NCBI RefSeq assembly: GCF_000300815.1
Contig: NZ_AMRX01000006.1
Coordinates: 372,001-436,000 of the forward strand
Reading direction: 5' to 3'
Source: Gayadomonas joobiniege G7
Lineage (GTDB): Bacteria > Pseudomonadota > Gammaproteobacteria > Enterobacterales > Alteromonadaceae
DNA: 64,000 nt
The notes under the pieces were generated by a model. It searched no databases. It was given only the letters and a program-made list of their open reading frames with translations, and had not been told where the DNA came from. How positions within the stretch are numbered: the stretch's first letter is position 1; every line of letters starts with the position of its first letter. A program made the translations under genes and the position numbers. Below are positions 1 through 64,000 of the stretch, piece after piece.

Positions 1-1
1 A

Positions 2-961
2 GTCACCCAAGGTGAGCCCTGTGCCGCTTATATTGGTCCAGCGGGTGCCGGCCACTATGTTAAAATGGTTCACAATGGCATTGAATACGCCGACATGCAG
101 TTAATTTGTGAGGCTTACCAAACGTTAAGAACCGCATTAGACCTGCAACCAAAAGAAATTGCCGAGATCTTTAGAGCTTGGAACAAAGGTCCATTAAATA
201 GCTATTTGATCGAAATATCAGCAGAAGTACTTGCTCAAGACGATCCTGTTACCGGTGAGCCAATTGTTGATAAAATTTTAGATGTAGCTGGACAAAAAGG
301 CACAGGATTATGGACAGCATTAAGTAGTTTAGAAATCGGCTCTCCAGCAATGGCAGTCACTGCTTCTGTTTACGCCCGTGGTCTATCAGGATTAAAAGAT
401 AACCGAGTTAAAGCCGCTAAAATACTATCAGGTCCAGCAGAAACTAAAGTATGTGATAGCGAAAAAGAAGCGTTTATTAAACGAGTTCATGACGCACTTT
501 ATTGTTCAAAAATCTGTGCATACGCGCAAGGTTTTGAATTAATGAAAAAGCAAGGTGAATTACAAGGTTGGGACTTAGACTTTGCCGCCATTGCTAAAAT
601 TTGGCGCGCGGGCTGTATTATTCGAGCAGTTTTTTTGCAGTCAATTACCGATGCGTTTAATAAAAACCAAGATCTTGAAAATCTATTAATGGACGACTTT
701 TTTGCCAGCCAAATTGACAGTTTCCAAGCAAACTGGCGCGAGTCTATTGTTGATGGTGTGCGTTTAGGTGTTCCTATGCCATGTTTTACTTCGTCATTAT
801 CTTATTACGATAGCTACCGAAGTGAAACAACTGCCGCTAACCTGTTACAAGGTCAGCGTGACTTTTTCGGCTCTCATACCTTTGAAAGAACCGATCAGCC
901 ACGTGGTGAGTTTTACCACATCAACTGGTCTGGCGATCGCGACCAAGTTCGCATTAAATAA
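2..961 (+). CDS. gnd: 6-phosphogluconate dehydrogenase, decarboxylating (3' part)
   Basis: Oxidises 6-phosphogluconate to ribulose 5-phosphate plus CO2 with NADP+ in the cytosolic pentose phosphate pathway. The reading frame is open from base 2, so the gene begins outside the window and the NADP-binding Rossmann domain is missing; about 319 C-terminal residues remain. The substrate-binding segment AGHYVKMVHNGIEY is visible at the start; its Lys is the family's catalytic lysine. The all-helical C-terminal domain follows, including ARGLSGLKDNR and a tail with FFGSHTFERTD. The Met at base 65 is internal and not the true start. Downstream is a non-coding stretch with a REP-like hairpin. The assignment is secure; only the 5' end is unseen. 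Confidence 0.96.
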   Translation, partial: VTQGEPCAAYIGPAGAGHYVKMVHNGIEYADMQLICEAYQTLRTALDLQPKEIAEIFRAWNKGPLNSYLIEISAEVLAQDDPVTGEPIVDKILDVAGQKGTGLWTALSSLEIGSPAMAVTASVYARGLSGLKDNRVKAAKILSGPAETKVCDSEKEAFIKRVHDALYCSKICAYAQGFELMKKQGELQGWDLDFAAIAKIWRAGCIIRAVFLQSITDAFNKNQDLENLLMDDFFASQIDSFQANWRESIVDGVRLGVPMPCFTSSLSYYDSYRSETTAANLLQGQRDFFGSHTFERTDQPRGEFYHINWSGDRDQVRIK

Positions 962-1006
962 TCGCATTTTTAACAACCGATCCCGCGCCAATCTTATCGA
1001 CTGGCG

Positions 1007-1033
1007 GTTGGCACCGCCAACGGCGTTGCCAAC
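1007..1033. repeat. REP-like hairpin downstream of gnd
   Basis: An inverted repeat GTTGGC...GCCAAC with a GC-rich centre, directly after gnd. It is a variant of the hairpin family found at about 1.88, 51.45, 53.42 and 60-63 kb. The 962-1155 gap also holds a diverged copy (near 1074) of the ATGTCCAGTGTCAACCG motif that recurs at 2181 and 2324. No gene is supported in this gap. Confidence 0.6.
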
Positions 1034-1155
1034 AAGTCGCAAACGCTCGCGGCGTTCGCAAAACAGTGCGCTATGTCCAGCGTCAACCGTATCTCTCGGT
1101 CTTGTTTGCTGCCCATCTATACGCAACTAATCAAGTTGTTGGCAAAATTGTTTAA

Positions 1156-1689
1156 TTAATGCTGCCACTCTTGTTCTAAAAACTCAGCGTTACCGTTTTC
1201 GAGTTTTACTTCATATTTGGCTTCGTTACCCGAATCATCTCGTGTATAAAATTCATAGATGACTTCGCCTGTGGTTTGTTCACTTTCGATAATACGTTTG
1301 GCTTTGATGTTTGGGTATTTAGCTTGCAGGGCCTCAACGACCTTTTGCGGAGTTTCTTGTATCCTTAGGTCACGTTGGATCTCAACAATTTCCCATTGAC
1401 CATCCCGCAACATCATATCAAATTCTATCTCATTGCCATTTTTGTCCAAACCTTCAATGTCGATGTAGGTATTACCATGTTTAAATTCTTTTTCGGCTTC
1501 TTTAGGTGTAAAACCTGGCCGTGCTTGTTTAATTACTTCTTTAGCTTGTGCAGGGATCTCTTCCAGCGTGAGTTCAACCTTTTCGTGTAAGCTCGCACCT
1601 ATTTGTTCCTGATCAGTACATGAGGCAAAAGTGGTCATTGCAACAGAGACTAATAATACCGACTGTAATGATTTCATGTTAGCTTTCAT
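1156..1689 (-). CDS. PepSY-like domain lipoprotein
   Basis: A predicted envelope lipoprotein of 177 residues. The start at 1689 was chosen because AGGAG (1695-1699, minus strand) lies 5 nt upstream and the protein then begins with a compact lipoprotein signal peptide ending in FASC (Cys24 as lipidation site). An upstream in-frame Met at 1743 would put a poor extension before the signal. The rest shows two repeat-like segments of the PepSY type: 'EIPAQAKEVIKQARPGF' followed by a strand-rich stretch, then 'TPQKVVEALQAKYPNIKA' followed by another. PepSY-like domains of this kind are periplasmic and of unclear biochemical role; protease inhibition or ligand binding has been proposed. It stands alone between repeat-bearing gaps, so context adds nothing. 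Confidence 0.7.
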   Translation of the reverse strand: MKANMKSLQSVLLVSVAMTTFASCTDQEQIGASLHEKVELTLEEIPAQAKEVIKQARPGFTPKEAEKEFKHGNTYIDIEGLDKNGNEIEFDMMLRDGQWEIVEIQRDLRIQETPQKVVEALQAKYPNIKAKRIIESEQTTGEVIYEFYTRDDSGNEAKYEVKLENGNAEFLEQEWQH

Positions 1690-1881
1690 TTTAACTCCTG
1701 TATTAACATTGATTTTAAATTGTTTTACAAAATGGTAGATCAAAATTCAATTAATAGCTACATATTGTCAATCAATAAATGATTACTGGAGTAAAAATAA
1801 AAGAAATTGCCCGTCACTGACGACGTCGTGCACTATGCTGATCGCACTGTCGGTAATTTCCTCAAAAAGCCGCAAACGTAG

Positions 1882-1908
1882 GTTGGCTCCGCCAACGGCG
1901 TTGCCAAC
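1882..1908. repeat. REP-like hairpin
   Basis: Inverted repeat GTTGGC...GCCAAC preceded by GTAG (GTAGGTTGGCTCC...). This is the same head-plus-hairpin layout as the GTAGGTCGGCTCC elements at 53.4 and 60-63 kb, with T for C at one stem position and the compensating change on the other arm. Confidence 0.65.
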
Positions 1909-2176
1909 AAGCCGATCACCGCCGTAGGCGTTGGCGACATTTCCGAAATAGTCAATTCGATTGTTTTTAGCCGATGGGCAATAGTCTCGCGCGAGCCGGT
2001 TTAATGTCGATAAGGTTGGCGCTGGATCGTTTGCGAGAAATGCGTCACCAGCAAGGAGGCTGGTGTCGAGCCTATAGGGGCGAAGTTTGCAAAACTGAGC
2101 GCGCAAGCAGGAGCTGAAGCCGGGCTTAAGCGAGGATAAGATATCCGAAGCTTAAGGGTTTACGGCGTCATTTGGA

Positions 2177-2392
2177 GTAAATGTCCAGTGTCAACCGCGG
2201 CCACGAGCGCGCATAGGGTTGCGCATGGTTGTTCGTCGATCAATGCAGGTTCAGCGGTGTTTGCAGTTGTTCGCAACGCCTGCGGCGGTGCGCACCTACG
2301 CTTTTCTGCGGCTTTTGACGTAAATGTCCAGTGTCAACCGCGGCAACGAGCGTGTTTGTGACTTGTCGCCAACGCCTGCGGCGGTGGGCGAC
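2177..2392. repeat. Tandem duplication with 143-bp period
   Basis: The sequence GTAAATGTCCAGTGTCAACC occurs at 2177 and again at 2320, exactly 143 bp apart. Each copy is followed by CGCGGC(C/A)ACGAGCG and later by a hairpin of the AACGCCTGCGGCGGTG type ending in ACCTACG (2269-2295 and 2365-2392). So two copies of a composite unit (conserved leader plus REP-like hairpin) lie in tandem; the second hairpin, GTCGCC...GGCGAC, belongs to the second hairpin class of this window. Confidence 0.65.
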
Positions 2393-2451
2393 CTACGAAA
2401 GACGTGAGTCGTAAGCCAATACCTCAAGGCAGGGCCTGATCTTGGGGGAGC

Positions 2452-2481
2452 AAATAACCGCCGGCTGAGCGGCGATTATTT
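2452..2481 (-). terminator. Probable asnS terminator
   Basis: On the minus strand AAATAATCGCCG and CGGCGGTTATTT form a 12-bp stem with one G-T wobble and a 6-nt loop, ending in TTATTT, 17 bases past the asnS stop codon. The wobble pairs only on the minus strand (C-A mismatch on the other), favouring asnS as the user. No long U-run follows, so efficiency is uncertain. Confidence 0.55.
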
Positions 2482-2498
2482 GTAGATTTGACGAATGT

Positions 2499-3893
2499 TT
2501 AAAAGCTTGCGCTTTTGGGTGCGCGTGGGAATGGGATAACATCGCGTACGTTTTGTACACCCGTTACATAAGCGACTAATCGCTCAAAACCTAAACCGAA
2601 TCCACCATGCGGCACACTGCCATAGCGGCGTAAATCACGATACCAATAATAATCGGCCGGATCTAACGACATCTCCTGCATTCGCATATCTAAAATGTCC
2701 AAACGTTCTTCACGTTGACTGCCACCTATAATTTCCCCTATGCCGGGTGCTAATACATCCATAGCCGCAACAGTTTTGAGATCATCATTTAAACGCATAT
2801 AAAACGCTTTAATGTCTTTTGGATAATTTTGCAAAATCACGGGTCCACCAACATGTTTTTCGGCTAAATAACGCTCGTGTTCAGACGACAAGTCGATACC
2901 CCATTCAACTGGGAACTCAAATTTCTGCCCCGAATTTTGTAAAATCTCGATCGCATCCGTGTAATCCATACGCACAAATTCAGATTCAGACAAACTTTTT
3001 AAACGATCAATAACCCCTTTTTGCACTCGTAAATCAAAAAATTCCAAATCATCCATGCGCTCTTTAAGAACCGCTTTAAACACATACTTCAACATGGCTT
3101 CAGCGCAGCTCGCGACTTGGCTTAAATCGGCAAACGCAATTTCGGGTTCAACCATCCAAAACTCAGCAAGGTGACGGCTGGTATTTGAATTTTCAGCTCT
3201 AAACGTAGGTCCAAAAGTATACACTTTAGACAAAGCACAGGCATAAGTTTCTACATTAAGCTGACCAGATACGGTTAAAAAAGTTTCTTTACCAAAAAAG
3301 TCTTCACTAAAGTCAACTTCACCTTTATCAGTCATGGGTGGGTTTACAGTATCTAAAGTTGAAACTCTGAACATTTCACCAGCCCCTTCGGTATCACTGG
3401 CTGTGATTATCGGAGTTGCGATCCACTGAAAACCATTTTCATGAAAAAATCTATGGATAGCTTGAGCTAAACAGTTACGCACTCGGGTCACAGCACCAAT
3501 TAAATTGGTGCGCGGACGTAAGTGAGCATGTTCTCGTAAATACTCAACAGAGTGGCGTTTCGGTGCCATAGGATAGGTATCCGGATCTTCAACTAAGCCA
3601 ACAATATGAATATCATCAGCAACAATTTCAAACGCCTGACCTTTGCCTTTTGATTCTACTAACTCACCTGTCACTTCTAACGAACAACTCGTGGTTAATT
3701 TAGTGATCTCAGCATAATTTTCCAATTTATTGTCAGCTACGATTTGAATTGGATCAAAACATGATCCATCATGTAAGTTGATAAATGAAAAATTGGGGTT
3801 GCTGCGAACGGTTCTAATCCAACCTTTAATAGTAACTTTTTGCCCAATTTGCTGTTTGCCTGCTAGCAGATCACTGATTGCAGTATGACTCAT
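2499..3893 (-). CDS. asnS: Asparaginyl-tRNA synthetase
   Basis: Charges tRNA(Asn) with asparagine in an ATP-dependent cytosolic reaction. At 464 residues it matches the usual bacterial size. An N-terminal OB-fold anticodon-binding domain ([20 protein letters not shown], about residues 20-40 onward) precedes the class II catalytic core: motif 2 with [20 protein letters not shown] and motif 3 with [16 protein letters not shown] near the C-terminus. The [15 protein letters not shown] form is typical of AsnRS rather than AspRS. It is a single-gene unit with a likely hairpin terminator just downstream. Nothing is missing or unusual. Confidence 0.98.
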
Positions 3894-3980
3894 GTCAGGT
3901 ATGCTCCGGAATATTTTGTTTTAATCTTTAACTGAAGGCGATATGTTACCGATTGCGCGGTGATAAACAAGCATTTAACG

Positions 3981-4349
3981 ATGAAAAAAAGACAAAACGA
4001 GCGACGTAAAAAAACAGATCAGGTTATTTTATGGCGTCATTACATTAATATTCTCTGTTGGCTGAGCTTATGTTTAAGTTTAGTCTGGTTATGGTTGGCT
4101 GCGCCCGATCGAGTGCCAGGTTATGCGAGATATAAAGAAGTTGAATCCAGTTTTAGATTAGAGTGGGCAAGTGGATATCTCGATTTGTTATCGATTCAAC
4201 TAATCTGTTGTATTTTATTATCTTGCATTGGTATTTGGCTTAATTTAAAACGACTTAAACGCAGTACTGATCATTTTCATATAAACGTCCCTGTCATCTT
4301 GGCTACGAGTGTTGCTGCTTTTGGTTGGGTTAAACTGGCGCTAAGTTAA
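3981..4349 (+). CDS. Small multi-spanning membrane protein, function unknown
   Basis: A 122-residue protein I do not recognise by family. A very basic N-terminus (KKRQNERRKK) precedes three hydrophobic segments, about residues 21-41, 68-88 and 102-121, with a charged loop (RLKRSTDHFH) between the second and third. By the positive-inside rule the N-terminus is probably cytoplasmic. The ATG at 3981 was chosen over an in-frame GTG at 3960; no strong ribosome-binding site supports either. Its stop overlaps the convergent bioA stop by 4 nt. The compact packing and plausible topology argue for a real gene, but no function can be given. Confidence 0.6.
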   Translation: MKKRQNERRKKTDQVILWRHYINILCWLSLCLSLVWLWLAAPDRVPGYARYKEVESSFRLEWASGYLDLLSIQLICCILLSCIGIWLNLKRLKRSTDHFHINVPVILATSVAAFGWVKLALS

Positions 4350-5635
4350 CCCTCTGTTTTATCGTTTGGACATTCAAGCCAGCTCTTAATGGCTTTTGCT
4401 AATCGTTTTATATCCGCTCTTTGGCTAATGTAAGGCGGCATTAAATAAACTAAACGACCAAAAGGTCTGATCCAGACACCACAGTCAACAAAATGCGCTT
4501 GAATCTTTTGCATATCCACTGGATTTTTGAGTTCAACCACGCCAATTGCCCCCAATACTCGCACTTCATCAACTTGCGGATAGTCAGCGAGCGGCTGTAA
4601 CCATTCATTTAACCAGTTTTCTATTTGTTTTACTTGTAGCGCCCAATCATTTTTAAATAAAAGACTGATTGCGGCATTAGCCACTGCACACGCGAGCGGA
4701 TTGCCCATAAATGTAGGCCCGTGCATAAACACCCCAGCTTGGCCCTTGCAAATGCCGTTGGCCACTTTTTCAGTTGTTAGGGTAGCCGCTAACGTCATAT
4801 ATCCTCCGGTTAACGCTTTGCCCAAACACAAAATATCTGGGCTGATATTCGCCCATTCACAAGCAAAAAGTTTACCTGTGCGGCCAAAACCAGTGGCGAT
4901 CTCGTCCGCTATCAATAAAACATCATAACGCTCGCATAGTCGCTTTAACTCGGTCAAATATTGAGGATGATAAAAACGCATGCCACCTGCACCTTGAACA
5001 ATTGGTTCAATGATGATGGCGGCAATTTCATTATGATATCGAGCAAGTCTGCTTTCCATTTCGACCATCGCCTCTGGCGTAAATGATTGTTTAAAACCAG
5101 CGGCAGGCGATTCAACAAAGTGATGTTTTTGTAACACCTTATTAAATAAGTTGTGCATACCATTCACAGGATCACAAACAGACATAGCGGCAAAAGTGTC
5201 ACCATGATAGCCGTTTCGCACCGTCAATAGTTTGCTTTTTTGCGGCTTGCCCTCACTGTGCCAATACTGCACCGCCATCTTGATTGCCACTTCAACACTA
5301 ATTGATCCTGAATCGGCTAAAAATACCTTATCTAAACCAGCTGGCGTTAGCTCAACTAATTTTTTACATAAATCAATCGCTGGCTGATGGGTTAAACCGC
5401 CAAACATCACATGCGACATCTTTTCTGTTTGGCTGTGAATCGCTTGATTTAGCTCAGGATGATTATAACCATGGATCGCAGCCCACCAGCTGGACATGCC
5501 ATCAATTAAATAACGGCCATCTTCTAGCACTATTTTATTTTCATAAGCGCGGCTCACCGGGTATACCGGTAAAGGTTTTGTTAACGAGGTATAAGGATGC
5601 CAAATATGGGTCTGATCAAACTTTAAATCCATCAT
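4346..5635 (-). CDS. bioA: Adenosylmethionine-8-amino-7-oxononanoate aminotransferase
   Basis: PLP enzyme that converts KAPA to DAPA with S-adenosylmethionine as amino donor, the third step of biotin ring assembly. The 429 residues are full length. Visible are the N-terminal HIWHPYTS, the DGMSSWWAAIHGYNHP substrate-pocket motif, IADEIATGFGRTGKLFACEW, and the PLP-binding Lys273 in CLGKALTGGYM. Either of two tandem ATGs (5635, 5632) could start it; there is no clear Shine-Dalgarno. It is transcribed away from bioB across a 105-bp gap holding a BirA-operator-like palindrome, as in enterobacteria. Confidence 0.97.
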   Translation of the reverse strand: MMDLKFDQTHIWHPYTSLTKPLPVYPVSRAYENKIVLEDGRYLIDGMSSWWAAIHGYNHPELNQAIHSQTEKMSHVMFGGLTHQPAIDLCKKLVELTPAGLDKVFLADSGSISVEVAIKMAVQYWHSEGKPQKSKLLTVRNGYHGDTFAAMSVCDPVNGMHNLFNKVLQKHHFVESPAAGFKQSFTPEAMVEMESRLARYHNEIAAIIIEPIVQGAGGMRFYHPQYLTELKRLCERYDVLLIADEIATGFGRTGKLFACEWANISPDILCLGKALTGGYMTLAATLTTEKVANGICKGQAGVFMHGPTFMGNPLACAVANAAISLLFKNDWALQVKQIENWLNEWLQPLADYPQVDEVRVLGAIGVVELKNPVDMQKIQAHFVDCGVWIRPFGRLVYLMPPYISQRADIKRLAKAIKSWLECPNDKTEG

Positions 5636-5653
5636 TGTTTAATATTTAACCAC

Positions 5654-5686
5654 CTGTAATCTTTTGTTATTTGATTTGGTTGACAG
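5654..5686. promoter_or_regulatory. Candidate BirA operator between bioA and bioB
   Basis: CTGTAATCT (5654-5662), a 15-bp spacer, then GGTTGACAG (5678-5686). Against the known BirA operator TTGTAAACC-N14-16-GGTTTACAA the left arm matches 6/9 and the right 7/9 with correct spacing, and it sits in the divergent bioA/bioB promoter region where BirA acts in other gammaproteobacteria. Biotinoyl-AMP-bound BirA would shut both arms. Confidence 0.6.
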
Positions 5687-5740
5687 TCTAACCGAGATAA
5701 TTAAACTAGCAACTAAATAATTAATAAGGTCAATCAAACA

Positions 5741-6790
5741 ATGCAACCTGTTATCCGCCACGATTGGACGTTGGAAGAAATTCAAGCGCTATTCAAACTA
5801 CCATTTAACGATTTATTATTTAAAGCTCATAGCACCCACAGGGCCTACTTTAATGCCAACGAAGTGCAGGTAAGCACCTTGCTGTCGATTAAAACGGGCG
5901 CATGTCCAGAAGATTGTAAATACTGCCCACAAAGCGCCAGATACGATACTGGGTTGCATAAAGAAAAACTGTTAGAAGTCAAAAAAGTGCTGGAAAAAGC
6001 CAAACAGGCTAAAAAAAATGGCTCGACTCGCTTTTGTATGGGGGCCGCATGGCGTAACCCCAAAGATAGAGATATTCCTTATATCGTAGAAATGATCAAA
6101 GGCGTTCGGGCGCTTAATTTAGAAACCTGTATGACGTTAGGCATGTTAAGCCGTGAACAAGCGATTACATTGCAACAAGCCGGGTTAGATTATTACAACC
6201 ATAACCTCGACACTTCTCCCGAATATTATGGTGAAATCATTACCACCCGAACCTTTAAAGACCGACTTGATACGCTTGAAAATGTGCGTGCAAGTGGGAT
6301 GAAAGTTTGCAGTGGTGGGATTGTTGGTATGGGTGAAAAAGCCAGCGACCGGGCGGGTTTAATCCGCAGCTTAGCGAATTTAGACGCGCATCCTGAAAGT
6401 GTGCCTATTAATATGCTTGTTAGAGTTGAAGGCACACCATTGGCTGATAATCAGGATTTTGATCATCTTGAGTTTATTCGCACTATTGCTGTCGCGCGCA
6501 TCGTTTTGCCTAAATCTTATGTGCGCTTGTCGGCTGGTCGAACCGAAATGAGTGAAGAAATGCAAGCAATGTGCTTTTTTGCCGGTGCCAATAGTATCTT
6601 TTATGGCGAAAAATTATTAACCACAGAAAACCCTGAAGCCAACTCAGACATGCAACTGTTTAAAAAACTTGGCATCCAGCCTGAACAGCGTCGAGGTTAT
6701 GATGATACAGTGACAGTTGCAGCTATATCAGAAGCCATTGGCGAAAGTCAAAACAAGGAAAGCGCTTTATTTTATAACGCAGCGTTGTAA
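5741..6790 (+). CDS. bioB: Biotin synthase
   Basis: Radical-SAM enzyme that inserts sulfur into dethiobiotin to make biotin. At 349 residues it is full length. The [4Fe-4S]/SAM motif CxxxCxxC is CPEDCKYC with Cys55, Cys59 and Cys62. Further conserved pieces are [43 protein letters not shown] and SYVRLSAGR, the last with the Arg that helps hold the [2Fe-2S] cluster that donates sulfur. First gene of bioBFCD, reading away from bioA; AAGGT lies about 11 nt upstream of the ATG. It depends on Fe-S assembly, encoded by the isc operon at 28 kb. Confidence 0.98.
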
Positions 6791-6795
6791 TTTTC

Positions 6796-8037
6796 ATGTT
6801 GCCTACAACGCTTGTTGATCAATTAGCGCAGCGCAAGCGCCAGTTCGGTTATCGAACGCGGGTTCCCGTTCAACCGCAAGGCAGTTGCATCCGTATCGGG
6901 CAAAGCACCTACGTGAATTTTTCTGGCAATGACTACTTAGGTTTGGCTTCCGATGAAACCCTGCTTAAAGATTGTCAGGCACTAAAATTAAATTTGGGCA
7001 GCACTGGGTCACCGTTAATTAACGGTTATCATCCGGCGCATTTAGCGTTAGAAGAAGCCCTTTGTGATTGGTTAGGATTTGACCGCTGTTTATTATTTAG
7101 CAGTGGCTTTTCTGTTAATGAGTGCGTGCTTAAAACTTTAATGCAAAACCCCAACGATGTGATACTGCAAGATAAACTCAACCATGCTTCGTTGATCGAC
7201 GGAGCACAGCAAGCAGTCGCTCAACATCAACGCTTTAAACACAATGACATGGCACATTTAGAATCTCGCCTAAAAAAAATTAATTGCTATTCTCTGGTGG
7301 TCAGTGAAGGGGTTTTTAGCATGGATGGCGATCAAGCACCGCTTGCACAGCTAACAAAACAATGCCACACATATCAAGCCGGTTTGATGATCGACGATGC
7401 ACACGGATTAGGCGTTTTAGGTGGGCAAGGGCAAGGTTCATTAGGTCAACAAAATATTTGCAGTCAGCAAGTCGATATTTTCACCGCAACTTTTGGCAAA
7501 GCGATTGGCAGCAGTGGCGCTTTTGTTGCTGGCAGTGACCAGTTAATTGAGTATTTAGTGAATCACGCGCGAAGTTATATCTTTAGCACGGCGTTTTCGC
7601 CATGGCAGGCAGCGGCAACCCATTTAGCGGTTAAAAAAGTCATTGCTGAAAGTTGGCGGCGTGAGCGTTTGCAACAAAATATCGTTTATTTTAAACAGCA
7701 AATGCAATTTTTTGAGCTCGCAGACACAGGCTCAAGCAGTCATATCCAACCAGTGATTGTTGGTAGCAATCAAACCGCACTGGCGTTAGCTGAGGACCTT
7801 AGGCGCAGCGGATTTTGGGTCACTGCTATTCGTCCACCAACAGTGCCGGTTGGACAAGCCCGAATTCGCATTACGTTAACCAGCCTGCATAAAAAATCCC
7901 AGATTCAAGCGCTGTGTAAACAGATAGCCGTTAGTTTAAAAAATCACAAATGTTTGCTTGAGCAATCTGACCTCAATGTTTTTTCTGATCTCAGTGACCA
8001 TAATAACTTTCAGGAGCCGAATAATGATTTGCAGTGA
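6796..8037 (+). CDS. bioF: 8-amino-7-oxononanoate synthase
   Basis: PLP-dependent condensation of pimeloyl-ACP (or -CoA) with alanine to KAPA, the first ring-forming step of biotin synthesis. Conserved segments are NDYLGLASDE, GSTGSPLINGYHPAHLALE, the QDKLNHASLIDGA loop, IDDAHGLGVLG, and the PLP Lys235 in ATFGKAIGSSGA. The protein has 413 residues, about 30 more than the E. coli enzyme; the extra is a polar C-terminal tail after the CKQIAVSL helix, and its coding sequence contains the bioC ribosome-binding site. The start lies 5 nt after bioB stops with no clear Shine-Dalgarno, suggesting translational coupling. Confidence 0.96.
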   Translation: MLPTTLVDQLAQRKRQFGYRTRVPVQPQGSCIRIGQSTYVNFSGNDYLGLASDETLLKDCQALKLNLGSTGSPLINGYHPAHLALEEALCDWLGFDRCLLFSSGFSVNECVLKTLMQNPNDVILQDKLNHASLIDGAQQAVAQHQRFKHNDMAHLESRLKKINCYSLVVSEGVFSMDGDQAPLAQLTKQCHTYQAGLMIDDAHGLGVLGGQGQGSLGQQNICSQQVDIFTATFGKAIGSSGAFVAGSDQLIEYLVNHARSYIFSTAFSPWQAAATHLAVKKVIAESWRRERLQQNIVYFKQQMQFFELADTGSSSHIQPVIVGSNQTALALAEDLRRSGFWVTAIRPPTVPVGQARIRITLTSLHKKSQIQALCKQIAVSLKNHKCLLEQSDLNVFSDLSDHNNFQEPNNDLQ

Positions 8038-8806
8038 ACCTGTTGGTAAACACGCTGTGTTTGTGCACCAGCATTTTTCGCGTGCCGCCAGCAGCTATGA
8101 CCAAGCAGCCCGTTTGCAAAAACAGGTGATTATCAACGCACTTAATTATTTGCCAAAATCGCCAGCACAGCATGCAGCGTACAGCTGTTTAGATATTGGT
8201 TGTGGCACTGGCAACTTGTTAAATCATGCTTCATTTTCAAATTATACAGGTGTTGACTTAGCCGCAGGCATGTTGCAGCGTGCAAGGTGCAAATTTCCGT
8301 TAAAAAATACTCAGTTTATCCGAGCAGACGCTCACCATTTACCGTTTAAACACGACAGTTTTGATTTAATTTTTTCGTCTTTGGTGGTGCAATGGTGCCA
8401 GTTAACAAAAGTATTAACCGAAGCTTATCGGGTGCTTAAACCTGGAGGGCGTTTTTTATTTACGTCACTCACCAAAGGCACATTGGCCGAACTGCAAAAT
8501 GCATTTTTAGCAATCGATCAGCAGACTCATGTAAACCAATTTATGTCTCAACCTGCACTGCAACAGTGCCTGCAAAACAGCAAATTTAATATCAAACAAT
8601 TAGATTTTGTGCAGCAGCAAACAGACTATCAAAATGTGATGGCATTATTGCAGGAACTTAAGTCTATTGGCGCGAATACTGTCATCAACGGACAGCCGCG
8701 AAATTTATCTCGTACAACCCTTAAACGCTTAGAAGATAACTACCCCAAAACTCATGGCCAGGTGCTAGCCAGCTGGCAATTAGTGTATTGTTTATTGGAA
8801 AAATAA
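8024..8806 (+). CDS. bioC: Malonyl-ACP O-methyltransferase
   Basis: SAM-dependent methyltransferase that caps malonyl-ACP as its methyl ester so the fatty-acid cycle can build the pimeloyl chain for biotin. The 260-residue product shows motif I CLDIGCGTGNLL, motif II-like FDLIFSSLVVQWC and a RVLKPGGRFLFTSL post-motif. The ATG at 8024 is preferred over an upstream in-frame start because AGGAG (8012-8016) lies 7 nt before it and the protein then begins as BioC proteins do, with a FSRAASSYDQAARLQ helix. It overlaps the end of bioF by 14 nt. A BioH-type esterase would be needed; none was positively identified here. Confidence 0.94.
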   Translation: MICSEPVGKHAVFVHQHFSRAASSYDQAARLQKQVIINALNYLPKSPAQHAAYSCLDIGCGTGNLLNHASFSNYTGVDLAAGMLQRARCKFPLKNTQFIRADAHHLPFKHDSFDLIFSSLVVQWCQLTKVLTEAYRVLKPGGRFLFTSLTKGTLAELQNAFLAIDQQTHVNQFMSQPALQQCLQNSKFNIKQLDFVQQQTDYQNVMALLQELKSIGANTVINGQPRNLSRTTLKRLEDNYPKTHGQVLASWQLVYCLLEK

Positions 8807-9511
8807 ATGTCTCTCCAACCTATTTTTATCACAGCCACAGATACAGAATGTGGCAAAACGCGCATTGCTTGTGGATTCATTGATTTACTTAGCCAACAAG
8901 GTTTTACCGTTGCTGCATTTAAACCAATTGCAGCCGGTTGTGACCTGCTTGAGGGTCAGTTAAAAAATGAAGATGCACAATATTTATTAAAACATGCCAA
9001 TGCCAAACAAAGTTATCAGCAAATCAATCCATTTGCATTCGCGCCCCCGATAGCACCTCATATTGCGGCGGCCCAAGTTGGTGTACCGCTTACAGTAGAA
9101 GCTCTTTTGCAGGCTTTTCATAATATTCAGTCGGTGAATGCTGATTATTTAGTTGTAGAGGGCGCTGGAGGGTGGCGGCTGCCACTAAACAGTCATCAAT
9201 TTATGTCAGATTGGGTTGCACAGCAAAATATGGACGTCATTTTAGTTGTGGGTATGCGCTTAGGCTGCTTGAACCATGCCCTGCTAACGGTCGAATCTAT
9301 TTTAGCTGCGGGCTGCAAAATCAAAGGCTGGGTTGCCAATACCCTAACGCCTGAACCTATGCCTTATTACCAAGAAAATTATAATTATTTGAACGAATAT
9401 TTATTTTCGGTACATAATATAAGGTGTCTTGGCCAAGTTCCGTATTTGGCCGACGGAGAAAGTGCAGCTGATTATATTCAAATTAGCGATAACCTGTTTG
9501 CGCCGAGTTAG
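8807..9511 (+). CDS. bioD: ATP-dependent dethiobiotin synthetase
   Basis: Closes the ureido ring of dethiobiotin from DAPA, CO2 and ATP, the step before BioB. The 234-residue protein begins with the P-loop ATDTECGKT (usually GTDTEVGKT), followed by FKPIAAGC, NPFAFAPPIAPHIAA and the VEGAGGWRLPL motif typical of the family. The ATG abuts the bioC stop directly (TAAATG), so the two are almost certainly coupled. It closes the bioBFCD operon; the pgm gene starts 40 nt later with its own strong GGGGGAG site. Confidence 0.96.
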   Translation: MSLQPIFITATDTECGKTRIACGFIDLLSQQGFTVAAFKPIAAGCDLLEGQLKNEDAQYLLKHANAKQSYQQINPFAFAPPIAPHIAAAQVGVPLTVEALLQAFHNIQSVNADYLVVEGAGGWRLPLNSHQFMSDWVAQQNMDVILVVGMRLGCLNHALLTVESILAAGCKIKGWVANTLTPEPMPYYQENYNYLNEYLFSVHNIRCLGQVPYLADGESAADYIQISDNLFAPS

Positions 9512-9551
9512 GCAAACGGGTTAAATTGAAACCCCGGGGGAGAACAATTAA

Positions 9552-11186
9552 ATGGCATTACATGAAAGAGCTGGCCAGCCGGCCCAGAAGCAAGATTTAA
9601 CCAATATTCCACGCCTTGTCAGTCAATATTATTTAAACAAACCTAATGCCGATCAATTGGTCAGTTTTGGCACATCAGGCCACCGTGGCTCAGCAGAAAA
9701 TAGTAGTTTTACACAAACACATATTGCCGCTATTTGTCAGGCACTTGTTGAATATCGCCAGCAGCAAAATATTACCGGGCCTTTATATGTTGGCATGGAT
9801 ACCCATGCGTTATCTGAATGTGCGTTTGCAACAGCCATCGAAGTATTTGCCGCCAATCAGGTTAAGGTTAGAGTGCAACAGGGGCGAGGTTATACACCAA
9901 CACCTGTTATCTCTCATGCAATCTTAACTCATAACTCAGAGGGCGGAACCGAGCTGGCAGATGGTGTTGTTATCACACCAAGCCATAATCCACCACAAGA
10001 TGGTGGTTTTAAATATAATCCGCCAAACGGTGGACCAGCAGATACCCAAATTACTGATCAGATCCAACAGCGTGCAAACCAAATCATTTTAGACAAACCA
10101 GAAGACGTAAAACGTATGGCTTTTGCCGATGCTTGGGCGTCAGAGTGGGTTAGCGAATACGACTATATTCAACCTTATGTAGATGACTTAAAAAATGTTA
10201 TTGATATGCAGGCCATTGCAGATTCGGGTTTAAAAATAGGGGTTGATCCTCTAGGCGGATCGGGCATAGATTATTGGCCAGTGATTGCCAAAACCTATGG
10301 TTTAAATATCGAAGTGGTAAACAATGCAGTCGATCCGACTTTTTCTTTTATGAGCTTGGATAAAGATGGCAAAATTCGGATGGACTGCTCATCGCCATAC
10401 GCGATGGCCGGTTTAATTCAGCTGAAAGATAAATTTGATATCGCTTTTGGTAACGACCCAGATTATGATCGACATGGCATAGTCACGCCAAGTGGCGGTT
10501 TAATGAATCCAAACCATTATTTAGCGGTTGCGATTCAATATTTGTATACCCATCGTCCAGAATGGCGTCATGACTTAGCGATTGGAAAAACATTAGTTTC
10601 TTCGAGTATGATTGATCGAGTTGCTAAAGATCTGGGTAAACAATTAGCAGAAGTGCCGGTTGGTTTTAAATGGTTTGTGGACGGTTTATTTAAAGGCGAA
10701 TTCGGTTTTGGTGGTGAAGAAAGTGCTGGCGCGTCATTTTTACGTAAAAATGGTCAGGTATGGTCAACGGACAAAGATGGCATAATTTTGGCGTTGTTGG
10801 CGGCTGAGATCACGGCTAAAACGGGTAAAGATCCGCATCAGCACTATATTGAGTTAACAGAAAAGTTTGCTCAACCTGTGTATACACGCATTGATGTGGC
10901 TGCCACTAAAGCGCAAAAATCTCTGCTAAAAAATCTGTCGGCTGACGCTGTAACGGCAGATACATTGGCGGGCGAGCCAATTTTGGCTAAACTTACACAC
11001 GCACCGGCTAATAATGCAGCCATTGGCGGTTTAAAAGTAGTCACCGAAAATGGATGGTTTGCAGCGCGTCCTTCAGGGACAGAAGATATTTATAAAATTT
11101 ATGCTGAAAGTTTTAAAGGTCAAGCCCACCTTGATCAGCTGATCAAAGAAGCTCAGCAACTAGTAGACACTGTTTTCAGCCAATAA
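9552..11186 (+). CDS. pgm: Phosphoglucomutase, alpha-D-glucose-specific
   Basis: Interconverts glucose 1-phosphate and glucose 6-phosphate through a phosphoserine intermediate. The 544-residue protein is collinear with the E. coli Pgm class: phosphoryl-carrying Ser144 in ITPSHNPP, the Mg2+-binding loop [10 protein letters not shown], the sugar-recognition segment FGGEESAG, and the C-terminal phosphate-binding [14 protein letters not shown] strong GGGGGAG lies 7 nt before the ATG. Paired with glgP downstream, it would feed phosphorolysed glycogen or maltodextrin glucose units into glycolysis. Confidence 0.97.
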
Positions 11187-11211
11187 AATAGCTTCCCCTC
11201 AAGAGCGCCAA

Positions 11212-11238
11212 CCGCTTGACAGCTTAGCTGTCAGGCGG
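11212..11238. terminator. Hairpin between pgm and glgP
   Basis: CCGCTTGACAGC (11212-11223), a TTA loop and GCTGTCAGGCGG (11227-11238) form a 12-bp stem with one T-G wobble, followed by ATTTTAAAA. It could be an intrinsic terminator or an mRNA-stabilising hairpin that sets different levels of pgm and glgP. The following T-run is short, so termination is not certain. Confidence 0.5.
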
Positions 11239-11285
11239 ATTTTAAAACACAGGTTAACTTCCCAGAAGATTAAAAAGGACCCGTA

Positions 11286-13760
11286 ATGGCGAAAAAAAAC
11301 ACCCAACAAGATGCAAAATGGCTTGATAAAAAGGCACTAAAAGACTGCATCATACATCATCTGCATTCAACACTCGGCACCGACGAAAATAAAGCTAGCA
11401 AAAAAGCCTGGTGGAACGCCACTTGCGCTGCGGTGAACGAATTGGTTTTTGAACGAGCCACACGAACACAAAAAACGCATTATCAACAGGATACTCGAGC
11501 CGTCCATTATTTTTCGCTTGAGTTTTTAATGGGGCGTTTATTAAAAAATAACCTCACGAATTTACAGGTCGATCAGGTGGTTTCTGATGCGCTGGCCGAA
11601 CTCGGTTTAGATATTAACGAGCTTGCCGAAGAAGAGCCGGATATGGCGTTGGGAAACGGTGGTTTAGGTCGTTTAGCAGCCTGTTTTGTCGACTCTTTAG
11701 CCACATTGGGTTATCCAGCCATAGGGTATGGCATTCATTACGAACATGGTTTATTTACCCAGGATTTTCATCACGGCCGTCAGGTTGAACGTCCGGATTC
11801 ATGGCGTGAATACGGCAACCCTTGGGAGATCTGCCGACCTGAGTCTATTCAAGAGATCCCTTTATACGGATATGTTGAAACTCGGTATGACGAAAATGGA
11901 AACATCAGTAAAGAATGGCATCCAGGACGCATAATCAAAGGTGTACCTTGGGATATACCTGTCGTTGGTTACGGCGCTAAAACGGTCAATATTTTACGTT
12001 TATGGGAAAGCCGAGCTTCCGACTTTTTTAACTGGGATGTTTTTAATGCGGGTGGTTATTTAGATGCCCAAGTTGAAAATGTGCAAGCTGAAACCATCTC
12101 TAAAGTATTGTACCCAAATGATAATACAGACGCAGGCAAAGAGCTGCGGTTAATGCAGCAATACTTTTTTTGTGCCTGTTCAATAAAAGATATCGTTCGA
12201 CGTTATAAGCGGGCACATGGTGATGATTGGTCAGAGTTTACCAAACAGATTGTCATCCAGTTAAATGACACCCATCCAGCGATTGCCATTCCTGAGCTGA
12301 TGCGGATTTTGGTCGACCGAGCGAATATGCAGTGGGATAAAGCATGGGATATTTGCCAGCAAGTTTTTGCTTATACCAACCATACTTTGTTACCTGAAGC
12401 ACTAGAAAAATGGTCGGTTCGTTTATTCGAAAAAGTTTTGCCACGTCACTTAGAAATTATATATGAGATTAACCGTCGCTTTTTAGAGGATGTGGTCGAA
12501 AAAGTCTATCCCGGCAATGATGCCGTCAAGCGTAAACTCTCGATTATTGAAGAAGGGCACCAAAAAATGGTGCGTATGGGCAACTTGTCTGTTATAGCGA
12601 GCTTTAAAGTTAACGGGGTTGCCGAAATTCACTCTAAACTTGTTAAATCCGACTTGTTTCCTGAGTTTGATAAAATTTGGCCAAACAAGTTAACGAATGT
12701 AACCAATGGGGTCACGCCAAGACGCTGGTTAAAATCATGTAATCCATTGTTGTCAGATCTCATCAATAAACATGTGGACGAAGATTGGCCGGTCAATCTA
12801 TACAAACTAAAACGTTTAGCCGATAAAGCGGATGATGCCGAATTTCAGCAAGCATTCTTGGCAATAAAATATCAAAACAAGGTTAAACTGGCTCAAGTTA
12901 TTGAACAAGAAACTGGCATCAAAGTTGATCCTGAAGCTATGTTTGATATCCAGATTAAACGTTTGCACGAATATAAACGTCAGCAACTTAATCTGATCCA
13001 TATTATGGCTTTATATAAGCGGCTATTAGAAAATCCAAATTATGAAATGCCTAAACGGGTATTTATTTTTGGTGCCAAAGCTGCACCCGGTTACCACATG
13101 GCAAAAGAAATCATTTATGCCATTAACCGAGTCGCCGAAAAGATCAATCAAGACAGCCGTATTAAAGACAAACTTAAAGTGGTCTTTTTACCAAACTACC
13201 GTGTCAGCTTAGCCGAAAAAATGATCCCCGCGGCAGACGTATCTGAGCAGATTTCACTGGCTGGTAAAGAAGCTTCAGGTACAGGTAATATGAAACTTGC
13301 GTTAAACGGGGCCATTACCATAGGGACCTTAGACGGGGCCAACATTGAAATTGCCGAAGAAGCTGGCGAAGACAATGTGGTCATATTTGGATTAGATGTG
13401 GATCAAGTCAAAGCAAAACGAGCACACGGTTATAATCCTTGGGATCATTATTATTCTAATAACGAGCTGAAGTGCGTTTTAGACTGGTTTGAAAGTGACT
13501 TTTTCACTCCAGGAAAACCCGGCGAATTAGCCGAAATTAAACGCAGTTTATTAGATTATGGTGATAGTTACCTTACCTTAGCCGATTTTGAATCTTACAG
13601 TGATGCGCATAAAAAGCTTGATAAATTATTTATTGATAGAGCGCGCTGGGCCAAGATGGCTATTATTAATACTGCCAGCATGGGTAAGTTTAACTCAGAT
13701 CGTTCAATTCAAGATTATGTTGATCGCATTTGGCATTTAACCCCATGTACAATTAAATAA
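11286..13760 (+). CDS. glgP: Glycogen/starch/alpha-glucan phosphorylase
   Basis: Releases glucose 1-phosphate from alpha-1,4-glucans with inorganic phosphate. The 824 residues match the GT35 phosphorylase family. Recognisable segments are [13 protein letters not shown], the [20 protein letters not shown] block, [37 protein letters not shown] and the PLP site [14 protein letters not shown] with Lys670. AAGGA lies 7 nt upstream of the ATG. It follows pgm, whose product step it supplies. Substrate preference (glycogen versus maltodextrin) cannot be settled from motifs, but the length and N-terminus are nearer GlgP than MalP. Confidence 0.95.
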
Positions 13761-13766
13761 GGGTAA

Positions 13767-13806
13767 CGGCTCTGCCAATCACTGTTTTAACAGTAAGGTA
13801 GGGCCG
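13767..13806 (+). terminator. Probable glgP terminator
   Basis: A two-tier hairpin just after glgP: outer arms CGGCTCT and AGGGCCG (one wobble) enclose ACTGTT/AACAGT with a TT loop. A run of six T follows 13 bases later (13819-13824). It separates glgP from the convergent pseudouridine-synthase gene. Confidence 0.45.
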
Positions 13807-13834
13807 AGTTTGTTGAATTTTTTGTTTGCTTTTA

Positions 13835-14530
13835 TCATTGACAGTCTGCGCCTGCGGGCCAATCTAACGCCCAGGGCTCTGTTAACCAGGGTTGATGTTT
13901 AACAAACTCAGTTATTGCCGAAAACCCAGCCTGTTGTGGTAAGGCGACGATTTGAATACGCGCACCCGAATACATAAAGTCAAGATATGCAGCATGCAGA
14001 TGTAATCTGCTGCTGTTTTCGCCTTTGTAAATACAATCACCGTCAATCGGTGCAGCAATGCTTTTCATCATCACTCTAAGCTGGTGAGTTTTACCACTGA
14101 TAGGTTTTAACAGATATAAACGTTTACCGGGTGTTAAACTAAAAGATTTAAAATAAGTGATTGCGGCGTGCTGCTGACTTTTTAATAAACGCCAACTTTT
14201 ATTGCGACTGCGCTGCATATCACCTTTAATACAGCCTTGTTTTTTGCGCGCTTTAGCTGGCCCGATTGCAAGATAATACTTATTGATTAAATGGTTTTGA
14301 AAACAGTGTTTTAATGCATGTTCAGCAGATAAATGGCGGGCCACAATTAAAAGGCCTGAAGTCTCTTTATCCAACCTGTGCACCGGATACAGGGTTTCGG
14401 ACGGATAGGCCTGTTTAACTAAGCTGAAAAAGCCTGACTGACCTTGATCATCATGAAAGTCACAGCCAGCCGGTTTATTAAACACGTAAAAGTCGGCATG
14501 TTCATATACCAATTCAATGGGGCAATGCAT
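13835..14530 (-). CDS. RluA-family pseudouridine synthase
   Basis: Isomerises a uridine in rRNA or tRNA to pseudouridine. The 231-residue protein has the RluA-family active-site loop PVHRLDKETSGLL with catalytic Asp54, the NKPAGCDFH strand, LINKYYLAIG and GKTHQLRVMMKSI. It has no S4 RNA-binding domain and is short, like the single-domain RluA/TruC-like branch. Which nucleotide it modifies is unknown. It ends an overlapping minus-strand cluster (start base 14530 is the last base of the DUF2069 gene), so it is probably cotranscribed with the bepA-arsC-wrbA genes. Confidence 0.88.
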   Translation of the reverse strand: MHCPIELVYEHADFYVFNKPAGCDFHDDQGQSGFFSLVKQAYPSETLYPVHRLDKETSGLLIVARHLSAEHALKHCFQNHLINKYYLAIGPAKARKKQGCIKGDMQRSRNKSWRLLKSQQHAAITYFKSFSLTPGKRLYLLKPISGKTHQLRVMMKSIAAPIDGDCIYKGENSSRLHLHAAYLDFMYSGARIQIVALPQQAGFSAITEFVKHQPWLTEPWALDWPAGADCQ

Positions 14531-14934
14531 TAACTTTTCTTTTTGCGTTTTTTAATTCCTATGCCCAAATACTGACCTTGCCATCTCGCATAATAGGTGC
14601 CAGCACCAAACCATAAGCTCACCAAAATAAACTCAATAATGGCTAAATAGCGTTCATCCGGTGACGCATATAACAAAGTTAAACTATGCAAAAAATATAA
14701 CATGGCAATAAAATTGGCCCATGCAAAGGTATAGGCATCACCTTTTAATAACCCACGCATTGGGATTAATAACGGAATGCCCCACAATAAAACTAAAAAT
14801 ACTGGCGACAATCCCGACATAGGTGGGGCTAATAAAAAATGCCAGAGTGGGGTTAAAATAACCAACCCTAAATATCCGGTTAACGCCAGCATTTTGGCAC
14901 GTTTAATTTTATTCAACTGCTCTTCTGTGTGCAT
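14530..14934 (-). CDS. DUF2069 inner-membrane protein
   Basis: A 134-residue integral membrane protein with four hydrophobic segments, roughly residues 15-37, 43-60, 68-90 and 97-116, and a strongly basic C-terminus (GIKKRKKKS). Composition and the short PMRGLLKGDAYTFAWANF segment fit the DUF2069 family, small membrane proteins common in gammaproteobacteria and often next to a wrbA gene. No activity is known. It overlaps the wrbA-like gene by 22 nt and the pseudouridine synthase by 1 nt, so translation is likely coupled. Confidence 0.8.
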   Translation of the reverse strand: MHTEEQLNKIKRAKMLALTGYLGLVILTPLWHFLLAPPMSGLSPVFLVLLWGIPLLIPMRGLLKGDAYTFAWANFIAMLYFLHSLTLLYASPDERYLAIIEFILVSLWFGAGTYYARWQGQYLGIGIKKRKKKS

Positions 14935-15512
14935 AATTGCTCTGCTATTGTGGCGACGCGCCGGCCGTGCGCAAACGCAAGTTTGTACTCTGTGTTATCA
15001 GGCGAAACATTATCTGCGTGCTGCCAATGGCTAGCACCATAGGGGCCGCCGCCCGATTGGGTGGTATGTAGTTCACTTTCGCTGTAGGGTAAACCAACAA
15101 TTAACATGCCTTGGTGCAAAAGCGGCAGCATCATACTGAGTAATGTGCTCTCTTGTCCACCATGAAGACTAGATGATGAGGTAAAAACGCCGGCTGGTTT
15201 ACCATTTAAACTGCCTTTTACCCAAACATCAGATAAAGTATCAATAAAATATTTAAGTGGTGCTGCCATATTGCCAAATCGTGTCGGGGAGCCTAATAAT
15301 AGGCCATCCGCCTTGAGTAAATCGTTTTTAGAGCAATATAAATCGCCGTGATCCGGAATGCTTGGGCTTGTTTGTTGGTGTTCGGGTGATACAGGGGCAA
15401 CGGTTCTAATGTTAGCCACTGCGCCGGTACTTTCTATACCTTCTGCAATGGCGTATGCCAGCTCGCGGGTAGCACCCCCGCGGCTGTAATAAAGCACTAA
15501 AATGTTAATCAT
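14913..15512 (-). CDS. WrbA-like NAD(P)H:quinone oxidoreductase (flavodoxin fold)
   Basis: A predicted FMN-dependent quinone reductase that uses two-electron transfer and so limits semiquinone stress. The 199-residue protein has the FMN-phosphate loop YYSRGGATRELA, the LLGSPTRFGNMAAPLKYFID flavin-contact motif, the FTSSSSLHGGQE loop and GGGPYGASH, all typical of the WrbA family, plus the C-terminal helix ALAFAHGRRVATIAEQL. It overlaps both neighbours (8 nt with the arsC-like gene, 22 nt with DUF2069). Exact substrate is not determined. Confidence 0.9.
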   Translation of the reverse strand: MINILVLYYSRGGATRELAYAIAEGIESTGAVANIRTVAPVSPEHQQTSPSIPDHGDLYCSKNDLLKADGLLLGSPTRFGNMAAPLKYFIDTLSDVWVKGSLNGKPAGVFTSSSSLHGGQESTLLSMMLPLLHQGMLIVGLPYSESELHTTQSGGGPYGASHWQHADNVSPDNTEYKLAFAHGRRVATIAEQLCTQKSS

Positions 15513-15861
15513 TGATCAAAGCTAACACGTTTTCAGGGGGACGGCCAATCACAGCCCGATCCCCTTTAATCACGATCGGGCGCTCGATTAACTTAGGGTA
15601 CTCAACCATCAAAGGGATTAACTCGCTGTCGCTCATTAAATCATCTAAATCCAGTTCTTTGTAAATGGACTCTTTTTCTCTGATAATCTGGTGAATCGAC
15701 TCTAAACCGAGTTTTTCGCCGATTTTTTCCAGCTCTTGCTCGTTGGGTGGATTTTTTAAATACTCAATTACAATTGGCTGAATATTATGTTCTTCAAGCA
15801 ATGCCAGGGTTTGTCGACTCTTACTGCATCTGGGATTATGGTAAATCGTATATTCACTCAT
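15505..15861 (-). CDS. ArsC/YfgD-type thioredoxin-fold reductase
   Basis: A 118-residue glutaredoxin-dependent arsenate-reductase-family protein. The N-terminal IYHNPRCSKSRQTLALLEE carries redox Cys12, and the C-terminal half has the ERPIVIKGDRAVIGRPPE motif with the conserved Arg residues of ArsC. Position directly after bepA (2-nt gap) repeats the E. coli bepA-yfgD order, so it is better called YfgD-like than a true ars-operon arsenate reductase; no arsenite pump or ArsR gene is nearby. Physiological substrate unknown. Confidence 0.9.
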   Translation of the reverse strand: MSEYTIYHNPRCSKSRQTLALLEEHNIQPIVIEYLKNPPNEQELEKIGEKLGLESIHQIIREKESIYKELDLDDLMSDSELIPLMVEYPKLIERPIVIKGDRAVIGRPPENVLALIND

Positions 15862-15863
15862 CG

Positions 15864-17312
15864 CTAAAGCCTTTTTAAACTTTCTTGTTCACTACGCAAT
15901 TGTTTAATACGCGCCGAAATACGTTTTTTATCAGTATCCGACTCACTGTCAATATAGTTGAAAGCTGTATGTAATTCATCAATTGCTTTGGGATATGCTA
16001 ACACTAATGCGTATAACTCAGCTTGAGACTGATGGTACATGGCCCTATCACCCAGCTGTTTATAAGCGTCTGACATTAACTGCCAAGCAAGATAATGTTC
16101 TGGGTGCAGAATAATAAAATCTTTTAATAATTCAACTGCTTTATCAGCTTTATTTGCTTTAATCAGCGCGTTTGCATAGTTAAGCAGCAAGACTGGATGA
16201 TTCGGCCGCAATGCTAGATTATTTTGTAGGCGATCGAACACAGAAGAAAAGTTTTTCAACCCAATGCTAATGTCTGTATACAGGTCTAAATAAAACAAGT
16301 TGTCGCTTTCGCGTGCTAACAAGGTTTCAATGAGAGGGCTGGCCTGCTCGTACTTTTCATCCTGCATATAGGCTAATGCTAACGCGTATTGGTAATAGGG
16401 ATTATCTTGTTGGTTGTTTTGTTGTAACCGTGCCGAATAATATTGAATATGGTAATCTGGGGTGCGTGTATACATGACGGCTACTCGGGTTTGTGCCAAC
16501 CTGAAGTTTTTGCTTGGTGATAAATTTCTAGCTGGCATACCGTCAATACGTGCTCGAATGTCGCTAACGCGAGATTCTGGTAATGGGTGGGAGTAGAGCA
16601 TGGCAGGCAATTTAGTAGAGTAGCGGCTTTGTTCGGCTAACCGAACAAAAAAGTCACGAGCTCCACGTGGGTCAAATCCAGCGTCTAACATTATCCGCAA
16701 ACCAATGCGGTCGGCTTCTTTTTCGTTTTGGCGATTATAATTCAGTGCCATTTGCTGGCTACTTGCTTGTGCGGTTGTGATAGCGGCAGCGCCTGCGCTG
16801 GGGTCTGCCATTGCAATTAATATCGCCCCCAATAAAGTTGCAATATTTAATGGGGCATTCCGCTGGTTTTCTTCGATGGTTCTAGCGATATGGCGCTGAG
16901 TGACGTGAGCAATTTCGTGGCCAATGACCGACGCAAGCTCACTTTCAGTTTCTGCTGATAATAATGTCTGAGTATGTAACGCAACGACCCCACCAAAAGT
17001 TGCAAAAGCATTAATCGATGGATTGCGAATCAAATAAAAGTCAAACGGATAACGAACATCGGGCGCTTTAGACACTAACCGATTACCCAGTTCATTAATA
17101 TAATTATCTAATAATGGGTCACTAATCACCGGCGACGTCGCCCTTAGCTGGCGGCGGATCACCCGACCAATGGCTTTTTCTTTTTCTATCGTCAAACTGC
17201 CTGCCGCCACAGTGCCTAAATCGGGCAATCGATGGCCAGACTCAATGGCAGGCGTTGAAAAGCTGCAAGCCAATGCGAGCGGTAACAATAATGTTTGAAT
17301 CTTTTTCAACAA
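15864..17312 (-). CDS. bepA: Beta-barrel assembly-enhancing protease BepA
   Basis: Periplasmic M48 zinc metalloprotease and chaperone that helps LptD and other outer-membrane proteins assemble at the BAM complex and degrades stalled forms. The 482 residues begin with a signal peptide (hydrophobic LLLPLALACSFST). The zinc site is HEIAH (His132, Glu133, His136) with Glu197 in NEKEADRIG; His242 in YSHPLPESR corresponds to the latch histidine of E. coli BepA. The C-terminal half is a TPR domain. First gene of the minus-strand cluster; the divergent TusA-like gene begins 132 bp away. Confidence 0.95.
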   Translation of the reverse strand: MLKKIQTLLLPLALACSFSTPAIESGHRLPDLGTVAAGSLTIEKEKAIGRVIRRQLRATSPVISDPLLDNYINELGNRLVSKAPDVRYPFDFYLIRNPSINAFATFGGVVALHTQTLLSAETESELASVIGHEIAHVTQRHIARTIEENQRNAPLNIATLLGAILIAMADPSAGAAAITTAQASSQQMALNYNRQNEKEADRIGLRIMLDAGFDPRGARDFFVRLAEQSRYSTKLPAMLYSHPLPESRVSDIRARIDGMPARNLSPSKNFRLAQTRVAVMYTRTPDYHIQYYSARLQQNNQQDNPYYQYALALAYMQDEKYEQASPLIETLLARESDNLFYLDLYTDISIGLKNFSSVFDRLQNNLALRPNHPVLLLNYANALIKANKADKAVELLKDFIILHPEHYLAWQLMSDAYKQLGDRAMYHQSQAELYALVLAYPKAIDELHTAFNYIDSESDTDKKRISARIKQLRSEQESLKRL

Positions 17313-17444
17313 AATTTTGTCCTAAAGCTAATAGTTTTATTTTTTCGACCAATAAAAATGATTTTAGTTTATCGCCTGTCTGCCGATAATACAGTAAGCT
17401 TGTGGTTTAATTTTTGATCCAGCAAGACATAAATTGAGCGTGAC

Positions 17445-17660
17445 ATGTTACACATATTAGATTGCCGCGGTTTAGTCTGCCCAATGCCACTACTCAAACT
17501 TAAGCTAAAATTAAAACAAATGTCCAGTGGCGACCAATTAAAATTATGGCTAACGGATACGGGCTCCAAAACCGATATTCCACGCTGGTTAAACAAAGTG
17601 GGAATGAATCATCAAACAATACAAACACAGGATGGGCTGTTGATTCTGATCAAAAAATAG
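17445..17660 (+). CDS. TusA-family sulfurtransferase
   Basis: A 71-residue TusA/SirA-fold protein. The LDCRGLVCPMPLLKLK motif contains the CPxP signature with Cys12 as the persulfide-carrying residue. TusA proteins relay sulfur for tRNA thiolation or cofactor synthesis; this one lacks further clues and may be a paralogue rather than the TusA that serves mnm5s2U formation. It lies divergent from bepA. Repeated Leu-Lys codons after the motif are unusual but in frame. Confidence 0.88.
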   Translation: MLHILDCRGLVCPMPLLKLKLKLKQMSSGDQLKLWLTDTGSKTDIPRWLNKVGMNHQTIQTQDGLLILIKK

Positions 17661-17668
17661 GGGGGCTT

Positions 17669-17887
17669 ATGAGCCTGGATTTAATCATACCTTTTATTGA
17701 AAGGCGTGCACAAAATCAACTAAAACCGAAAAATATGGTGATCAGCCGAATTCAAAAAGAGCAAAAAATCGATGCTGATGAAAAAGAAGATAAATATTAT
17801 CAGCACAGATTGCCCGTCCGTGCCCGTGTTCAAAATCAGCCCAAAGAAGATGATGGCAAACATCATCATATTGATATTATGGTTTAG
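17669..17887 (+). CDS. Small charged protein, unknown function
   Basis: A 72-residue reading frame starting 8 nt after the TusA-like gene. The ATG at 17669 follows a strong GGGGGG at 17659-17664, which supports translation. The protein has an amphipathic N-terminus (SLDLIIPFIERRAQ), then a highly charged middle (IQKEQKIDADEKEDKYYQHR) and a His-rich end (KHHHIDIMV). No domain is recognised. It is probably cotranscribed with the TusA-like gene. It could be a lineage-specific small protein; only conservation elsewhere would settle it. Confidence 0.5.
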   Translation: MSLDLIIPFIERRAQNQLKPKNMVISRIQKEQKIDADEKEDKYYQHRLPVRARVQNQPKEDDGKHHHIDIMV

Positions 17888-17953
17888 AAACAGGATAATC
17901 AGCGCCTTTTATTGGTCAGAGCATACCATCGACAAGATTAATAGGGGCCGAGT

Positions 17954-19879
17954 TTGAGCGAGATAGATAAGATTTTTGCGGCGGATGGGCAATTGGCTGC
18001 AGCCGTGCCCGGTTATCAACCTCGCGAAGCTCAAGTGACCCTAGCGAGCACTTTTTACCAAACCATTAAAGCGCAAGAACTATTAATTGCTGAAGCGGGT
18101 ACAGGCACAGGTAAAACTTTTGCCTATTTACTCCCTGCGGTGTTAAGCGGCAAAAAAGTCATTGTTTCAACAGGGACTAAAAACCTGCAAGAGCAGTTGT
18201 ACCATAAAGACTTACCACTTGTTAAAAAGGTCACAGGTCAACGCATAAAATCAGCGCTGTTGAAAGGGCGTTCCAATTATCTTTGTTTAAATCGCTACAA
18301 ATTACATAAAGCGCACCCGCATTTAGAAGATAAACAGTTATACAAAGACTTACGCGAAGTCGAAGAGTGGGCCAGTCGAACTCAAAGTGGAGACGTAGGG
18401 GAAGTTGCCAGTTTAGCAGAAGACAGTCGCGCGATCCCATTAGTCACCTCAACAGTCGATAACTGTCTTGGCCGTGATTGCCCTGATTATGAAGACTGTT
18501 ATTTAGTAAACGCACGTAAAAAAGCGCAAGCCGCTGACCTTGTTGTGATAAACCACCATTTGTATTTTGCAGACATCGCCGTAAAAGATACAGGCTTTGG
18601 TGAAATTTTACCCGATTCAGATGTGGTGGTATTTGATGAAGCACATCAAATACCCGATATTGCCTGTGAACATTTTGGTGAGCGTTTATCGACTCGACAA
18701 CTCATTGAACTGGCAAAAGATATAGAGACCCTCTATCGAAGTGAGTATAAAGACACAAAACAACTTGGCAAAGCCAGTGAACAGTTATCAAAAAGCTGTC
18801 GTGATTTTCGTTTGGCTTTTCCAATATTGGCTGAAAAAGGCAATTGGCGGGAAAAAGGTCAGCAGAGTGACGTCCAAGCTGAATTAGATAACTTAGTTAA
18901 AACACTCGACTTTTTACACGATGTTTTAAAAGCCAACTTATCCCGTGGCAAAGAGTTAGATAACTGTTTTGAGCGAGCGACAGAAGCGCGTGATAAATTG
19001 GCATTATTGATTCGCTGGGAAGTAGAAGACGTTAGTTTATGGTATGAAACAAGCGTGCGGCATGTGAGTTTGAATTTAACTCCGCTGAGCATTGCTAATC
19101 GTTTTTCACGAATTAGAACCGACAAAGAGCAGAGTTGGTTAATGACCTCTGCAACATTATCCGTCGATGGACGTTTTGACCACTTTACCGGTATTTTAGG
19201 CTTAAAAGATTATCGCTCGTTAGAGTTAGAAAGCCCATTTGATTATTATAATCAATCTATATTGTGCATCCCGCGTTATTTACCAGAGCCTAGTGAACGA
19301 AGTGCGATTGAGGCAATGTTAACAGTTGCAGAGCAATTGATAGAAGCAGCCCAAGGGCGTTGTTTTTTGTTATTTACCAGCTATCGTGTTATGAACCTCA
19401 TGGCCAAAGCACTAAAAAAGCGAATTGCTAATCCAATATTCGTGCAAGGAGAAACCCCTAAACGAGAGCTGTTAGATAAATATTTGCAACATGATGATCC
19501 TGTGTTATTAGCAACCGGTAGTTTTTGGGAAGGTGTTGATGTGCGCGGAGATGCATTAAAATGTGTCTTAATCGATAAATTGCCTTTCGCTTCGCCAGAC
19601 GATCCGCTCACTGAAGCCAGAATTGAAAACTGTCGCCGCAAAGGTTATAACCCATTCCGTCAAATACAAATTCCACGGGCTGTCATCACTTTAAAACAGG
19701 GGGCGGGCCGATTGATCCGTGATGTTAAAGATAGTGGCGTATTGGTGATTTGCGATCCAAGATTAGTGACTCAAAGTTACGGTGAAATCTTTTTGGCAAG
19801 TCTGCCAAACATGCGCCGGACAAGAGATTTAAAAACTGCACTTATGTTTTTAAAAAATACAGAAACAAATAACGGTTAA
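17954..19879 (+). CDS. yoaA: ATP-dependent DNA helicase, YoaA/DinG (XPD-like) family
   Basis: A superfamily 2 Fe-S helicase, 5'-3', that helps repair stalled replication; E. coli YoaA works with HolC. The 641-residue protein has Walker A AEAGTGTGKTFAYLLP, the Cys-containing Fe-S insert (NYLCLNRY and CLGRDCPDYEDC, four cysteines), the DEAH box VVFDEAHQIPD, and C-terminal motifs FLLFTSYRVMN, GSFWEGVDVRG and QGAGRLIRD. The start is TTG at 17954 with AGGGG six bases upstream. tsaB follows directly, the same order as in E. coli. Cluster maturation would rely on the isc system at 28 kb. Confidence 0.95.
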   Translation: MSEIDKIFAADGQLAAAVPGYQPREAQVTLASTFYQTIKAQELLIAEAGTGTGKTFAYLLPAVLSGKKVIVSTGTKNLQEQLYHKDLPLVKKVTGQRIKSALLKGRSNYLCLNRYKLHKAHPHLEDKQLYKDLREVEEWASRTQSGDVGEVASLAEDSRAIPLVTSTVDNCLGRDCPDYEDCYLVNARKKAQAADLVVINHHLYFADIAVKDTGFGEILPDSDVVVFDEAHQIPDIACEHFGERLSTRQLIELAKDIETLYRSEYKDTKQLGKASEQLSKSCRDFRLAFPILAEKGNWREKGQQSDVQAELDNLVKTLDFLHDVLKANLSRGKELDNCFERATEARDKLALLIRWEVEDVSLWYETSVRHVSLNLTPLSIANRFSRIRTDKEQSWLMTSATLSVDGRFDHFTGILGLKDYRSLELESPFDYYNQSILCIPRYLPEPSERSAIEAMLTVAEQLIEAAQGRCFLLFTSYRVMNLMAKALKKRIANPIFVQGETPKRELLDKYLQHDDPVLLATGSFWEGVDVRGDALKCVLIDKLPFASPDDPLTEARIENCRRKGYNPFRQIQIPRAVITLKQGAGRLIRDVKDSGVLVICDPRLVTQSYGEIFLASLPNMRRTRDLKTALMFLKNTETNNG

Positions 19880-19885
19880 TTTAAT

Positions 19886-20578
19886 ATGAAAACAATTCTT
19901 GCTTTGGATACCTCAACCGAGGCTTGTTCAGCCGCTGTGTTAACGCCGACTCAATTCGTTAGTGAGTTTGAAGTCTGTCCACGCGAGCATAACCAAAAAC
20001 TATTGCCTATGGCTGAAGCTGTATTGCAACAGGCTGGCATTAGTTTACAAGAAGTGGATTATATAGTCTATGGTCAAGGACCAGGCAGCTTTACCGGTGT
20101 GCGAATTGCAACGGGTATAGTACAAGGTTTAGCGTTGGGCAGTGATAAACCCACACTTGGTATGTCGTCTTTGTTGGCAATGGCCTATGCCGTATTTAAA
20201 AAAACAGGTCAGACTCGCGTTATCGCTGCCATCGACGCCAGAATGGGCGAAATTTATCTTGCAGCTATAGAGTTTAATGAAGCAGGCATGTTTAGATATT
20301 TGATAGACGAGTGTGTTTGTGCACCCGAACAAGCGCTTGACGCACTGGATAAAACACACAGTTATGCAGCCGTTGGAACCGGTTGGCATACCTATGAAAC
20401 CGTGCTAACCAGCCAGATTAATGCAGACATCAACGCCGATATCTATTTACCTGATGCGGCTAGCATGGCCGAGTTAGCAAAGCTAACGGCGACACCTGAA
20501 CAGTTATTATCGGCTGCTGAGGTATCCCCTGTGTATATTCGTGATAAAGTGACTTGGCAAAAACTGCCCGGTAAATAA
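19886..20578 (+). CDS. tsaB: tRNA threonylcarbamoyladenosine biosynthesis protein TsaB
   Basis: Scaffold/activator partner of TsaD in making the t6A37 modification of ANN-decoding tRNAs. The 230-residue ASKHA-fold protein begins with LALDTSTEACSAAV and has the hallmark GQGPGSFTGVRIATGIVQGLAL segment and a DARMGEIYLA strand. Length equals the E. coli protein. It starts 6 nt after yoaA and is followed 12 nt later by an M50-like membrane gene, so it sits within a plus-strand run. Confidence 0.96.
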   Translation: MKTILALDTSTEACSAAVLTPTQFVSEFEVCPREHNQKLLPMAEAVLQQAGISLQEVDYIVYGQGPGSFTGVRIATGIVQGLALGSDKPTLGMSSLLAMAYAVFKKTGQTRVIAAIDARMGEIYLAAIEFNEAGMFRYLIDECVCAPEQALDALDKTHSYAAVGTGWHTYETVLTSQINADINADIYLPDAASMAELAKLTATPEQLLSAAEVSPVYIRDKVTWQKLPGK

Positions 20579-20590
20579 GCTGACTAAGAG

Positions 20591-21232
20591 ATGCAACTAA
20601 CCCGGCGAACACTATTTTTTATCGCGTTAGTCAGCGTTTTGTTATTGCAGCAAATACCTTGGCTGATGTTACCATTAAAATGGTTTGAAACTTACTTTCA
20701 TGAAGTGAGCCATGCGCTAGTAACCTTGTTAACAGGCGGCAGTGTGGTTAATATCAGCTTAAATATCGATGGTAGTGGTCTGTGTTTAAGCCAAGGAGGC
20801 AGCCAATTTTTGATCGCGTTAAGCGGTTATCTGGGCGCTTGTGGATTTGCAGTTTTATTTGCAAAATTGGCGTTAAAAGCAAAACAATGGGTTTTACACC
20901 TGCTTACAGTTTTGATTTTTTTAACTCTGCTGTTTTGGGTATCAGATCTCATTTCAGTGCTGATCATTGGCTTAATTTTAGCCGTACTTTATTTTACAAA
21001 TCGTTACTTAACAGCGCCATGGCGGCGGTTTATTATGTTAGCTCTGGCGATAAATATGGCGTTAAATGCAATAAAAAGCCCTTTTTATCTGCTTGCATCA
21101 AACACTAAAGGAGATGCGACTGCTTTGGCAAATTTAACGTTAATTCACGAATATATCTGGATTTTCTTCTGGATAAGTGTTGGGCTGTATAGCCTGTATT
21201 GGATTGGGCGAGGTTTATATGCAAAAGGTTAA
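20591..21232 (+). CDS. M50B-like site-2-type membrane metalloprotease homologue
   Basis: A 213-residue polytopic membrane protein with about six hydrophobic segments. A HEVSH motif (His37, Glu38, His41) lies at the edge of a transmembrane helix in YFHEVSHALVTLLTGG, the zinc-site arrangement of the M50B-like family, and the LSGYLGACGFAVLF glycine-rich helix follows. There is no PDZ domain, and the second metal-ligand motif (NxxPxxxxDG) of canonical S2P proteases is not evident, so catalysis is uncertain. It overlaps the slp gene by 14 nt and is close behind tsaB. Confidence 0.75.
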   Translation: MQLTRRTLFFIALVSVLLLQQIPWLMLPLKWFETYFHEVSHALVTLLTGGSVVNISLNIDGSGLCLSQGGSQFLIALSGYLGACGFAVLFAKLALKAKQWVLHLLTVLIFLTLLFWVSDLISVLIIGLILAVLYFTNRYLTAPWRRFIMLALAINMALNAIKSPFYLLASNTKGDATALANLTLIHEYIWIFFWISVGLYSLYWIGRGLYAKG

Positions 21233-21803
21233 CTCATTTATGATATTACTTGGCTGTTTATGGTTAACGGCCTGTAGTACAGTACCAGAAAGTTTAAGGG
21301 TCGAAAACGACAAGAACCTGGTTGGATATGAAAAAGCCATTCAAAACGTTAATGCGGTTCAGGGTAAACAAGCACGCTGGGGAGGTGAGATTGTAGCGGT
21401 TAAAAACGGTAAAGATACCACCATGCTGGAGCTCATTTATTTTAAAAATTACGCCAGTAGTAAACCCATTCCCTCGGATGATTCGTTAGGCCGTTTTCGT
21501 GTTTATATTAACAAATTTGTTGAGCCTGGAATTTATAAAAAAGGTCGTTTGGTTAGTGCTTTAGGTAAAATTAAGGGCTTAGAAAGTACTAAAATAGGTG
21601 AACGGGATATTAAGTTGCCAGTATTAGAGCAAGCGACCATTTATTTATGGCCAAAAGAAAAAGACAACAAATGGAAGAGTCGGTGGGACGACCCGTTTTG
21701 GCCGTATAACAATCATTGGTACTGGCAGCGTTATCATAGGTTACATCCTTATTATATTCCTGCTCCCCAAAAGCGTAATAATAAAAATACTAATAAAAAA
21801 TAA
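21219..21803 (+). CDS. Slp-family outer-membrane lipoprotein
   Basis: A 194-residue lipoprotein of the Slp (starvation-inducible) family. The lipobox is LTAC with Cys19. Conserved Slp features include a VQGKQARWGGEIVAVKNGKD strand, ELIYFKNYASSKPI and the FRVYINKFVEPGIYKKGRLVSALGKIKG segment. The tail is rich in Trp, Tyr and His, then basic and Asn-rich. The ATG at 21219 was chosen because it begins a proper lipoprotein signal, with a GAGG just upstream; it lies inside the end of the M50-like gene. Function in the family is unclear. Confidence 0.88.
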   Translation: MQKVNSFMILLGCLWLTACSTVPESLRVENDKNLVGYEKAIQNVNAVQGKQARWGGEIVAVKNGKDTTMLELIYFKNYASSKPIPSDDSLGRFRVYINKFVEPGIYKKGRLVSALGKIKGLESTKIGERDIKLPVLEQATIYLWPKEKDNKWKSRWDDPFWPYNNHWYWQRYHRLHPYYIPAPQKRNNKNTNKK

Positions 21804-22660
21804 TGCCAGCATTTGTTGAGCGGTTTTATCTTTTACCTGACGGGCGCACGATCGCCTGTCAGCAAAAACAATCATCTAAAAATCGGTCATGGTTTGTTGG
21901 TTTGCACGGTTGGTTAGATAATTCCAATTCACTCATCCCGTTAACACAGCAATTTAGTGGGTACAATTGTTTATTGCCCGATCTGTCAGGGCATGGCCTG
22001 AGCTCTCATCGCTCTAAAGACAGCTTTTATCATGCCATTGACTGGGTGTACGATTTACACCAATTGCTTAAAATTTTAAAAATTGACAATCTTGTGCTTT
22101 GTGGTCACTCACTCGGCGGCATGCTTGCAGCACTTTATGCCGGTATTTTTCCCACACAAGTCAGTCAGCTGATCTTATTAGACTCAGCCGCAGGTTTTAC
22201 GCTACCAACAACAGATTTTGTCAAAAATTTGCAAACCAGTTTTTTAAGTCGAGATAAGTTTTCTGGGCGCGAGTCGGTTAAATGGCGACCACTGAAGTTA
22301 TTACCTAAGTTGTATCAAACCCGGGCAATACATAGTCAATTAACGATTGCGCAAGCCGAATTTTTATTACAGCGAAATTTGCTCATTAAAGAAGATTGTT
22401 TTAGCTGGCGAAGTGATGCTAAATTACAGGCGGTATCGCCGCTAAGACTGACGGACGAGCAAGTTGAAGAACTCATCCGTTCATTATCAATGCCCGTTCA
22501 TATCATTCTCGCGCAGAATGGTTTAGCAGATATTGCCGCTGCGGTGCATCAACGCCTTAATTATTTTAAGCAGGCAAAATGCTACAAGCTGCCTGGTGGC
22601 CATCATTTTCATCTGCAAAATCCTGTCGACTGTGCCACACTTTTGAAAAAAATAATGTAA
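21803..22660 (+). CDS. Alpha/beta hydrolase
   Basis: A 285-residue serine hydrolase-fold protein. GLHGWLDNSNS forms the oxyanion-hole strand, LPDLSGHGLSS follows, and the nucleophile elbow is CGHSLGGML with Ser103; a C-terminal GGHHFHLQNP supplies the likely catalytic His. Substrate unknown; it resembles YbfF/MEST-like esterases. It could in principle act as a BioH-type pimeloyl-ACP methyl ester esterase, but nothing specific supports that. Its ATG shares one base with the slp stop (TAATG). Confidence 0.85.
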   Translation: MPAFVERFYLLPDGRTIACQQKQSSKNRSWFVGLHGWLDNSNSLIPLTQQFSGYNCLLPDLSGHGLSSHRSKDSFYHAIDWVYDLHQLLKILKIDNLVLCGHSLGGMLAALYAGIFPTQVSQLILLDSAAGFTLPTTDFVKNLQTSFLSRDKFSGRESVKWRPLKLLPKLYQTRAIHSQLTIAQAEFLLQRNLLIKEDCFSWRSDAKLQAVSPLRLTDEQVEELIRSLSMPVHIILAQNGLADIAAAVHQRLNYFKQAKCYKLPGGHHFHLQNPVDCATLLKKIM

Positions 22661-22691
22661 AATAGCGCCTTTTAAACCTTTGAGGTGTGTT

Positions 22692-25600
22692 TTGACGGCT
22701 TGGCAATTTTGGATCGATCGGGGTGGTACTTTTACAGATGTAGTGGCGCAATCACCCGATGGACAGTTTTATACCCACAAACTATTATCCGACAACCCCA
22801 AACATTACGCCAACTCAGCCGTTCAGGGCATCAGAGATGTATTAGGGTTGACCGCCGAACAAAGTTTACCTAAACATTTAATCAAAGAAGTAAAAGTCGG
22901 CACTACCGTTGCAACGAATGCGTTGCTTGAACGCAAAGGAGCTAAAACGGCTTTGGTATTAAGCCAAGGTTTTAAAGATGCACTGGCAATCGCATACCAA
23001 AATAGAGATGATATTTTTGCCCTGAATATCAAAAAACCCGAAGCCTTATACCAAAAACAAATTGAAGTAAGAGAACGGACTCTGGTTGACGGCCAAATTG
23101 AAACTCAGTTAGATCAAGCAGGCTGTTTATATCAACTCAAAGCATTAAAAGAACAGGGTTTTAATGCTTTAGCTGTCGTTCTTATGCACGCATGGAAAAA
23201 CCCTAAACATGAGCTTATGATTGCTGAACTGGCAAAACAAGCTGGTTTTAGCCAGGTTTCTTTATCTCATCAAGCTTCGTCTACGATAAAACTCATCGAA
23301 CGCGGTGATACCTGTGTTGCAGACGCTTATTTAACGCCAGTTATGCAAAACTATGTTCAGCAAATCAGCGCTGAACTCGGCGACGTCCCTTTGTATTTTA
23401 TGCAATCGGCTGGCAGTTTAGCAAAAGCTGAACATTTTAATGGCAAAGATGCGGTATTGTCCGGCCCAGCAGGGGGGATCGTGGGTGTCGTTAAAACCGC
23501 AGCCGCGATTGGCTTTAATAAACTGATTGCGTTTGATATGGGAGGCACCTCAACCGATGTTGCTCATTATGCCGGCCAATATGAGCAAAGTTATCAAACT
23601 CAAGTCGCCGGTGTTCGCATAAGTACGCCTATGATGGATATTCACACTGTCGCTGCGGGTGGTGGCTCTATTTGTTACTATCAAGATGGTAGATTTCAGG
23701 TGGGCCCTGAGTCGGCTGGTTCAAATCCTGGGCCTGCTTGTTATCGTAATGGCGGGCCTTTAACCGTCACAGATTGTAACTTAATTTTAGGCCACATCGA
23801 AGCGGAAGCGTTTCCAGCTGTATTTGGGCCAGACGCGAATCAGCCCTTGTCACTCAGTGCTGCACGCGATGCCGCAGAAAAAATTCGTCAGACGTTGAAA
23901 GCGCAGGGGATTGATAAATCACTCGAAGCAATTGCCGAGGGTTTTTTAGCAATTGCGGTAGAAAATATGGCCAATGCGGTACGCAATATCTCGACTCGTC
24001 GCGGTTACGACTTAGCTGATTATGTATTATCTGGTTTTGGTGGTGCTGGTGGCCAACATGTTTGTGCGATTGCAGAAACCCTAGGCATGAAAAGCGTATT
24101 ATTACATCCCTGTGCTGGGGTATTGTCCGCATTAGGCATAGGATTAGCAGAACAAGGTGAAACGCGCCAACTTAGTATTCAGCAAGCATTAAATGATAAA
24201 AATTTAGGCCTGGTGACTGAGTCAATTGCTGCTTTAAAAACACAAATATTAGCTAAAATAAATCCAACAGGTGAACACGAATATGAGCAGCAAGCACAAC
24301 TATTATTAAAATATACAGGTGCTGAAGTCACGCTAAATGTTGATTTTTCATCCGTCGAAGCTATGCAAAACGAGTTTAATCAGCAACACCAACAAGCGTT
24401 TGGATTTAGTCAGATCGGAAATGAGCTTTTTATTGACTCTATCGTGGTGACAGTACAGTTAATAAACACACATAGGTATCAACATAAATTAAATCAGCAA
24501 CCAAGCGCCGTTAAAAAGGGGCGCACACTAGCCATGGTTGCTCGCTCTTCTTTGCCGGTTGGCGCACAACAACAGGGCCCCGCGTTAATTGTCGAAGAGA
24601 ATACGACCACCTTTTTAAAAGCCGGCTGGTCAGCAAAAGTATTAGCGGATTATTCACTCCTGTTGAGTCGGCACAAACAGTCGCAACCAGCAAATAATCA
24701 AAAAAAATCAGCCACTGAACTTACCCCCTCCGATGGCAAGGCAGATCCTGTAACATTAGAAATATTTAATAACCATTTAATGACAGTTGCCACTCAAATG
24801 GGTGAGGTTTTAGCGCGCACAGCGCACTCAGTGAATATTCGTGAGCGGTTAGATTTTTCGTGCGCTCTGTTTGACAACGACGGCCAACTTTTAGCCAATG
24901 CACCGCATGTTCCTGTGCATTTAGGTTCAATGTCACATTCGGTTAAACATATTTTGGCCAGTCAAACCGTCATCAAAGCAGGTGATAGTTTTTTAATTAA
25001 CTCACCCTATGCCGGTGGGACACACTTACCAGACCTTACCTTAGTATCTCCTGTGTTTGATGATGCTGGTAAGCGTTTAATGTTTGTTGCATCGCGTGCG
25101 CATCATGCCGATGTTGGGGGTATAACTCCCGGCTCTATGCCAGCTCATAGCAAACACATTAATGAAGAAGGTTTGTTATTTGACGGTTTAAAAGTGGCGC
25201 AGCAAGGTCAATTAGATATTGAACTCATTAAACAGGTGTTCGCTCAAGGTCAATATCCTGCCCGAAATATCAACCAAAATATAGCGGATTTAGCCGCACA
25301 ATTGGCCGCCAATAAAAAGGGCATGCAGGAAATGCTGTCTGTTTTTACCCACCGTGGCCAACAGCAAACTTTTCGGTTAATGCAAACACTCCTTGATAAT
25401 GGCGAAGCCGTTGTTCGCCAAGCGCTGGCAAAATTAAACTCTGGCCACTATCAATTGACCATGGATACAGGGGCCACAATTAACGTATCGGTCGACATTT
25501 CACAAACAGGTGCCACGATAGATTTTAGCGGTAGCAATGCTCAGCAAGCGAACAACTATAATGCACCAATCGCCGTTACCTATGCGGCTGTCATCTATGT

Positions 25601-26258
25601 TTTGCGCTGTTTAGCGGAAAAAAATGTTCCATTGAATGAAGGATGTTTGCGGCCTGTAAAAATCATTACAGAACCCGGCAGTTTGCTCGAACCTGTTTAT
25701 CCAGCGGCGGTTGTCGCAGGCAATGTTGAAGTTTCACAAGCGATTGTATCAGCGCTATTTATGGCACTTAATGTCCAAGCTTGTGGTCAAACAACTATGA
25801 ATAACCTGTCTTTTGGCAATCAAGTTTACCAATATTACGAAACCTTGGCCGGTGGAACTGGTGCAGGTCCAGGATACAATGGCTGCGACGCTGTGCAAAA
25901 TCATATGACAAACTCAAGGTTAACCGACCCTGAGGTTTTAGAGCAAAGGTTTCCGGTGCGCCTGCGTCAGTTTAGTATTCGCGAAAATAGCGGAGGACGG
26001 GGGCAATGGTCAGGTGGAAATGGATTGTTTCGGATTATCGAATTTACCGAGCCTATGAGTGCTAATTTATTAACCAATAGCCGTGTGAATGCCCCCCAGG
26101 GATTACAAGGTGCTGAACCTGGTTTAGTCGGTGAAAACAGGTTAATTAAATCTAATGGCAAGATTATAAACTTACCTTATGCTGCAGAATTTAAGCTGGA
26201 AGCCGGGGATAAAATAAGCATTAAAACTCCGGGCGGGGGCGGTTATGGTTGCCGATGA
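22692..26258 (+). CDS. 5-oxoprolinase, HyuA-HyuB fusion (ATP-dependent)
   Basis: Large cytosolic enzyme that opens 5-oxoproline to glutamate at the cost of ATP, or a close hydantoinase-type relative. About 1188 residues. The N-terminal HyuA half starts [19 protein letters not shown], then [26 protein letters not shown] and [14 protein letters not shown]. The HyuB half starts near residue 690 with [16 protein letters not shown] and ends in [15 protein letters not shown] and [13 protein letters not shown] at 22692 is preferred, with GAGG 6 nt before it; a further TTG lies at 22680. The one-chain form matches eukaryotic-type OPLAH. Its stop overlaps the trmN start (ATGA). Confidence 0.92.
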
Positions 26259-26965
26259 AAGGGTTCCAGTGTAAGCAGTTTTTTATTCGCCATGAAAACA
26301 GCGCAATGAAAGTCGGCACTGATAGTTTGCTACTGGGTAGTTGGAGTCAGAGTCATCAATTAAAACAAGGGCGGATATTAGATATTGGGGCAGGCAGTGG
26401 TATTTTAAGTTTGATGCTTGCGCAAAAAACGCCGGCAGAAGTTTTAATTGATGCAGTTGAGTTAGATCATGGTGCTTGTTGTGATAGCCGCTATAATTTT
26501 AACTTGAGTCCTTTTGTCAATCGGCTAAGTGTGATTGAGACTAACATCAATGTCTACCGACCGCTAACTCAATACCATTGGGTGATCAGCAATCCGCCGT
26601 ATTTTAATGCGGGCCAAGATTTTGATCGTCAGCGGCAACAAGCAAGGCACAGAAGTAGCTTAAACTGGGATAGTCTTCTGGCAAATAGCCAGCGTTTGTT
26701 AACCTCATGTGGTAAACTAGAAGTTGTGATACCAGCGGCAGAGGCAGATGCGTTTGCCCAGTCAGCAAACGAGCATGGATTTTTTATCAAACACCAATTG
26801 ACCGTGTTCAGTCAACCAGGGCAGGACAGTCCAATACGTCATCTATACATGTTAGACCAGTATAGCGGCGACAAAAAAAACGATACTTTGTATATTTATA
26901 ATGCAAATCGACAGTATAGCGAGGAATATAAGAAGCTTTGCCGTCATTATTATTTAAATTTTTAA
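26255..26965 (+). CDS. trmN: tRNA1(Val) (adenine(37)-N6)-methyltransferase
   Basis: SAM-dependent enzyme (YfiC/TrmN6) that methylates N6 of A37 in tRNA-Val. The 236-residue protein has motif I LDIGAGSGILSLMLAQ, an acidic VELDHGACCDSRYNF strand and the amino-methyltransferase signature NPPYF, with the N-terminal KVGTDSLLLGSW typical of TrmN6. The ATG at 26255 overlaps the 5-oxoprolinase stop as ATGA, favouring it over a TTG six bases earlier. Slightly shorter than the E. coli enzyme (245). Confidence 0.92.
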   Translation: MKGFQCKQFFIRHENSAMKVGTDSLLLGSWSQSHQLKQGRILDIGAGSGILSLMLAQKTPAEVLIDAVELDHGACCDSRYNFNLSPFVNRLSVIETNINVYRPLTQYHWVISNPPYFNAGQDFDRQRQQARHRSSLNWDSLLANSQRLLTSCGKLEVVIPAAEADAFAQSANEHGFFIKHQLTVFSQPGQDSPIRHLYMLDQYSGDKKNDTLYIYNANRQYSEEYKKLCRHYYLNF

Positions 26966-27007
26966 TGGTAATGGTATACCAACAGCGCATAGCAAGAGGT
27001 AAATTGC

Positions 27008-27928
27008 ATGGCTCCTTATTTAGTTATCTATCGCTTATTGCCATTGGCTATCTATCTTGTTGTCATGGGTTCATGGCTGACGTTTACCATCACTACCGAT
27101 ATTTTTGTCGCCACAGATGCCATTAATTACGCTGACGTGGTGAGCGAAAGCGTCACCTTATTTATGATTGCAATGATGCTGATTTTTAATCTTAAGTTGA
27201 CTCGCAAAACCATTGAATCAGTACTCTTTTTTTACGCGTTATTGATTATGCTTTGCAGTCACGCCCACGACATACTCGACGAATTTGTCGTTATCAAACC
27301 CGCAGTTTTGGCACTAATGTTAGAAAACATTGCAAGCATCATAGGGTTGTTAATGATCCTTATCGCGCTATATTTTTGGTCAGAAAAATATCACAATAAA
27401 ATTCGCAATTTAAAACAAGAGACAGTTTCATTAACGTCACAAAGTCACCAGGATGCACTAACCGGTTTATTAAATCGCCGATATTTACAAGAAGTATTAT
27501 TTGCTGAACTACAGGCCACATCAAAGGTTACTGAAAACATGACACTGATGATGATAGATTTAGATAACTTTAAAACCTTTAACGATAGTTTTGGTCATGT
27601 TGCCGGCGACAAATTAATCCAGCATGCGGGGCAGGTAATTGCCAATGAATGCCGCGAAAAAGATAAAGTAGTACGGTATGGTGGCGAAGAGTTTTTAGTG
27701 ATTATTTATGCCAAAACAGAGATTGCAAAACAAGTTGCAGAACGAATCCGCCAGCGCTATAACGAATCGGTTTTTGAAATTGATAACACCCGCATATACA
27801 AAAGTTTGTCTGTTGGAATTGCCCCCCTTAATCATGCGGTAAACTTCGAAACTGACTTACACCTCGCCGACGAGGCACTTTATATGGCGAAAAAGTCCGG
27901 AAAAAATCAGGTTATTATTGCCAAATAA
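27008..27928 (+). CDS. Membrane diguanylate cyclase (GGDEF)
   Basis: Makes cyclic di-GMP from two GTP. The 306-residue protein has four or so N-terminal hydrophobic segments within the first 125 residues (an unnamed membrane sensor), a short helical linker, and a GGDEF domain from about 145. The active site is GGEEF at 225-229, with the RxxD inhibitory site (REKD, 216-219) exactly five residues upstream, so product feedback is expected. AGAGG lies just upstream of the ATG. It stands alone between trmN and the isc operon. Confidence 0.92.
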   Translation: MAPYLVIYRLLPLAIYLVVMGSWLTFTITTDIFVATDAINYADVVSESVTLFMIAMMLIFNLKLTRKTIESVLFFYALLIMLCSHAHDILDEFVVIKPAVLALMLENIASIIGLLMILIALYFWSEKYHNKIRNLKQETVSLTSQSHQDALTGLLNRRYLQEVLFAELQATSKVTENMTLMMIDLDNFKTFNDSFGHVAGDKLIQHAGQVIANECREKDKVVRYGGEEFLVIIYAKTEIAKQVAERIRQRYNESVFEIDNTRIYKSLSVGIAPLNHAVNFETDLHLADEALYMAKKSGKNQVIIAK

Positions 27929-27947
27929 GCAATTATTTGTATACTTT

Positions 27948-27961
27948 GCGGGCTCTCCCGC
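27948..27961. terminator. Weak hairpin after the diguanylate cyclase gene
   Basis: GCGGG, a CTCT loop and CCCGC, 20 nt after the stop. The stem is only 5 bp and there is no following T-run; it may still insulate the isc promoter from read-through. Confidence 0.3.
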
Positions 27962-27982
27962 CGATTGTTACTACGCTAGCTA

Positions 27983-28040
27983 ATACTTGACTGTTTTACT
28001 CGGTTTTATACTTGACTATTTTGGTCAGGTAATGGATAAT
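27983..28040 (+). promoter_or_regulatory. isc promoter with two IscR type-1-like sites
   Basis: ATACTTGACTGTTTTACTCG begins at 27983 and ATACTTGACTATTTTGGTCA at 28008, a 25-bp tandem of IscR type 1 sites (ATASYYGACT...AGTCRRSTAT); the second copy matches nearly throughout, the first mainly in its left half. The second overlaps TTGACT (28012-28017), which with GATAAT (28035-28040) and 17-bp spacing makes a near-consensus sigma70 promoter. [2Fe-2S]-IscR bound here would block RNA polymerase and autoregulate the operon. Confidence 0.8.
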
Positions 28041-28073
28041 AACCGTCAAATACATCAAGCAAGAGGTTTAGCG

Positions 28074-28580
28074 ATGAGATTGACTTCAAAAGGCAGATAT
28101 GCAGTGACAGCGATGCTGGATGTCGCCCTGCATTCGACTCAGGGGCCTGTGCCACTGGCCGATATCTCAGAACGACAGGACATCTCGTTGAGCTACCTTG
28201 AGCAATTATTCGCCCGTTTACGTAAACAAGGGGTCGTAGCCAGCGTCCGCGGACCTGGTGGTGGTTATCGATTGGGTCGAGAAATGGCTGATATTAGCAT
28301 TGCCCAAATTATCAATGCGGTTGACGAGAGTGTTGATGCGACCCGTTGCCAAGGTAAAGCAGGATGTCAGGGTGGGGCTCAGTGTTTAACACATAGTTTG
28401 TGGAGTGACCTTAGTGATCGCATCACTAGCTTTTTAAACGACATTAGTTTGCAAGAATTGGTGCAAAAGCAAGAAGTTAAAAACGTCGCCGAGCGTCAAA
28501 ATAAAAAACAACAAACTCACTCTTCACTCGCGTTAGGCGAAATCAGTTTAAATAATGTAGACCTAGACGCACAAGCGTAA
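28074..28580 (+). CDS. iscR: Fe-S cluster-responsive regulator IscR
   Basis: Rrf2-family regulator that, with its [2Fe-2S] cluster, represses the isc operon. 168 residues. The winged helix ([20 protein letters not shown] onward) includes the [13 protein letters not shown] recognition helix and the [11 protein letters not shown] wing. Cluster ligands Cys92, Cys98, Cys104 and His107 sit at the same numbers as in E. coli. The ATG at 28074 was chosen by this exact N-terminus and an AGAGG upstream; earlier in-frame starts lie in the promoter. It heads iscRSUA-hscBA-fdx. Confidence 0.97.
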
Positions 28581-28613
28581 GCTTGTTAGCAAAAATAGAT
28601 CGCGGAGAAATAA

Positions 28614-29828
28614 ATGAAGTTACCAATTTACCTAGATTATTCAGCAACTACGCCAGTTGATCCACGTGTTGCCGAAAAAATGATGCAATGCCTAACGCCT
28701 GATGGTGTTTTTGGCAACCCCGCTTCACGTTCGCATCGATTTGGCTGGCAAGCAGAAGAGCTGGTTGATATTGCACGTGGACAAGTCGCTGATTTACTAA
28801 ATGCCGATCCGCGTGAAATCATCTTCACCTCAGGGGCAACTGAATCGAATAACCTGGCAATAAAAGGTGCAGCACGTTTTTACCAAAAAAAAGGTAAACA
28901 CATCATTACAGTCAAAACTGAACATAAAGCTGTGTTAGATACCTGTCGTGATCTGGAACGCCAAGGTTTTGAAGTCACCTATTTAGACGTGCAAGAAAAT
29001 GGTTTGATTGACTTAGACGTTTTTAAACAAACGTTGCGTGAAGACACAGTGTTAGTTAGCGTTATGCATGTAAATAACGAAATTGGTGTGATTCAAGACA
29101 TTGAAACCATAGGTGAGTTATGTCGCGCAAATAAAACTATTTTTCATGTCGATGCCGCTCAAAGTGCCGGCAAAATTGAAATTGACATGAAAAACTTAAA
29201 AGTAGACTTAATGTCGTTTTCAGCCCACAAAATTTATGGGCCTAAAGGCATAGGTGCTTTATATGTGCGTCGTAAACCAAGAATTCGTTTAGAAGCCCAG
29301 ATGCACGGTGGTGGACACGAGCGTGGTTTTCGCTCTGGTACTTTACCTACTCACCAGATCGTTGGCATGGGTGAAGCCTTTAGACTGGCTAAAGAAGAAA
29401 TGCACAGCGAAAACGAACGAGTTTTAAAACTGCGCAACAAATTATATGAAGGTGTGCAGCAGTTAGACGAAGTGTATCTAAACGGTGACTTAGAACAGCG
29501 TGTTGCAGGTAACTTAAACGTTAGTTTTAACTTTGTTGAAGGTGAATCATTAATCATGGCGTTGAAAGATATGGCGGTATCTTCGGGTAGTGCTTGTACG
29601 TCAGCCAGTTTAGAACCTTCTTATGTATTACGCGCTTTGGGTCGTAACGATGAACTTGCACATAGCTCAATTCGTTTCAGCATAGGTCGTTTTACAACCG
29701 AAGAAGAAATCGACTATGTCATTAAAGTGATCCAAGGTTCAATTGACAAATTAAGAGATATGTCTCCGTTATGGGAGATGTACAAAGACGGTGTTGACCT
29801 AACTCAGGTTGAATGGGTACACCACTAA
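28614..29828 (+). CDS. iscS: Cysteine desulfurase IscS
   Basis: PLP enzyme that takes sulfur from cysteine and passes it as persulfide to IscU, TusA-type proteins and others. 404 residues, as in E. coli. Motifs are [38 protein letters not shown], the PLP lysine in [12 protein letters not shown] and the mobile loop [14 protein letters not shown] carrying the persulfide Cys. GGAG lies upstream of the ATG. The neighbouring TusA-like gene at 17.4 kb and BioB are potential clients. Confidence 0.98.
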
Positions 29829-29845
29829 GCAGCGAGGAATAAATT

Positions 29846-30226
29846 ATGGCTTATAGTGATAAAGTAATCGATCATTACGAAAATCCACGTAATGTAGGCA
29901 GTTTTGATAAATCTGAAAAAGGCATTGCGACTGGCATGGTCGGTGCACCTGCTTGTGGTGATGTTATGAAGCTGCAACTTAAAATTTCTGATGCCGGTGT
30001 TATCGAAGACGCCAAGTTTAAAACTTACGGCTGTGGTTCAGCTATCGCATCTAGTTCTTTGGTAACCGAATGGGTAAAAGGCAAGTCGTTAGAAGAAGCT
30101 TCAACCATTAAAAATACCGATATCGCTCAAGAGTTGGCGTTACCACCAGTTAAAATTCACTGTTCAATTTTAGCTGAAGACGCAATAAAAGCCGCGATTG
30201 AAGACTATAAATCAAAAGCTGAATAA
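29846..30226 (+). CDS. iscU: Fe-S cluster assembly scaffold IscU
   Basis: Scaffold on which [2Fe-2S] and [4Fe-4S] clusters are built before transfer. The 126-residue protein keeps the three ligand cysteines Cys37 (GAPACGD), Cys63 (TYGCGSA) and Cys106 (KIHCSIL), the regulatory Asp39, and the LPPVK motif at 99-103 that HscA recognises. Gap to iscS 17 nt with a GAGG site. Complete and orthodox. Confidence 0.98.
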   Translation: MAYSDKVIDHYENPRNVGSFDKSEKGIATGMVGAPACGDVMKLQLKISDAGVIEDAKFKTYGCGSAIASSSLVTEWVKGKSLEEASTIKNTDIAQELALPPVKIHCSILAEDAIKAAIEDYKSKAE

Positions 30227-30240
30227 AACAGGAGTGACGA

Positions 30241-30564
30241 ATGGCCGTAACTTTAACCGAAGCCGCCGCGGCTCGGGTGCAACACTTTTTACAGAACCGC
30301 GGAAAAGGCATAGGTCTGCGCTTGGGCGTTAAAACCTCAGGTTGCTCGGGTATGGCCTATGTCATTGAGTTTGTAGATGACTTAAATCAAGACGACAAAG
30401 TATTCGAAGACCACGGTGTTAAATTGATAGTAGACGCTAAGTCATTGTTATACATAGACGGTACTGAATTAGATTTTGTTAAAGAAGGCCTCAATGAAGG
30501 GTTTCAGTTTAACAATCCAAATGTATCGGATGAGTGTGGCTGTGGCGAAAGCTTTCACGTTTAA
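30241..30564 (+). CDS. iscA: A-type Fe-S carrier IscA
   Basis: Carries iron or Fe-S clusters from IscU to apo-targets. The 107-residue protein has the three ligand cysteines Cys35 (TSGCSGM), Cys99 and Cys101 (DECGCGESF), numbered as in E. coli. GGAG lies just before the ATG; 14-nt gap to iscU. Nothing unusual. Confidence 0.97.
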
Positions 30565-30582
30565 ACTGTGAGTGGTCAAACA

Positions 30583-31095
30583 ATGAACTACTTTGAACTT
30601 TTTGGTTTACCGGTCAGTTATGACCTTTCGGTAGGCGAGTTAAAAGATCGATATCGCGATCTTCAGCGCGCCTTCCATCCCGACCGCTACGCAGCTGGCT
30701 CGCAGTCAGAAAAGCTGCTTGCGATGCAAAAAGCAACCGAAATTAATGATGCGTTTGCAACATTAAAATCCTCGGTCGAGCGGGCAGAGTATATGCTGAA
30801 GCTAGCCGGTCTGGATATTTCGCACGAAACCACCACATTAAAAGATCCCGCTTTTTTAATGCAGCAAATGGAATACCGCGAACATTTAGAAGAGATTCAA
30901 AACCTGTCTGATCCACTCGATGAGATCATGGCATTTGAAGATCAATTAGCCGAAGAACATCAAAATCTTGTTAAAAATATCTCGGTTTTACTCGCTCAGG
31001 ACGAGCATCAGAAAGCGGCTGCTGAAGTGCGTAAATTAAAATTTATTGAAAAACTGCAAGCTGAATTAGAGCGTCTGGAAGATCAGGCAAGTTAA
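30583..31095 (+). CDS. hscB: Fe-S assembly co-chaperone HscB
   Basis: J-domain partner that brings IscU to HscA and stimulates its ATPase. 170 residues: an N-terminal J domain with the HPD motif in FHPDRYA, and a C-terminal three-helix domain that binds IscU. The ATG at 30583 begins MNYFELFGLP, the usual HscB N-terminus; a GTG 15 nt upstream is possible but less typical. It follows iscA closely. Confidence 0.96.
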   Translation: MNYFELFGLPVSYDLSVGELKDRYRDLQRAFHPDRYAAGSQSEKLLAMQKATEINDAFATLKSSVERAEYMLKLAGLDISHETTTLKDPAFLMQQMEYREHLEEIQNLSDPLDEIMAFEDQLAEEHQNLVKNISVLLAQDEHQKAAAEVRKLKFIEKLQAELERLEDQAS

Positions 31096-31116
31096 CCAAG
31101 CAAAAAGCGATTTTAT

Positions 31117-32982
31117 ATGGCCCTATTACAAATATCAGAGCCGGGGCAAACTCAGGCTCCTCATCAAAGACGAATTGCGGTAGGGATAGATTTGGGTACC
31201 ACAAATTCACTGGTTGCCAGTGTTCGTAGTGGTGAAGCCAATGTACTTACCGACCAGGATGGTCAAGCAATTTTACCGTCCGTGGTGCGCTACCACAGTG
31301 ACTCAGTTGAAGTTGGCCAAAGTGCCTTATTAGCCGCTGAACAAGATCCTGAAAATACCATCATCTCGGCCAAACGTTTTATGGGTCGTGCATTGGATGA
31401 TGTGTTAAAAACTTATCCTGAACTACCGTATCAATTTGCCGGTGATAGCAAAGAACTTGCGCGTATTAACACTGTGCAAGGTGCAAAATCTGCGATAGAA
31501 ATTTCTGCTGAAATATTAAAAAGCTTAAAACAAAGAGCCGAACATGTGCTGGTTGACGAAGTTCAAGGCGCCGTTATTACTGTGCCTGCGTATTTTGATG
31601 ACGCACAACGTCAATCAACCAAAGATGCTGCGCGGTTAGCCGGTTTAAATGTACTGCGTTTATTAAACGAACCAACGGCCGCTGCAATTGCCTATGGTTT
31701 AGACTCTGGCAGCGAAGGGCAGATTGCAGTATTTGATTTAGGTGGTGGTACCTTTGATATCTCTATCTTAAGATTAGAAAAAGGCGTTTTTGAAGTATTG
31801 TCTACTGGCGGTGATTCTGCTCTGGGCGGCGACGACTTTGACCAAGTCATTATCGACTGGTTAAAAACTCAACACTTGCTACCGGCCACTTTGTCACCAA
31901 GATTACGCCGAGTGGTGAAAGAAAAAGCCAAACTGGCAAAAGAAACCTTATCCAGTAACGAACATACACATATTGTTATTGAATTAGATGATGGCACACA
32001 AGTGAGCGCTGAATTAGACAAAACCACTTATGAGTCGCTGATTGAGCCATTAGTTAAACGAACTTTAATCGCTTGCCGTCGTGCTCTAAAAGATGCCGAG
32101 TTAAAAGCAGACGAAATAAAAGAAGTCGTATTAGTTGGTGGTTCAACCCGTGTGCCTCTGGTTCGCCAGCGTGTCAGTGAATTTTTTGACAAGCAGCCGC
32201 TGAGTTCGATCGATCCAGACAAAGTAGTGGCCATTGGTGCCAGTATCCAAGCCGACATTTTAATCGGCAACAAGCCAGATTCAGACATGGTATTGCTTGA
32301 TGTGATCCCATTATCGCTCGGTTTAGAAACCATGGGTGGTTTATGCGAAAAAATCATCAGCCGCAATACGACAATTCCGGTTGCAAAAGCACAAGAATTT
32401 ACCACCTTTAAAGATGGTCAATCAGCGATGGCGATTCATGTGGTGCAAGGTGAGCGAGAAATGGTACAAGACTGCCGCTCATTAGCACGTTTTGAACTCC
32501 ATGACATTCCTCCAATGGCGGCTGGTGCTGCACACATTCGTGTGACTTTTCAGGTTGATGCTGATGGTTTATTATCGGTAACAGCGATGGAAAAATCGAC
32601 CGGCGTGCAATCTAGCATCCAAGTAAAACCCAGTTATGGATTAGAAGAAGACGAAATTTTAACCATGTTGAAGGCTTCGGTTGAACACGCCGAAGTTGAT
32701 GTGCAGGCACGTCGTTTAGCCGAACAAAGAGTGGAAGCTGAACGCATTATCGAATCGTTAGGCAACGCACTCGCGCAAGATAAAAACCTGTTGCAAGAAG
32801 CTGAATTTAATAAGCTGGCTGGCGAGTTGGAAAAACTGGCTCAACTTGCCAAACAAGACGATGCTGATGCGATCAAGCAGCAAATAGAAGCCATAGATGC
32901 GGCTAGTCAAGATTTTGCCGCAGCGCGTATGGATCATTCAATCCGTAAAGCCCTGCAAGGCCAACAAGTAGACGAGATATAA
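31117..32982 (+). CDS. hscA: Hsp70-type Fe-S chaperone HscA
   Basis: Specialised Hsp70 that releases clusters from IscU in an ATP cycle driven by HscB. 621 residues. The ATPase domain has [17 protein letters not shown], the [17 protein letters not shown] segment, [13 protein letters not shown] and [11 protein letters not shown]; the substrate-binding domain starts near [14 protein letters not shown]. It lacks the EEVD-like and DnaK C-terminal features, as expected for HscA. Ends 2 nt before fdx. Confidence 0.97.
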
Positions 32983-32984
32983 TT

Positions 32985-33323
32985 ATGCCACAAGTAATAT
33001 TTTTACCTCATGAAGAGCTCTGTCCAGATGGTGCAGTTTTAGAAGCCGAAGAAGGCGAAACCGTGCTTGATGTTGCCCTTAAAAACGGCATAGGTATAGA
33101 GCATGCGTGCGAAAAATCTTGTGCTTGTACCACTTGCCATGTGGTCGTGCGCGAAGGTTTTGATTCAATGGACGAAAGTGATGAGTTAGAAGACGACATG
33201 TTAGACAAAGCTTGGGGCTTAGAACCAGAATCACGGTTAAGCTGCCAAGCCATCATTAAAGATGAAGATTTAGTCGTCGAAATACCAAAATACACCATTA
33301 ATATGGTCAGTGAAAATCACTAA
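32985..33323 (+). CDS. fdx: [2Fe-2S] ferredoxin, isc type
   Basis: Adrenodoxin-like electron carrier for cluster assembly on IscU. The 112-residue protein binds its cluster with Cys42, Cys48, Cys51 and Cys87 (CEKSCACTTC and LSCQA), the E. coli numbering. Acidic segment MDESDELEDD matches the partner-binding helix. It is the last isc gene here: the iscX gene found next in enterobacteria is not in this gap, which instead holds a hairpin and then a flavoprotein gene. Confidence 0.97.
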   Translation: MPQVIFLPHEELCPDGAVLEAEEGETVLDVALKNGIGIEHACEKSCACTTCHVVVREGFDSMDESDELEDDMLDKAWGLEPESRLSCQAIIKDEDLVVEIPKYTINMVSENH

Positions 33324-33334
33324 GCTGTGTTAAA

Positions 33335-33360
33335 ATCCCCGCCCTAAATAGAGCGGGGAT
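33335..33360 (+). terminator. Hairpin between fdx and the HI0933-family gene
   Basis: ATCCCCGC (33335-33342) and GCGGGGAT (33353-33360) form an 8-bp perfect stem with a 10-nt loop, 12 nt after fdx and ending 4 nt before the next ATG. No U-run follows. It may be a weak terminator for isc, and because its right arm contains the GGGGA that would be the next gene's Shine-Dalgarno, it may also hide that gene's translation start. Confidence 0.5.
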
Positions 33361-33364
33361 AAGC

Positions 33365-34561
33365 ATGACAGACGTAAACAAAATCTGGGATCTCATCATC
33401 ATTGGCGCAGGCGCAGCCGGTCTGATGTGTGCGGCCACAGCCGGTTATCGTGGCAAATCTGTATTAGTGATAGACATGGGCAAAAAGCCAGGCCGTAAAA
33501 TTTTAATTAGCGGTGGTGGCCGTTGCAATTTTACCAACCAAAACGCCAATCCAGACAACTACCTTTGCAAAAACCCGCATTTTGTAAAGTCTTGCCTGAG
33601 CCGCTATAGCGCGCAAGATTTTATCGACCTTGTCGACCGCCACGGACTGCAATATCATCATAAAACACTCGGGCAACTTTTTTGTGATAACAGCGCACAA
33701 GACATTGTCGACATCCTGCTTACTGAATGTGAGTGGGCGGGGGTGCAATTACAAATGCGCAGTGAAGTGTTATCAGTTGGCCAAAACGAATCTGGTTTTA
33801 ATCTGACCACAACCACAGGCGACTATCAAACCAAAAAGTTAGTTGTCGCGAGCGGTGGTTTAACCATGCCAAAATTGGGTGCCACTCCGCTAGGTTATAA
33901 AATTGCCGAAAAATTTGCTTTAAAAGTGCTGCCAACCACAGCCGCATTAGTGCCATTTACGCTTCACGAAAAAGATAAACAAAGGTTTAGCGAACTCTCG
34001 GGCATTAGCATAGACTCGTTAGTGACTGCCGAAAACGGACAAAGTTTTAGAGAAAATATCTTATTTACACACCGCGGTTTATCAGGGCCATCGATTTTGC
34101 AAATATCCAGTTATTGGCGAGCCGGGCAGAGTGTAACTATTAATTTATTGCCCGCACAAAACTTAGCAGATAGTATTTTTGAATGGCGCAAAAGCAGTCC
34201 GCAAAAAACATTAAAAAACTGCCTAACCAATCTGTTACCAAAACGTTTTGTTGAAGTCCTCAGCCGCGAAAACCGGCTGCCAGAAAAAGCCGTTAATCAG
34301 CTCAGCCATAGTGAAATTAACAGCCTGGCTGAATACCTCCATAGCTGGCAAATTAAACCCAATGGCACCGAAGGCTACCGCACCGCCGAAGTGACCCTAG
34401 GTGGTGTTGACAGCGATGAATTAAGTTCAAAAACTTTTGAAGCAAAAAAAGTGCCCGGCCTGTATTTTATCGGTGAGGTGACCGAAGTCACCGGCTGGCT
34501 CGGCGGCTATAACTTCCAATACGCCTGGAGCAGCGGCTTCGCCGCAGGGCAAGCGGTTTAA
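33365..34561 (+). CDS. HI0933/YhiN-family FAD-binding oxidoreductase
   Basis: A 398-residue NAD(P)/FAD-dependent flavoprotein of uncertain reaction. The FAD-binding Rossmann motif IIGAGAAGLMCAATAGYRG leads into the family signature GRKILISGGGRCNFTN; the C-terminal FAD motif is GLYFIGEVTEVTGWLGGYN followed by QYAWSSGFAAGQA. These are diagnostic of the HI0933 family. Start ATG at 33365; its likely Shine-Dalgarno lies inside the hairpin arm just upstream. Convergent with the chemoreceptor gene, 41 nt apart. Confidence 0.9.
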   Translation: MTDVNKIWDLIIIGAGAAGLMCAATAGYRGKSVLVIDMGKKPGRKILISGGGRCNFTNQNANPDNYLCKNPHFVKSCLSRYSAQDFIDLVDRHGLQYHHKTLGQLFCDNSAQDIVDILLTECEWAGVQLQMRSEVLSVGQNESGFNLTTTTGDYQTKKLVVASGGLTMPKLGATPLGYKIAEKFALKVLPTTAALVPFTLHEKDKQRFSELSGISIDSLVTAENGQSFRENILFTHRGLSGPSILQISSYWRAGQSVTINLLPAQNLADSIFEWRKSSPQKTLKNCLTNLLPKRFVEVLSRENRLPEKAVNQLSHSEINSLAEYLHSWQIKPNGTEGYRTAEVTLGGVDSDELSSKTFEAKKVPGLYFIGEVTEVTGWLGGYNFQYAWSSGFAAGQAV

Positions 34562-34602
34562 TCCCCCTTGCCATTGCCGCCAATACCTCCGGCACAGCAA
34601 TG

Positions 34603-36237
34603 CTATAATTTAAACCGCCGTAACACATTAAATAACTTGTCGCTGCTCGATTTTAACTCCTCGCTGGTAGCCGCCAACTGACTTGTCATTGCCATCGACT
34701 CACTGGTCATTTGCGAGAGCTCATTAATCCGCAGATTTACGTCGGTAGCCACTTGCGACTGCTCATCCGTTGCTCGCGCGATTTCGCTGTTCATATCAAA
34801 TACTTTAGCGATTTGAGTATCAATTTCAGCCAAAGCTTCACCTGCTTGGTTAACGGTCGCAACGGTTTTTTCCGAAACACTTTGGCTGCCATGTACCGCT
34901 TCTACCGCATCTTTGGCATACGATTGTAATTTGCTGATCATATGCTGAATTTCGTCCGTGCTTTCCCCTGTTTTGCTAGCCAGATTTCTAACTTCATCAG
35001 CGACGACCGCGAATCCTCGGCCTTGCTCGCCTGCGCGGGCCGCTTCAATTGCCGCATTTAATGCCAACAAGTTTGTTTGCTCAGCAATACCTTTAATCAC
35101 GTCCAGCACAGCCGTAATATTATTGCTCTCGTCTGCTAACCCATTTACAGTTTTAGTGACACTTTGAATTTTGTCAGACAAATCTTCAATATGAGCAATC
35201 GTCATATCAAGCGTGTGTTTACCAGTGTCCGTATGGTTTTTGGCTTGAGTAACCGCGAGTTCTGCCAGCTCGGCATTTTGACTGATTTCTTTGGTATTGG
35301 CTGTCATTTGCTCCATAGCCGTGGCTACTTGAGTTGTATTGTCATTTTGTGCTTGAACAAATTCGCTTGATGCTCGAGTGACTTGTGCCAGTTCTTTCGA
35401 AGAATCAAAAACATATTTTGAAGAGGCCGAAACTTCAATTAACGAGTGCTGAATTTTTTCGGTAAAGGTATTAAAAAATCGAGACAAAGCTGTGATTTCA
35501 TCTTTGCCACTAACGGTTAATTGCCGGGTTAAATCACTTTCGCCAGCGGCAATATTTTGCATCAAATCAGCCGCCTGTTTTGTCGGCGCAACAATACTTT
35601 TGGCAACTAACATAATCCCTAAACTAATAATGACTAAAACAACAACAGAAATCGCCAACATAATGTTACGTTGCTGGGCATAAATAAGCGCTATATTATC
35701 ATTATAAACGCCCGTACCTATAATCCAGCCCCAAGGCTCAAACTCGGCAACAAAAGAGGCTTTGGCAACGGCTTCATCAGCACCCGGTTTGGGCCATTTA
35801 TAACTCACTACACCGCGGCCATTTTGTTTAACCACATCCACCATTTTCACAAAAAGCTTTAACCCATCCGGATCGCTAATATTTGTCAACGACTGACCGT
35901 TTAGTTCGGGTTTAAACGGGTGCATAATCATCTTGGGTGAAAAATCCTGAACCCAAACATAATTGTCGTTTTGATATCGATAGGATTTTAAAACCTCAAT
36001 GGCGGCAGTTTTGGCCGATTTTTCGCTCAATTCCCCACGTTCAGCCATTTGATAAAAATGGTTAACTAGGCTGTTGGCACCTAGAACAATTTGTTCAATT
36101 TTATCTTGTTGTTGGTTATGTAAAATAAGATTATGTTTCACTAAGCTCACCTGAGTTAAACAGGCTAAGCCGATAAAAGATAAAATTAGAATAATAAAAA
36201 GCCGGCTTCTAATCGTTAATTGCCTTAATAAGTTCAT
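34603..36237 (-). CDS. Methyl-accepting chemotaxis protein with single Cache domain
   Basis: Transmembrane chemoreceptor that signals through CheA/CheW to steer swimming. 544 residues: TM1 about 12-29, a periplasmic single Cache domain ([18 protein letters not shown] and [12 protein letters not shown] are sCache_2 hallmarks) to about 185, TM2 about 190-210, HAMP to about 265, and a cytoplasmic coiled-coil signalling domain with [20 protein letters not shown] at its tip. sCache_2 receptors often sense small carboxylates, but the ligand cannot be read here. It is a single-gene unit. Confidence 0.93.
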
Positions 36238-36368
36238 ATTAGATTTCGCAAACTGCTAACACTGTATTTAATTAAACCGAACAGAATGATAAAACCTCAA
36301 TTAATTTACCAAACTGGCGCTAGAATTTGACCTTCGATATAATTGGCAAAAAATTACAGATTATTTAA

Positions 36369-36677
36369 ATGAAAAAACTATCAAAAGTTCAATTAAAACA
36401 GCAAGCTGCTGTTCTCTCTGCGGTAAATCAACTAGAGCAAAAGGCATTTGATGAGCTAACTGAAGTGGCCCAATGTTGGTTCAGCATGGATTACGAGCGG
36501 CTGCCAGCCTCCATTTTAGTTCGGGTGCAGTTTAAAACCCAAACAGGGTTAACTGCGGCAGAGCCCGAGCTGCTCCTGTGGCAAAAGCGTTTGAGCGCAC
36601 TTTTATTTAAACGAGGTTTTAAAATTAAAGACTTACGTAAACACCTGGTATTTACGCTAGCCGGGCCAGATGATTAA
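36369..36677 (+). CDS. Small conserved-looking protein, unknown function
   Basis: A 102-residue soluble protein with basic amphipathic N-terminus (KKLSKVQLKQQAAVLSAVNQL) and predicted alpha/beta remainder including LPASILVRVQF and RKHLVFTLAGPDD. No domain recognised. Codon use and composition resemble neighbouring genes, and its stop overlaps the convergent MASE1-GGDEF stop by 4 nt, which supports it being real. Divergent from the chemoreceptor gene. Confidence 0.6.
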   Translation: MKKLSKVQLKQQAAVLSAVNQLEQKAFDELTEVAQCWFSMDYERLPASILVRVQFKTQTGLTAAEPELLLWQKRLSALLFKRGFKIKDLRKHLVFTLAGPDD

Positions 36678-38041
36678 TATACGCGGTTTCGTCCTGCACG
36701 TTTGGCTTGGTATAACTTTTGATCAGCGTACTCAATAAGATTGTCGATAGTCATATTGTTTTTGTACTGTGAAATTCCTGCGCTAAAGGTGACTTTAATC
36801 GATATATCACCAATTAAAAAGCGCTTTGTAACTATCGCAGCTTTGATTTTTTTTAATAAAATAAAAGCCCCTCTATTATCCGTATCAGGTAAAAATAGTA
36901 AAAACTCTTCACCGCCAACTCGGCCCACCGCATCTGTTGCTCTGATTGTTTCACCTAAGCGTTTAGCAAATTCGGTTAATACTTTATCACCGGCTGAATG
37001 GCCATAGGTATCATTCACAGCTTTAAAGTGATCAATATCGATTAACACAATATTAAAACAATAATCCGACACTTGTGCTTTTTCGATAGCATCTCGGATT
37101 AATGAATAAATACTTTCGCGATTCGCCAGTCCGGTTAACTGGTCGTGGCGGGCCATACGCTCCCACTTAATCCGCAATGAGGTTTCAACTAATAAGCGAC
37201 GCTGTTGAGTGGCCATCGCGATAAAAGTGTAAGAAACGGCGAATAAAAAAGCGATGAGTTCTAGGCGGCTATTCACATAAGTGGGGGATGGAAAAATTTG
37301 AATTGCACAAACATAAAAAACGCAGATTAATACAAACAGAGCCGTATAGGAGTAAAAAGATTTAGAGTTAAAAATAACCATTACAAACGCGGGCAGGGCG
37401 AGATAAGCAATCCATAAACCAAAATAAAACGAGGCTAAAATAGAGGCCATAGCGAGGCTAAAACCTAATAACCGATAACGGGAAATGGGGTGCGCTTCAT
37501 ACTCACGCCGTTCATAAGATGATAATACAGACGCCATTAATAAAACCCCCAACATATTAGATAAACAAATAGCAAAAAAGATAAAACTTAACGGCTCAGG
37601 CGGCGCATAATCTCCTAAAACGACCGTTGCTGTAATGATAAAACTGACAATTAAACAGGGTAATAAACAGGAGTATAAAAGAAAACGCAACATATCAGAT
37701 GGGGTATTAACACCGTTGGGTATCGCCCATTTAGTTAATTCACCTGCGAACAATGTAAAAAAACTGGCAGCAAAGGCGGTGGCACTGGTACTTAAAATTT
37801 GCACCATCAAAGACTCATGAGACCATCCAGAGTAATTTGCAGCAAAACTTGCTATAAATACCGTAGGTAAAATTCTAATTCCGCACTTTCTAACATACAG
37901 ATATAAAGATAAACCGGCCGGAAGCCATATCATGGAAATTGCATCTGGGCCTTCGGCAAATAAAAATATACAAATTTTTGTCAATAAAAAATAGATTACC
38001 GCATATTGGGTTTGTTCTTTTAGCAGTTGCCAAATTGTCAT
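36674..38041 (-). CDS. MASE1-GGDEF diguanylate cyclase
   Basis: A 455-residue inner-membrane c-di-GMP synthase. The N-terminal 280 residues hold eight or so hydrophobic segments in a MASE1-like pattern (AISMIWLPAGLSLYLYVRK, LPTVFIASFAANY). The GGDEF domain begins near LTGLANRESIYSLI; active site GGEEF in GRVGGEEFLLFLP with an RATD inhibitory site five residues before it, so the enzyme is probably active and feedback-controlled. Ends with the usual ADQKLYQAKRAGRNRVY helix. Signal sensed by MASE1 is unknown. Confidence 0.93.
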   Translation of the reverse strand: MTIWQLLKEQTQYAVIYFLLTKICIFLFAEGPDAISMIWLPAGLSLYLYVRKCGIRILPTVFIASFAANYSGWSHESLMVQILSTSATAFAASFFTLFAGELTKWAIPNGVNTPSDMLRFLLYSCLLPCLIVSFIITATVVLGDYAPPEPLSFIFFAICLSNMLGVLLMASVLSSYERREYEAHPISRYRLLGFSLAMASILASFYFGLWIAYLALPAFVMVIFNSKSFYSYTALFVLICVFYVCAIQIFPSPTYVNSRLELIAFLFAVSYTFIAMATQQRRLLVETSLRIKWERMARHDQLTGLANRESIYSLIRDAIEKAQVSDYCFNIVLIDIDHFKAVNDTYGHSAGDKVLTEFAKRLGETIRATDAVGRVGGEEFLLFLPDTDNRGAFILLKKIKAAIVTKRFLIGDISIKVTFSAGISQYKNNMTIDNLIEYADQKLYQAKRAGRNRVY

Positions 38042-38225
38042 TGGTCGACCGAGTTATTGGTTGATGGGGATACACTAAGCTCTGTTCAAATATGGCATAG
38101 TTCGGCGAGGACGCAAATAAAATCACCAAAAGTTTGAACTGGGTTTTAGATCGATTGCTGTCGTTTCAATGTTTTTTCAGCAAATAACTGAAAGGGGGTG
38201 AGCATAATGCGCTAATTTATGATGG

Positions 38226-38260
38226 CGCGGCGGTTGGCCGTCAACCCGGAAAACGCCGCG
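38226..38260. other. Nested GC-rich inverted repeat in intergenic gap
   Basis: CGCGGCG (38226-38232) pairs with CGCCGCG (38254-38260), and inside it GGTTG can pair with CAACC. It lies in the 245-bp gap between the two minus-strand genes for the VOC and MASE1 proteins, unusually GC-rich for this window. It could be a terminator remnant or a diverged REP-type element; no function is claimed. The rest of the gap shows nothing recognisable. Confidence 0.35.
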
Positions 38261-38286
38261 ATAGTATGTGGGGGTAAAATTTAGTT

Positions 38287-38727
38287 TTAACCCTGGCACT
38301 CTTTTAACAGATTAAGCATCCAAGGCACACCGTATTTATCGGTTACCATAGCAAAACGTTCGGCCCAAAAAGTTTCCGTGAGTGGCATAGACACATCACC
38401 ATCGGCAGCAAGTTCAGAATACACACGCTCAATTTCATTTAAACTATCAAAGGCGATACTAATAGAGACACCTTGGGCTTTTTTATACTCTTTTGCAGGC
38501 ACATCGCAGGCCATAATCTCGTGTCCGCCAATCTCAAAAGATGCATGCAAAATGCTATTTTCTAAATCGTCGGGAAGCTCATATTCAGGGGGCTGATTTT
38601 TATCATCCATATCCGGTGCTTCAGCCCAAGTCATCATAAACTTGGTATTAGCACCCATAGCTTTGTTATAAAACGCTAATGCTTCTTTGCAATTGCCGTT
38701 AAAATTTATATAAGGCGTAACTAACAT
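38287..38727 (-). CDS. VOC-superfamily protein, PhnB/YjdN-like
   Basis: A 146-residue protein with the paired beta-alpha-beta-beta-beta modules of the glyoxalase/bleomycin-resistance (VOC) fold. The start VTPYINFNGNCKEALAFYNKA and the end AERFAMVTDKYGVPWMLNL are typical of the PhnB-like branch, whose function is generally unknown. The ATG at 38727 is chosen since AGGA lies 6 nt upstream. Stands alone. Confidence 0.88.
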   Translation of the reverse strand: MLVTPYINFNGNCKEALAFYNKAMGANTKFMMTWAEAPDMDDKNQPPEYELPDDLENSILHASFEIGGHEIMACDVPAKEYKKAQGVSISIAFDSLNEIERVYSELAADGDVSMPLTETFWAERFAMVTDKYGVPWMLNLLKECQG

Positions 38728-38848
38728 AATCAATCCTTTTATTGGTTAAAATTAAATCAAGCAGTTTTGATAGTAGCGCGTTTTTTTAAAACTTGTATGA
38801 ATTTTAATCATAGAGTAAGGTTAAGTTAACCATTATCGGGAGACTAAC

Positions 38849-40099
38849 ATGCAGATCCTAGTTATCGGCGCGGGCGTTATCGGTGTGACTTCTGCTTGGT
38901 ATCTCAACCAGTCGGGGCACCAAGTCACTGTTATCGACTCCCATCAAGCGCCAGCTATGCAAACCAGTTTCGCCAATGCTGCCATGTTATCAGCGACTAT
39001 GGCAGCCCCTTGGTCTGCACCAGGCATCCCAATAAAAGCGCTACACTGGTTACTACAGACTAACGGGCCTTTTAAGATCACTTCACAAGCAATGCGAAGC
39101 AGGTACTTTAGTTGGTTATTGCAATTTTTAAATCACTGCCGCCAGAGCAAATACCTCCTAAATAAACAAAAACTGGTTAAACTTGGGCTTTTGAGTTTAA
39201 GCGAGTTACAAGCGCTTAAAACACAGCTCAATATAGATTACAGCGACCGTCACCTTGGCACTTTACAGCTATACAGTAGTCGTTATAAAGCGCAAGCAAT
39301 GGAAAAAGACATCGACCTACTGCATTCGCTCGGCGTTTCGGCCAATATCCTATCGGCCGGCCAATGCCAACAAATAGAACCCGGTTTAAGCCGTTGCACC
39401 CGTAGCTTTGGGGCTGGTTTACATTACCCTCAAGATGCAACGGGCAATTGCCGATTGTTTACGCAAAGCCTAGCGCAACATGCTCAACAAGCGGGTGTTA
39501 AGTTTATTTTTAATCAGTCTGTTAACAAAATCATAGAACACAATCATTGTTTTAAAGCTGTGCAAACAGAGCAAGGCGAAATCTCTGCAGATCTCTGTGT
39601 GATCGCCGCTGGCTGTCACACTGTTAACCTGTTAAAACCGCTGTATATTAATTTGCCTATCTGTCCTATCCGGGGGTATTCAATCACTTTGCCATTAACC
39701 GTGCCGGACGCTTCAAATAACCCACAATCAACGATATTGCATGAAGATACCAAAATTGCCATCACACGCATTGGCAACCAAGTGAGAGTGGGGGGTATGG
39801 CTGAGTTAGCTGGGTATTCACAAGAAATAAACCAAAAAAGGTTCCAGTTATTAGAGCAAACATTTAAACAGCTTTTTCCATTCACAAAAGTGGGTTCTGC
39901 CCACGATCATTGGTTTGGTTTTAGGCCAATGACGCCTGATGCCATTCCCCGCATTAGCAATACCAAAATAAAAAATTTATATCTTAATAGTGGCCATGGT
40001 TCTTTAGGTTGGACACTCGCAGCAGGCTCAGCACGTTTGTTGGCCGATTTAATTAACCAGCAGCCAAATCGCTTAAATTATCAGGATTATGCGCTTTAA
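38849..40099 (+). CDS. FAD-dependent D-amino-acid dehydrogenase-like oxidoreductase
   Basis: A 416-residue DAO-family flavoprotein similar to DadA, which deaminates D-amino acids and feeds electrons to the respiratory chain. It begins with the Rossmann motif VIGAGVIGVTSAWYLNQSGH and has the DadA-type TSFANAAMLSATMAAPWSAPG segment, and ends with the FAD-binding YLNSGHGSLGWTLAAGSARLLADL. GGGAG lies upstream of the ATG. No alanine racemase or lrp gene accompanies it, so the substrate (D-Ala or another amino acid) is open. Confidence 0.88.
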   Translation: MQILVIGAGVIGVTSAWYLNQSGHQVTVIDSHQAPAMQTSFANAAMLSATMAAPWSAPGIPIKALHWLLQTNGPFKITSQAMRSRYFSWLLQFLNHCRQSKYLLNKQKLVKLGLLSLSELQALKTQLNIDYSDRHLGTLQLYSSRYKAQAMEKDIDLLHSLGVSANILSAGQCQQIEPGLSRCTRSFGAGLHYPQDATGNCRLFTQSLAQHAQQAGVKFIFNQSVNKIIEHNHCFKAVQTEQGEISADLCVIAAGCHTVNLLKPLYINLPICPIRGYSITLPLTVPDASNNPQSTILHEDTKIAITRIGNQVRVGGMAELAGYSQEINQKRFQLLEQTFKQLFPFTKVGSAHDHWFGFRPMTPDAIPRISNTKIKNLYLNSGHGSLGWTLAAGSARLLADLINQQPNRLNYQDYAL

Positions 40100-40163
40100 C
40101 TCACTTATTGCACTTTATTAAAAGAATAGATATGCTTAATTTTTTGTGATTTTATTGGGCTTT

Positions 40164-40883
40164 ATGAGCACTCGTTGGATCTCTGTTGCGATTTATCTAT
40201 TTGCTGTGTGGCCGGCCTTAGCACACAGTCAAACGCCGCTTAATGTCGCGGTTGCCAGTAATTTTATTCATACTAGCCAATTATTAAAAAATGAGTTTTT
40301 AAAACACACGTCAACTCAGATCCAGTTTACTTACGCCTCATCAGCAAAACTTTATGCGCAAATATTACATGGTGCGCCCTATCAAATCTTTTTATCGGCT
40401 GATACAGATAAAGTTGTAAAACTGATTAAACAAAATAAAACGCTCAACACAAATTACCATATTTATGCAACTGGGCGACTTGCATTATGGCAACCACAAA
40501 AAAGGACCGGACAGTGTCAGGTCCTTATAATGGCCAACCCTAAATTGGCACCTTATGGTTTAGCTGCTGAGCAAACCATAAAAAAAGGTCAGTTTAAATT
40601 GCCAGACTGCCGACAAACCATTTATGCACAAAATATTTCTCAAAGCTGGCATTATGCTGCTAGTGGGCATGCTGATGCCGCTTTTGTTGCTTTATCTCAG
40701 CTCGTTAGCAAAAAGGTGCCAGCTCCAGAATACCAACTAGTCCCCGCTGACAATCACCAAGCAATTGCGCAAGCCATGGTATTATTGCCTGCAGCAGAAA
40801 AACATCTCTACGCAAAAGATTTTTATCAGTTTTTACAGTCAGATAAAGCTAAAGCCATTATCCAACAAGCTGGATACCAATAA
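40164..40883 (+). CDS. modA: Molybdate ABC transporter substrate-binding protein
   Basis: Periplasmic binder of molybdate (and tungstate). The protein has a signal peptide (SVAIYLFAVWPALAHS, cut before QTPLNVAVASNF) and the ModA motifs FTYASSAKLYAQI, GAPYQIFLSADTDK and a C-terminal FLQSDKAKAIIQQAGY. ATG 40164 gives 239 residues with a normal signal; an in-frame GTG at 40146 is an alternative. It starts modABC, with modB 2 nt after its stop. No ModE operator is evident upstream. Confidence 0.93.
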   Translation: MSTRWISVAIYLFAVWPALAHSQTPLNVAVASNFIHTSQLLKNEFLKHTSTQIQFTYASSAKLYAQILHGAPYQIFLSADTDKVVKLIKQNKTLNTNYHIYATGRLALWQPQKRTGQCQVLIMANPKLAPYGLAAEQTIKKGQFKLPDCRQTIYAQNISQSWHYAASGHADAAFVALSQLVSKKVPAPEYQLVPADNHQAIAQAMVLLPAAEKHLYAKDFYQFLQSDKAKAIIQQAGYQ

Positions 40884-40885
40884 AC

Positions 40886-41566
40886 ATGGTCGAATTTTCA
40901 AATGCTGACTGGCAAGCCATTTGGCTTACTTTTAAGCTCGCGGCAGCAGTCACGTTCATTCTTTTAATTATTTGCACACCATTAGCGTATTGGTTAAATA
41001 AAACAAAAAGCATATTTAAAGGACCATTAATCGCCTTGTTTGCATTGCCATTGGTTTTGCCGCCATCCGTATTGGGATTTTATTTTTTATTGGCGTTTGC
41101 ACCCAATACCTGGTTCTCACAAGCTGCATTAGCGCTTGGCTTTGGCCAACTTGCTTTTAGTTTTACCGGCTTATTAATAGCGTCACTCATTTATTCGTTA
41201 CCTTTTGTATTACAGCCAATTTATAACGCTATGCAGTCACTGCATACCGGCAGCTTAGATGCCGCAGCAACTTTGGGCGCAGGGCCGCTTGACCGTTTTT
41301 TTACCTTAGTGATCCCTATGATTAAACCGGGTTTATTCACCGGTGCCGTATTGGGTTTTGCCCATACCTTAGGCGAGTTTGGTGTTGTATTAATGATCGG
41401 CGGCAATATTCCCGGCGAAACTCAGCTTATTTCCGTGCAGATTTACGAATATGTTGAATCGCTTGAATACGGCAAAGCACATTTTTTGAGTGGTTTTATG
41501 TTAATTGTTTCTTTTATTATTTTATGGCTGGTATATAAGCTGCAACCAAGTCGGGTGCATGAATGA
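40886..41566 (+). CDS. modB: Molybdate ABC transporter permease
   Basis: Inner-membrane channel subunit of the molybdate importer. 226 residues with five to six transmembrane segments. The ABC-contact EAA motif is AATLGAGPLDRFFTLVIPMI followed by KPGLFTGAVLGFAHTLGEFG, the family's most conserved block. Its last codons overlap modC in an ATGA arrangement. Confidence 0.95.
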   Translation: MVEFSNADWQAIWLTFKLAAAVTFILLIICTPLAYWLNKTKSIFKGPLIALFALPLVLPPSVLGFYFLLAFAPNTWFSQAALALGFGQLAFSFTGLLIASLIYSLPFVLQPIYNAMQSLHTGSLDAAATLGAGPLDRFFTLVIPMIKPGLFTGAVLGFAHTLGEFGVVLMIGGNIPGETQLISVQIYEYVESLEYGKAHFLSGFMLIVSFIILWLVYKLQPSRVHE

Positions 41567-42678
41567 GCCAAAATAAGCAGTCAGATACAACAGAGTCTCT
41601 AAGCGTTTCGGTTTCGCATGCGCTAAATAAAAACTTTAAACTATCGTTTGATGTTGTTTTACCGTTAACCGGCATTACCGCGATAAGTGGCCCGTCTGGT
41701 AGTGGTAAAACCAGTTTATTACGTTTAATTGCCGGTTTATTGCCATTGGCAAACAATCACTCAAACGCTAAAGTTATCTACCGAGGACAAACCTGGCAGG
41801 ACGCTTCTACTCACCTTGCATGCCATAAACGAAAAATTGGATACGTATTTCAGCAAGCTAATTTGTTTACTCATTTAACGGTTAAACAAAACCTTATTTA
41901 TGCCCAAAAACGTGCCGTTAATCCACCGCTTATCGGTTTATTGCAGGTATGTGAGCTGTTAAATATAACCCAGTTATTAAAACAAAAAGCCAATAGGTTA
42001 TCGGGCGGAGAAGCACAGCGGGTGGCATTAGCCAGAATGTTATTAAACAGCCCAGAGCTGATTTTAATGGACGAGCCTTTAGCTGCGCTAGATGATGAGC
42101 ATAAACAGGTCATCTTAGGGTATTTAAAACAGATATATCAAAAATTTAAAATACCTATCTATTATGTTACTCATTCGGTTTCCGAAATAAGCCAAATCGC
42201 CGATTATGTGGTGCAATTAAAACAAGGTAAAGTAATCAATCACGGCCCAGCTCATGTTGAGCTTAACCCAATATTATGGCGACAAAAACAAAAAGTCAGT
42301 GTTTTACAGGCAAGTCTTCAAGAATCGCTCGACAAATGGCATTTGTACAAATTAAATCTTTATGGGCAAACCATTTATGTTAATAACAGTGTTAAATTAG
42401 AACAAAATTTAACCATACGAATAAGAATACCCGCGCGTGACGTGAGTTTGCTATTAACAAACGCCACAGATTCAAGTATCTTAAACCAGGTTAAAGCCTT
42501 GATAACATTTATCAAACCATGCAATAAATACGGTCAGACGCTGGTTGGATTAAATTTACAAAACAACGATAAACAAACACATATGGTTGCCGAAATAACC
42601 GCTTTGTCAGTGGAACGACTAAAATTAATGCCAGGAATGCAAGTATGGGCACAGGTTAAAAGTGTCTCGGTTGAATAA
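41563..42678 (+). CDS. modC: Molybdate ABC transporter ATPase
   Basis: Energises ModB. The 371-residue protein has Walker A GPSGSGKTSLLRL, the Q-loop YVFQQANLF, signature LSGGEAQRVALAR, Walker B LILMDEPLAALDDE and the switch His in YYVTHSVSE. The C-terminal third carries a TOBE/Mop-like regulatory domain (RIPARDVSLLLTNATDSSIL to the end), which in ModC binds oxyanion. Start overlaps the modB stop as ATGA. Together with modA/modB, molybdenum-cofactor enzymes are implied elsewhere in the genome. Confidence 0.95.
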   Translation: MSQNKQSDTTESLSVSVSHALNKNFKLSFDVVLPLTGITAISGPSGSGKTSLLRLIAGLLPLANNHSNAKVIYRGQTWQDASTHLACHKRKIGYVFQQANLFTHLTVKQNLIYAQKRAVNPPLIGLLQVCELLNITQLLKQKANRLSGGEAQRVALARMLLNSPELILMDEPLAALDDEHKQVILGYLKQIYQKFKIPIYYVTHSVSEISQIADYVVQLKQGKVINHGPAHVELNPILWRQKQKVSVLQASLQESLDKWHLYKLNLYGQTIYVNNSVKLEQNLTIRIRIPARDVSLLLTNATDSSILNQVKALITFIKPCNKYGQTLVGLNLQNNDKQTHMVAEITALSVERLKLMPGMQVWAQVKSVSVE

Positions 42679-42722
42679 TTAAAATAATAATTAAACAGTT
42701 TAATTCCTTTTTGGAGCTGGTT

Positions 42723-44990
42723 TTGCCTGGAAAACTAAAAAAATTACAATACAGGGCGAATAGTATATTTGTATTGACTTCAATTTTGGCTATCGTTTTG
42801 GCCTCTGTTGTTTATTTTAACGCCGAAAATATCCGTGATAACTCACAATCGCTGATAAACAATGAGTTGCCGGCTTTAAGCCGTAGCAGTCAAATTTCTT
42901 TATTAATGATAGAGCAAGAACGTTTATTATATGAATATTACGCCAGCCAACAAATGCAGCTTTATAGTGCCCAATATAAAAGCATAGTTGCTCAGTTAGA
43001 AGAAACCTTATTGTCGTTATCGCCGCAAGCAGACAACAAACATATTGTATTAAAATTAGAACAAGGTATCAGCCGTATTATCCAGCTTGGTGCAAGTTTT
43101 AATACAATTATGAACAAACAGCCGGTCGACTGGGATGCCGCGCGCGATCAGCTTGCATTATTAAGCGAACACAGACGCAGTTTAAATCCAGTTCTTGCGT
43201 TATATAATCAACATGTAAATCAGCAGGTTGATGTTAAATATCAAAATACGCAAGGGTCTTTATCAGCAACATTCATCATGGTTGTGGCCTGTAGTTTATT
43301 AATCTTATTGGTGGTTGTATTAGCCGGTAAGTATTTGCGTAATTATATTATGATGGCGTATAACAACGAGCGATTAGCATTGTTTCCAGCCCGAAATCCT
43401 AATCCTGTGCTAAGCATCGACAGTCGCGGAAAAGTAACGTATTACAACCCAGCTGCTAACCAGATGGTGCGCTTTTTTGGGTTAAAATCACCACTTGAGC
43501 TTATTAACAAAGATTATCAGAAGCAGTTAAAATTAGCGGCCGAACAGGGTGTCAGCCCAGTATATGAAAATAAAGTTGGGGTTCATTTTTTAAGTTATCA
43601 AATTAATTGGTTAGCTGATATATCCGCGTATGATGTGCACATTAGCGACATTACAGCGCAAAAAAAAGCAAAATGTGAACTTGAGTACCAAGCCCATCAT
43701 CACTCTTTGTCTGGTTTATATAACAGCATTAAATTTGAGCAAGATTTAGATCATCTAATCGAAACACATAAACACTTTTGGTTGATGTTAATCGAGTTGC
43801 CAGAATATGGTGAGATAATGGCAAACTATGGGCTCACCGGAGCATCCGACAGCGTTAGGAGCTTTGCAAAAGAGCTTTCTGGGGTATTTAACAATGTTCG
43901 GGACGAACTTAATATAGAATCAAACATCTACCATGTTGCCGATGCCAGTTTTGCGATTTTATTTAAAACAGAGCAAAAACAAGCCGACATTTTAGCGGTT
44001 GTCTCGCATAAAATTACCTCAAGGTTTGATAAAACCATTTCGACTCAGGTTGGCGAAATTACTGTGCCGCTCAAAATTGGCATTTCTGAATATCCTAATT
44101 GTAGTCAAAATTCAGAGCAGTTAATGCTGCAAGCCAAAATTGCGCTGGACTCAGCCGGTAGTTGTCATCCTGCGATTCGTTATTTTTCAAACGACCTTGG
44201 CGAAAAACACGCGCGTCAGTTAGACCTGATCCAACGCATGCAAAAAGCCATTCAGGAAGAAGCATTTGAGCTGTATTTTCAACCGCAAATGGATCTGCAG
44301 AGCCGAAAAATAGTAGGGGCAGAAGCTTTAATCCGTTGGTTCGACAAAGGTGAATTTATCTCACCGGGTGAGTTTATTCCACTGGCTGAACATCAAGGTT
44401 TAATTTTAGAGCTCGGCGATTGGATTTTAAAACGCGCTTGCCAACTGGCCGCCGGTTGGAAAAAAATGATGCCAGCAAACAGCCGCATCGCTGTAAATAT
44501 ATCGCCACGGCAATTTATTCAACCTGGTTTTGTGCAAAAGGTTAAAAAAGTACTAGATCAGACGGGGTTACCACCACAAATGTTAGAGCTGGAAGTGACC
44601 GAAGGCATAGTGATGGAAAATCATGCTGCTGGTATTGATGTTTTGCACCAGTTAAAACGTTTAGGTATTTGTTTAGCCATTGATGATTTTGGGACAGGTT
44701 ATTCATCTTTATCTTATTTAAAAAACTTTCCGGTGGATAAAATAAAAATTGATCAATCGTTTATCCGCAATTTGCATTCCAACAGCGAAGATCAGGCAAT
44801 TGTGTTAACTTTGTGTCAGCTTGGCCAAAACTTAAATTTAAAAGTGATCGCCGAAGGTGTAGAAGAACAAGAGCATTTAAATATTTTGGCCGGATATGAA
44901 TGTGACGAAATCCAAGGTTACTGGTATAGTCGTCCTTTGCCAGTAAACAACTTCGAAGCCTTTTTACACGAACATGCCCAAGGCCAATAA
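42723..44990 (+). CDS. PAS-GGDEF(degenerate)-EAL c-di-GMP phosphodiesterase
   Basis: A 755-residue membrane signalling protein likely to hydrolyse c-di-GMP. TM1 about 15-33, a helical periplasmic sensor to about 175, TM2 about 180-202, a PAS-like domain about 225-320, a GGDEF domain whose signature is degenerate (VADASFAIL in place of GGDEF) and an intact EAL domain from about 500: EALIRW, VNISPRQF, DDFGTGYSSLSYLKNFPVDKIKID and EGVEEQEHL. TTG at 42723 has GGAG 6 nt before it. It overlaps scpB by 17 nt, an odd partner. Confidence 0.9.
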   Translation: MPGKLKKLQYRANSIFVLTSILAIVLASVVYFNAENIRDNSQSLINNELPALSRSSQISLLMIEQERLLYEYYASQQMQLYSAQYKSIVAQLEETLLSLSPQADNKHIVLKLEQGISRIIQLGASFNTIMNKQPVDWDAARDQLALLSEHRRSLNPVLALYNQHVNQQVDVKYQNTQGSLSATFIMVVACSLLILLVVVLAGKYLRNYIMMAYNNERLALFPARNPNPVLSIDSRGKVTYYNPAANQMVRFFGLKSPLELINKDYQKQLKLAAEQGVSPVYENKVGVHFLSYQINWLADISAYDVHISDITAQKKAKCELEYQAHHHSLSGLYNSIKFEQDLDHLIETHKHFWLMLIELPEYGEIMANYGLTGASDSVRSFAKELSGVFNNVRDELNIESNIYHVADASFAILFKTEQKQADILAVVSHKITSRFDKTISTQVGEITVPLKIGISEYPNCSQNSEQLMLQAKIALDSAGSCHPAIRYFSNDLGEKHARQLDLIQRMQKAIQEEAFELYFQPQMDLQSRKIVGAEALIRWFDKGEFISPGEFIPLAEHQGLILELGDWILKRACQLAAGWKKMMPANSRIAVNISPRQFIQPGFVQKVKKVLDQTGLPPQMLELEVTEGIVMENHAAGIDVLHQLKRLGICLAIDDFGTGYSSLSYLKNFPVDKIKIDQSFIRNLHSNSEDQAIVLTLCQLGQNLNLKVIAEGVEEQEHLNILAGYECDEIQGYWYSRPLPVNNFEAFLHEHAQGQ

Positions 44991-45537
44991 CCAACAATTA
45001 ATGCAAATTATCGAAGCTGCGATATTTGCCTATGGTAAACCGCTAAGCATTGCGTATTTAAAAGATACAGTTCTTAGCGATTTTAACCTTAGCAACCGTA
45101 AAATAAAAAATTTATTAAACGAGTTAGAGCTGTTGTACGAAAACCGTGGCATAGAGCTGGTGCATTCTGCTTCTGGTTATCGGTTTCAAACTAAATCAAC
45201 ATTTAGTCCCTGGATAAGCCGATTATGGCAAGAAAAAGCACCCAAATATTCACGTGCTATGTTAGAAACACTGGCACTCATCGCTTATCGACAGCCGATT
45301 ACTCGCGGCGAGATAGAGGAGGTCAGGGGGGTTGTTGTGAGCAGTCAAATCATGCGGACTTTGCAAGAACGCGGCTGGGTCAAAGTGGTTGGTCACAAAG
45401 AAGTGGCTGGACGACCCGCTTTATTTGCAACCACCCCCTCGTTTTTAGATTATTTTGGGTTACAATGTTTGTCAGATTTACCTGATGTTCAGGACAACTT
45501 AAACCACCATTCAGATTCGGGAGAATCAGATGTCTGA
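44974..45537 (+). CDS. scpB: Segregation and condensation protein B
   Basis: Winged-helix kleisin-binding subunit of the SMC-ScpAB chromosome condensation complex. The 187 residues show [38 protein letters not shown] and [15 protein letters not shown], the ScpB hallmarks. ATG 44974 lies inside the end of the EAL gene; a second in-frame ATG at 45001 would give a shorter protein and neither has a strong Shine-Dalgarno. scpA, usually immediately upstream, is not there: the EAL gene and modABC occupy its place. rluB follows with an 8-nt overlap, the usual scpB-rluB order. Confidence 0.92.
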
Positions 45538-46387
45538 AAAAATTCAAAAAGTACTCGCACGGGCCGGTAAAGGTTCTCGTCGAGAAATGGAACGAGCGAT
45601 AGAAGAAGGTCGTGTCAGTATAAACGGAAAAGTCGCCGGAATAGGTGAGCGAGTAGAAGAAGGCCAGGAACTTCGCCTAGACGGCCATATCGTTAATACC
45701 AAAAGCGCGTGGGAAACACCCTGCCGAGTGATTATTTATAACAAACCACTTGGCGAAGTCTGCACCCGGAGTGATCCTGAAAATCGTAAAACCGTGTTTG
45801 ATCGTTTACCTATTTTAAAACAGGGCCGCTGGATTGCCGTTGGCCGATTAGATATAAATACAACAGGTTTATTAATTTTTACCACAGATGGTGAACTTGC
45901 AAACCGGTTAATGCATCCATCTAATCAAGTTGAGCGTGAATACGCCGTTCGTGTTTTTGGTGAAGTCAGCGAAGAAACCGTTCATAAACTTAGATCGGGT
46001 GTCCAGTTAGAAGATGGCCCAGCCAAATTTAATAAAATTAACTTTCAAGGCGGCGAAGGCATTAACCGTTGGTTCCATGTAACCATTAGTGAAGGGCGTA
46101 ACCGAGAAGTTCGCCGTATTTGGGAATCACAAGAAGTACAGGTGAGCCGTTTATCCCGTATACGTTATGGCGATATCAGTTTACCAAGAACCTTGCCGAT
46201 GGGCGGTTGGGCTGAACTTGAAGTTAAAGAAGTTAACTACTTGCGCAAAATGGTCGATATGCGTCCTATCGAGATGAAAAAAGAAGTCAGCCGTAATAAC
46301 AAGGTTAAAAACCTAAAAGCTAATCGCATTCGTAAAGCGATCCGTAAAACTGAACTGCGGCAACGTCAAAAACCGACTCGTAAATAA
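45530..46387 (+). CDS. rluB: 23S rRNA pseudouridine(2605) synthase
   Basis: RsuA/RluB-family pseudouridine synthase acting on 23S rRNA U2605. 285 residues: N-terminal S4 RNA-binding domain ([20 protein letters not shown]), a catalytic domain with Asp108 in [24 protein letters not shown] and the [13 protein letters not shown] motif that separates this branch, then a Lys/Arg-rich tail ([17 protein letters not shown]). Follows scpB with overlap. Confidence 0.94.
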
Positions 46388-46388
46388 A

Positions 46389-47213
46389 ATGGCTAAAAAA
46401 AAGTGGACCAGCGAGCATATCAGCTGGTCAACTGCGCCTTGGCAGTTGGATATTTTTGCACATTTACATCAGGTTTATGGGTTTAATTTTAAACATTTTC
46501 CATCCCCGACTGAAATAACAGCCAGTATCAAAACGGGTTCCAGCCGTTTTGAGCAATTAGGTTATGAGTTTATCGAGCAAAACGATGAAACGCTGACTGG
46601 TGCGAGTGGTTACGAAGACTTTATTTATCGGGTTAAACAGATCCCAACCCGAAACTCAAGCTGGCACGATTTTTTTAATGCTTGTATATGGGGCTTGTTT
46701 CCAAACAGTAAACAAGCTTTAAACCATCAGCATATTGAACAAATACAGCGGCATGGCAGCAGTCAGCGCAGCCGCAAAAGAGATATACTCACCCAGTTTG
46801 ACGAATGTGGCATTGTTTTGGCGTATCAAAACGAACAAGACAAAATCGACCTGCGCAATCATCAGTGGATTGACGTATTTTGGCATCGTCGTAACCATTG
46901 GCAACAGCAGATCAAACCTTTTATTTTTGGCCATGCGATTTACGAAATGTCGTTAGAAGCGTTTATCGGGTTGACTGCAAAAGCCCTATTTATAAAAGTT
47001 GACGATAGGTTTTTTAATAAAACACTTAAAGATCAATATTCAGAGCTAGATAATCAGGTGACAGATTTGATGCAAAAGGCGGATATATTCGCCGATAAAA
47101 CTAACCTGTCACCTTTACCTGTATTGGGGATCCCAGGTTGGAGCTGTGATAACCTGAGTTTAAGTTATTATAAAAATACCGATTATTTTAGGCCTAGACG
47201 TGACAAGCGCTAA
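46389..47213 (+). CDS. DUF3025 family protein
   Basis: A 274-residue cytosolic protein of the DUF3025 family, recognised by YRVKQIPTRNSSWHDFFNA, IWGLFPNSKQALNHQH and FGHAIYEMSLEAFIGLTAKAL. Function unknown. It begins 1 nt after rluB, as commonly seen in gammaproteobacteria, so cotranscription is probable. Its stop overlaps the convergent DUF2897 gene by 4 nt. Confidence 0.82.
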   Translation: MAKKKWTSEHISWSTAPWQLDIFAHLHQVYGFNFKHFPSPTEITASIKTGSSRFEQLGYEFIEQNDETLTGASGYEDFIYRVKQIPTRNSSWHDFFNACIWGLFPNSKQALNHQHIEQIQRHGSSQRSRKRDILTQFDECGIVLAYQNEQDKIDLRNHQWIDVFWHRRNHWQQQIKPFIFGHAIYEMSLEAFIGLTAKALFIKVDDRFFNKTLKDQYSELDNQVTDLMQKADIFADKTNLSPLPVLGIPGWSCDNLSLSYYKNTDYFRPRRDKR

Positions 47214-47389
47214 TTCTTGTTAGTGTTTTTATCTTTTTTAGGCCAATCGTCGTCTTCCTGATCATAACCTTGAGTGTTTTTAAAGTTTTTGGGTAATTTA
47301 AATTTACCTTTGCTTTGCAGCATAAAAATTGGCCCAGCAATAAACAAAATAGCAACCACAATTAATAATATCACCATCCAGTTAGACAT
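47210..47389 (-). CDS. DUF2897 small membrane protein
   Basis: A 59-residue single-span membrane protein: N-terminal MSNWMVILLIVVVAILF-like hydrophobic helix (residues 3-23, reading MVILLIVVAILFIAGPIFML), then a short charged tail with FKLPKNFKNTQGYD and QEDDDWPKKDKN. This is the layout of DUF2897. GGAG precedes the ATG by 7 nt. It starts 8 nt inside the end of the M15 peptidase gene and ends overlapping DUF3025, so it is packed on both sides. Function unknown. Confidence 0.75.
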   Translation of the reverse strand: MSNWMVILLIVVAILFIAGPIFMLQSKGKFKLPKNFKNTQGYDQEDDDWPKKDKNTNKN

Positions 47390-48065
47390 AATATTGCTCC
47401 ACTAAGTTTTTATACAAGGTATCTGCATCTTGCAGCAAGCGATCACAAAGTGCAAACTTTTGCTGCGCCAAATGTGTTTTAAAACAATTTAGCGTTAATA
47501 CTTGTTGGGCTTTTCGAGCGACGGGCAAATAACTAAGATGCCAAGGCTCAACGGCAATGCCGTTTTTTTTGTGCTCAAGGTATGGAAAAGCAAATCCCAA
47601 GTCTTCAGCATTTTTTAGCAGCCAATTAAACATAGCCGCACTTGGTCCTTGCCCTGAGTATTCGCTGCTTATCAGCTGAGGGCGGTTGTTTGCATCAAAC
47701 CCATTGGCATCATAAATATCTATATCACTGCCCCAATGGTGGCGACTTGCTCCAGGGATTGCCGTAAAGGTGCATATTGCATTAATGAGTTTATCGGCAG
47801 ACAGTTGGCTAATGTCGATAGGCTGGCTATTTACATCCAACACAGCCCGCTGACCATTGGCTTTTTCGCACCAAATGCTTAATTGGCGGTCAAAACTCCG
47901 GTATGCGCTAGCTAAGCGCAAATCAAAACCTGCCGCTTTTGCAGATTTTTGCAATGCGAATACAGCCTTGGCTGCATCCTTATGTACGCTATGATTCGGA
48001 TAGAGCTGAGTTAAATGCGAATCGCACAAACCCAGCACTTGCAAAGCGGTAAATGGCATTGTCAT
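47382..48065 (-). CDS. M15-family D,D-carboxypeptidase-like protein
   Basis: A 227-residue VanY/M15B zinc peptidase-type protein. SRHHWGSDIDIYDANG (Ser107 to Asp116) carries the ligands His109 and Asp116, and EPWHLSYL the third ligand. ASAYRSFDRQLSIW is the substrate-binding segment. No signal peptide is obvious, so a cytoplasmic role in cell-wall peptide recycling (L,D- or D,D-carboxypeptidase) is possible. Start follows the dapE stop with no spacing, suggesting coupling with DAP metabolism. Confidence 0.87.
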   Translation of the reverse strand: MTMPFTALQVLGLCDSHLTQLYPNHSVHKDAAKAVFALQKSAKAAGFDLRLASAYRSFDRQLSIWCEKANGQRAVLDVNSQPIDISQLSADKLINAICTFTAIPGASRHHWGSDIDIYDANGFDANNRPQLISSEYSGQGPSAAMFNWLLKNAEDLGFAFPYLEHKKNGIAVEPWHLSYLPVARKAQQVLTLNCFKTHLAQQKFALCDRLLQDADTLYKNLVEQYYV

Positions 48066-49202
<1,137 letters not shown>

Positions 49203-49208
49203 CTATCC

Positions 49209-49556
49209 TTAATCTTTAAATAGTGCAGTAAACTGAGCATCGTTAAATCCAACAGAAACCTGATCGTTATGTTCAACAACCGGTCTTTTAATCAGAGTGG
49301 GGTGCGCGACCAATAATTTAGCCACATTTTGCTCGTTCACCGCGTCTTTTGTTTGCTGGTCGAGTTGGCGCCAAGTTAATCCTCTTTTATTTAATAACTT
49401 TTGCCAATCTAACTGTGCCAACCAGCTTTCGACTTTGTTTTGCTCTAGGCCTTGTTTTTTAAAATCATGAAAATCATAACTAATGTTTTCATTAGTCAGC
49501 CACTTTTTAGCCTTTTTTACCGTATCACAATTAGGGATACCATAGAGCTTTGTCAT
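49209..49556 (-). CDS. ArsC-family reductase, YffB-like
   Basis: A 115-residue Spx/ArsC-fold protein; YffB-type members are glutathione-dependent thiol reductases of unclear substrate. The redox Cys10 lies in YGIPNCDTVKKAKKWL, followed by YDFHDFKKQGL and the LIKRPVVEHNDQVSVGF C-terminal strand. ATG 49556 (with GAGGA upstream) is chosen over an earlier start that adds a non-homologous leader. Paired with dapE 12 nt downstream, as in E. coli. Confidence 0.9.
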   Translation of the reverse strand: MTKLYGIPNCDTVKKAKKWLTNENISYDFHDFKKQGLEQNKVESWLAQLDWQKLLNKRGLTWRQLDQQTKDAVNEQNVAKLLVAHPTLIKRPVVEHNDQVSVGFNDAQFTALFKD

Positions 49557-49589
49557 CAGTCGTCCTCGTGCAAATAAATAAAAAACCAT

Positions 49590-50341
49590 TCTACCCTTTT
49601 TTAGTTATACAGCACAGTGTGAATATATCCCATGTATACCATCCACAAACTCATACAGTAATCACTGTATATTGTTGATAACTTGTGTTTAACTATAGAT
49701 ATTCATTAAATTGGTGCACAATTTAGCGGTAATTTTTGATCATCATGTGATTAAAAATTAGCTTATTCCAGTTGATCCACAGAAGCTGTAGATAACCTTG
49801 TTGAATACTCGGTGTATAATGGTTAACTATCTGATTTTAAAGTAAAAAAATACTGTATGATTTTTAATCAAAGAAGCCTCTATTAGATCTTTTTGGTTGA
49901 ATTTAGAGCAGTTTCCACAGCCTAATCAGATTACCTGTGATCACTTATTGATCATAAATAGATCAAATAGTATAAAACCCTAAATTTTTTAAAGCTCTGG
50001 TGTATTTTTGAGCATAAAATAATTTTACTGCTTAAAAAAAGGCCTGAATGTATAACTTAGTTGTATAAAACCTGCTTTATCCACTGAATTTGTGGATATC
50101 TATGTGGAATTATACTTATACTTTTGTTAACTAGTTGATATATATAAGTTTAATAAGCTGTCTATTTTTTAACTAGTGATCTTTTTTAACCTGAATAAAG
50201 TAGATAAAGTAAGTTTTATGCAAGTTTCATGTGGGTAACTCCTTTGCTTGTGCATAAACTATTTTTGTTAAAAAACTTGTCATCTTTACATAAACCCATA
50301 TATATATGTTTGCTAAATAACTCATTAATTAAGGTCTAAAT
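49590..50341. other. A+T-rich oriC-like intergenic region
   Basis: About 750 bases without a gene and clearly richer in A+T than its surroundings. It holds seven 9-mers one base off the DnaA box TTATCCACA/TGTGGATAA (49673, 49773, 49787, 50077, 50091, 50230, 50249), two of them as a facing pair at 50077-50099; seven GATC sites; two GATCTTTTT tracts resembling unwinding 13-mers (49887, 50179); and an IHF-consensus site. dnaA, mnmG and other usual origin neighbours are not here. It must also contain promoters for yffB-dapE and sohB. Described further under findings. Confidence 0.5.
50128..50140 (-). promoter_or_regulatory. IHF-consensus site
   Basis: TAACTAGTTGATA fits the IHF consensus WATCAANNNNTTR on the minus strand at every defined position. 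It lies between the two halves of the DnaA-box-like cluster, about 30 bp from the facing pair. Chance matches are possible in A+T-rich DNA. Confidence 0.4.
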
Positions 50342-51373
50342 ATGGAATTTTTGCATGAGTATGGTCTGTTTTTAGCCAAAACAGCGACCATAGTGATTGC
50401 TATCGGCGTTGTGCTCGCTCTGATCGCCGCAGCTAAAAAACAAAAAAGCAGTAAAAAAGGTGAGCTGGTGGTTGATAACATCAGTGACGAATTTAAGCAG
50501 ATGAAAGACTATGTCAACGAACATCTGCTGACAGAAAAACAATTAAAAGAAAAACAAAAAGAAGCTAAAAAGCAGGCTAAAGCCCAAAATAAAGACAAAA
50601 CAACTAATAAAGATGAAAAAAGTCGTTTATTTGTAATCGATTTTAACGGCAGTATGGATGCACACGAAGTTGAGCAGCTCCGTCATGAGGTGACCGGTGT
50701 GTTGGCAGCGGCGACCGAAAAAGACGAAGTTTTAGTACGCCTTGAAAGTGGTGGTGGTGTGGTGCATGGTTATGGTTTAGCCGCATCACAATTAGCGCGT
50801 ATCCGCGCCAAAAATATCCCACTAACCGTCTCAATAGATAAGGTGGCGGCCAGCGGCGGCTATATGATGGCTTGTGTTGCGAACAAAATTGTGGCTGCAC
50901 CCTTCGCGATTGTTGGTTCTATTGGTGTGATTGCACAAATGCCAAATTTTAATAAATTACTTAAAAAACATGATATCGAATTTGAACAAATGACGGCTGG
51001 CGAATTTAAGCGCACGCTGACTATATTTGGCGAAAACACAGATAAAGCGCGTGAAAAGTTTAAACAGGAGCTTGAAGAAATTCACCAATTATTTGTAGAG
51101 CATATCCAGACCTACCGCCCGCAGTTGGATGTAAACAAAGTAGCCACCGGGGAACACTGGATGGCGAGTCAGGCAAAAGCGCTGGGACTGTTAGATGAAC
51201 TGCAAACCAGTGATGATTATATTTGTGATAAATTAAACAATGCTGAAGTGTTTAAATTTAAATACAAACAGCACAAAAATTTAGCCGACAAATTACCACT
51301 TGCTGCTTCTAGCTTTGTCGACACCACCTTAACCCGTTTGTACTCGCGTATAACCGAATCACGCTACCAATAA
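50342..51373 (+). CDS. sohB: Inner-membrane peptidase SohB (S49)
   Basis: Signal-peptide-peptidase-A-like serine protease of the inner membrane. 343 residues: N-terminal TM helix (about 9-29), a Lys-rich linker (EKQLKEKQKEAKKQAKAQNK), then the S49 domain with nucleophile Ser171 in DKVAASGGYM and general base Lys223 in GEFKRTLTIFGEN. Close in length to E. coli SohB. AAGG sits upstream of the ATG, after the long A+T-rich gap. Confidence 0.94.
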   Translation: MEFLHEYGLFLAKTATIVIAIGVVLALIAAAKKQKSSKKGELVVDNISDEFKQMKDYVNEHLLTEKQLKEKQKEAKKQAKAQNKDKTTNKDEKSRLFVIDFNGSMDAHEVEQLRHEVTGVLAAATEKDEVLVRLESGGGVVHGYGLAASQLARIRAKNIPLTVSIDKVAASGGYMMACVANKIVAAPFAIVGSIGVIAQMPNFNKLLKKHDIEFEQMTAGEFKRTLTIFGENTDKAREKFKQELEEIHQLFVEHIQTYRPQLDVNKVATGEHWMASQAKALGLLDELQTSDDYICDKLNNAEVFKFKYKQHKNLADKLPLAASSFVDTTLTRLYSRITESRYQ

Positions 51374-51443
51374 AATTGGCCCACCATAACTCGTACCGTG
51401 TTTTATTCGCGAATTGTTTAAACAACGGTGGCGTTTGCCTGTT

Positions 51444-51506
51444 GTCGGCTGCGCCTTCGGCGTAGCCGACCTACTGTAGGTTGCCACCGCCGCAGGCGTT
51501 GGCAAC
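51444..51506. repeat. Pair of REP-like hairpins
   Basis: Two hairpins in opposite orientation: GTCGGC...GCCGAC (51444-51470) and GTTGCC...GGCAAC (51480-51506). Between them CCTAC TGTAGG supplies a GTAG head to each, in divergent orientation, so the unit resembles a bacterial interspersed mosaic element. It lies in the 336-bp gap between sohB and the GntR gene, which otherwise contains only the short tandem repeat at 51510 and A+T-rich DNA. Confidence 0.7.
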
Positions 51507-51509
51507 AAT

Positions 51510-51540
51510 GAGCAAACGAGCAAACGAGCAAACGAGCAAC
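51510..51540. repeat. 8-bp tandem repeat, about 3.9 copies
   Basis: GAGCAAAC repeated three times then GAGCAAC, directly after the REP-like pair. A simple-sequence tract outside any gene that could vary in copy number by slippage. The same GAGCAAAC motif, in reverse (GTTTGCTC), occurs in the repeats at 53505 and 60354, suggesting the tract grew from the repeat family. Confidence 0.75.
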
Positions 51541-51709
51541 TTGGTTGTTTTAACCGCAGATCACGCAAACAATGGCCAGATAATTTAAACAAAAAATAAA
51601 ATATATCGCACATAAAGTGTCAGATTCATGTAAAGCATACAAATATCAGTATATAAAATTAATTGTTCACAATTAAATGATCTCAATATTAAGGCGGATA
51701 TAAAAAAAT

Positions 51710-52369
51710 ATGGCTGATATTAATGATGTTTCGACATTTTTCTCAGACGATAACAGTGTCTATACCAAACTATTGATGGATATCTCACAAGGCATTTTTA
51801 AAAGTGGTGACCGCTTAGTCACAACAAAATTGTCAGAGCGATATGGTACCAGTGTAAACCCAGTGCGTGAAGCAATAAAACAATTGCAAGGCCAAGGTTT
51901 TGTGAACGTTTTAAAAAACAGCGGAGCGCGTGTTAAAAAGTTTGAATACAAACACATGCGAGATGTGTTTGAGATTATCCAATTATTAGAACCATATTTG
52001 ATTTCTTATTTTATTAATCAACACACCGAAGAAGATTTGCAAGCGTTAAAAAATATTCACCAAAATATATGCCAACTTACACCAGATGAATACCAAAATT
52101 ACGCGACACTGGATGCAGAGTTCCATTGGACAATGTACCGCAACCATTATAATAAAAGTGCGGTTGAAACATGGCGTAGCCATAAGATCATTTCACAAGC
52201 GCTACATGCAAATATGAAAATAAATCGAGTACGCTTAGTTTCTTCGACACGAGAGCATGGACGCTTAATCGAATGCCTCGAACAGGGAAATGCGCAAGGG
52301 GCAAAAGCGGCGCTAATTGAGCACATTAATAATAGCGGCGACTATTGGTTAAGTGCAGTGGAGCAATAA
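51710..52369 (+). CDS. GntR-family regulator, FCD (FadR-like) domain
   Basis: A 219-residue transcription factor. N-terminal winged helix-turn-helix: LLMDISQGIFKSGDRLVTTKLSERYGTSVNPVREA is split as helix-turn-helix with RYGTSVNPVREAIKQLQ as recognition region. The C-terminal all-helical FCD domain (DVFEIIQLLEPYLISYF, LDAEFHWTMYRNHY and ALIEHINNSGDYW) normally binds an organic acid, often with a metal held by Asp/His residues. Convergent with the GH16 gene (49 nt apart); a regulatory tie to polysaccharide use is possible but unproven. Confidence 0.88.
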   Translation: MADINDVSTFFSDDNSVYTKLLMDISQGIFKSGDRLVTTKLSERYGTSVNPVREAIKQLQGQGFVNVLKNSGARVKKFEYKHMRDVFEIIQLLEPYLISYFINQHTEEDLQALKNIHQNICQLTPDEYQNYATLDAEFHWTMYRNHYNKSAVETWRSHKIISQALHANMKINRVRLVSSTREHGRLIECLEQGNAQGAKAALIEHINNSGDYWLSAVEQ

Positions 52370-52417
52370 AAACATCCACCGCGAAGCAAGCAGCCGCCAC
52401 AAATATTTTTGAATAAA

Positions 52418-53323
52418 TTATTCAACCGGCACTAACTGATACGCTCGGACCCATTCTACCTGCATGGCATTTGAGCCATCGGTGGTTTCTAATTCGGCTT
52501 TAGAAGGGGTTCCGGGTGAACCATTGCCCCAGTTCCAAATTTCGGTATCAAAAAACATCACCATAGGTTCGTTAAATTCGGCAGGAAAACTTAATTTATC
52601 CCAAGTTTTGCCGTCGGCGTTCCAATATGAAAAATCAGTCACTCGTTTGCCATCTAAATAGATATAGGCTTCTTTATTATTTTTCCACCAAATACCATAA
52701 GTATGCCAACTGTCTGCAACACCCCCTGGGATACCGCTTTTATTTGCTGACGGCCCTTGTGCGTAGCCTGGTTTTCCAAAGCCGTTTGGAAAATAATGAT
52801 AATTGCTATGCAACTTTGTACTAAATGAATCGGCATGTCCGCCTTGCGGGCGACCAATTGCTTCGATAACATCGATTTCGCTGTATTTTCCCTGCATCCA
52901 AAAAGACGAAGTGGTTGCTAATTGAGAGGCGCGCATTTTTACTTCGTAATAGCCGTAACTTAGTCGCTCTTTTGAAGCTACAACCGAGGTGCCAACCCAT
53001 TTTTTTTCGCTGGGACCATTCGCTTTAGCATAAAGAAAAAGCTTGCTGTTTTTGATCTCTACATTTGGGGTATCTTCTGCGGTGTCACCTTCAACATAAG
53101 CACCAGGTCGGCCTTTGCCTGAGCCATCCCACCAATCGTGTTTGGCCTGCCATTTGTTTGAGTCCCAAGTATCAAATTCATCCGTGAATTGAGGATTTAA
53201 CACCCATTTAAAACCATCCGGTGCCTCTGGCAATGCCTGAAATTTATCTCCCCACTCATACGCGCCTGCATAACTAGAAACCAGCGCAGCACCGACCAAA
53301 GCTAAATTGAAAACTTTATTCAT
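52418..53323 (-). CDS. Secreted GH16 glycanase, agarase/porphyranase type
   Basis: A 301-residue extracellular endo-glycanase of family GH16. The signal peptide (NKVFNLALVGAALVSSYAGA) is cut near residue 21. The GH16 active site ExDxxE is EIDVIE: nucleophile Glu149, Asp151, acid/base Glu154. TDEFDTWDSNKWQ, LSYGYYEVKMRAS and DTEIWNWGNGSPGTPSKAEL fit the agarase/porphyranase subgroup better than laminarinase. There is no carbohydrate-binding module or sorting tail. The ATG at 53323 begins the signal; red-algal galactan is the probable substrate, but agar versus porphyran is unresolved. Confidence 0.9.
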   Translation of the reverse strand: MNKVFNLALVGAALVSSYAGAYEWGDKFQALPEAPDGFKWVLNPQFTDEFDTWDSNKWQAKHDWWDGSGKGRPGAYVEGDTAEDTPNVEIKNSKLFLYAKANGPSEKKWVGTSVVASKERLSYGYYEVKMRASQLATTSSFWMQGKYSEIDVIEAIGRPQGGHADSFSTKLHSNYHYFPNGFGKPGYAQGPSANKSGIPGGVADSWHTYGIWWKNNKEAYIYLDGKRVTDFSYWNADGKTWDKLSFPAEFNEPMVMFFDTEIWNWGNGSPGTPSKAELETTDGSNAMQVEWVRAYQLVPVE

Positions 53324-53416
53324 AAGACATCCAAAATTACAAAAACTGAGCGTAAGATATAACACTTAATTTAAATAAGCAACATGTTGTTTATATATAA
53401 ACAGTGAGGGGTAGTA

Positions 53417-53690
53417 GTAGGTCGGCTCCGCCAACGGCGCAGCCGACATTCCGCAAACATCGCCGATGTTTAAACAATTCGCGAATAAAACAACCACAGT
53501 AACCGTTTGCTCATTGTCGCCAACACCTTTGGTGGTATCTACACGAAACTTCAAACATCGCGCTATAGTGTAGGTCGGCTCCGCCAACGGCGCAGCCGAC
53601 ATTCCGCAAACACCGCCGATGTTTAAACAATTCGCGAATAAAACAACCATAGCAACCGTTTGCTCATTGTCGCCAACACCGCCATCAGCG
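53417..53690. repeat. Tandem REP-bearing repeat with 153-bp period
   Basis: GTAGGTCGGCTCCGCC begins at 53417 and again at 53570. Each copy carries a GTCGGC...GCCGAC hairpin (53421-53447 and 53574-53600), then TTCGCGAATAAAACAACCA, GTTTGCTCATTGTCGCC, and in the first copy the second hairpin class (GTCGCCAACACC TTT GGTGGT). Copy two ends early near 53690. Only a few bases differ between copies. It fills most of the gap between the GH16 and rlmKL genes. Confidence 0.8.
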
Positions 53691-53767
53691 CAAGATAAAA
53701 AGCCGATGCAATTGTAACCCAAAGGGTTGAGCTATATAATGTTGCGTCAACCATATAGAGGCAACCA

Positions 53768-55876
53768 ATGGCAAAATTTCTTGTAACAACATCTAAAGGG
53801 CTTGAAAACCTGCTCGAACAAGAGCTCACAAGCTTTGGCATCAGTGAAATCAAACTATCCGTATCTTGTGTCTGGATCGAAGCCAGCTTAGAGCAAGCTT
53901 ACCGCATCTGCTACATGTCGCGACTCGCGAACCGCGTTTTACTCGAACTTGCCGTCGGCCCTTGCAAAGACAAAAAAGACCTCTACGCCATTACTCAACA
54001 AGTTGACTGGCCAATGCAATTTAAAGACAGCGCTAGTTTAAGTGTCGACTTTAATGGCGTCACCCAAACTTTACGCAATACCCAATTTAGTGCTCAGGTT
54101 GTTAAAGATGCCATTGTTGACCAATTTAACGACGAAATTGGCCGCCGCCCTGATGTTAGCCGACAAAACGCTGACATAAAAATTCAAGGCCGCTTAATAA
54201 AACAACAAGCACATATTTTTATCGACCTTAGCGGCCAGTCGCTGCACCAAAGAGGCTACCGTATTGATGCAGGCCGTGCACCATTAAAAGAAAACCTCGC
54301 AGCTGCTGTTGTTATGCGCAGTGGGTGGCTTGACGATCCAAATGTGCCACTGGTGGACTACTTTTGTGGTTCGGGCACCTTATTAATTGAAGCAGCTCAA
54401 ATGGCCCGCAAGATCCCAGCACAGCGCGAGCGTCGCAGTTGGGGATTTGACAAATGGCTTGGTCATAACCACAAACAATTTAGCGCCATTAAAGACGAAT
54501 ACGACAGCCTGATAGAAAGTGATAAGCCCCTTAAAATTTTTGGATTTGATAACAATCACCATGAGCTAAAAACCGCTCGGCAAAACGCGATGGACGCCTT
54601 AGTGGATGACTGCATCCATTTTGAAACCGCAGACGCCAGATACAAACTATTAGGGCTAAAAAGCGAAAACGGACAAGTTATTTCAAATCCGCCATACGGC
54701 GAGCGTTTGGCCGATCAAATAGAAACGGCCAACCTATATTTAGATTTTGCACAAAACATCAAACGTCAACATGGTGGCTGGCGTTTAACCTTAATCACTT
54801 CATCAGTTGATCAGTTACGTTTATTAAAGTTACAAGCGGATAAAAAATATAAAGTTCGTAACGCCACACTTGACTGTGTGATAGCCAATTATCAAATTGA
54901 AGCAACAGACGATCAAAAAGTACGAGAAGGCATAGCCACAGAGTTTCAAAACCGTCTTAAAAAGAACTTTAAACAGGTTTCGAAACTTGCCCGTAAGGCT
55001 GATACAGATTGTTACCGCGTATATGACGCAGATTTACCCAATTACAATGTCGCCATTGATATCTACCAAGACCATTTGGTGATACAAGAATACGCAGCCC
55101 CTAAAAATATTGCGCTGGAAAAAACGCAAGCCAGATTGCAAGATGTATTAATCACTGCACCTTGGGTATTGGATATGGATCCAAACAAAGTGAGCTTAAA
55201 AGTCCGCCAGCGACAAAAGGGCAGTCAGCAATATACTAAACGCGACGAGCGCGGCGAATTTATTGTGGTTAACGAAAATAAAGCCCAGTTTTATGTCAAT
55301 TTATATGATTATTTAGACACAGGCCTGTTTTTAGATCATAGAGACATGCGTGCATTGATTCAAAAAGAAAGCCAGGATAAAAAAGTGCTTAACCTCTTTA
55401 GCTACACCTGTAGTGTCAGTGTGCACGCTGTTTTAGGCGGTGCAACCCAAGTGACCTCAGTTGATTTGTCTAAAAAATATCTCGAGTGGGGTGAGCGCAA
55501 TTTTGAGCTGAATAACATCAAAACCGCATGGCATCAATTTGTTGCAATGGACGGCATTGAATATTTGCGCCGCAACCGCGAAAAATTTGATTTAATTTTT
55601 ATCGATCCACCCAGCTTTTCAAACTCTAAAAAACTCGATCATGACTTTGACGTGCAACGTGATCATTTAGCTATGCTCGAAATGGCTAAAAAACAATTAA
55701 ACCCGGGTGGTACCATCTATTTTTCTAATAACCTACGCTCGTTTAAACTTGATGAAGCTGGTTTAGCCGAAGCAGGGTTAGTGGCAAAAGATTTAAGCAA
55801 ACAAACGCTACCGTTTGACTTTAAACGGCGTGCCAATATCCGCCAAGTGTTTAAACTAAGTGAGAAAACGGCTTGA
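53768..55876 (+). CDS. rlmL: Bifunctional 23S rRNA methyltransferase RlmKL
   Basis: Makes m2G2445 (RlmL half) and m7G2069 (RlmK half) in 23S rRNA. At 702 residues it equals the E. coli fusion. The N-terminal THUMP domain is followed by the RlmL SAM domain with YFCGSGTLLIEAA and the NPPYGERL catalytic motif, and by the RlmK domain with LFSYTCSVSVHAV and DPPSFSNSKK. GAGG lies upstream of the ATG. First of the conserved run rlmKL-glutaredoxin-uup-DUF3466-rmf; the next start overlaps its stop. Confidence 0.97.
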   Translation: MAKFLVTTSKGLENLLEQELTSFGISEIKLSVSCVWIEASLEQAYRICYMSRLANRVLLELAVGPCKDKKDLYAITQQVDWPMQFKDSASLSVDFNGVTQTLRNTQFSAQVVKDAIVDQFNDEIGRRPDVSRQNADIKIQGRLIKQQAHIFIDLSGQSLHQRGYRIDAGRAPLKENLAAAVVMRSGWLDDPNVPLVDYFCGSGTLLIEAAQMARKIPAQRERRSWGFDKWLGHNHKQFSAIKDEYDSLIESDKPLKIFGFDNNHHELKTARQNAMDALVDDCIHFETADARYKLLGLKSENGQVISNPPYGERLADQIETANLYLDFAQNIKRQHGGWRLTLITSSVDQLRLLKLQADKKYKVRNATLDCVIANYQIEATDDQKVREGIATEFQNRLKKNFKQVSKLARKADTDCYRVYDADLPNYNVAIDIYQDHLVIQEYAAPKNIALEKTQARLQDVLITAPWVLDMDPNKVSLKVRQRQKGSQQYTKRDERGEFIVVNENKAQFYVNLYDYLDTGLFLDHRDMRALIQKESQDKKVLNLFSYTCSVSVHAVLGGATQVTSVDLSKKYLEWGERNFELNNIKTAWHQFVAMDGIEYLRRNREKFDLIFIDPPSFSNSKKLDHDFDVQRDHLAMLEMAKKQLNPGGTIYFSNNLRSFKLDEAGLAEAGLVAKDLSKQTLPFDFKRRANIRQVFKLSEKTA

Positions 55877-56106
55877 GCGAATTGATTTTATTAGGTACAG
55901 ACGGCTGCCATTTATGCGAAGAAGCGGAGTACGTATTGGCCGAAGTGGGTTTGCTTGAGCATGTAAAAAAACAAGATATCGCAGACAGCGAACAAATGGT
56001 ATCAACCTATGGTACTCGTATTCCCGTGCTTTTAGACAGTGCCACCGGCGACACCCTAGATTGGCCTTTTAATAGAACAAGCATAATAAACTGGTTAGAT
56101 GATTAA
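55873..56106 (+). CDS. Glutaredoxin-family protein
   Basis: A 77-residue thioredoxin-fold protein with the CxxC pair Cys12 and Cys15 in GTDGCHLCEEAEYVL and the cis-Pro region STYGTRIPVLLDS. Similar small glutaredoxin-like proteins (DUF836) sit between rlmKL and uup in many marine gammaproteobacteria. TTG start overlaps the rlmKL stop (TTGA); uup begins 3 nt after its stop. Redox partner unknown. Confidence 0.88.
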   Translation: MSELILLGTDGCHLCEEAEYVLAEVGLLEHVKKQDIADSEQMVSTYGTRIPVLLDSATGDTLDWPFNRTSIINWLDD

Positions 56107-56109
56107 TTT

Positions 56110-58020
56110 ATGAATTTATACCGACTAAGCAAAGCCAAACTGGCTTTTGGCGATCATCCTTTATTGCAAGAAGCCGACTTTTCAATCAATCGTGGCGAAA
56201 AAATCTGTATTTTAGGGCGTAATGGCGCGGGCAAATCAACTTTATTAAAAGTTATTGATGGCAGCCAAAATATCGACAGCGGCGAAATTAACGTGCGTGC
56301 CAATACAATCATCACGCGTTTACCACAAGATCCGCCCAAACATACCCAAGGCCATGTTTATCAATATGTTGCGGCCGGTTTAGGCGAAGTAGGGCAAGCA
56401 TTAGCAGATTTTTATCAGTTAAATTTAGCTGAACACATAGATACAGATGCACTGGCCAAAGCCCAGCATAAAATTGAAGCGGCCGACGGCTGGCGGTTAG
56501 AAGGCGACATTCAAGAAGTCATTTCTCGCATCGGTTTAGATGCCAACACAGAGCTTAGTGCTATGTCCGGGGGCTGGTTGCGTAAAGCCGCGTTAGCGCG
56601 GGCGCTGGTGGTTAAACCTGATATTTTATTATTAGACGAGCCAACCAACCATTTAGATTATCAGTCAATAGCATGGTTAGAGAACTTTTTAAAAGATTAC
56701 AACGGAGCCGTGGTATTTATCAGTCACGATAGGGCTTTTGTGCGCAATGTGGCTAAACGCATTGTCGATTTAGATCGCGGTCGGTTAATTAGTTTCGACC
56801 GAGGTTACGACAGCTACCTGCAAGAAAAAGCCGATTTATTAAAAATAGAAGAAGAAACCAATAAAAAATTTGATGATCTGCTCGCACAAGAAGAAGCCTG
56901 GATCCGACAAGGCATCAAAGCCAGAAGAACACGTAACGAAGGTCGCGTCCGCAATTTAGAAAAACTGCGTCGTGAGCGGCAAGCCAGACGCGAAGTGCAA
57001 GGCAAAGCAGATTTAAAACTGGATGAAGACAAGCGCTCAGGTAAATTGGTCGCCGAAATTAATCAACTTGCTTATAGTTGGGGCGATTTAAAAATCGTGC
57101 AAGATTTTAGCGCACTGATTTTAAGAGGCGATAAGATTGGCCTAATCGGTCCAAACGGTTGTGGTAAATCAACTTTTATCAAACTGATATTAGGGCAACT
57201 TAAACCCGACAGCGGCCAAGTGAAATTAGGCACTAATTTAGATGTAGTTTATTTTGACCAGTACCGAGCTCAGCTAGACGAAGAAAAATCCGTTATGGAC
57301 AATGTAGCCGATGGCAAACAAGATGTTATTTTTAACGGCCAAAGTCGCCACGCGCTGGGTTATTTACAAGACTTTTTATTTTCGCCACAGCGTGCTCGCT
57401 CACCAGTGAAATCACTTTCCGGTGGGGAAAAAAACAGGCTTTTATTAGCTAAACTCTTTTTGCAGCCAGCCAACCTCTTGGTATTGGACGAACCCACCAA
57501 TGACCTTGACGTAGAAACCTTAGAACTGCTTGAAGAACTTTTGCAAAACTACCAAGGCACTTTATTGCTGGTATCGCATGACAGAGAGTTTGTGGATAAC
57601 ACAGTAACCTCTAGCTTTTTCTTTCATGGCCAAGGTCAGGTCGAAGAATTTGTGGGGGGGTATCAAAATATCATTCCTATGCTTGAGCAGCGCAATAGCG
57701 CCAATAACAAACAAAAACAAAATAATAAAAGCCAAAATGCGGAACCAAGCGATAATAAAAAGGTCGAAAAACCGCAAAAATCAAAAACAAAGCTGTCTTA
57801 TAAAGACAAACGTTTGTTAGAATCATTGCCGCAAACCATAGAGCGATTAGAACAACAGATAGAAGCATTACAAAAAGAAATTAATTCACCCGAGTTTTTT
57901 TCCTTGCCTCAGGCCGAAGTTCAGCCCAAGCTGGACGCTTTAGCCGAGCTGGAAAATCAATTAGAAACTGCTTTTGAACAATGGGAAGCGCTGGAAAGTC
58001 TGCAAAATGACGCCGTTTAA
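56110..58020 (+). CDS. uup: ABC-F ATPase Uup
   Basis: Cytosolic ABC-F protein with two ATPase domains and no membrane part, linked to ribosome function and to limiting precise transposon excision. 636 residues: Walker A GRNGAGKSTLLK and GPNGCGKSTFIK; signatures MSGGWLRKAALAR and LSGGEKNRLLLAK; Walker B ILLLDEPTNHLD and LLVLDEPTNDLD; the inter-domain linker is Arg-rich (KARRTRNEGRVRN). A C-terminal coiled coil from about 570 matches Uup's DNA-binding tail. Part of the rlmKL run. Confidence 0.95.
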   Translation: MNLYRLSKAKLAFGDHPLLQEADFSINRGEKICILGRNGAGKSTLLKVIDGSQNIDSGEINVRANTIITRLPQDPPKHTQGHVYQYVAAGLGEVGQALADFYQLNLAEHIDTDALAKAQHKIEAADGWRLEGDIQEVISRIGLDANTELSAMSGGWLRKAALARALVVKPDILLLDEPTNHLDYQSIAWLENFLKDYNGAVVFISHDRAFVRNVAKRIVDLDRGRLISFDRGYDSYLQEKADLLKIEEETNKKFDDLLAQEEAWIRQGIKARRTRNEGRVRNLEKLRRERQARREVQGKADLKLDEDKRSGKLVAEINQLAYSWGDLKIVQDFSALILRGDKIGLIGPNGCGKSTFIKLILGQLKPDSGQVKLGTNLDVVYFDQYRAQLDEEKSVMDNVADGKQDVIFNGQSRHALGYLQDFLFSPQRARSPVKSLSGGEKNRLLLAKLFLQPANLLVLDEPTNDLDVETLELLEELLQNYQGTLLLVSHDREFVDNTVTSSFFFHGQGQVEEFVGGYQNIIPMLEQRNSANNKQKQNNKSQNAEPSDNKKVEKPQKSKTKLSYKDKRLLESLPQTIERLEQQIEALQKEINSPEFFSLPQAEVQPKLDALAELENQLETAFEQWEALESLQNDAV

Positions 58021-58026
58021 AGAATT

Positions 58027-59739
58027 ATGAAAAAACTGATTAAAATCACAAGCATCACCACAGCCATTCTTGCCTCCGGCATGGCGCACGCAATTCCGGA
58101 ACTATACCAACTGCAAGTATTGGAAAAGCCGGAAGAATTTAAAAATAGTTATCCGATAGATATTAATAATTCAGGTGAAGTCATCACCACACTCAGTTAT
58201 CGTTTTGAATACCCGATTGACGAAGACAGATTAGACTTAGATGACGAAGACATAAACCTGGGCATTAACCTGTCGTCTGTCGGAACCAATGGTGTTAGTT
58301 ATTATGAGTCGGTTAAAAAAGGCGTGTTTAACGCCACCAGTTTGAACATTGTTTTAAGCTACTTATCTAGCGCTCAAACCGACGGCCAGCATCAGGTATT
58401 ATCCAGCTATCGCACTGGTTTTGCTGACGAAGACGAAATTGTCGAGCTGGCCATTTTTGATCGCGAAAACCCTGCAACCGAAGAATACTTTTATCATAAT
58501 AACGAAACCGCCCGAGCCATTAATAATAGCGGCACCATTGTCGGTGATGCAGAATCTCCGTTAGTATGGACAGACGTGGATGGCGAAGACTGGCTAATTG
58601 GCGAGTTTCCACGCCGAGGTTTTGCAAAAACCTCTAAAACCACAGTTGAACTGATCCCACCCTATGACGACATCTTTGGCGGTTACAGTTATGTGGCTGA
58701 TATTTCAGACGAAGGGTATATTGTTGGTTATGGGTCAGTGGGTGAAACTTTAACGTTAGAAGCGTTAGAAGAAGCCTGTGAGGATAACGACGACGAGATC
58801 CCAGAAAAAGTGTGTTTATGGCAAAACCTTAATCGCAACTTATCTAATCAACTCAGTTATTATAAAACTCATGCACTGCGCTGGAAAATCAATGCAAGTG
58901 GTGAAGTCACCGAAGTTAAAGATCTAGGTATCGGCATCGCTCAGTCTGACGTGCCAAGCACATCAAACTATTACAGCCGGGCATTTTCGGTAAATAATAA
59001 CGGCACTGTGGTGGGCGATACTCACACGTTAGACGCAAACGGCAACGTGCGCCAACAAGCGGCATTATTTGACGGCGAAGGCGGCATACAAATTTTAACC
59101 GATCCAATTAAATACCCACAAAGCCGCGCATTAAAAATTAATGATAACGGCATTGTGATTGGTACGTTAGCCGACACAGCAGGTTTATCCTTTGTGACCA
59201 AAAGCTTTTATTATTCTATTGATGAAGGCACCCTGGGTGTTAATATTTTAACCGACTTTTTTGTTGACGCCGAAACCAAAGCCCGTGACATCAACAACCA
59301 AAATATCATAGTGGGACGTACCGAAACCAATGCGTTATCTAGTGGTGCCCGTCCTCAGCACGGTTTTGTTTATGATATCGACACAGAAGAGATGACCGAC
59401 TTAAACGACGTGCTTGCCTGCGAAACTGACTACCGAATTGTTGATGCTTATGCCATTAACGACGACGGCGTCATTTTAGCGCATGCTTCATTAACCCAAC
59501 AGGCCCGTGACCGCATGGGGGACGTGACCAGCAGCGCCTTAACTGGCTCGTTAGTGCAAGAGCAAGTTGAATACGCGGTTAAATTAGTACCAACAGCCAC
59601 AGGTCAATATTCCTGCATTTTGCCAGACAATGACACTACAATAGAACGTAAGGGTGCTGCAATAAGCTGGCCAGTTATCTTCTTTGCCTTTATGACATTT
59701 TTGTTTAAAGGATTGCGTTCTAATAGAAAAACAGTCTAA
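58027..59739 (+). CDS. DUF3466 family exported protein
   Basis: A 570-residue secreted or surface protein of unknown function. A signal peptide (SITTAILASGMAHA) precedes a body with at least six copies of an INxxGxIVG motif: INNSGTIVG, VNNNGTVVG, INDNGIVIG, INNQNIIVG, INDDGVILA, ISDEGYIVG, suggesting a beta-propeller-like repeat fold. It ends in a hydrophobic helix (WPVIFFAFMTFLF) and basic tail (RSNRK), resembling a sorting or anchor tail, possibly of the rhombosortase kind although the Gly-Gly is not clear. Position after uup and before rmf is typical. Confidence 0.85.
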   Translation: MKKLIKITSITTAILASGMAHAIPELYQLQVLEKPEEFKNSYPIDINNSGEVITTLSYRFEYPIDEDRLDLDDEDINLGINLSSVGTNGVSYYESVKKGVFNATSLNIVLSYLSSAQTDGQHQVLSSYRTGFADEDEIVELAIFDRENPATEEYFYHNNETARAINNSGTIVGDAESPLVWTDVDGEDWLIGEFPRRGFAKTSKTTVELIPPYDDIFGGYSYVADISDEGYIVGYGSVGETLTLEALEEACEDNDDEIPEKVCLWQNLNRNLSNQLSYYKTHALRWKINASGEVTEVKDLGIGIAQSDVPSTSNYYSRAFSVNNNGTVVGDTHTLDANGNVRQQAALFDGEGGIQILTDPIKYPQSRALKINDNGIVIGTLADTAGLSFVTKSFYYSIDEGTLGVNILTDFFVDAETKARDINNQNIIVGRTETNALSSGARPQHGFVYDIDTEEMTDLNDVLACETDYRIVDAYAINDDGVILAHASLTQQARDRMGDVTSSALTGSLVQEQVEYAVKLVPTATGQYSCILPDNDTTIERKGAAISWPVIFFAFMTFLFKGLRSNRKTV

Positions 59740-59760
59740 AGACACTGATTTTCAACAAAA

Positions 59761-59822
59761 ACCAGAATTATCATATAGCTCAGTAGGTTACAGGGTTTTT
59801 TATGAGGTTCTGGTTTTTTTTT
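59761..59822 (+). terminator. Terminator after the DUF3466 gene
   Basis: ACCAGAA (59761-59767) pairs with TTCTGGT (59808-59814), and inside it TCATA with TATGA; a run of nine T follows (59814-59822). A classical intrinsic terminator with a large loop, ending the rlmKL-uup-DUF3466 run before rmf, which has its own upstream region. Confidence 0.75.
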
Positions 59823-59937
59823 GCACAAAAATAGGGCTTGTAAACACATCTTTATTTCGATAATTTGAACGTGTGGTTAAACATTAGTTTAACCCGATAT
59901 TTTCATTCAAAAAGCAGAACTGAAAAAGGAAAGCTCC

Positions 59938-60114
59938 ATGAAAAGACAAAAGCGTGATCGTTTAGAAAGAGCCCAGTCAAAAGGTTATCAAGCCGGTATT
60001 TCTGGTAAAGCTAAAGACAGTTGTCCATATCAGGAAACTGATACCCGAGCGCAGTGGCTAGGTGGATATCGAAGTGCTGTTGACGATAGAGTCTCGTTTT
60101 TTGGAGGAAGATAA
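59938..60114 (+). CDS. rmf: Ribosome modulation factor
   Basis: Stationary-phase protein that dimerises 70S ribosomes into inactive 100S particles. 58 residues, very basic: KRQKRDRLERAQSKGYQAG, then KDSCPYQ and AQWLGGYRSA, which are the invariant RMF segments. AAGGA lies 8 nt before the ATG. It follows the DUF3466 terminator, so it is probably a single-gene unit, as in Vibrio and Shewanella. The repeat island begins about 140 bp beyond. Confidence 0.95.
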   Translation: MKRQKRDRLERAQSKGYQAGISGKAKDSCPYQETDTRAQWLGGYRSAVDDRVSFFGGR

Positions 60115-60251
60115 ATAATCAGGGTAAACCTGAGTTGGCACCGCTCAAGCGTTGCCAACACCCTGTAGCCTCAGCCTTGTAGTTTAACTCCCCTCACTAG
60201 CATTTTTACCAATTCAAATTTCCCAATTCAAAACGCCAATAATGCGTGAAG

Positions 60252-60690
60252 GTCTACTCCGCCAATTGTAGGTCGGCTCCACCGATAGGTGCAGCCGACA
60301 TTTTGCAAACACCGCCATTGTTTGCATGTTTCGCGAATAAAACAACCACCACAATCGTTTGCTCATCGTCGCCAACACCTTTGGTGGTGGCGACCTACAC
60401 GAAACTTCAAACATCGCGCTATAGTGTAGGTCAGCTCCGCCAATTGTAGGTCGGCTCCACCGATAGGTGCAGCCGACATTTTGCAAACACCGCCATTGTT
60501 TGCATGTTTCGCGAATAAAACAACCACCACAATCGTTTGCTCATCGTCGCCAACACCTTTGGTGGTGGCGACCTACACGAAACTTCAAACATCGCGCTAT
60601 AGTGTAGGTCAGCTCCGCCAATTGTAGGTCGGCTCCACCGATAGGTGCAGCCGACATTTTGCAAACACCACCATTGTTCTTGGGGTTTGC
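60252..60690. repeat. Tandem REP-bearing repeat with 178-bp period, about 2.5 copies
   Basis: GTAGGTCGGCTCCACCGATA occurs with its hairpin at 60272-60299, 60450-60477 and 60628-60655, exactly 178 bp apart. Between successive copies lie TTCGCGAATAAAACAACCAC, a GTCGCC...GGCGAC hairpin followed by CTAC (60368-60394, 60546-60572), and GTAGGTCAGCTCCGCCAATT. Copies are almost identical, so amplification is recent. Open frames here are by-products of the repeats. This fills most of the rmf-to-transposase gap of about 690 bp. Confidence 0.9.
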
Positions 60691-60808
60691 GCAAAAACAA
60701 CCACCGCAATTGCCTGCAAAGCTCACAAATAAAATAAGCTACACAGCGACCGTATAATTGCACTAAATGTAAAATAAACTATACTTTTTTAATTTATTCT
60801 GGACACTT

Positions 60809-61312
60809 TTGATGCGATACCGACGACTAAGAATTAAAGGTGGAACATACTTTTTTACACTGGCTGTTTCCGATCGTTCGACGAATTTATTAACCAACAA
60901 TATACAAATTCTCAGAGAATCTTGGCGAAGATGCCTAAAAAAACACCCGTTTACAACAGTTGCTGTGGTGATAATGCCTGAGCATTTGCATGCTATTTGG
61001 GAGCTCCCCGAAAACGACTATGACTATTCAACTCGTTGGCGGTTGATCAAAAAACATTTTTCCAACTTAATAGGGCATCCAAAACTTTGGCAAAAAAGGT
61101 TTTGGGAGCATACGATTCGATACCAGATAGATCTAAATAATCATATAAATTACATACACTTTAATCCGGTTAAACACGGATATGTTGAGCGAGCAGTAGA
61201 TTGGCCGTATTCCAGTATTCACAAATATATTCGCGATGGTGTTATCAGTAAAAACTGGGGAACCAGCGACAAATCATTCGCCTATTTAAACGATTTGTCA
61301 GCAAACGAATAA
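60809..61312 (+). CDS. REP-associated tyrosine transposase (RAYT, Y1/HUH family)
   Basis: A 167-residue single-copy-type transposase of the IS200/IS605-related Y1 family. The metal-binding HxH is His58-His60 in MPEHLHAIWELPEN, and the probable nucleophile is Tyr114 in NYIHFNPVKHGYV; WPYSSIHKYI is the usual C-terminal mark of RAYTs. There are no insertion-sequence ends of its own. It is flanked on both sides by GTAG-headed hairpins, the DNA class RAYTs bind and cleave. RAYTs are normally vertically inherited and spread REP sequences in trans. Confidence 0.93.
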   Translation: MMRYRRLRIKGGTYFFTLAVSDRSTNLLTNNIQILRESWRRCLKKHPFTTVAVVIMPEHLHAIWELPENDYDYSTRWRLIKKHFSNLIGHPKLWQKRFWEHTIRYQIDLNNHINYIHFNPVKHGYVERAVDWPYSSIHKYIRDGVISKNWGTSDKSFAYLNDLSANE

Positions 61313-61339
61313 AACAACCACCCTTATTGCCTGCATATT

Positions 61340-61475
61340 GTCACCAACACCTGCGGTGGTGGCGGATTGTTGGAAACGCCGTTGGCGGTTCCAACCTACA
61401 AAAACTTCAACAAAGAGATATAAGGTCGGTTCTGCCCATCGTAGGTCGGCTCCACCGATAGGTGCAGCCGACAAC
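61340..61475. repeat. REP-like cluster downstream of the RAYT gene
   Basis: Contains a GTCACC...GGTGGTGGCGGA half element, a GTTGGAA...TTCCAAC hairpin (61369-61395) followed by CTAC, and a GTAG-headed GTCGGC...GCCGAC hairpin at 61445-61472 identical in its arms to those at 60272, 60450 and 60628. The rest of this 268-bp gap leads into the antitoxin gene promoter. Confidence 0.8.
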
Positions 61476-61580
61476 CTTTCAAATCCCAAATGAAACTATA
61501 AATTAAATTTGTTTTATTTGGGATTGAACTATCCGGCCACTCTGCTAATCTTAAAGATAAGAGCAGCGAGGTAGTCAGTT

Positions 61581-61985
61581 ATGTTAGTTAAACAAAAAGC
61601 ACATCAGATAAAAAACAATGCAGCTATGTCAGAGGCAGGGTTTAAAGCCTGTGTAAATATATTAGAAAAATGGCAATGCAGCGCCGCTCAAATCCAGAAC
61701 ATTCTGCAATTGAGTAAAAATGCTTATTATCGAGCAAAAAAAGATCCCGCGTCAGCCAACTTCAGTCGAGATCAGCTCGAACGTATGAGCATTATCTTAA
61801 ATATTCACGCCGCGCTTAGAGTATTGTTTTCGAACCCTGATAATGTGTATCAGTTTATGTCGATGCAAAACAACAATGTATTTTTTGAAGGAAGAACCCC
61901 ATTGGAGATCATTGAAACTGGCAGTCTAATTAGTTTGTACCAAGTTTATCAACATATAGATACCTTGCGAAATGGCGGTTGGTAA
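61581..61985 (+). CDS. Xre/MbcA/ParS-type antitoxin
   Basis: A 134-residue protein that should neutralise the RES toxin encoded next. The first half is an Xre-like helical DNA-binding domain (WQCSAAQIQNILQLSKNAYYRAKKD); the second is the DUF2384/MbcA-ParS-Xre toxin-binding domain (ERMSIILNIHAALRVLF...FFEGRTPLEIIETG). GAGG lies 11 nt before the ATG. Stop overlaps the toxin start by one base (TAATG), the usual antitoxin-first coupling. It probably represses its own promoter. Confidence 0.9.
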   Translation: MLVKQKAHQIKNNAAMSEAGFKACVNILEKWQCSAAQIQNILQLSKNAYYRAKKDPASANFSRDQLERMSIILNIHAALRVLFSNPDNVYQFMSMQNNNVFFEGRTPLEIIETGSLISLYQVYQHIDTLRNGGW

Positions 61986-62671
61986 TGGCAACCAAGTACA
62001 GCAAAATTACACTAACAGAGCAAATGGGTTACCGTTTAATTAACTCTAAATTTCCTCCAATCGCCATTTTTGATGATGTCGCTAACGCCGATGAATTTGA
62101 GCTTTTATATCAACTACAAGAGTTAACCAACCCAAGATTAAGCGATCAGGTCGGCAATGTTTCACTGTTAGATAAAAGCGAATATCCTTTTGGCATTCAC
62201 GGCTGCTCGTACGCAGTGGCGCCTTTTACTCATATAAATCCGGCCGGTAGCCGTTTTATGTCGGGCGAGCGGGGCATGCTTTATATTGCCGACAGCATAA
62301 AAGCAGCAATTGCAGAATCCATTTATCATCAAGAAAACTATTTTAAAAAGGTTAATTTGCACTACGACCGCATCGTTATGCGGGGTCTGTTATGTGTTTT
62401 TGGCGGTGAGATGGCGGATATTACCCATCTTGCAAACACAGATCCTATTTACGACCCAAACGACTATACTCAGGCAAGAACTTTTGCCGCACCGTTAAAA
62501 CAAACAGTATCAGGCATTCAATATAACTCGGTTAGGCGGCAGGGAAGTATGTGTTGGGGATTATTTACGCCAAAATATGTTAAATCGATTAAACAAAACC
62601 GTCATTACGAATTTATTTTTGAACAAAATAAAATGGCACAGGTGAATCAGTTGACCCAGGTTGATTTTTAA
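61985..62671 (+). CDS. RES-family NAD+-phosphorolase toxin
   Basis: A 228-residue RES-domain protein; characterised members (such as MbcT and other RES toxins) break down NAD+ and halt growth. The family's Arg, Glu and Ser positions are visible in AGSRFMSGERGMLYIADS, AAIAESIYHQE and SVRRQGSMCWGLFTP. ATG 61985 overlaps the antitoxin stop. Located inside the repeat island, so it may be an acquired cassette. No frameshift, and the core appears intact. Confidence 0.9.
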   Translation: MATKYSKITLTEQMGYRLINSKFPPIAIFDDVANADEFELLYQLQELTNPRLSDQVGNVSLLDKSEYPFGIHGCSYAVAPFTHINPAGSRFMSGERGMLYIADSIKAAIAESIYHQENYFKKVNLHYDRIVMRGLLCVFGGEMADITHLANTDPIYDPNDYTQARTFAAPLKQTVSGIQYNSVRRQGSMCWGLFTPKYVKSIKQNRHYEFIFEQNKMAQVNQLTQVDF

Positions 62672-62689
62672 GCAGCCGACAACAGGCAA

Positions 62690-62995
62690 ACACCATCATT
62701 GTTTGTGGGATTTGCGCAAAATTAAACACCGGCGTTGTTTGCAGAATTGTCGCCAACACCTTTGGTGGTGGCGGGTTGTTGGAAACGCCGTTGGCGGTTC
62801 CAACCTACGAAAATTTCAACAACGAGATATAAGGTCGGCTCCATCAATTGTAGGTCGGCTCCGCCGAAGGCGCAGCCGACAATATGCAAACACCACCATT
62901 TTTTGTGGGATTTGCGCAAAATTAATCACCGCAATTGTTTGCAGAATTGTCGCCAACACCTTTGGTGGTGGCGACCTACACCAGTTAGCAGTCGA
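62690..62995. repeat. REP-like cluster downstream of the RES toxin gene
   Basis: Holds a GTCGCC half element and GTTGGAA...TTCCAAC hairpin (near 62777-62803, closely matching 61369-61395), a GTAG-headed GTCGGC...GCCGAC hairpin (62854-62880) and a GTCGCC...GGCGAC hairpin followed by CTAC (62949-62975). Short CACCACCATT/TTGTTTGC spacers are shared with the other islands. It accounts for nearly all of the 362-bp gap before the receptor gene; no gene is supported. Confidence 0.85.
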
Positions 62996-63033
62996 CAATA
63001 TGTAACCACCACCAGTGTTTGCGGGACATAGGG

Positions 63034-64000
63034 TTAGTTAAACTTGTAATTTACCCCGACAGTATATATACGATCAGAATAACTTGAGCGGTCGGTTATT
63101 TGCTGATCTATTCGGTAGTGGTGTAATTTGGTTTTAGTTAAGTTATTAATACTAAAATCAAACTTTAGCTTTTTATTGACTTTGTAATTTGCTGAAAAGT
63201 CGGCCCGAGTCGATGAATCAGAATACAAGGGGTTATTTGCTTCGCCACTTTTGTAATAACTGCTGCGATAGTTTGCTGCCAAGCGAGCGTTAAACTTTCC
63301 TTTGTCGTAAAACACCGAAAAATTGCCCGAGTGTTTAGACATATTTTCAATTGGCAAAATAGAGGTACGATCCTGCAAATCAAAAGCGTCTAACTCACCG
63401 GCAGCGACTAAGGCATCCAGCGCATCACGTTGAGCTTCAAATCCGCCTGCACTAATGCCAAGGGCCGCTAAGTCGAGTGGTACTTCGGTGACCTTATCAA
63501 TAAATACAGGATCAGGTTTGGTGCCATCACTGTACGTATAGTTTGCCGAAAAACCAAAACCATTCCAAAAGTCGGGTAAAAAATCAAGCCACTGAGTGTA
63601 ACCAATTTCTATACCCTGGCGAACAGAGCCTTGGCCATTAAAAGCAGTACGCACACTCCATAACTCGTAACCAGGTTGTGACGAGATGTCCTGACCGACC
63701 AATATATCTTGGCCACTTGCACCACCATTACCTTCAACACCCACCAAATTTGTTCCAGGCTCTGCCGGTACGGCTAATATGCCTTTACGGGTCACTAAAT
63801 CGGCTTCAACTTTGCGATGAAAAAACGCTAAGCTCACCATATTGCCTTTACCCCAATAACGTTCAAAACTTATATCCATGTTGGTAGAGGTTTGTGCCAC
63901 CAGATTTATGTTACCTATATTTGTCCAGCCATTACGAATACCAGGGCAGGTATCAACAATACCTGAATACAAACCGTTACTTAGCGCGTAGTCTTGTGCC
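63034..64000 (-). CDS. TonB-dependent receptor (C-terminal part)
   Basis: Outer-membrane beta-barrel importer that uses the TonB-ExbBD energy system. The frame runs off the window end, so about 322 C-terminal residues are seen; plug domain and start are outside. Barrel strands alternate with loops: DISFERYWGKGNMVSLAFFH, GIEIGYTQWLDFLP, GFGFSANYTYSDGT, FSVFYDKGKFNARLAANY and the final YTVGVNYKFN with a terminal aromatic-polar pattern. This large-loop type is common among carbohydrate receptors of marine Alteromonadales. The specific substrate is unknown; the GH16 glycanase lies about 10 kb away. Confidence 0.93.
   Translation of the reverse strand, partial: AQDYALSNGLYSGIVDTCPGIRNGWTNIGNINLVAQTSTNMDISFERYWGKGNMVSLAFFHRKVEADLVTRKGILAVPAEPGTNLVGVEGNGGASGQDILVGQDISSQPGYELWSVRTAFNGQGSVRQGIEIGYTQWLDFLPDFWNGFGFSANYTYSDGTKPDPVFIDKVTEVPLDLAALGISAGGFEAQRDALDALVAAGELDAFDLQDRTSILPIENMSKHSGNFSVFYDKGKFNARLAANYRSSYYKSGEANNPLYSDSSTRADFSANYKVNKKLKFDFSINNLTKTKLHHYRIDQQITDRSSYSDRIYTVGVNYKFN

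Follow-up and report, generated by a model that had tools for sequence, protein, structure and literature searches.

The locus analyzed here raises the question of whether a small tyrosine transposase acts on the GTAG-headed hairpins that surround its gene, and whether these hairpins form separate classes or a single family. We examined a 64,000-nt stretch of DNA (hereafter, the window), which spans positions 372001-436000 of contig C7 in a 3.91-Mb genome of eight contigs; a window position is the contig position minus 372000, and positions in kb below refer to C7.

The protein belongs to the REP-associated tyrosine transposases (RAYTs). It scores 170.5 bits against the NCBIfam equivalog NF047646 (REP_Tyr_transpos, REP-associated tyrosine transposase), for which the cut-off is 80, and its residues 2-152 align with the structure of E. 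coli TnpAREP (4er8_A) at an E-value of 1e-45, in agreement with a preliminary description that had recognized a REP/RAYT system here. A Pfam scan of the protein gave nothing at 0.001. The same description had reported 167 residues; the tyrosine transposase is indeed present, but this length is reached only from a TTG at 60809, and the protein has 166 residues from the ATG at 60812. The gene is the sole match to the RAYT family in its own genome. Among 84,980 species genomes 153 relatives were found, of which 80 were kept; these are 38-54% identical. The protein carries HLH at residue 58, Y114, N118, the set W93, Q94, E99, H100 and R103, and K81. Their E. coli counterparts in the 4er8 alignment, with the register counted by hand, are HUH, Y115, N119, the set W94, Q95, E100, H101 and R104, and K82. 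The catalytic tyrosine, the HUH motif, the helper asparagine, and the residues that contact GTAG and the bulge are all kept within the compared residues 2-152, the E. coli C-terminal tail (G160/E161) lying outside the aligned part; the roles are those assigned to E. coli TnpAREP in the sections of PMC8266576 and PMC6006769 used here. Such conservation of catalytic and contact residues suggests that the protein likely cleaves GTAG hairpins of the kind found at this locus.

A covariance model, R1, was built from the hairpins of the locus and used for a genome-wide search at E ≤0.001. Between window positions 60252 and 62995 it recognizes 11 hairpins: five of GTCGGCTCC type on the forward strand, three of GTCGCCACC type and two of GTTGGAACC on the reverse strand, and one truncated copy (Table 1). 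The placement of hairpins on both sides of the transposase, proposed in the preliminary description, was therefore confirmed, and their number is far above that in shuffled windows: 15 matches to the first hairpin pattern with 2 mismatches versus a mean of 0.33, and 3 matches to the second with 3 mismatches versus 0. Single-stranded DNA folding of three single hairpins gave z-scores of -5.0 (the hairpin at 60268), -4.6 and -4.1, and Rfam gave nothing at the gathering score over 60000-63200. The RAYT gene is flanked by inverted REPs (a forward T type at 60624, a reverse A type at 61369, and more on both sides), which is the arrangement of a REPtron. Upstream of it lie two full copies of a 178-bp direct repeat, 98% identical, and the segment that ends the gene recurs (80% over 59 nt) in the inter-REP spacers 60334-60392 and 60512-60570 of the two upstream units. 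An Xre/RES gene pair lies inside the same stretch, and further hairpins occur elsewhere in the window, four of them at a gene-order break flanked by genes for a 6-phosphogluconate dehydrogenase and a class II tRNA synthetase.

Table 1. Features of the window related to the RAYT gene and its hairpins (window positions).
Feature	Position	Strand	Basis
Four outlying hairpins (1006+, 1878+, 2269-, 2365-) at a gene-order break	1006..2396	.	covariance model
Inward-facing T/A hairpin pair, left of GntR and GH16 genes	51444..51506	.	covariance model
Two T-type hairpins, right of GntR and GH16 genes	53417..53600	+	covariance model
REP hairpin, T type GTCGGCTCC	60268..60299	+	covariance model; ssDNA fold
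REP hairpin, A type GTCGCCACC; 131-bp outward-facing dimer (REPIN/BIME) with 60268	60368..60398	-	covariance model, fold
REP hairpin, T type GTCGGCTCC, in second tandem unit	60446..60477	+	covariance model, repeats
REP hairpin, A type GTCGCCACC	60546..60576	-	covariance model, repeats
REP hairpin, T type GTCGGCTCC, 156 bp ahead of RAYT start codon	60624..60655	+	covariance model
RAYT / TnpAREP gene, 166 aa, E. coli (group 2) type by kept residues	60812..61312	+	NF047646, 4er8_A, residues
RAYT last codons, stop and downstream sequence, ending in a degenerate A-type stem	61306..61364	+	repeat analysis
122-nt REP-bearing direct repeat, left of Xre/RES pair	61337..61458	.	89% identical to 62746-62867
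REP hairpin, A type GTTGGAACC	61369..61399	-	covariance model, fold
REP hairpin, T type GTCGGCTCC	61441..61472	+	covariance model
Xre/MbcA-type antitoxin gene between REP clusters	61581..61985	+	PF20432, PF09722 over cut-off
RES-domain toxin gene between REP clusters	61985..62671	+	PF08808, 88.5 bits
122-nt REP-bearing direct repeat, right of Xre/RES pair	62746..62867	.	repeat analysis
Truncated A-type hairpin without GTAG	62751..62773	-	E 4.9e-4, model positions 7-29
REP hairpin, A type GTTGGAACC	62778..62808	-	covariance model
REP hairpin, T type GTCGGCTCC	62850..62880	+	covariance model
REP hairpin, A type GTCGCCACC; 130-bp dimer with 62850	62949..62979	-	covariance model

A scan of C7:280-680 kb for GTAG followed by 12-nt pairing arms gave 53 hairpins, 48 of them starting with GTAGGT, versus 17 in the reversed sequence and 8, 8 and 18 in three Markov sequences (counts on one strand multiplied by two). 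All 26 distinct GTAGGT forms aligned share one build, namely GTAG, 7 bp, a C.Y mismatch, 4 bp and a loop of 3-4 nt. At the mismatch, 24 of them have C on the 5' side and 25 have C or T on the 3' side; in E. coli REPs, C and T are likewise enriched at the bulge base contacted by the enzyme, according to the portion of PMC8266576 used here. With GTAG at the head of a palindrome made imperfect by a mismatch in mid-stem, these elements are bulged GTAG REPs (group 2). Pairing holds in 99.3% of 286 stem cells, a percentage that leans upward since the scan itself requires pairing. Both sides are altered in a compensating manner in 6 of the 11 stem pairs, and stem covariation is 0.429 versus 0.152 after shuffling, with none of 500 shuffles as high. 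Given the common build and the compensating changes, the hairpin classes are stem variants of one architecture. Both stems listed in the preliminary description are present, but it had left out a third, GTTGGAACC, and there are more than two stem sequences in all. These variants sort into two types: T type, in which the arm ends in TCC, mostly opposite GCA, and A type, in which it ends in ACC opposite GTT. Of the 70 hairpins on C7, a script typed 63 (24 T, 39 A), and the remaining seven were assigned by eye (one T, six A). The earlier suggestion that it would be out of the ordinary for one RAYT to have two hairpin classes did not hold up against published systems: in E. coli, Y and Z2 REPs flank yafM, REPs termed 'dimorphic' have been described as a category (PMC2817692, PMC8266576), and one E. 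coli enzyme acts on y, z1 and z2, the upper stem and loop being free to vary (PMC8266576); complementary stem changes and REP dimers are also listed in PMC3733652, all as given in the parts of these papers drawn on here.

Thirteen pairs of hairpins form outward-facing dimers, whose lengths range over 104-161 bp and fall at 125-131 bp in ten cases; this is the structure of REPINs or BIMEs. A T hairpin is paired with an A hairpin in 12 of the 13 (three of the 13 on labels corrected by eye). The order is T+/A- in all six dimers at 424-450 kb and both at 635-642 kb, and A+/T- in four of five at 494-520 kb, the other being T/T; the genes flanking oriented dimers point either way. The exact T-type pattern lies on the forward strand up to 449.7 kb and on the reverse strand from 494.2 kb. 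This orientation is tracked by strand-balanced GC3 skew, which is below zero at 424-456 kb, above zero at 492-606 kb and below zero again past 608 kb. A replication terminus (dif) between 449.7 and 494.2 kb was considered as the cause of the strand switch and ruled out by a dif-like site and a skew switch at 607.7 kb. The GC3 skew at 424-456 kb contradicts its side of dif, and that at 374-424 kb is weakly negative too. Exceptions to the general orientation are the inward T-/A+ pair at 423.4 kb, seven A+ hairpins in an array at 448.6 kb, and a T+ hairpin at 503.2 kb.

In the whole genome, R1 identified at least 72 hairpins among the best 150 of 1586 candidates, with 70 on C7 and one each on C1 and C4. 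Those on C7 are clustered: 4 at 373.0-374.4 kb, 37 at 423.4-453.1 kb, 20 at 494.0-521.7 kb, 6 at 635.3-646.6 kb and 3 at 818.9-819.0 kb. A 149-kb stretch around the RAYT gene, 3.8% of the genome, carries 61 of the at least 72 copies; among the matches listed, 37 of the 70 on C7 lie within 20 kb of the gene and 61 within 100 kb. Some are organized in tandem arrays: at 448.6 kb seven GTTTGCACC units follow one another with a period of 51 bp, and at 449.8 kb five GTTGGAACC units do so with a period of 58 bp. The R1 search gave no hairpin in the low-GC block at 460-490 kb. The intergenic-versus-coding count proposed in the preliminary description places 66 of 67 hairpins on C7:280-680 kb between genes, as judged against ORFs of at least 100 aa and with hairpin-overlapping ORFs of up to 168 aa set aside, so the elements are both repeated and extragenic, as REPs are. 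The lone exception (453037) coincides with roughly residues 52-62 of a 539-aa ORF, ahead of its first Pfam domain, which begins at residue 100. Since most copies lie near the RAYT gene, their spread looks local rather than genome-wide. The stems of the outlying hairpins (374 kb, 819 kb, C1 and C4) differ from the rest, and these hairpins may be older or the product of another RAYT.

Hairpin counts were then compared across 60 genomes, our own included, by scoring the best 121-150 candidates per genome under stricter filters, so that all counts are lower bounds. A RAYT-family match is present in 41 of these genomes and exceeds the cut-off in 15, among them our own and all seven congeners (G001-G007). 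All 16 congener RAYT genes over the cut-off were compared, and 15 align with ours, at 51% identity at most; the G002 RAYT gave no match to ours at 1e-5. R1 found at least 0, 0, 1, 0, 1, 0 and 2 hairpins in G001-G007, respectively, versus at least 72 in our genome, a contrast between species in which the species difference is inseparable from the RAYT difference. In line with the preliminary description, the hairpin family appears to go with this RAYT, and it is not equally common in the congeners, which carry only other RAYTs. Altogether, six of the 60 genomes, ours included, contain R1 hairpins; the two that are neither ours nor one of the seven congeners are G025 (at least 2) and G057 (at least 6). 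The hairpins of G005 and G025 and one of those in G007 lie within about 0.6 kb of a RAYT, and that of G003 within 5 kb; the second G007 hairpin, which scores 46.2 bits and is distant from the RAYTs listed for that genome, and the six weak G057 matches are not close to a RAYT over the cut-off. G007 has a hairpin family of its own beside one of its RAYTs; of its 13 copies there, 7 lie no more than 14 kb from that gene, and our genome has 0. Around 30 of the 80 related RAYT loci, 82 kb of gene-proximal DNA contains 35 GTAG hairpins, versus 10 in 233 kb at greater distance. At 13 of these 30 loci, hairpins of the same general build lie near the gene, and the GTAG pattern found none there at the other 17; 4 of 7 distinct congener RAYT loci likewise have no near hairpin. 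The data from relatives fit lineage-specific RAYT/REP pairs and local spread.

The concentration of copies could also have arisen without local spread, if the hairpins had come with the RAYT in one large imported segment. Much of 432-543 kb indeed has no counterpart in the compared stretch of G002, and the seven congeners gave no match at E 1e-100 to a 716-aa gene at 497 kb. Against this, hairpins lie in or at the edge of blocks orthologous to those of congeners (423-425, 439-449, 374 and 819 kb), and both stem and unit differ between loci, so we consider a single import unlikely. Proximity to the replication terminus, a region of variable gene content and tolerated insertions, might instead explain the concentration. 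The dif-like site and skew switch are 175 kb from the RAYT gene, some hairpins lie beyond dif at 635-646 kb, and 63 of 70 fall within 200 kb of it. However, the median hairpin is 18 kb from the RAYT gene versus 158 kb from dif, 37 of 70 are within 20 kb of the former and 0 of 70 within 20 kb of the latter, and the G007 family is also packed around its own RAYT; an effect of the terminus rather than of the gene is thus quite improbable. That the hairpins are ordinary terminators or RNA-stabilising structures merely near an enzyme that does not act on them can be practically dismissed: they are intergenic and fold strongly, and convergent genes flank 8 of the 25 REP-bearing spacers, but divergent genes flank 3 of the 25, and terminators do not have as their properties a fixed GTAG head, a fixed bulge position, outward T/A dimers, clustering within 149 kb or near-complete absence from congeners.

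We conclude that the locus is, in all probability, a REPtron, in which the RAYT gene sits inside a cluster of its own dimorphic REP hairpins and its product would bind, cleave and mobilize them. In the proposed mechanism, the protein would act when DNA is single-stranded, probably during replication, and would recognise a hairpin by GTAG at its head, by its folded stem and by the C.Y bulge left unpaired. Its tyrosine would cut beside the hairpin and the ends would be rejoined, so that T/A pairs (REPINs or BIMEs) are copied or moved. The stem letters would be free to vary while pairing is kept; because stems would need only to pair, one enzyme could serve many stem sequences. New copies made by this protein would have landed mostly near its gene, in the spaces between genes.

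The REP clusters also lie where gene order differs from that of congeners. In G002, G003 and G007, the gene before rmf (430.0-431.7 kb in our genome) is followed by our 828-819 kb segment in reverse, which runs from a FabA gene to a 795-aa gene and an HU/IHF-type gene (Pfam names). Our 374.5-kb segment comes next, directly in G002 and G007 and after three other genes in G003. Both of these junctions are broken in our genome, and REPs occur at 818.9-819.0 kb, at 373.0-374.4 kb and, with the RAYT gene, from 432.3 kb; the R1 search gave none at the 828.4-kb break end. Gene order was counted on C7:280-840 kb against 460 kb of a single congener, G002, where 12 of 25 REP-bearing spacers are testable in that the neighbour has an orthologue. 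The congener neighbour is kept in 0 of these 12 (1 with a looser gap) versus 105-108 of 144 REP-free spacers, or 151 of 196 REP-free spacers when overlapping genes count, with p from 5.6e-7 to 0.0098 depending on settings. Allowing a gap of three makes the spacer at 448.6 kb intact, with the additional genes lying in G002, and refusing orthologues below 40% identity removes two of the 12. Within 370-456 kb, p is 0.05 with a spacer length limit and 0.0007 without. Within 405-456 kb the association is not significant for spacers of at least 100 bp (1/7 versus 3/5 intact, p 0.22) or for any spacer length (1/7 versus 9/15, p 0.07).

Since REPs lie in variable DNA, this link is confounded; it fades in the densest stretch and is an uncertain lead. 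The REPs may cause the breaks, mark them, or simply survive in variable DNA. We tentatively consider, as a rather doubtful possibility, that REP clusters near the RAYT gene are points at which the chromosome breaks and joins and at which REP-bounded segments are exchanged or moved, whether by recombination between REP copies or by the cut-and-join activity of the RAYT itself. The candidates are the Xre/RES pair, the GntR and GH16 pair, a 10-kb block at 439.3-449.6 kb, and the 819/374-kb junction ends. The GntR and GH16 pair occupies a site where G002 and G003 have two other genes. The 819- and 374-kb ends have no common stretch of at least 70 nt at E 1e-8, and therefore plain recombination between the hairpin copies of these two loci is unsupported. 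Among the matches listed in a literature search on REPs at synteny breaks, only a P. fluorescens paper bears on REPs, and a RAYT role in rearrangement was not met. In P. fluorescens strains, many strain-specific genes are in REP deserts, as stated in the part of PMC3390384 consulted, whereas here REPs lie at gene-order breaks.

The type of system is already known, and the present locus is a good fresh example rather than a new type. Its closest model is E. coli TnpAREP (RAYT, yafM), a related enzyme with the same catalytic, GTAG-contact and bulge-contact residues whose gene is likewise flanked by BIMEs. Like the E. coli Y, Z1 and Z2 REPs, the hairpins are imperfect GTAG palindromes with a mid-stem bulge, and more than one REP type occurs in inverted dimers; unlike them, they have one C.Y mismatch in place of an AA/GC bulge, other stem letters, and copies concentrated near the gene. 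In three marine gammaproteobacteria, Nunvar et al. 2010 described REPs within ~200 kb of rayt (PMC2817692, in the sections used here). Our locus resembles these systems, whose REP regions extend over at most ~200 kb around the gene instead of the whole genome, and differs in species and hairpin letters; dimorphic REPs are described in the same paper. The REPtrons Ma and Mb of Marinomonas MWYL1 have REPs near their tnpA, and Ma, like our system, has two REP types, as far as the excerpt of PMC8266576 goes. The inverted pairs as the likely unit and the tandem clusters recall the REPINs of P. fluorescens SBW25, which are far more numerous and genome-wide in the account of PMC3116915 available to us.

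The case is apparently a young one, and a compact one, with one RAYT, one hairpin family with clear compensating stems, and a local distribution. The locus thus offers a tractable model of how one enzyme tolerates many stems and of whether REP spread starts beside the gene. If the break-and-join reading is true, a young RAYT would be a local engine of gene-order change, and if the gene-order link survives a test with close strains, RAYTs would gain a part in rearrangement.

Within each of three stretches on contig C7 of the Gayadomonas joobiniege genome (424-450, 494-522 and 635-646 kb), the outward-facing T/A hairpin dimers point one way, with the exception of one T/T dimer, and their orientation flips from stretch to stretch. 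Genes flanking the outward dimers run in either direction. The switch in GC skew on this contig coincides with a dif-like site, which differs at one position from its counterpart in congener G002 and at six from the E. coli dif, the XerD half being free of these six. This site, at 607.7 kb, does not account for the switches in dimer orientation.

Two REP-rich stretches are separated by a low-GC block (460-490 kb; 34-41% per 2 kb), where every gene of at least 130 aa lies on the plus strand, positive skew is strong and no matches to the hairpin covariance model were found.

Features on contig C7 of G. joobiniege (G000)
Feature	Position	Remark
GntR-type regulator and GH16-type gene	window 51710-53365	REP clusters on either side
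77-nt repeat	G000:C7:438773-438849, 439087-439163, 374003-374079	distinct from hairpin; 95% identical
Beta-helix protein, 716 aa	G000:C7:496998-499145	second copy 1052508-1054613, 62% identical
dif-like site	G000:C7:607719	counterpart G002:C1:3526407

The beta-helix protein has no match in the seven congeners at E 1e-100. Immediately 3' of the RAYT gene lies an Xre/RES toxin-antitoxin pair (window 61581-62671), flanked by two REP-bearing direct repeats (122 nt each, 89% identical); the single RES match elsewhere in the genome, on contig C1, is interrupted by one stop.

In congeners G002 and G003 the position of the GntR-type/GH16-type pair is taken by two other genes. The 77-nt repeat recurs in spacers that carry REPs, at 438-439 kb as well as at 374 kb; each of these two places lies at a gene-order break.
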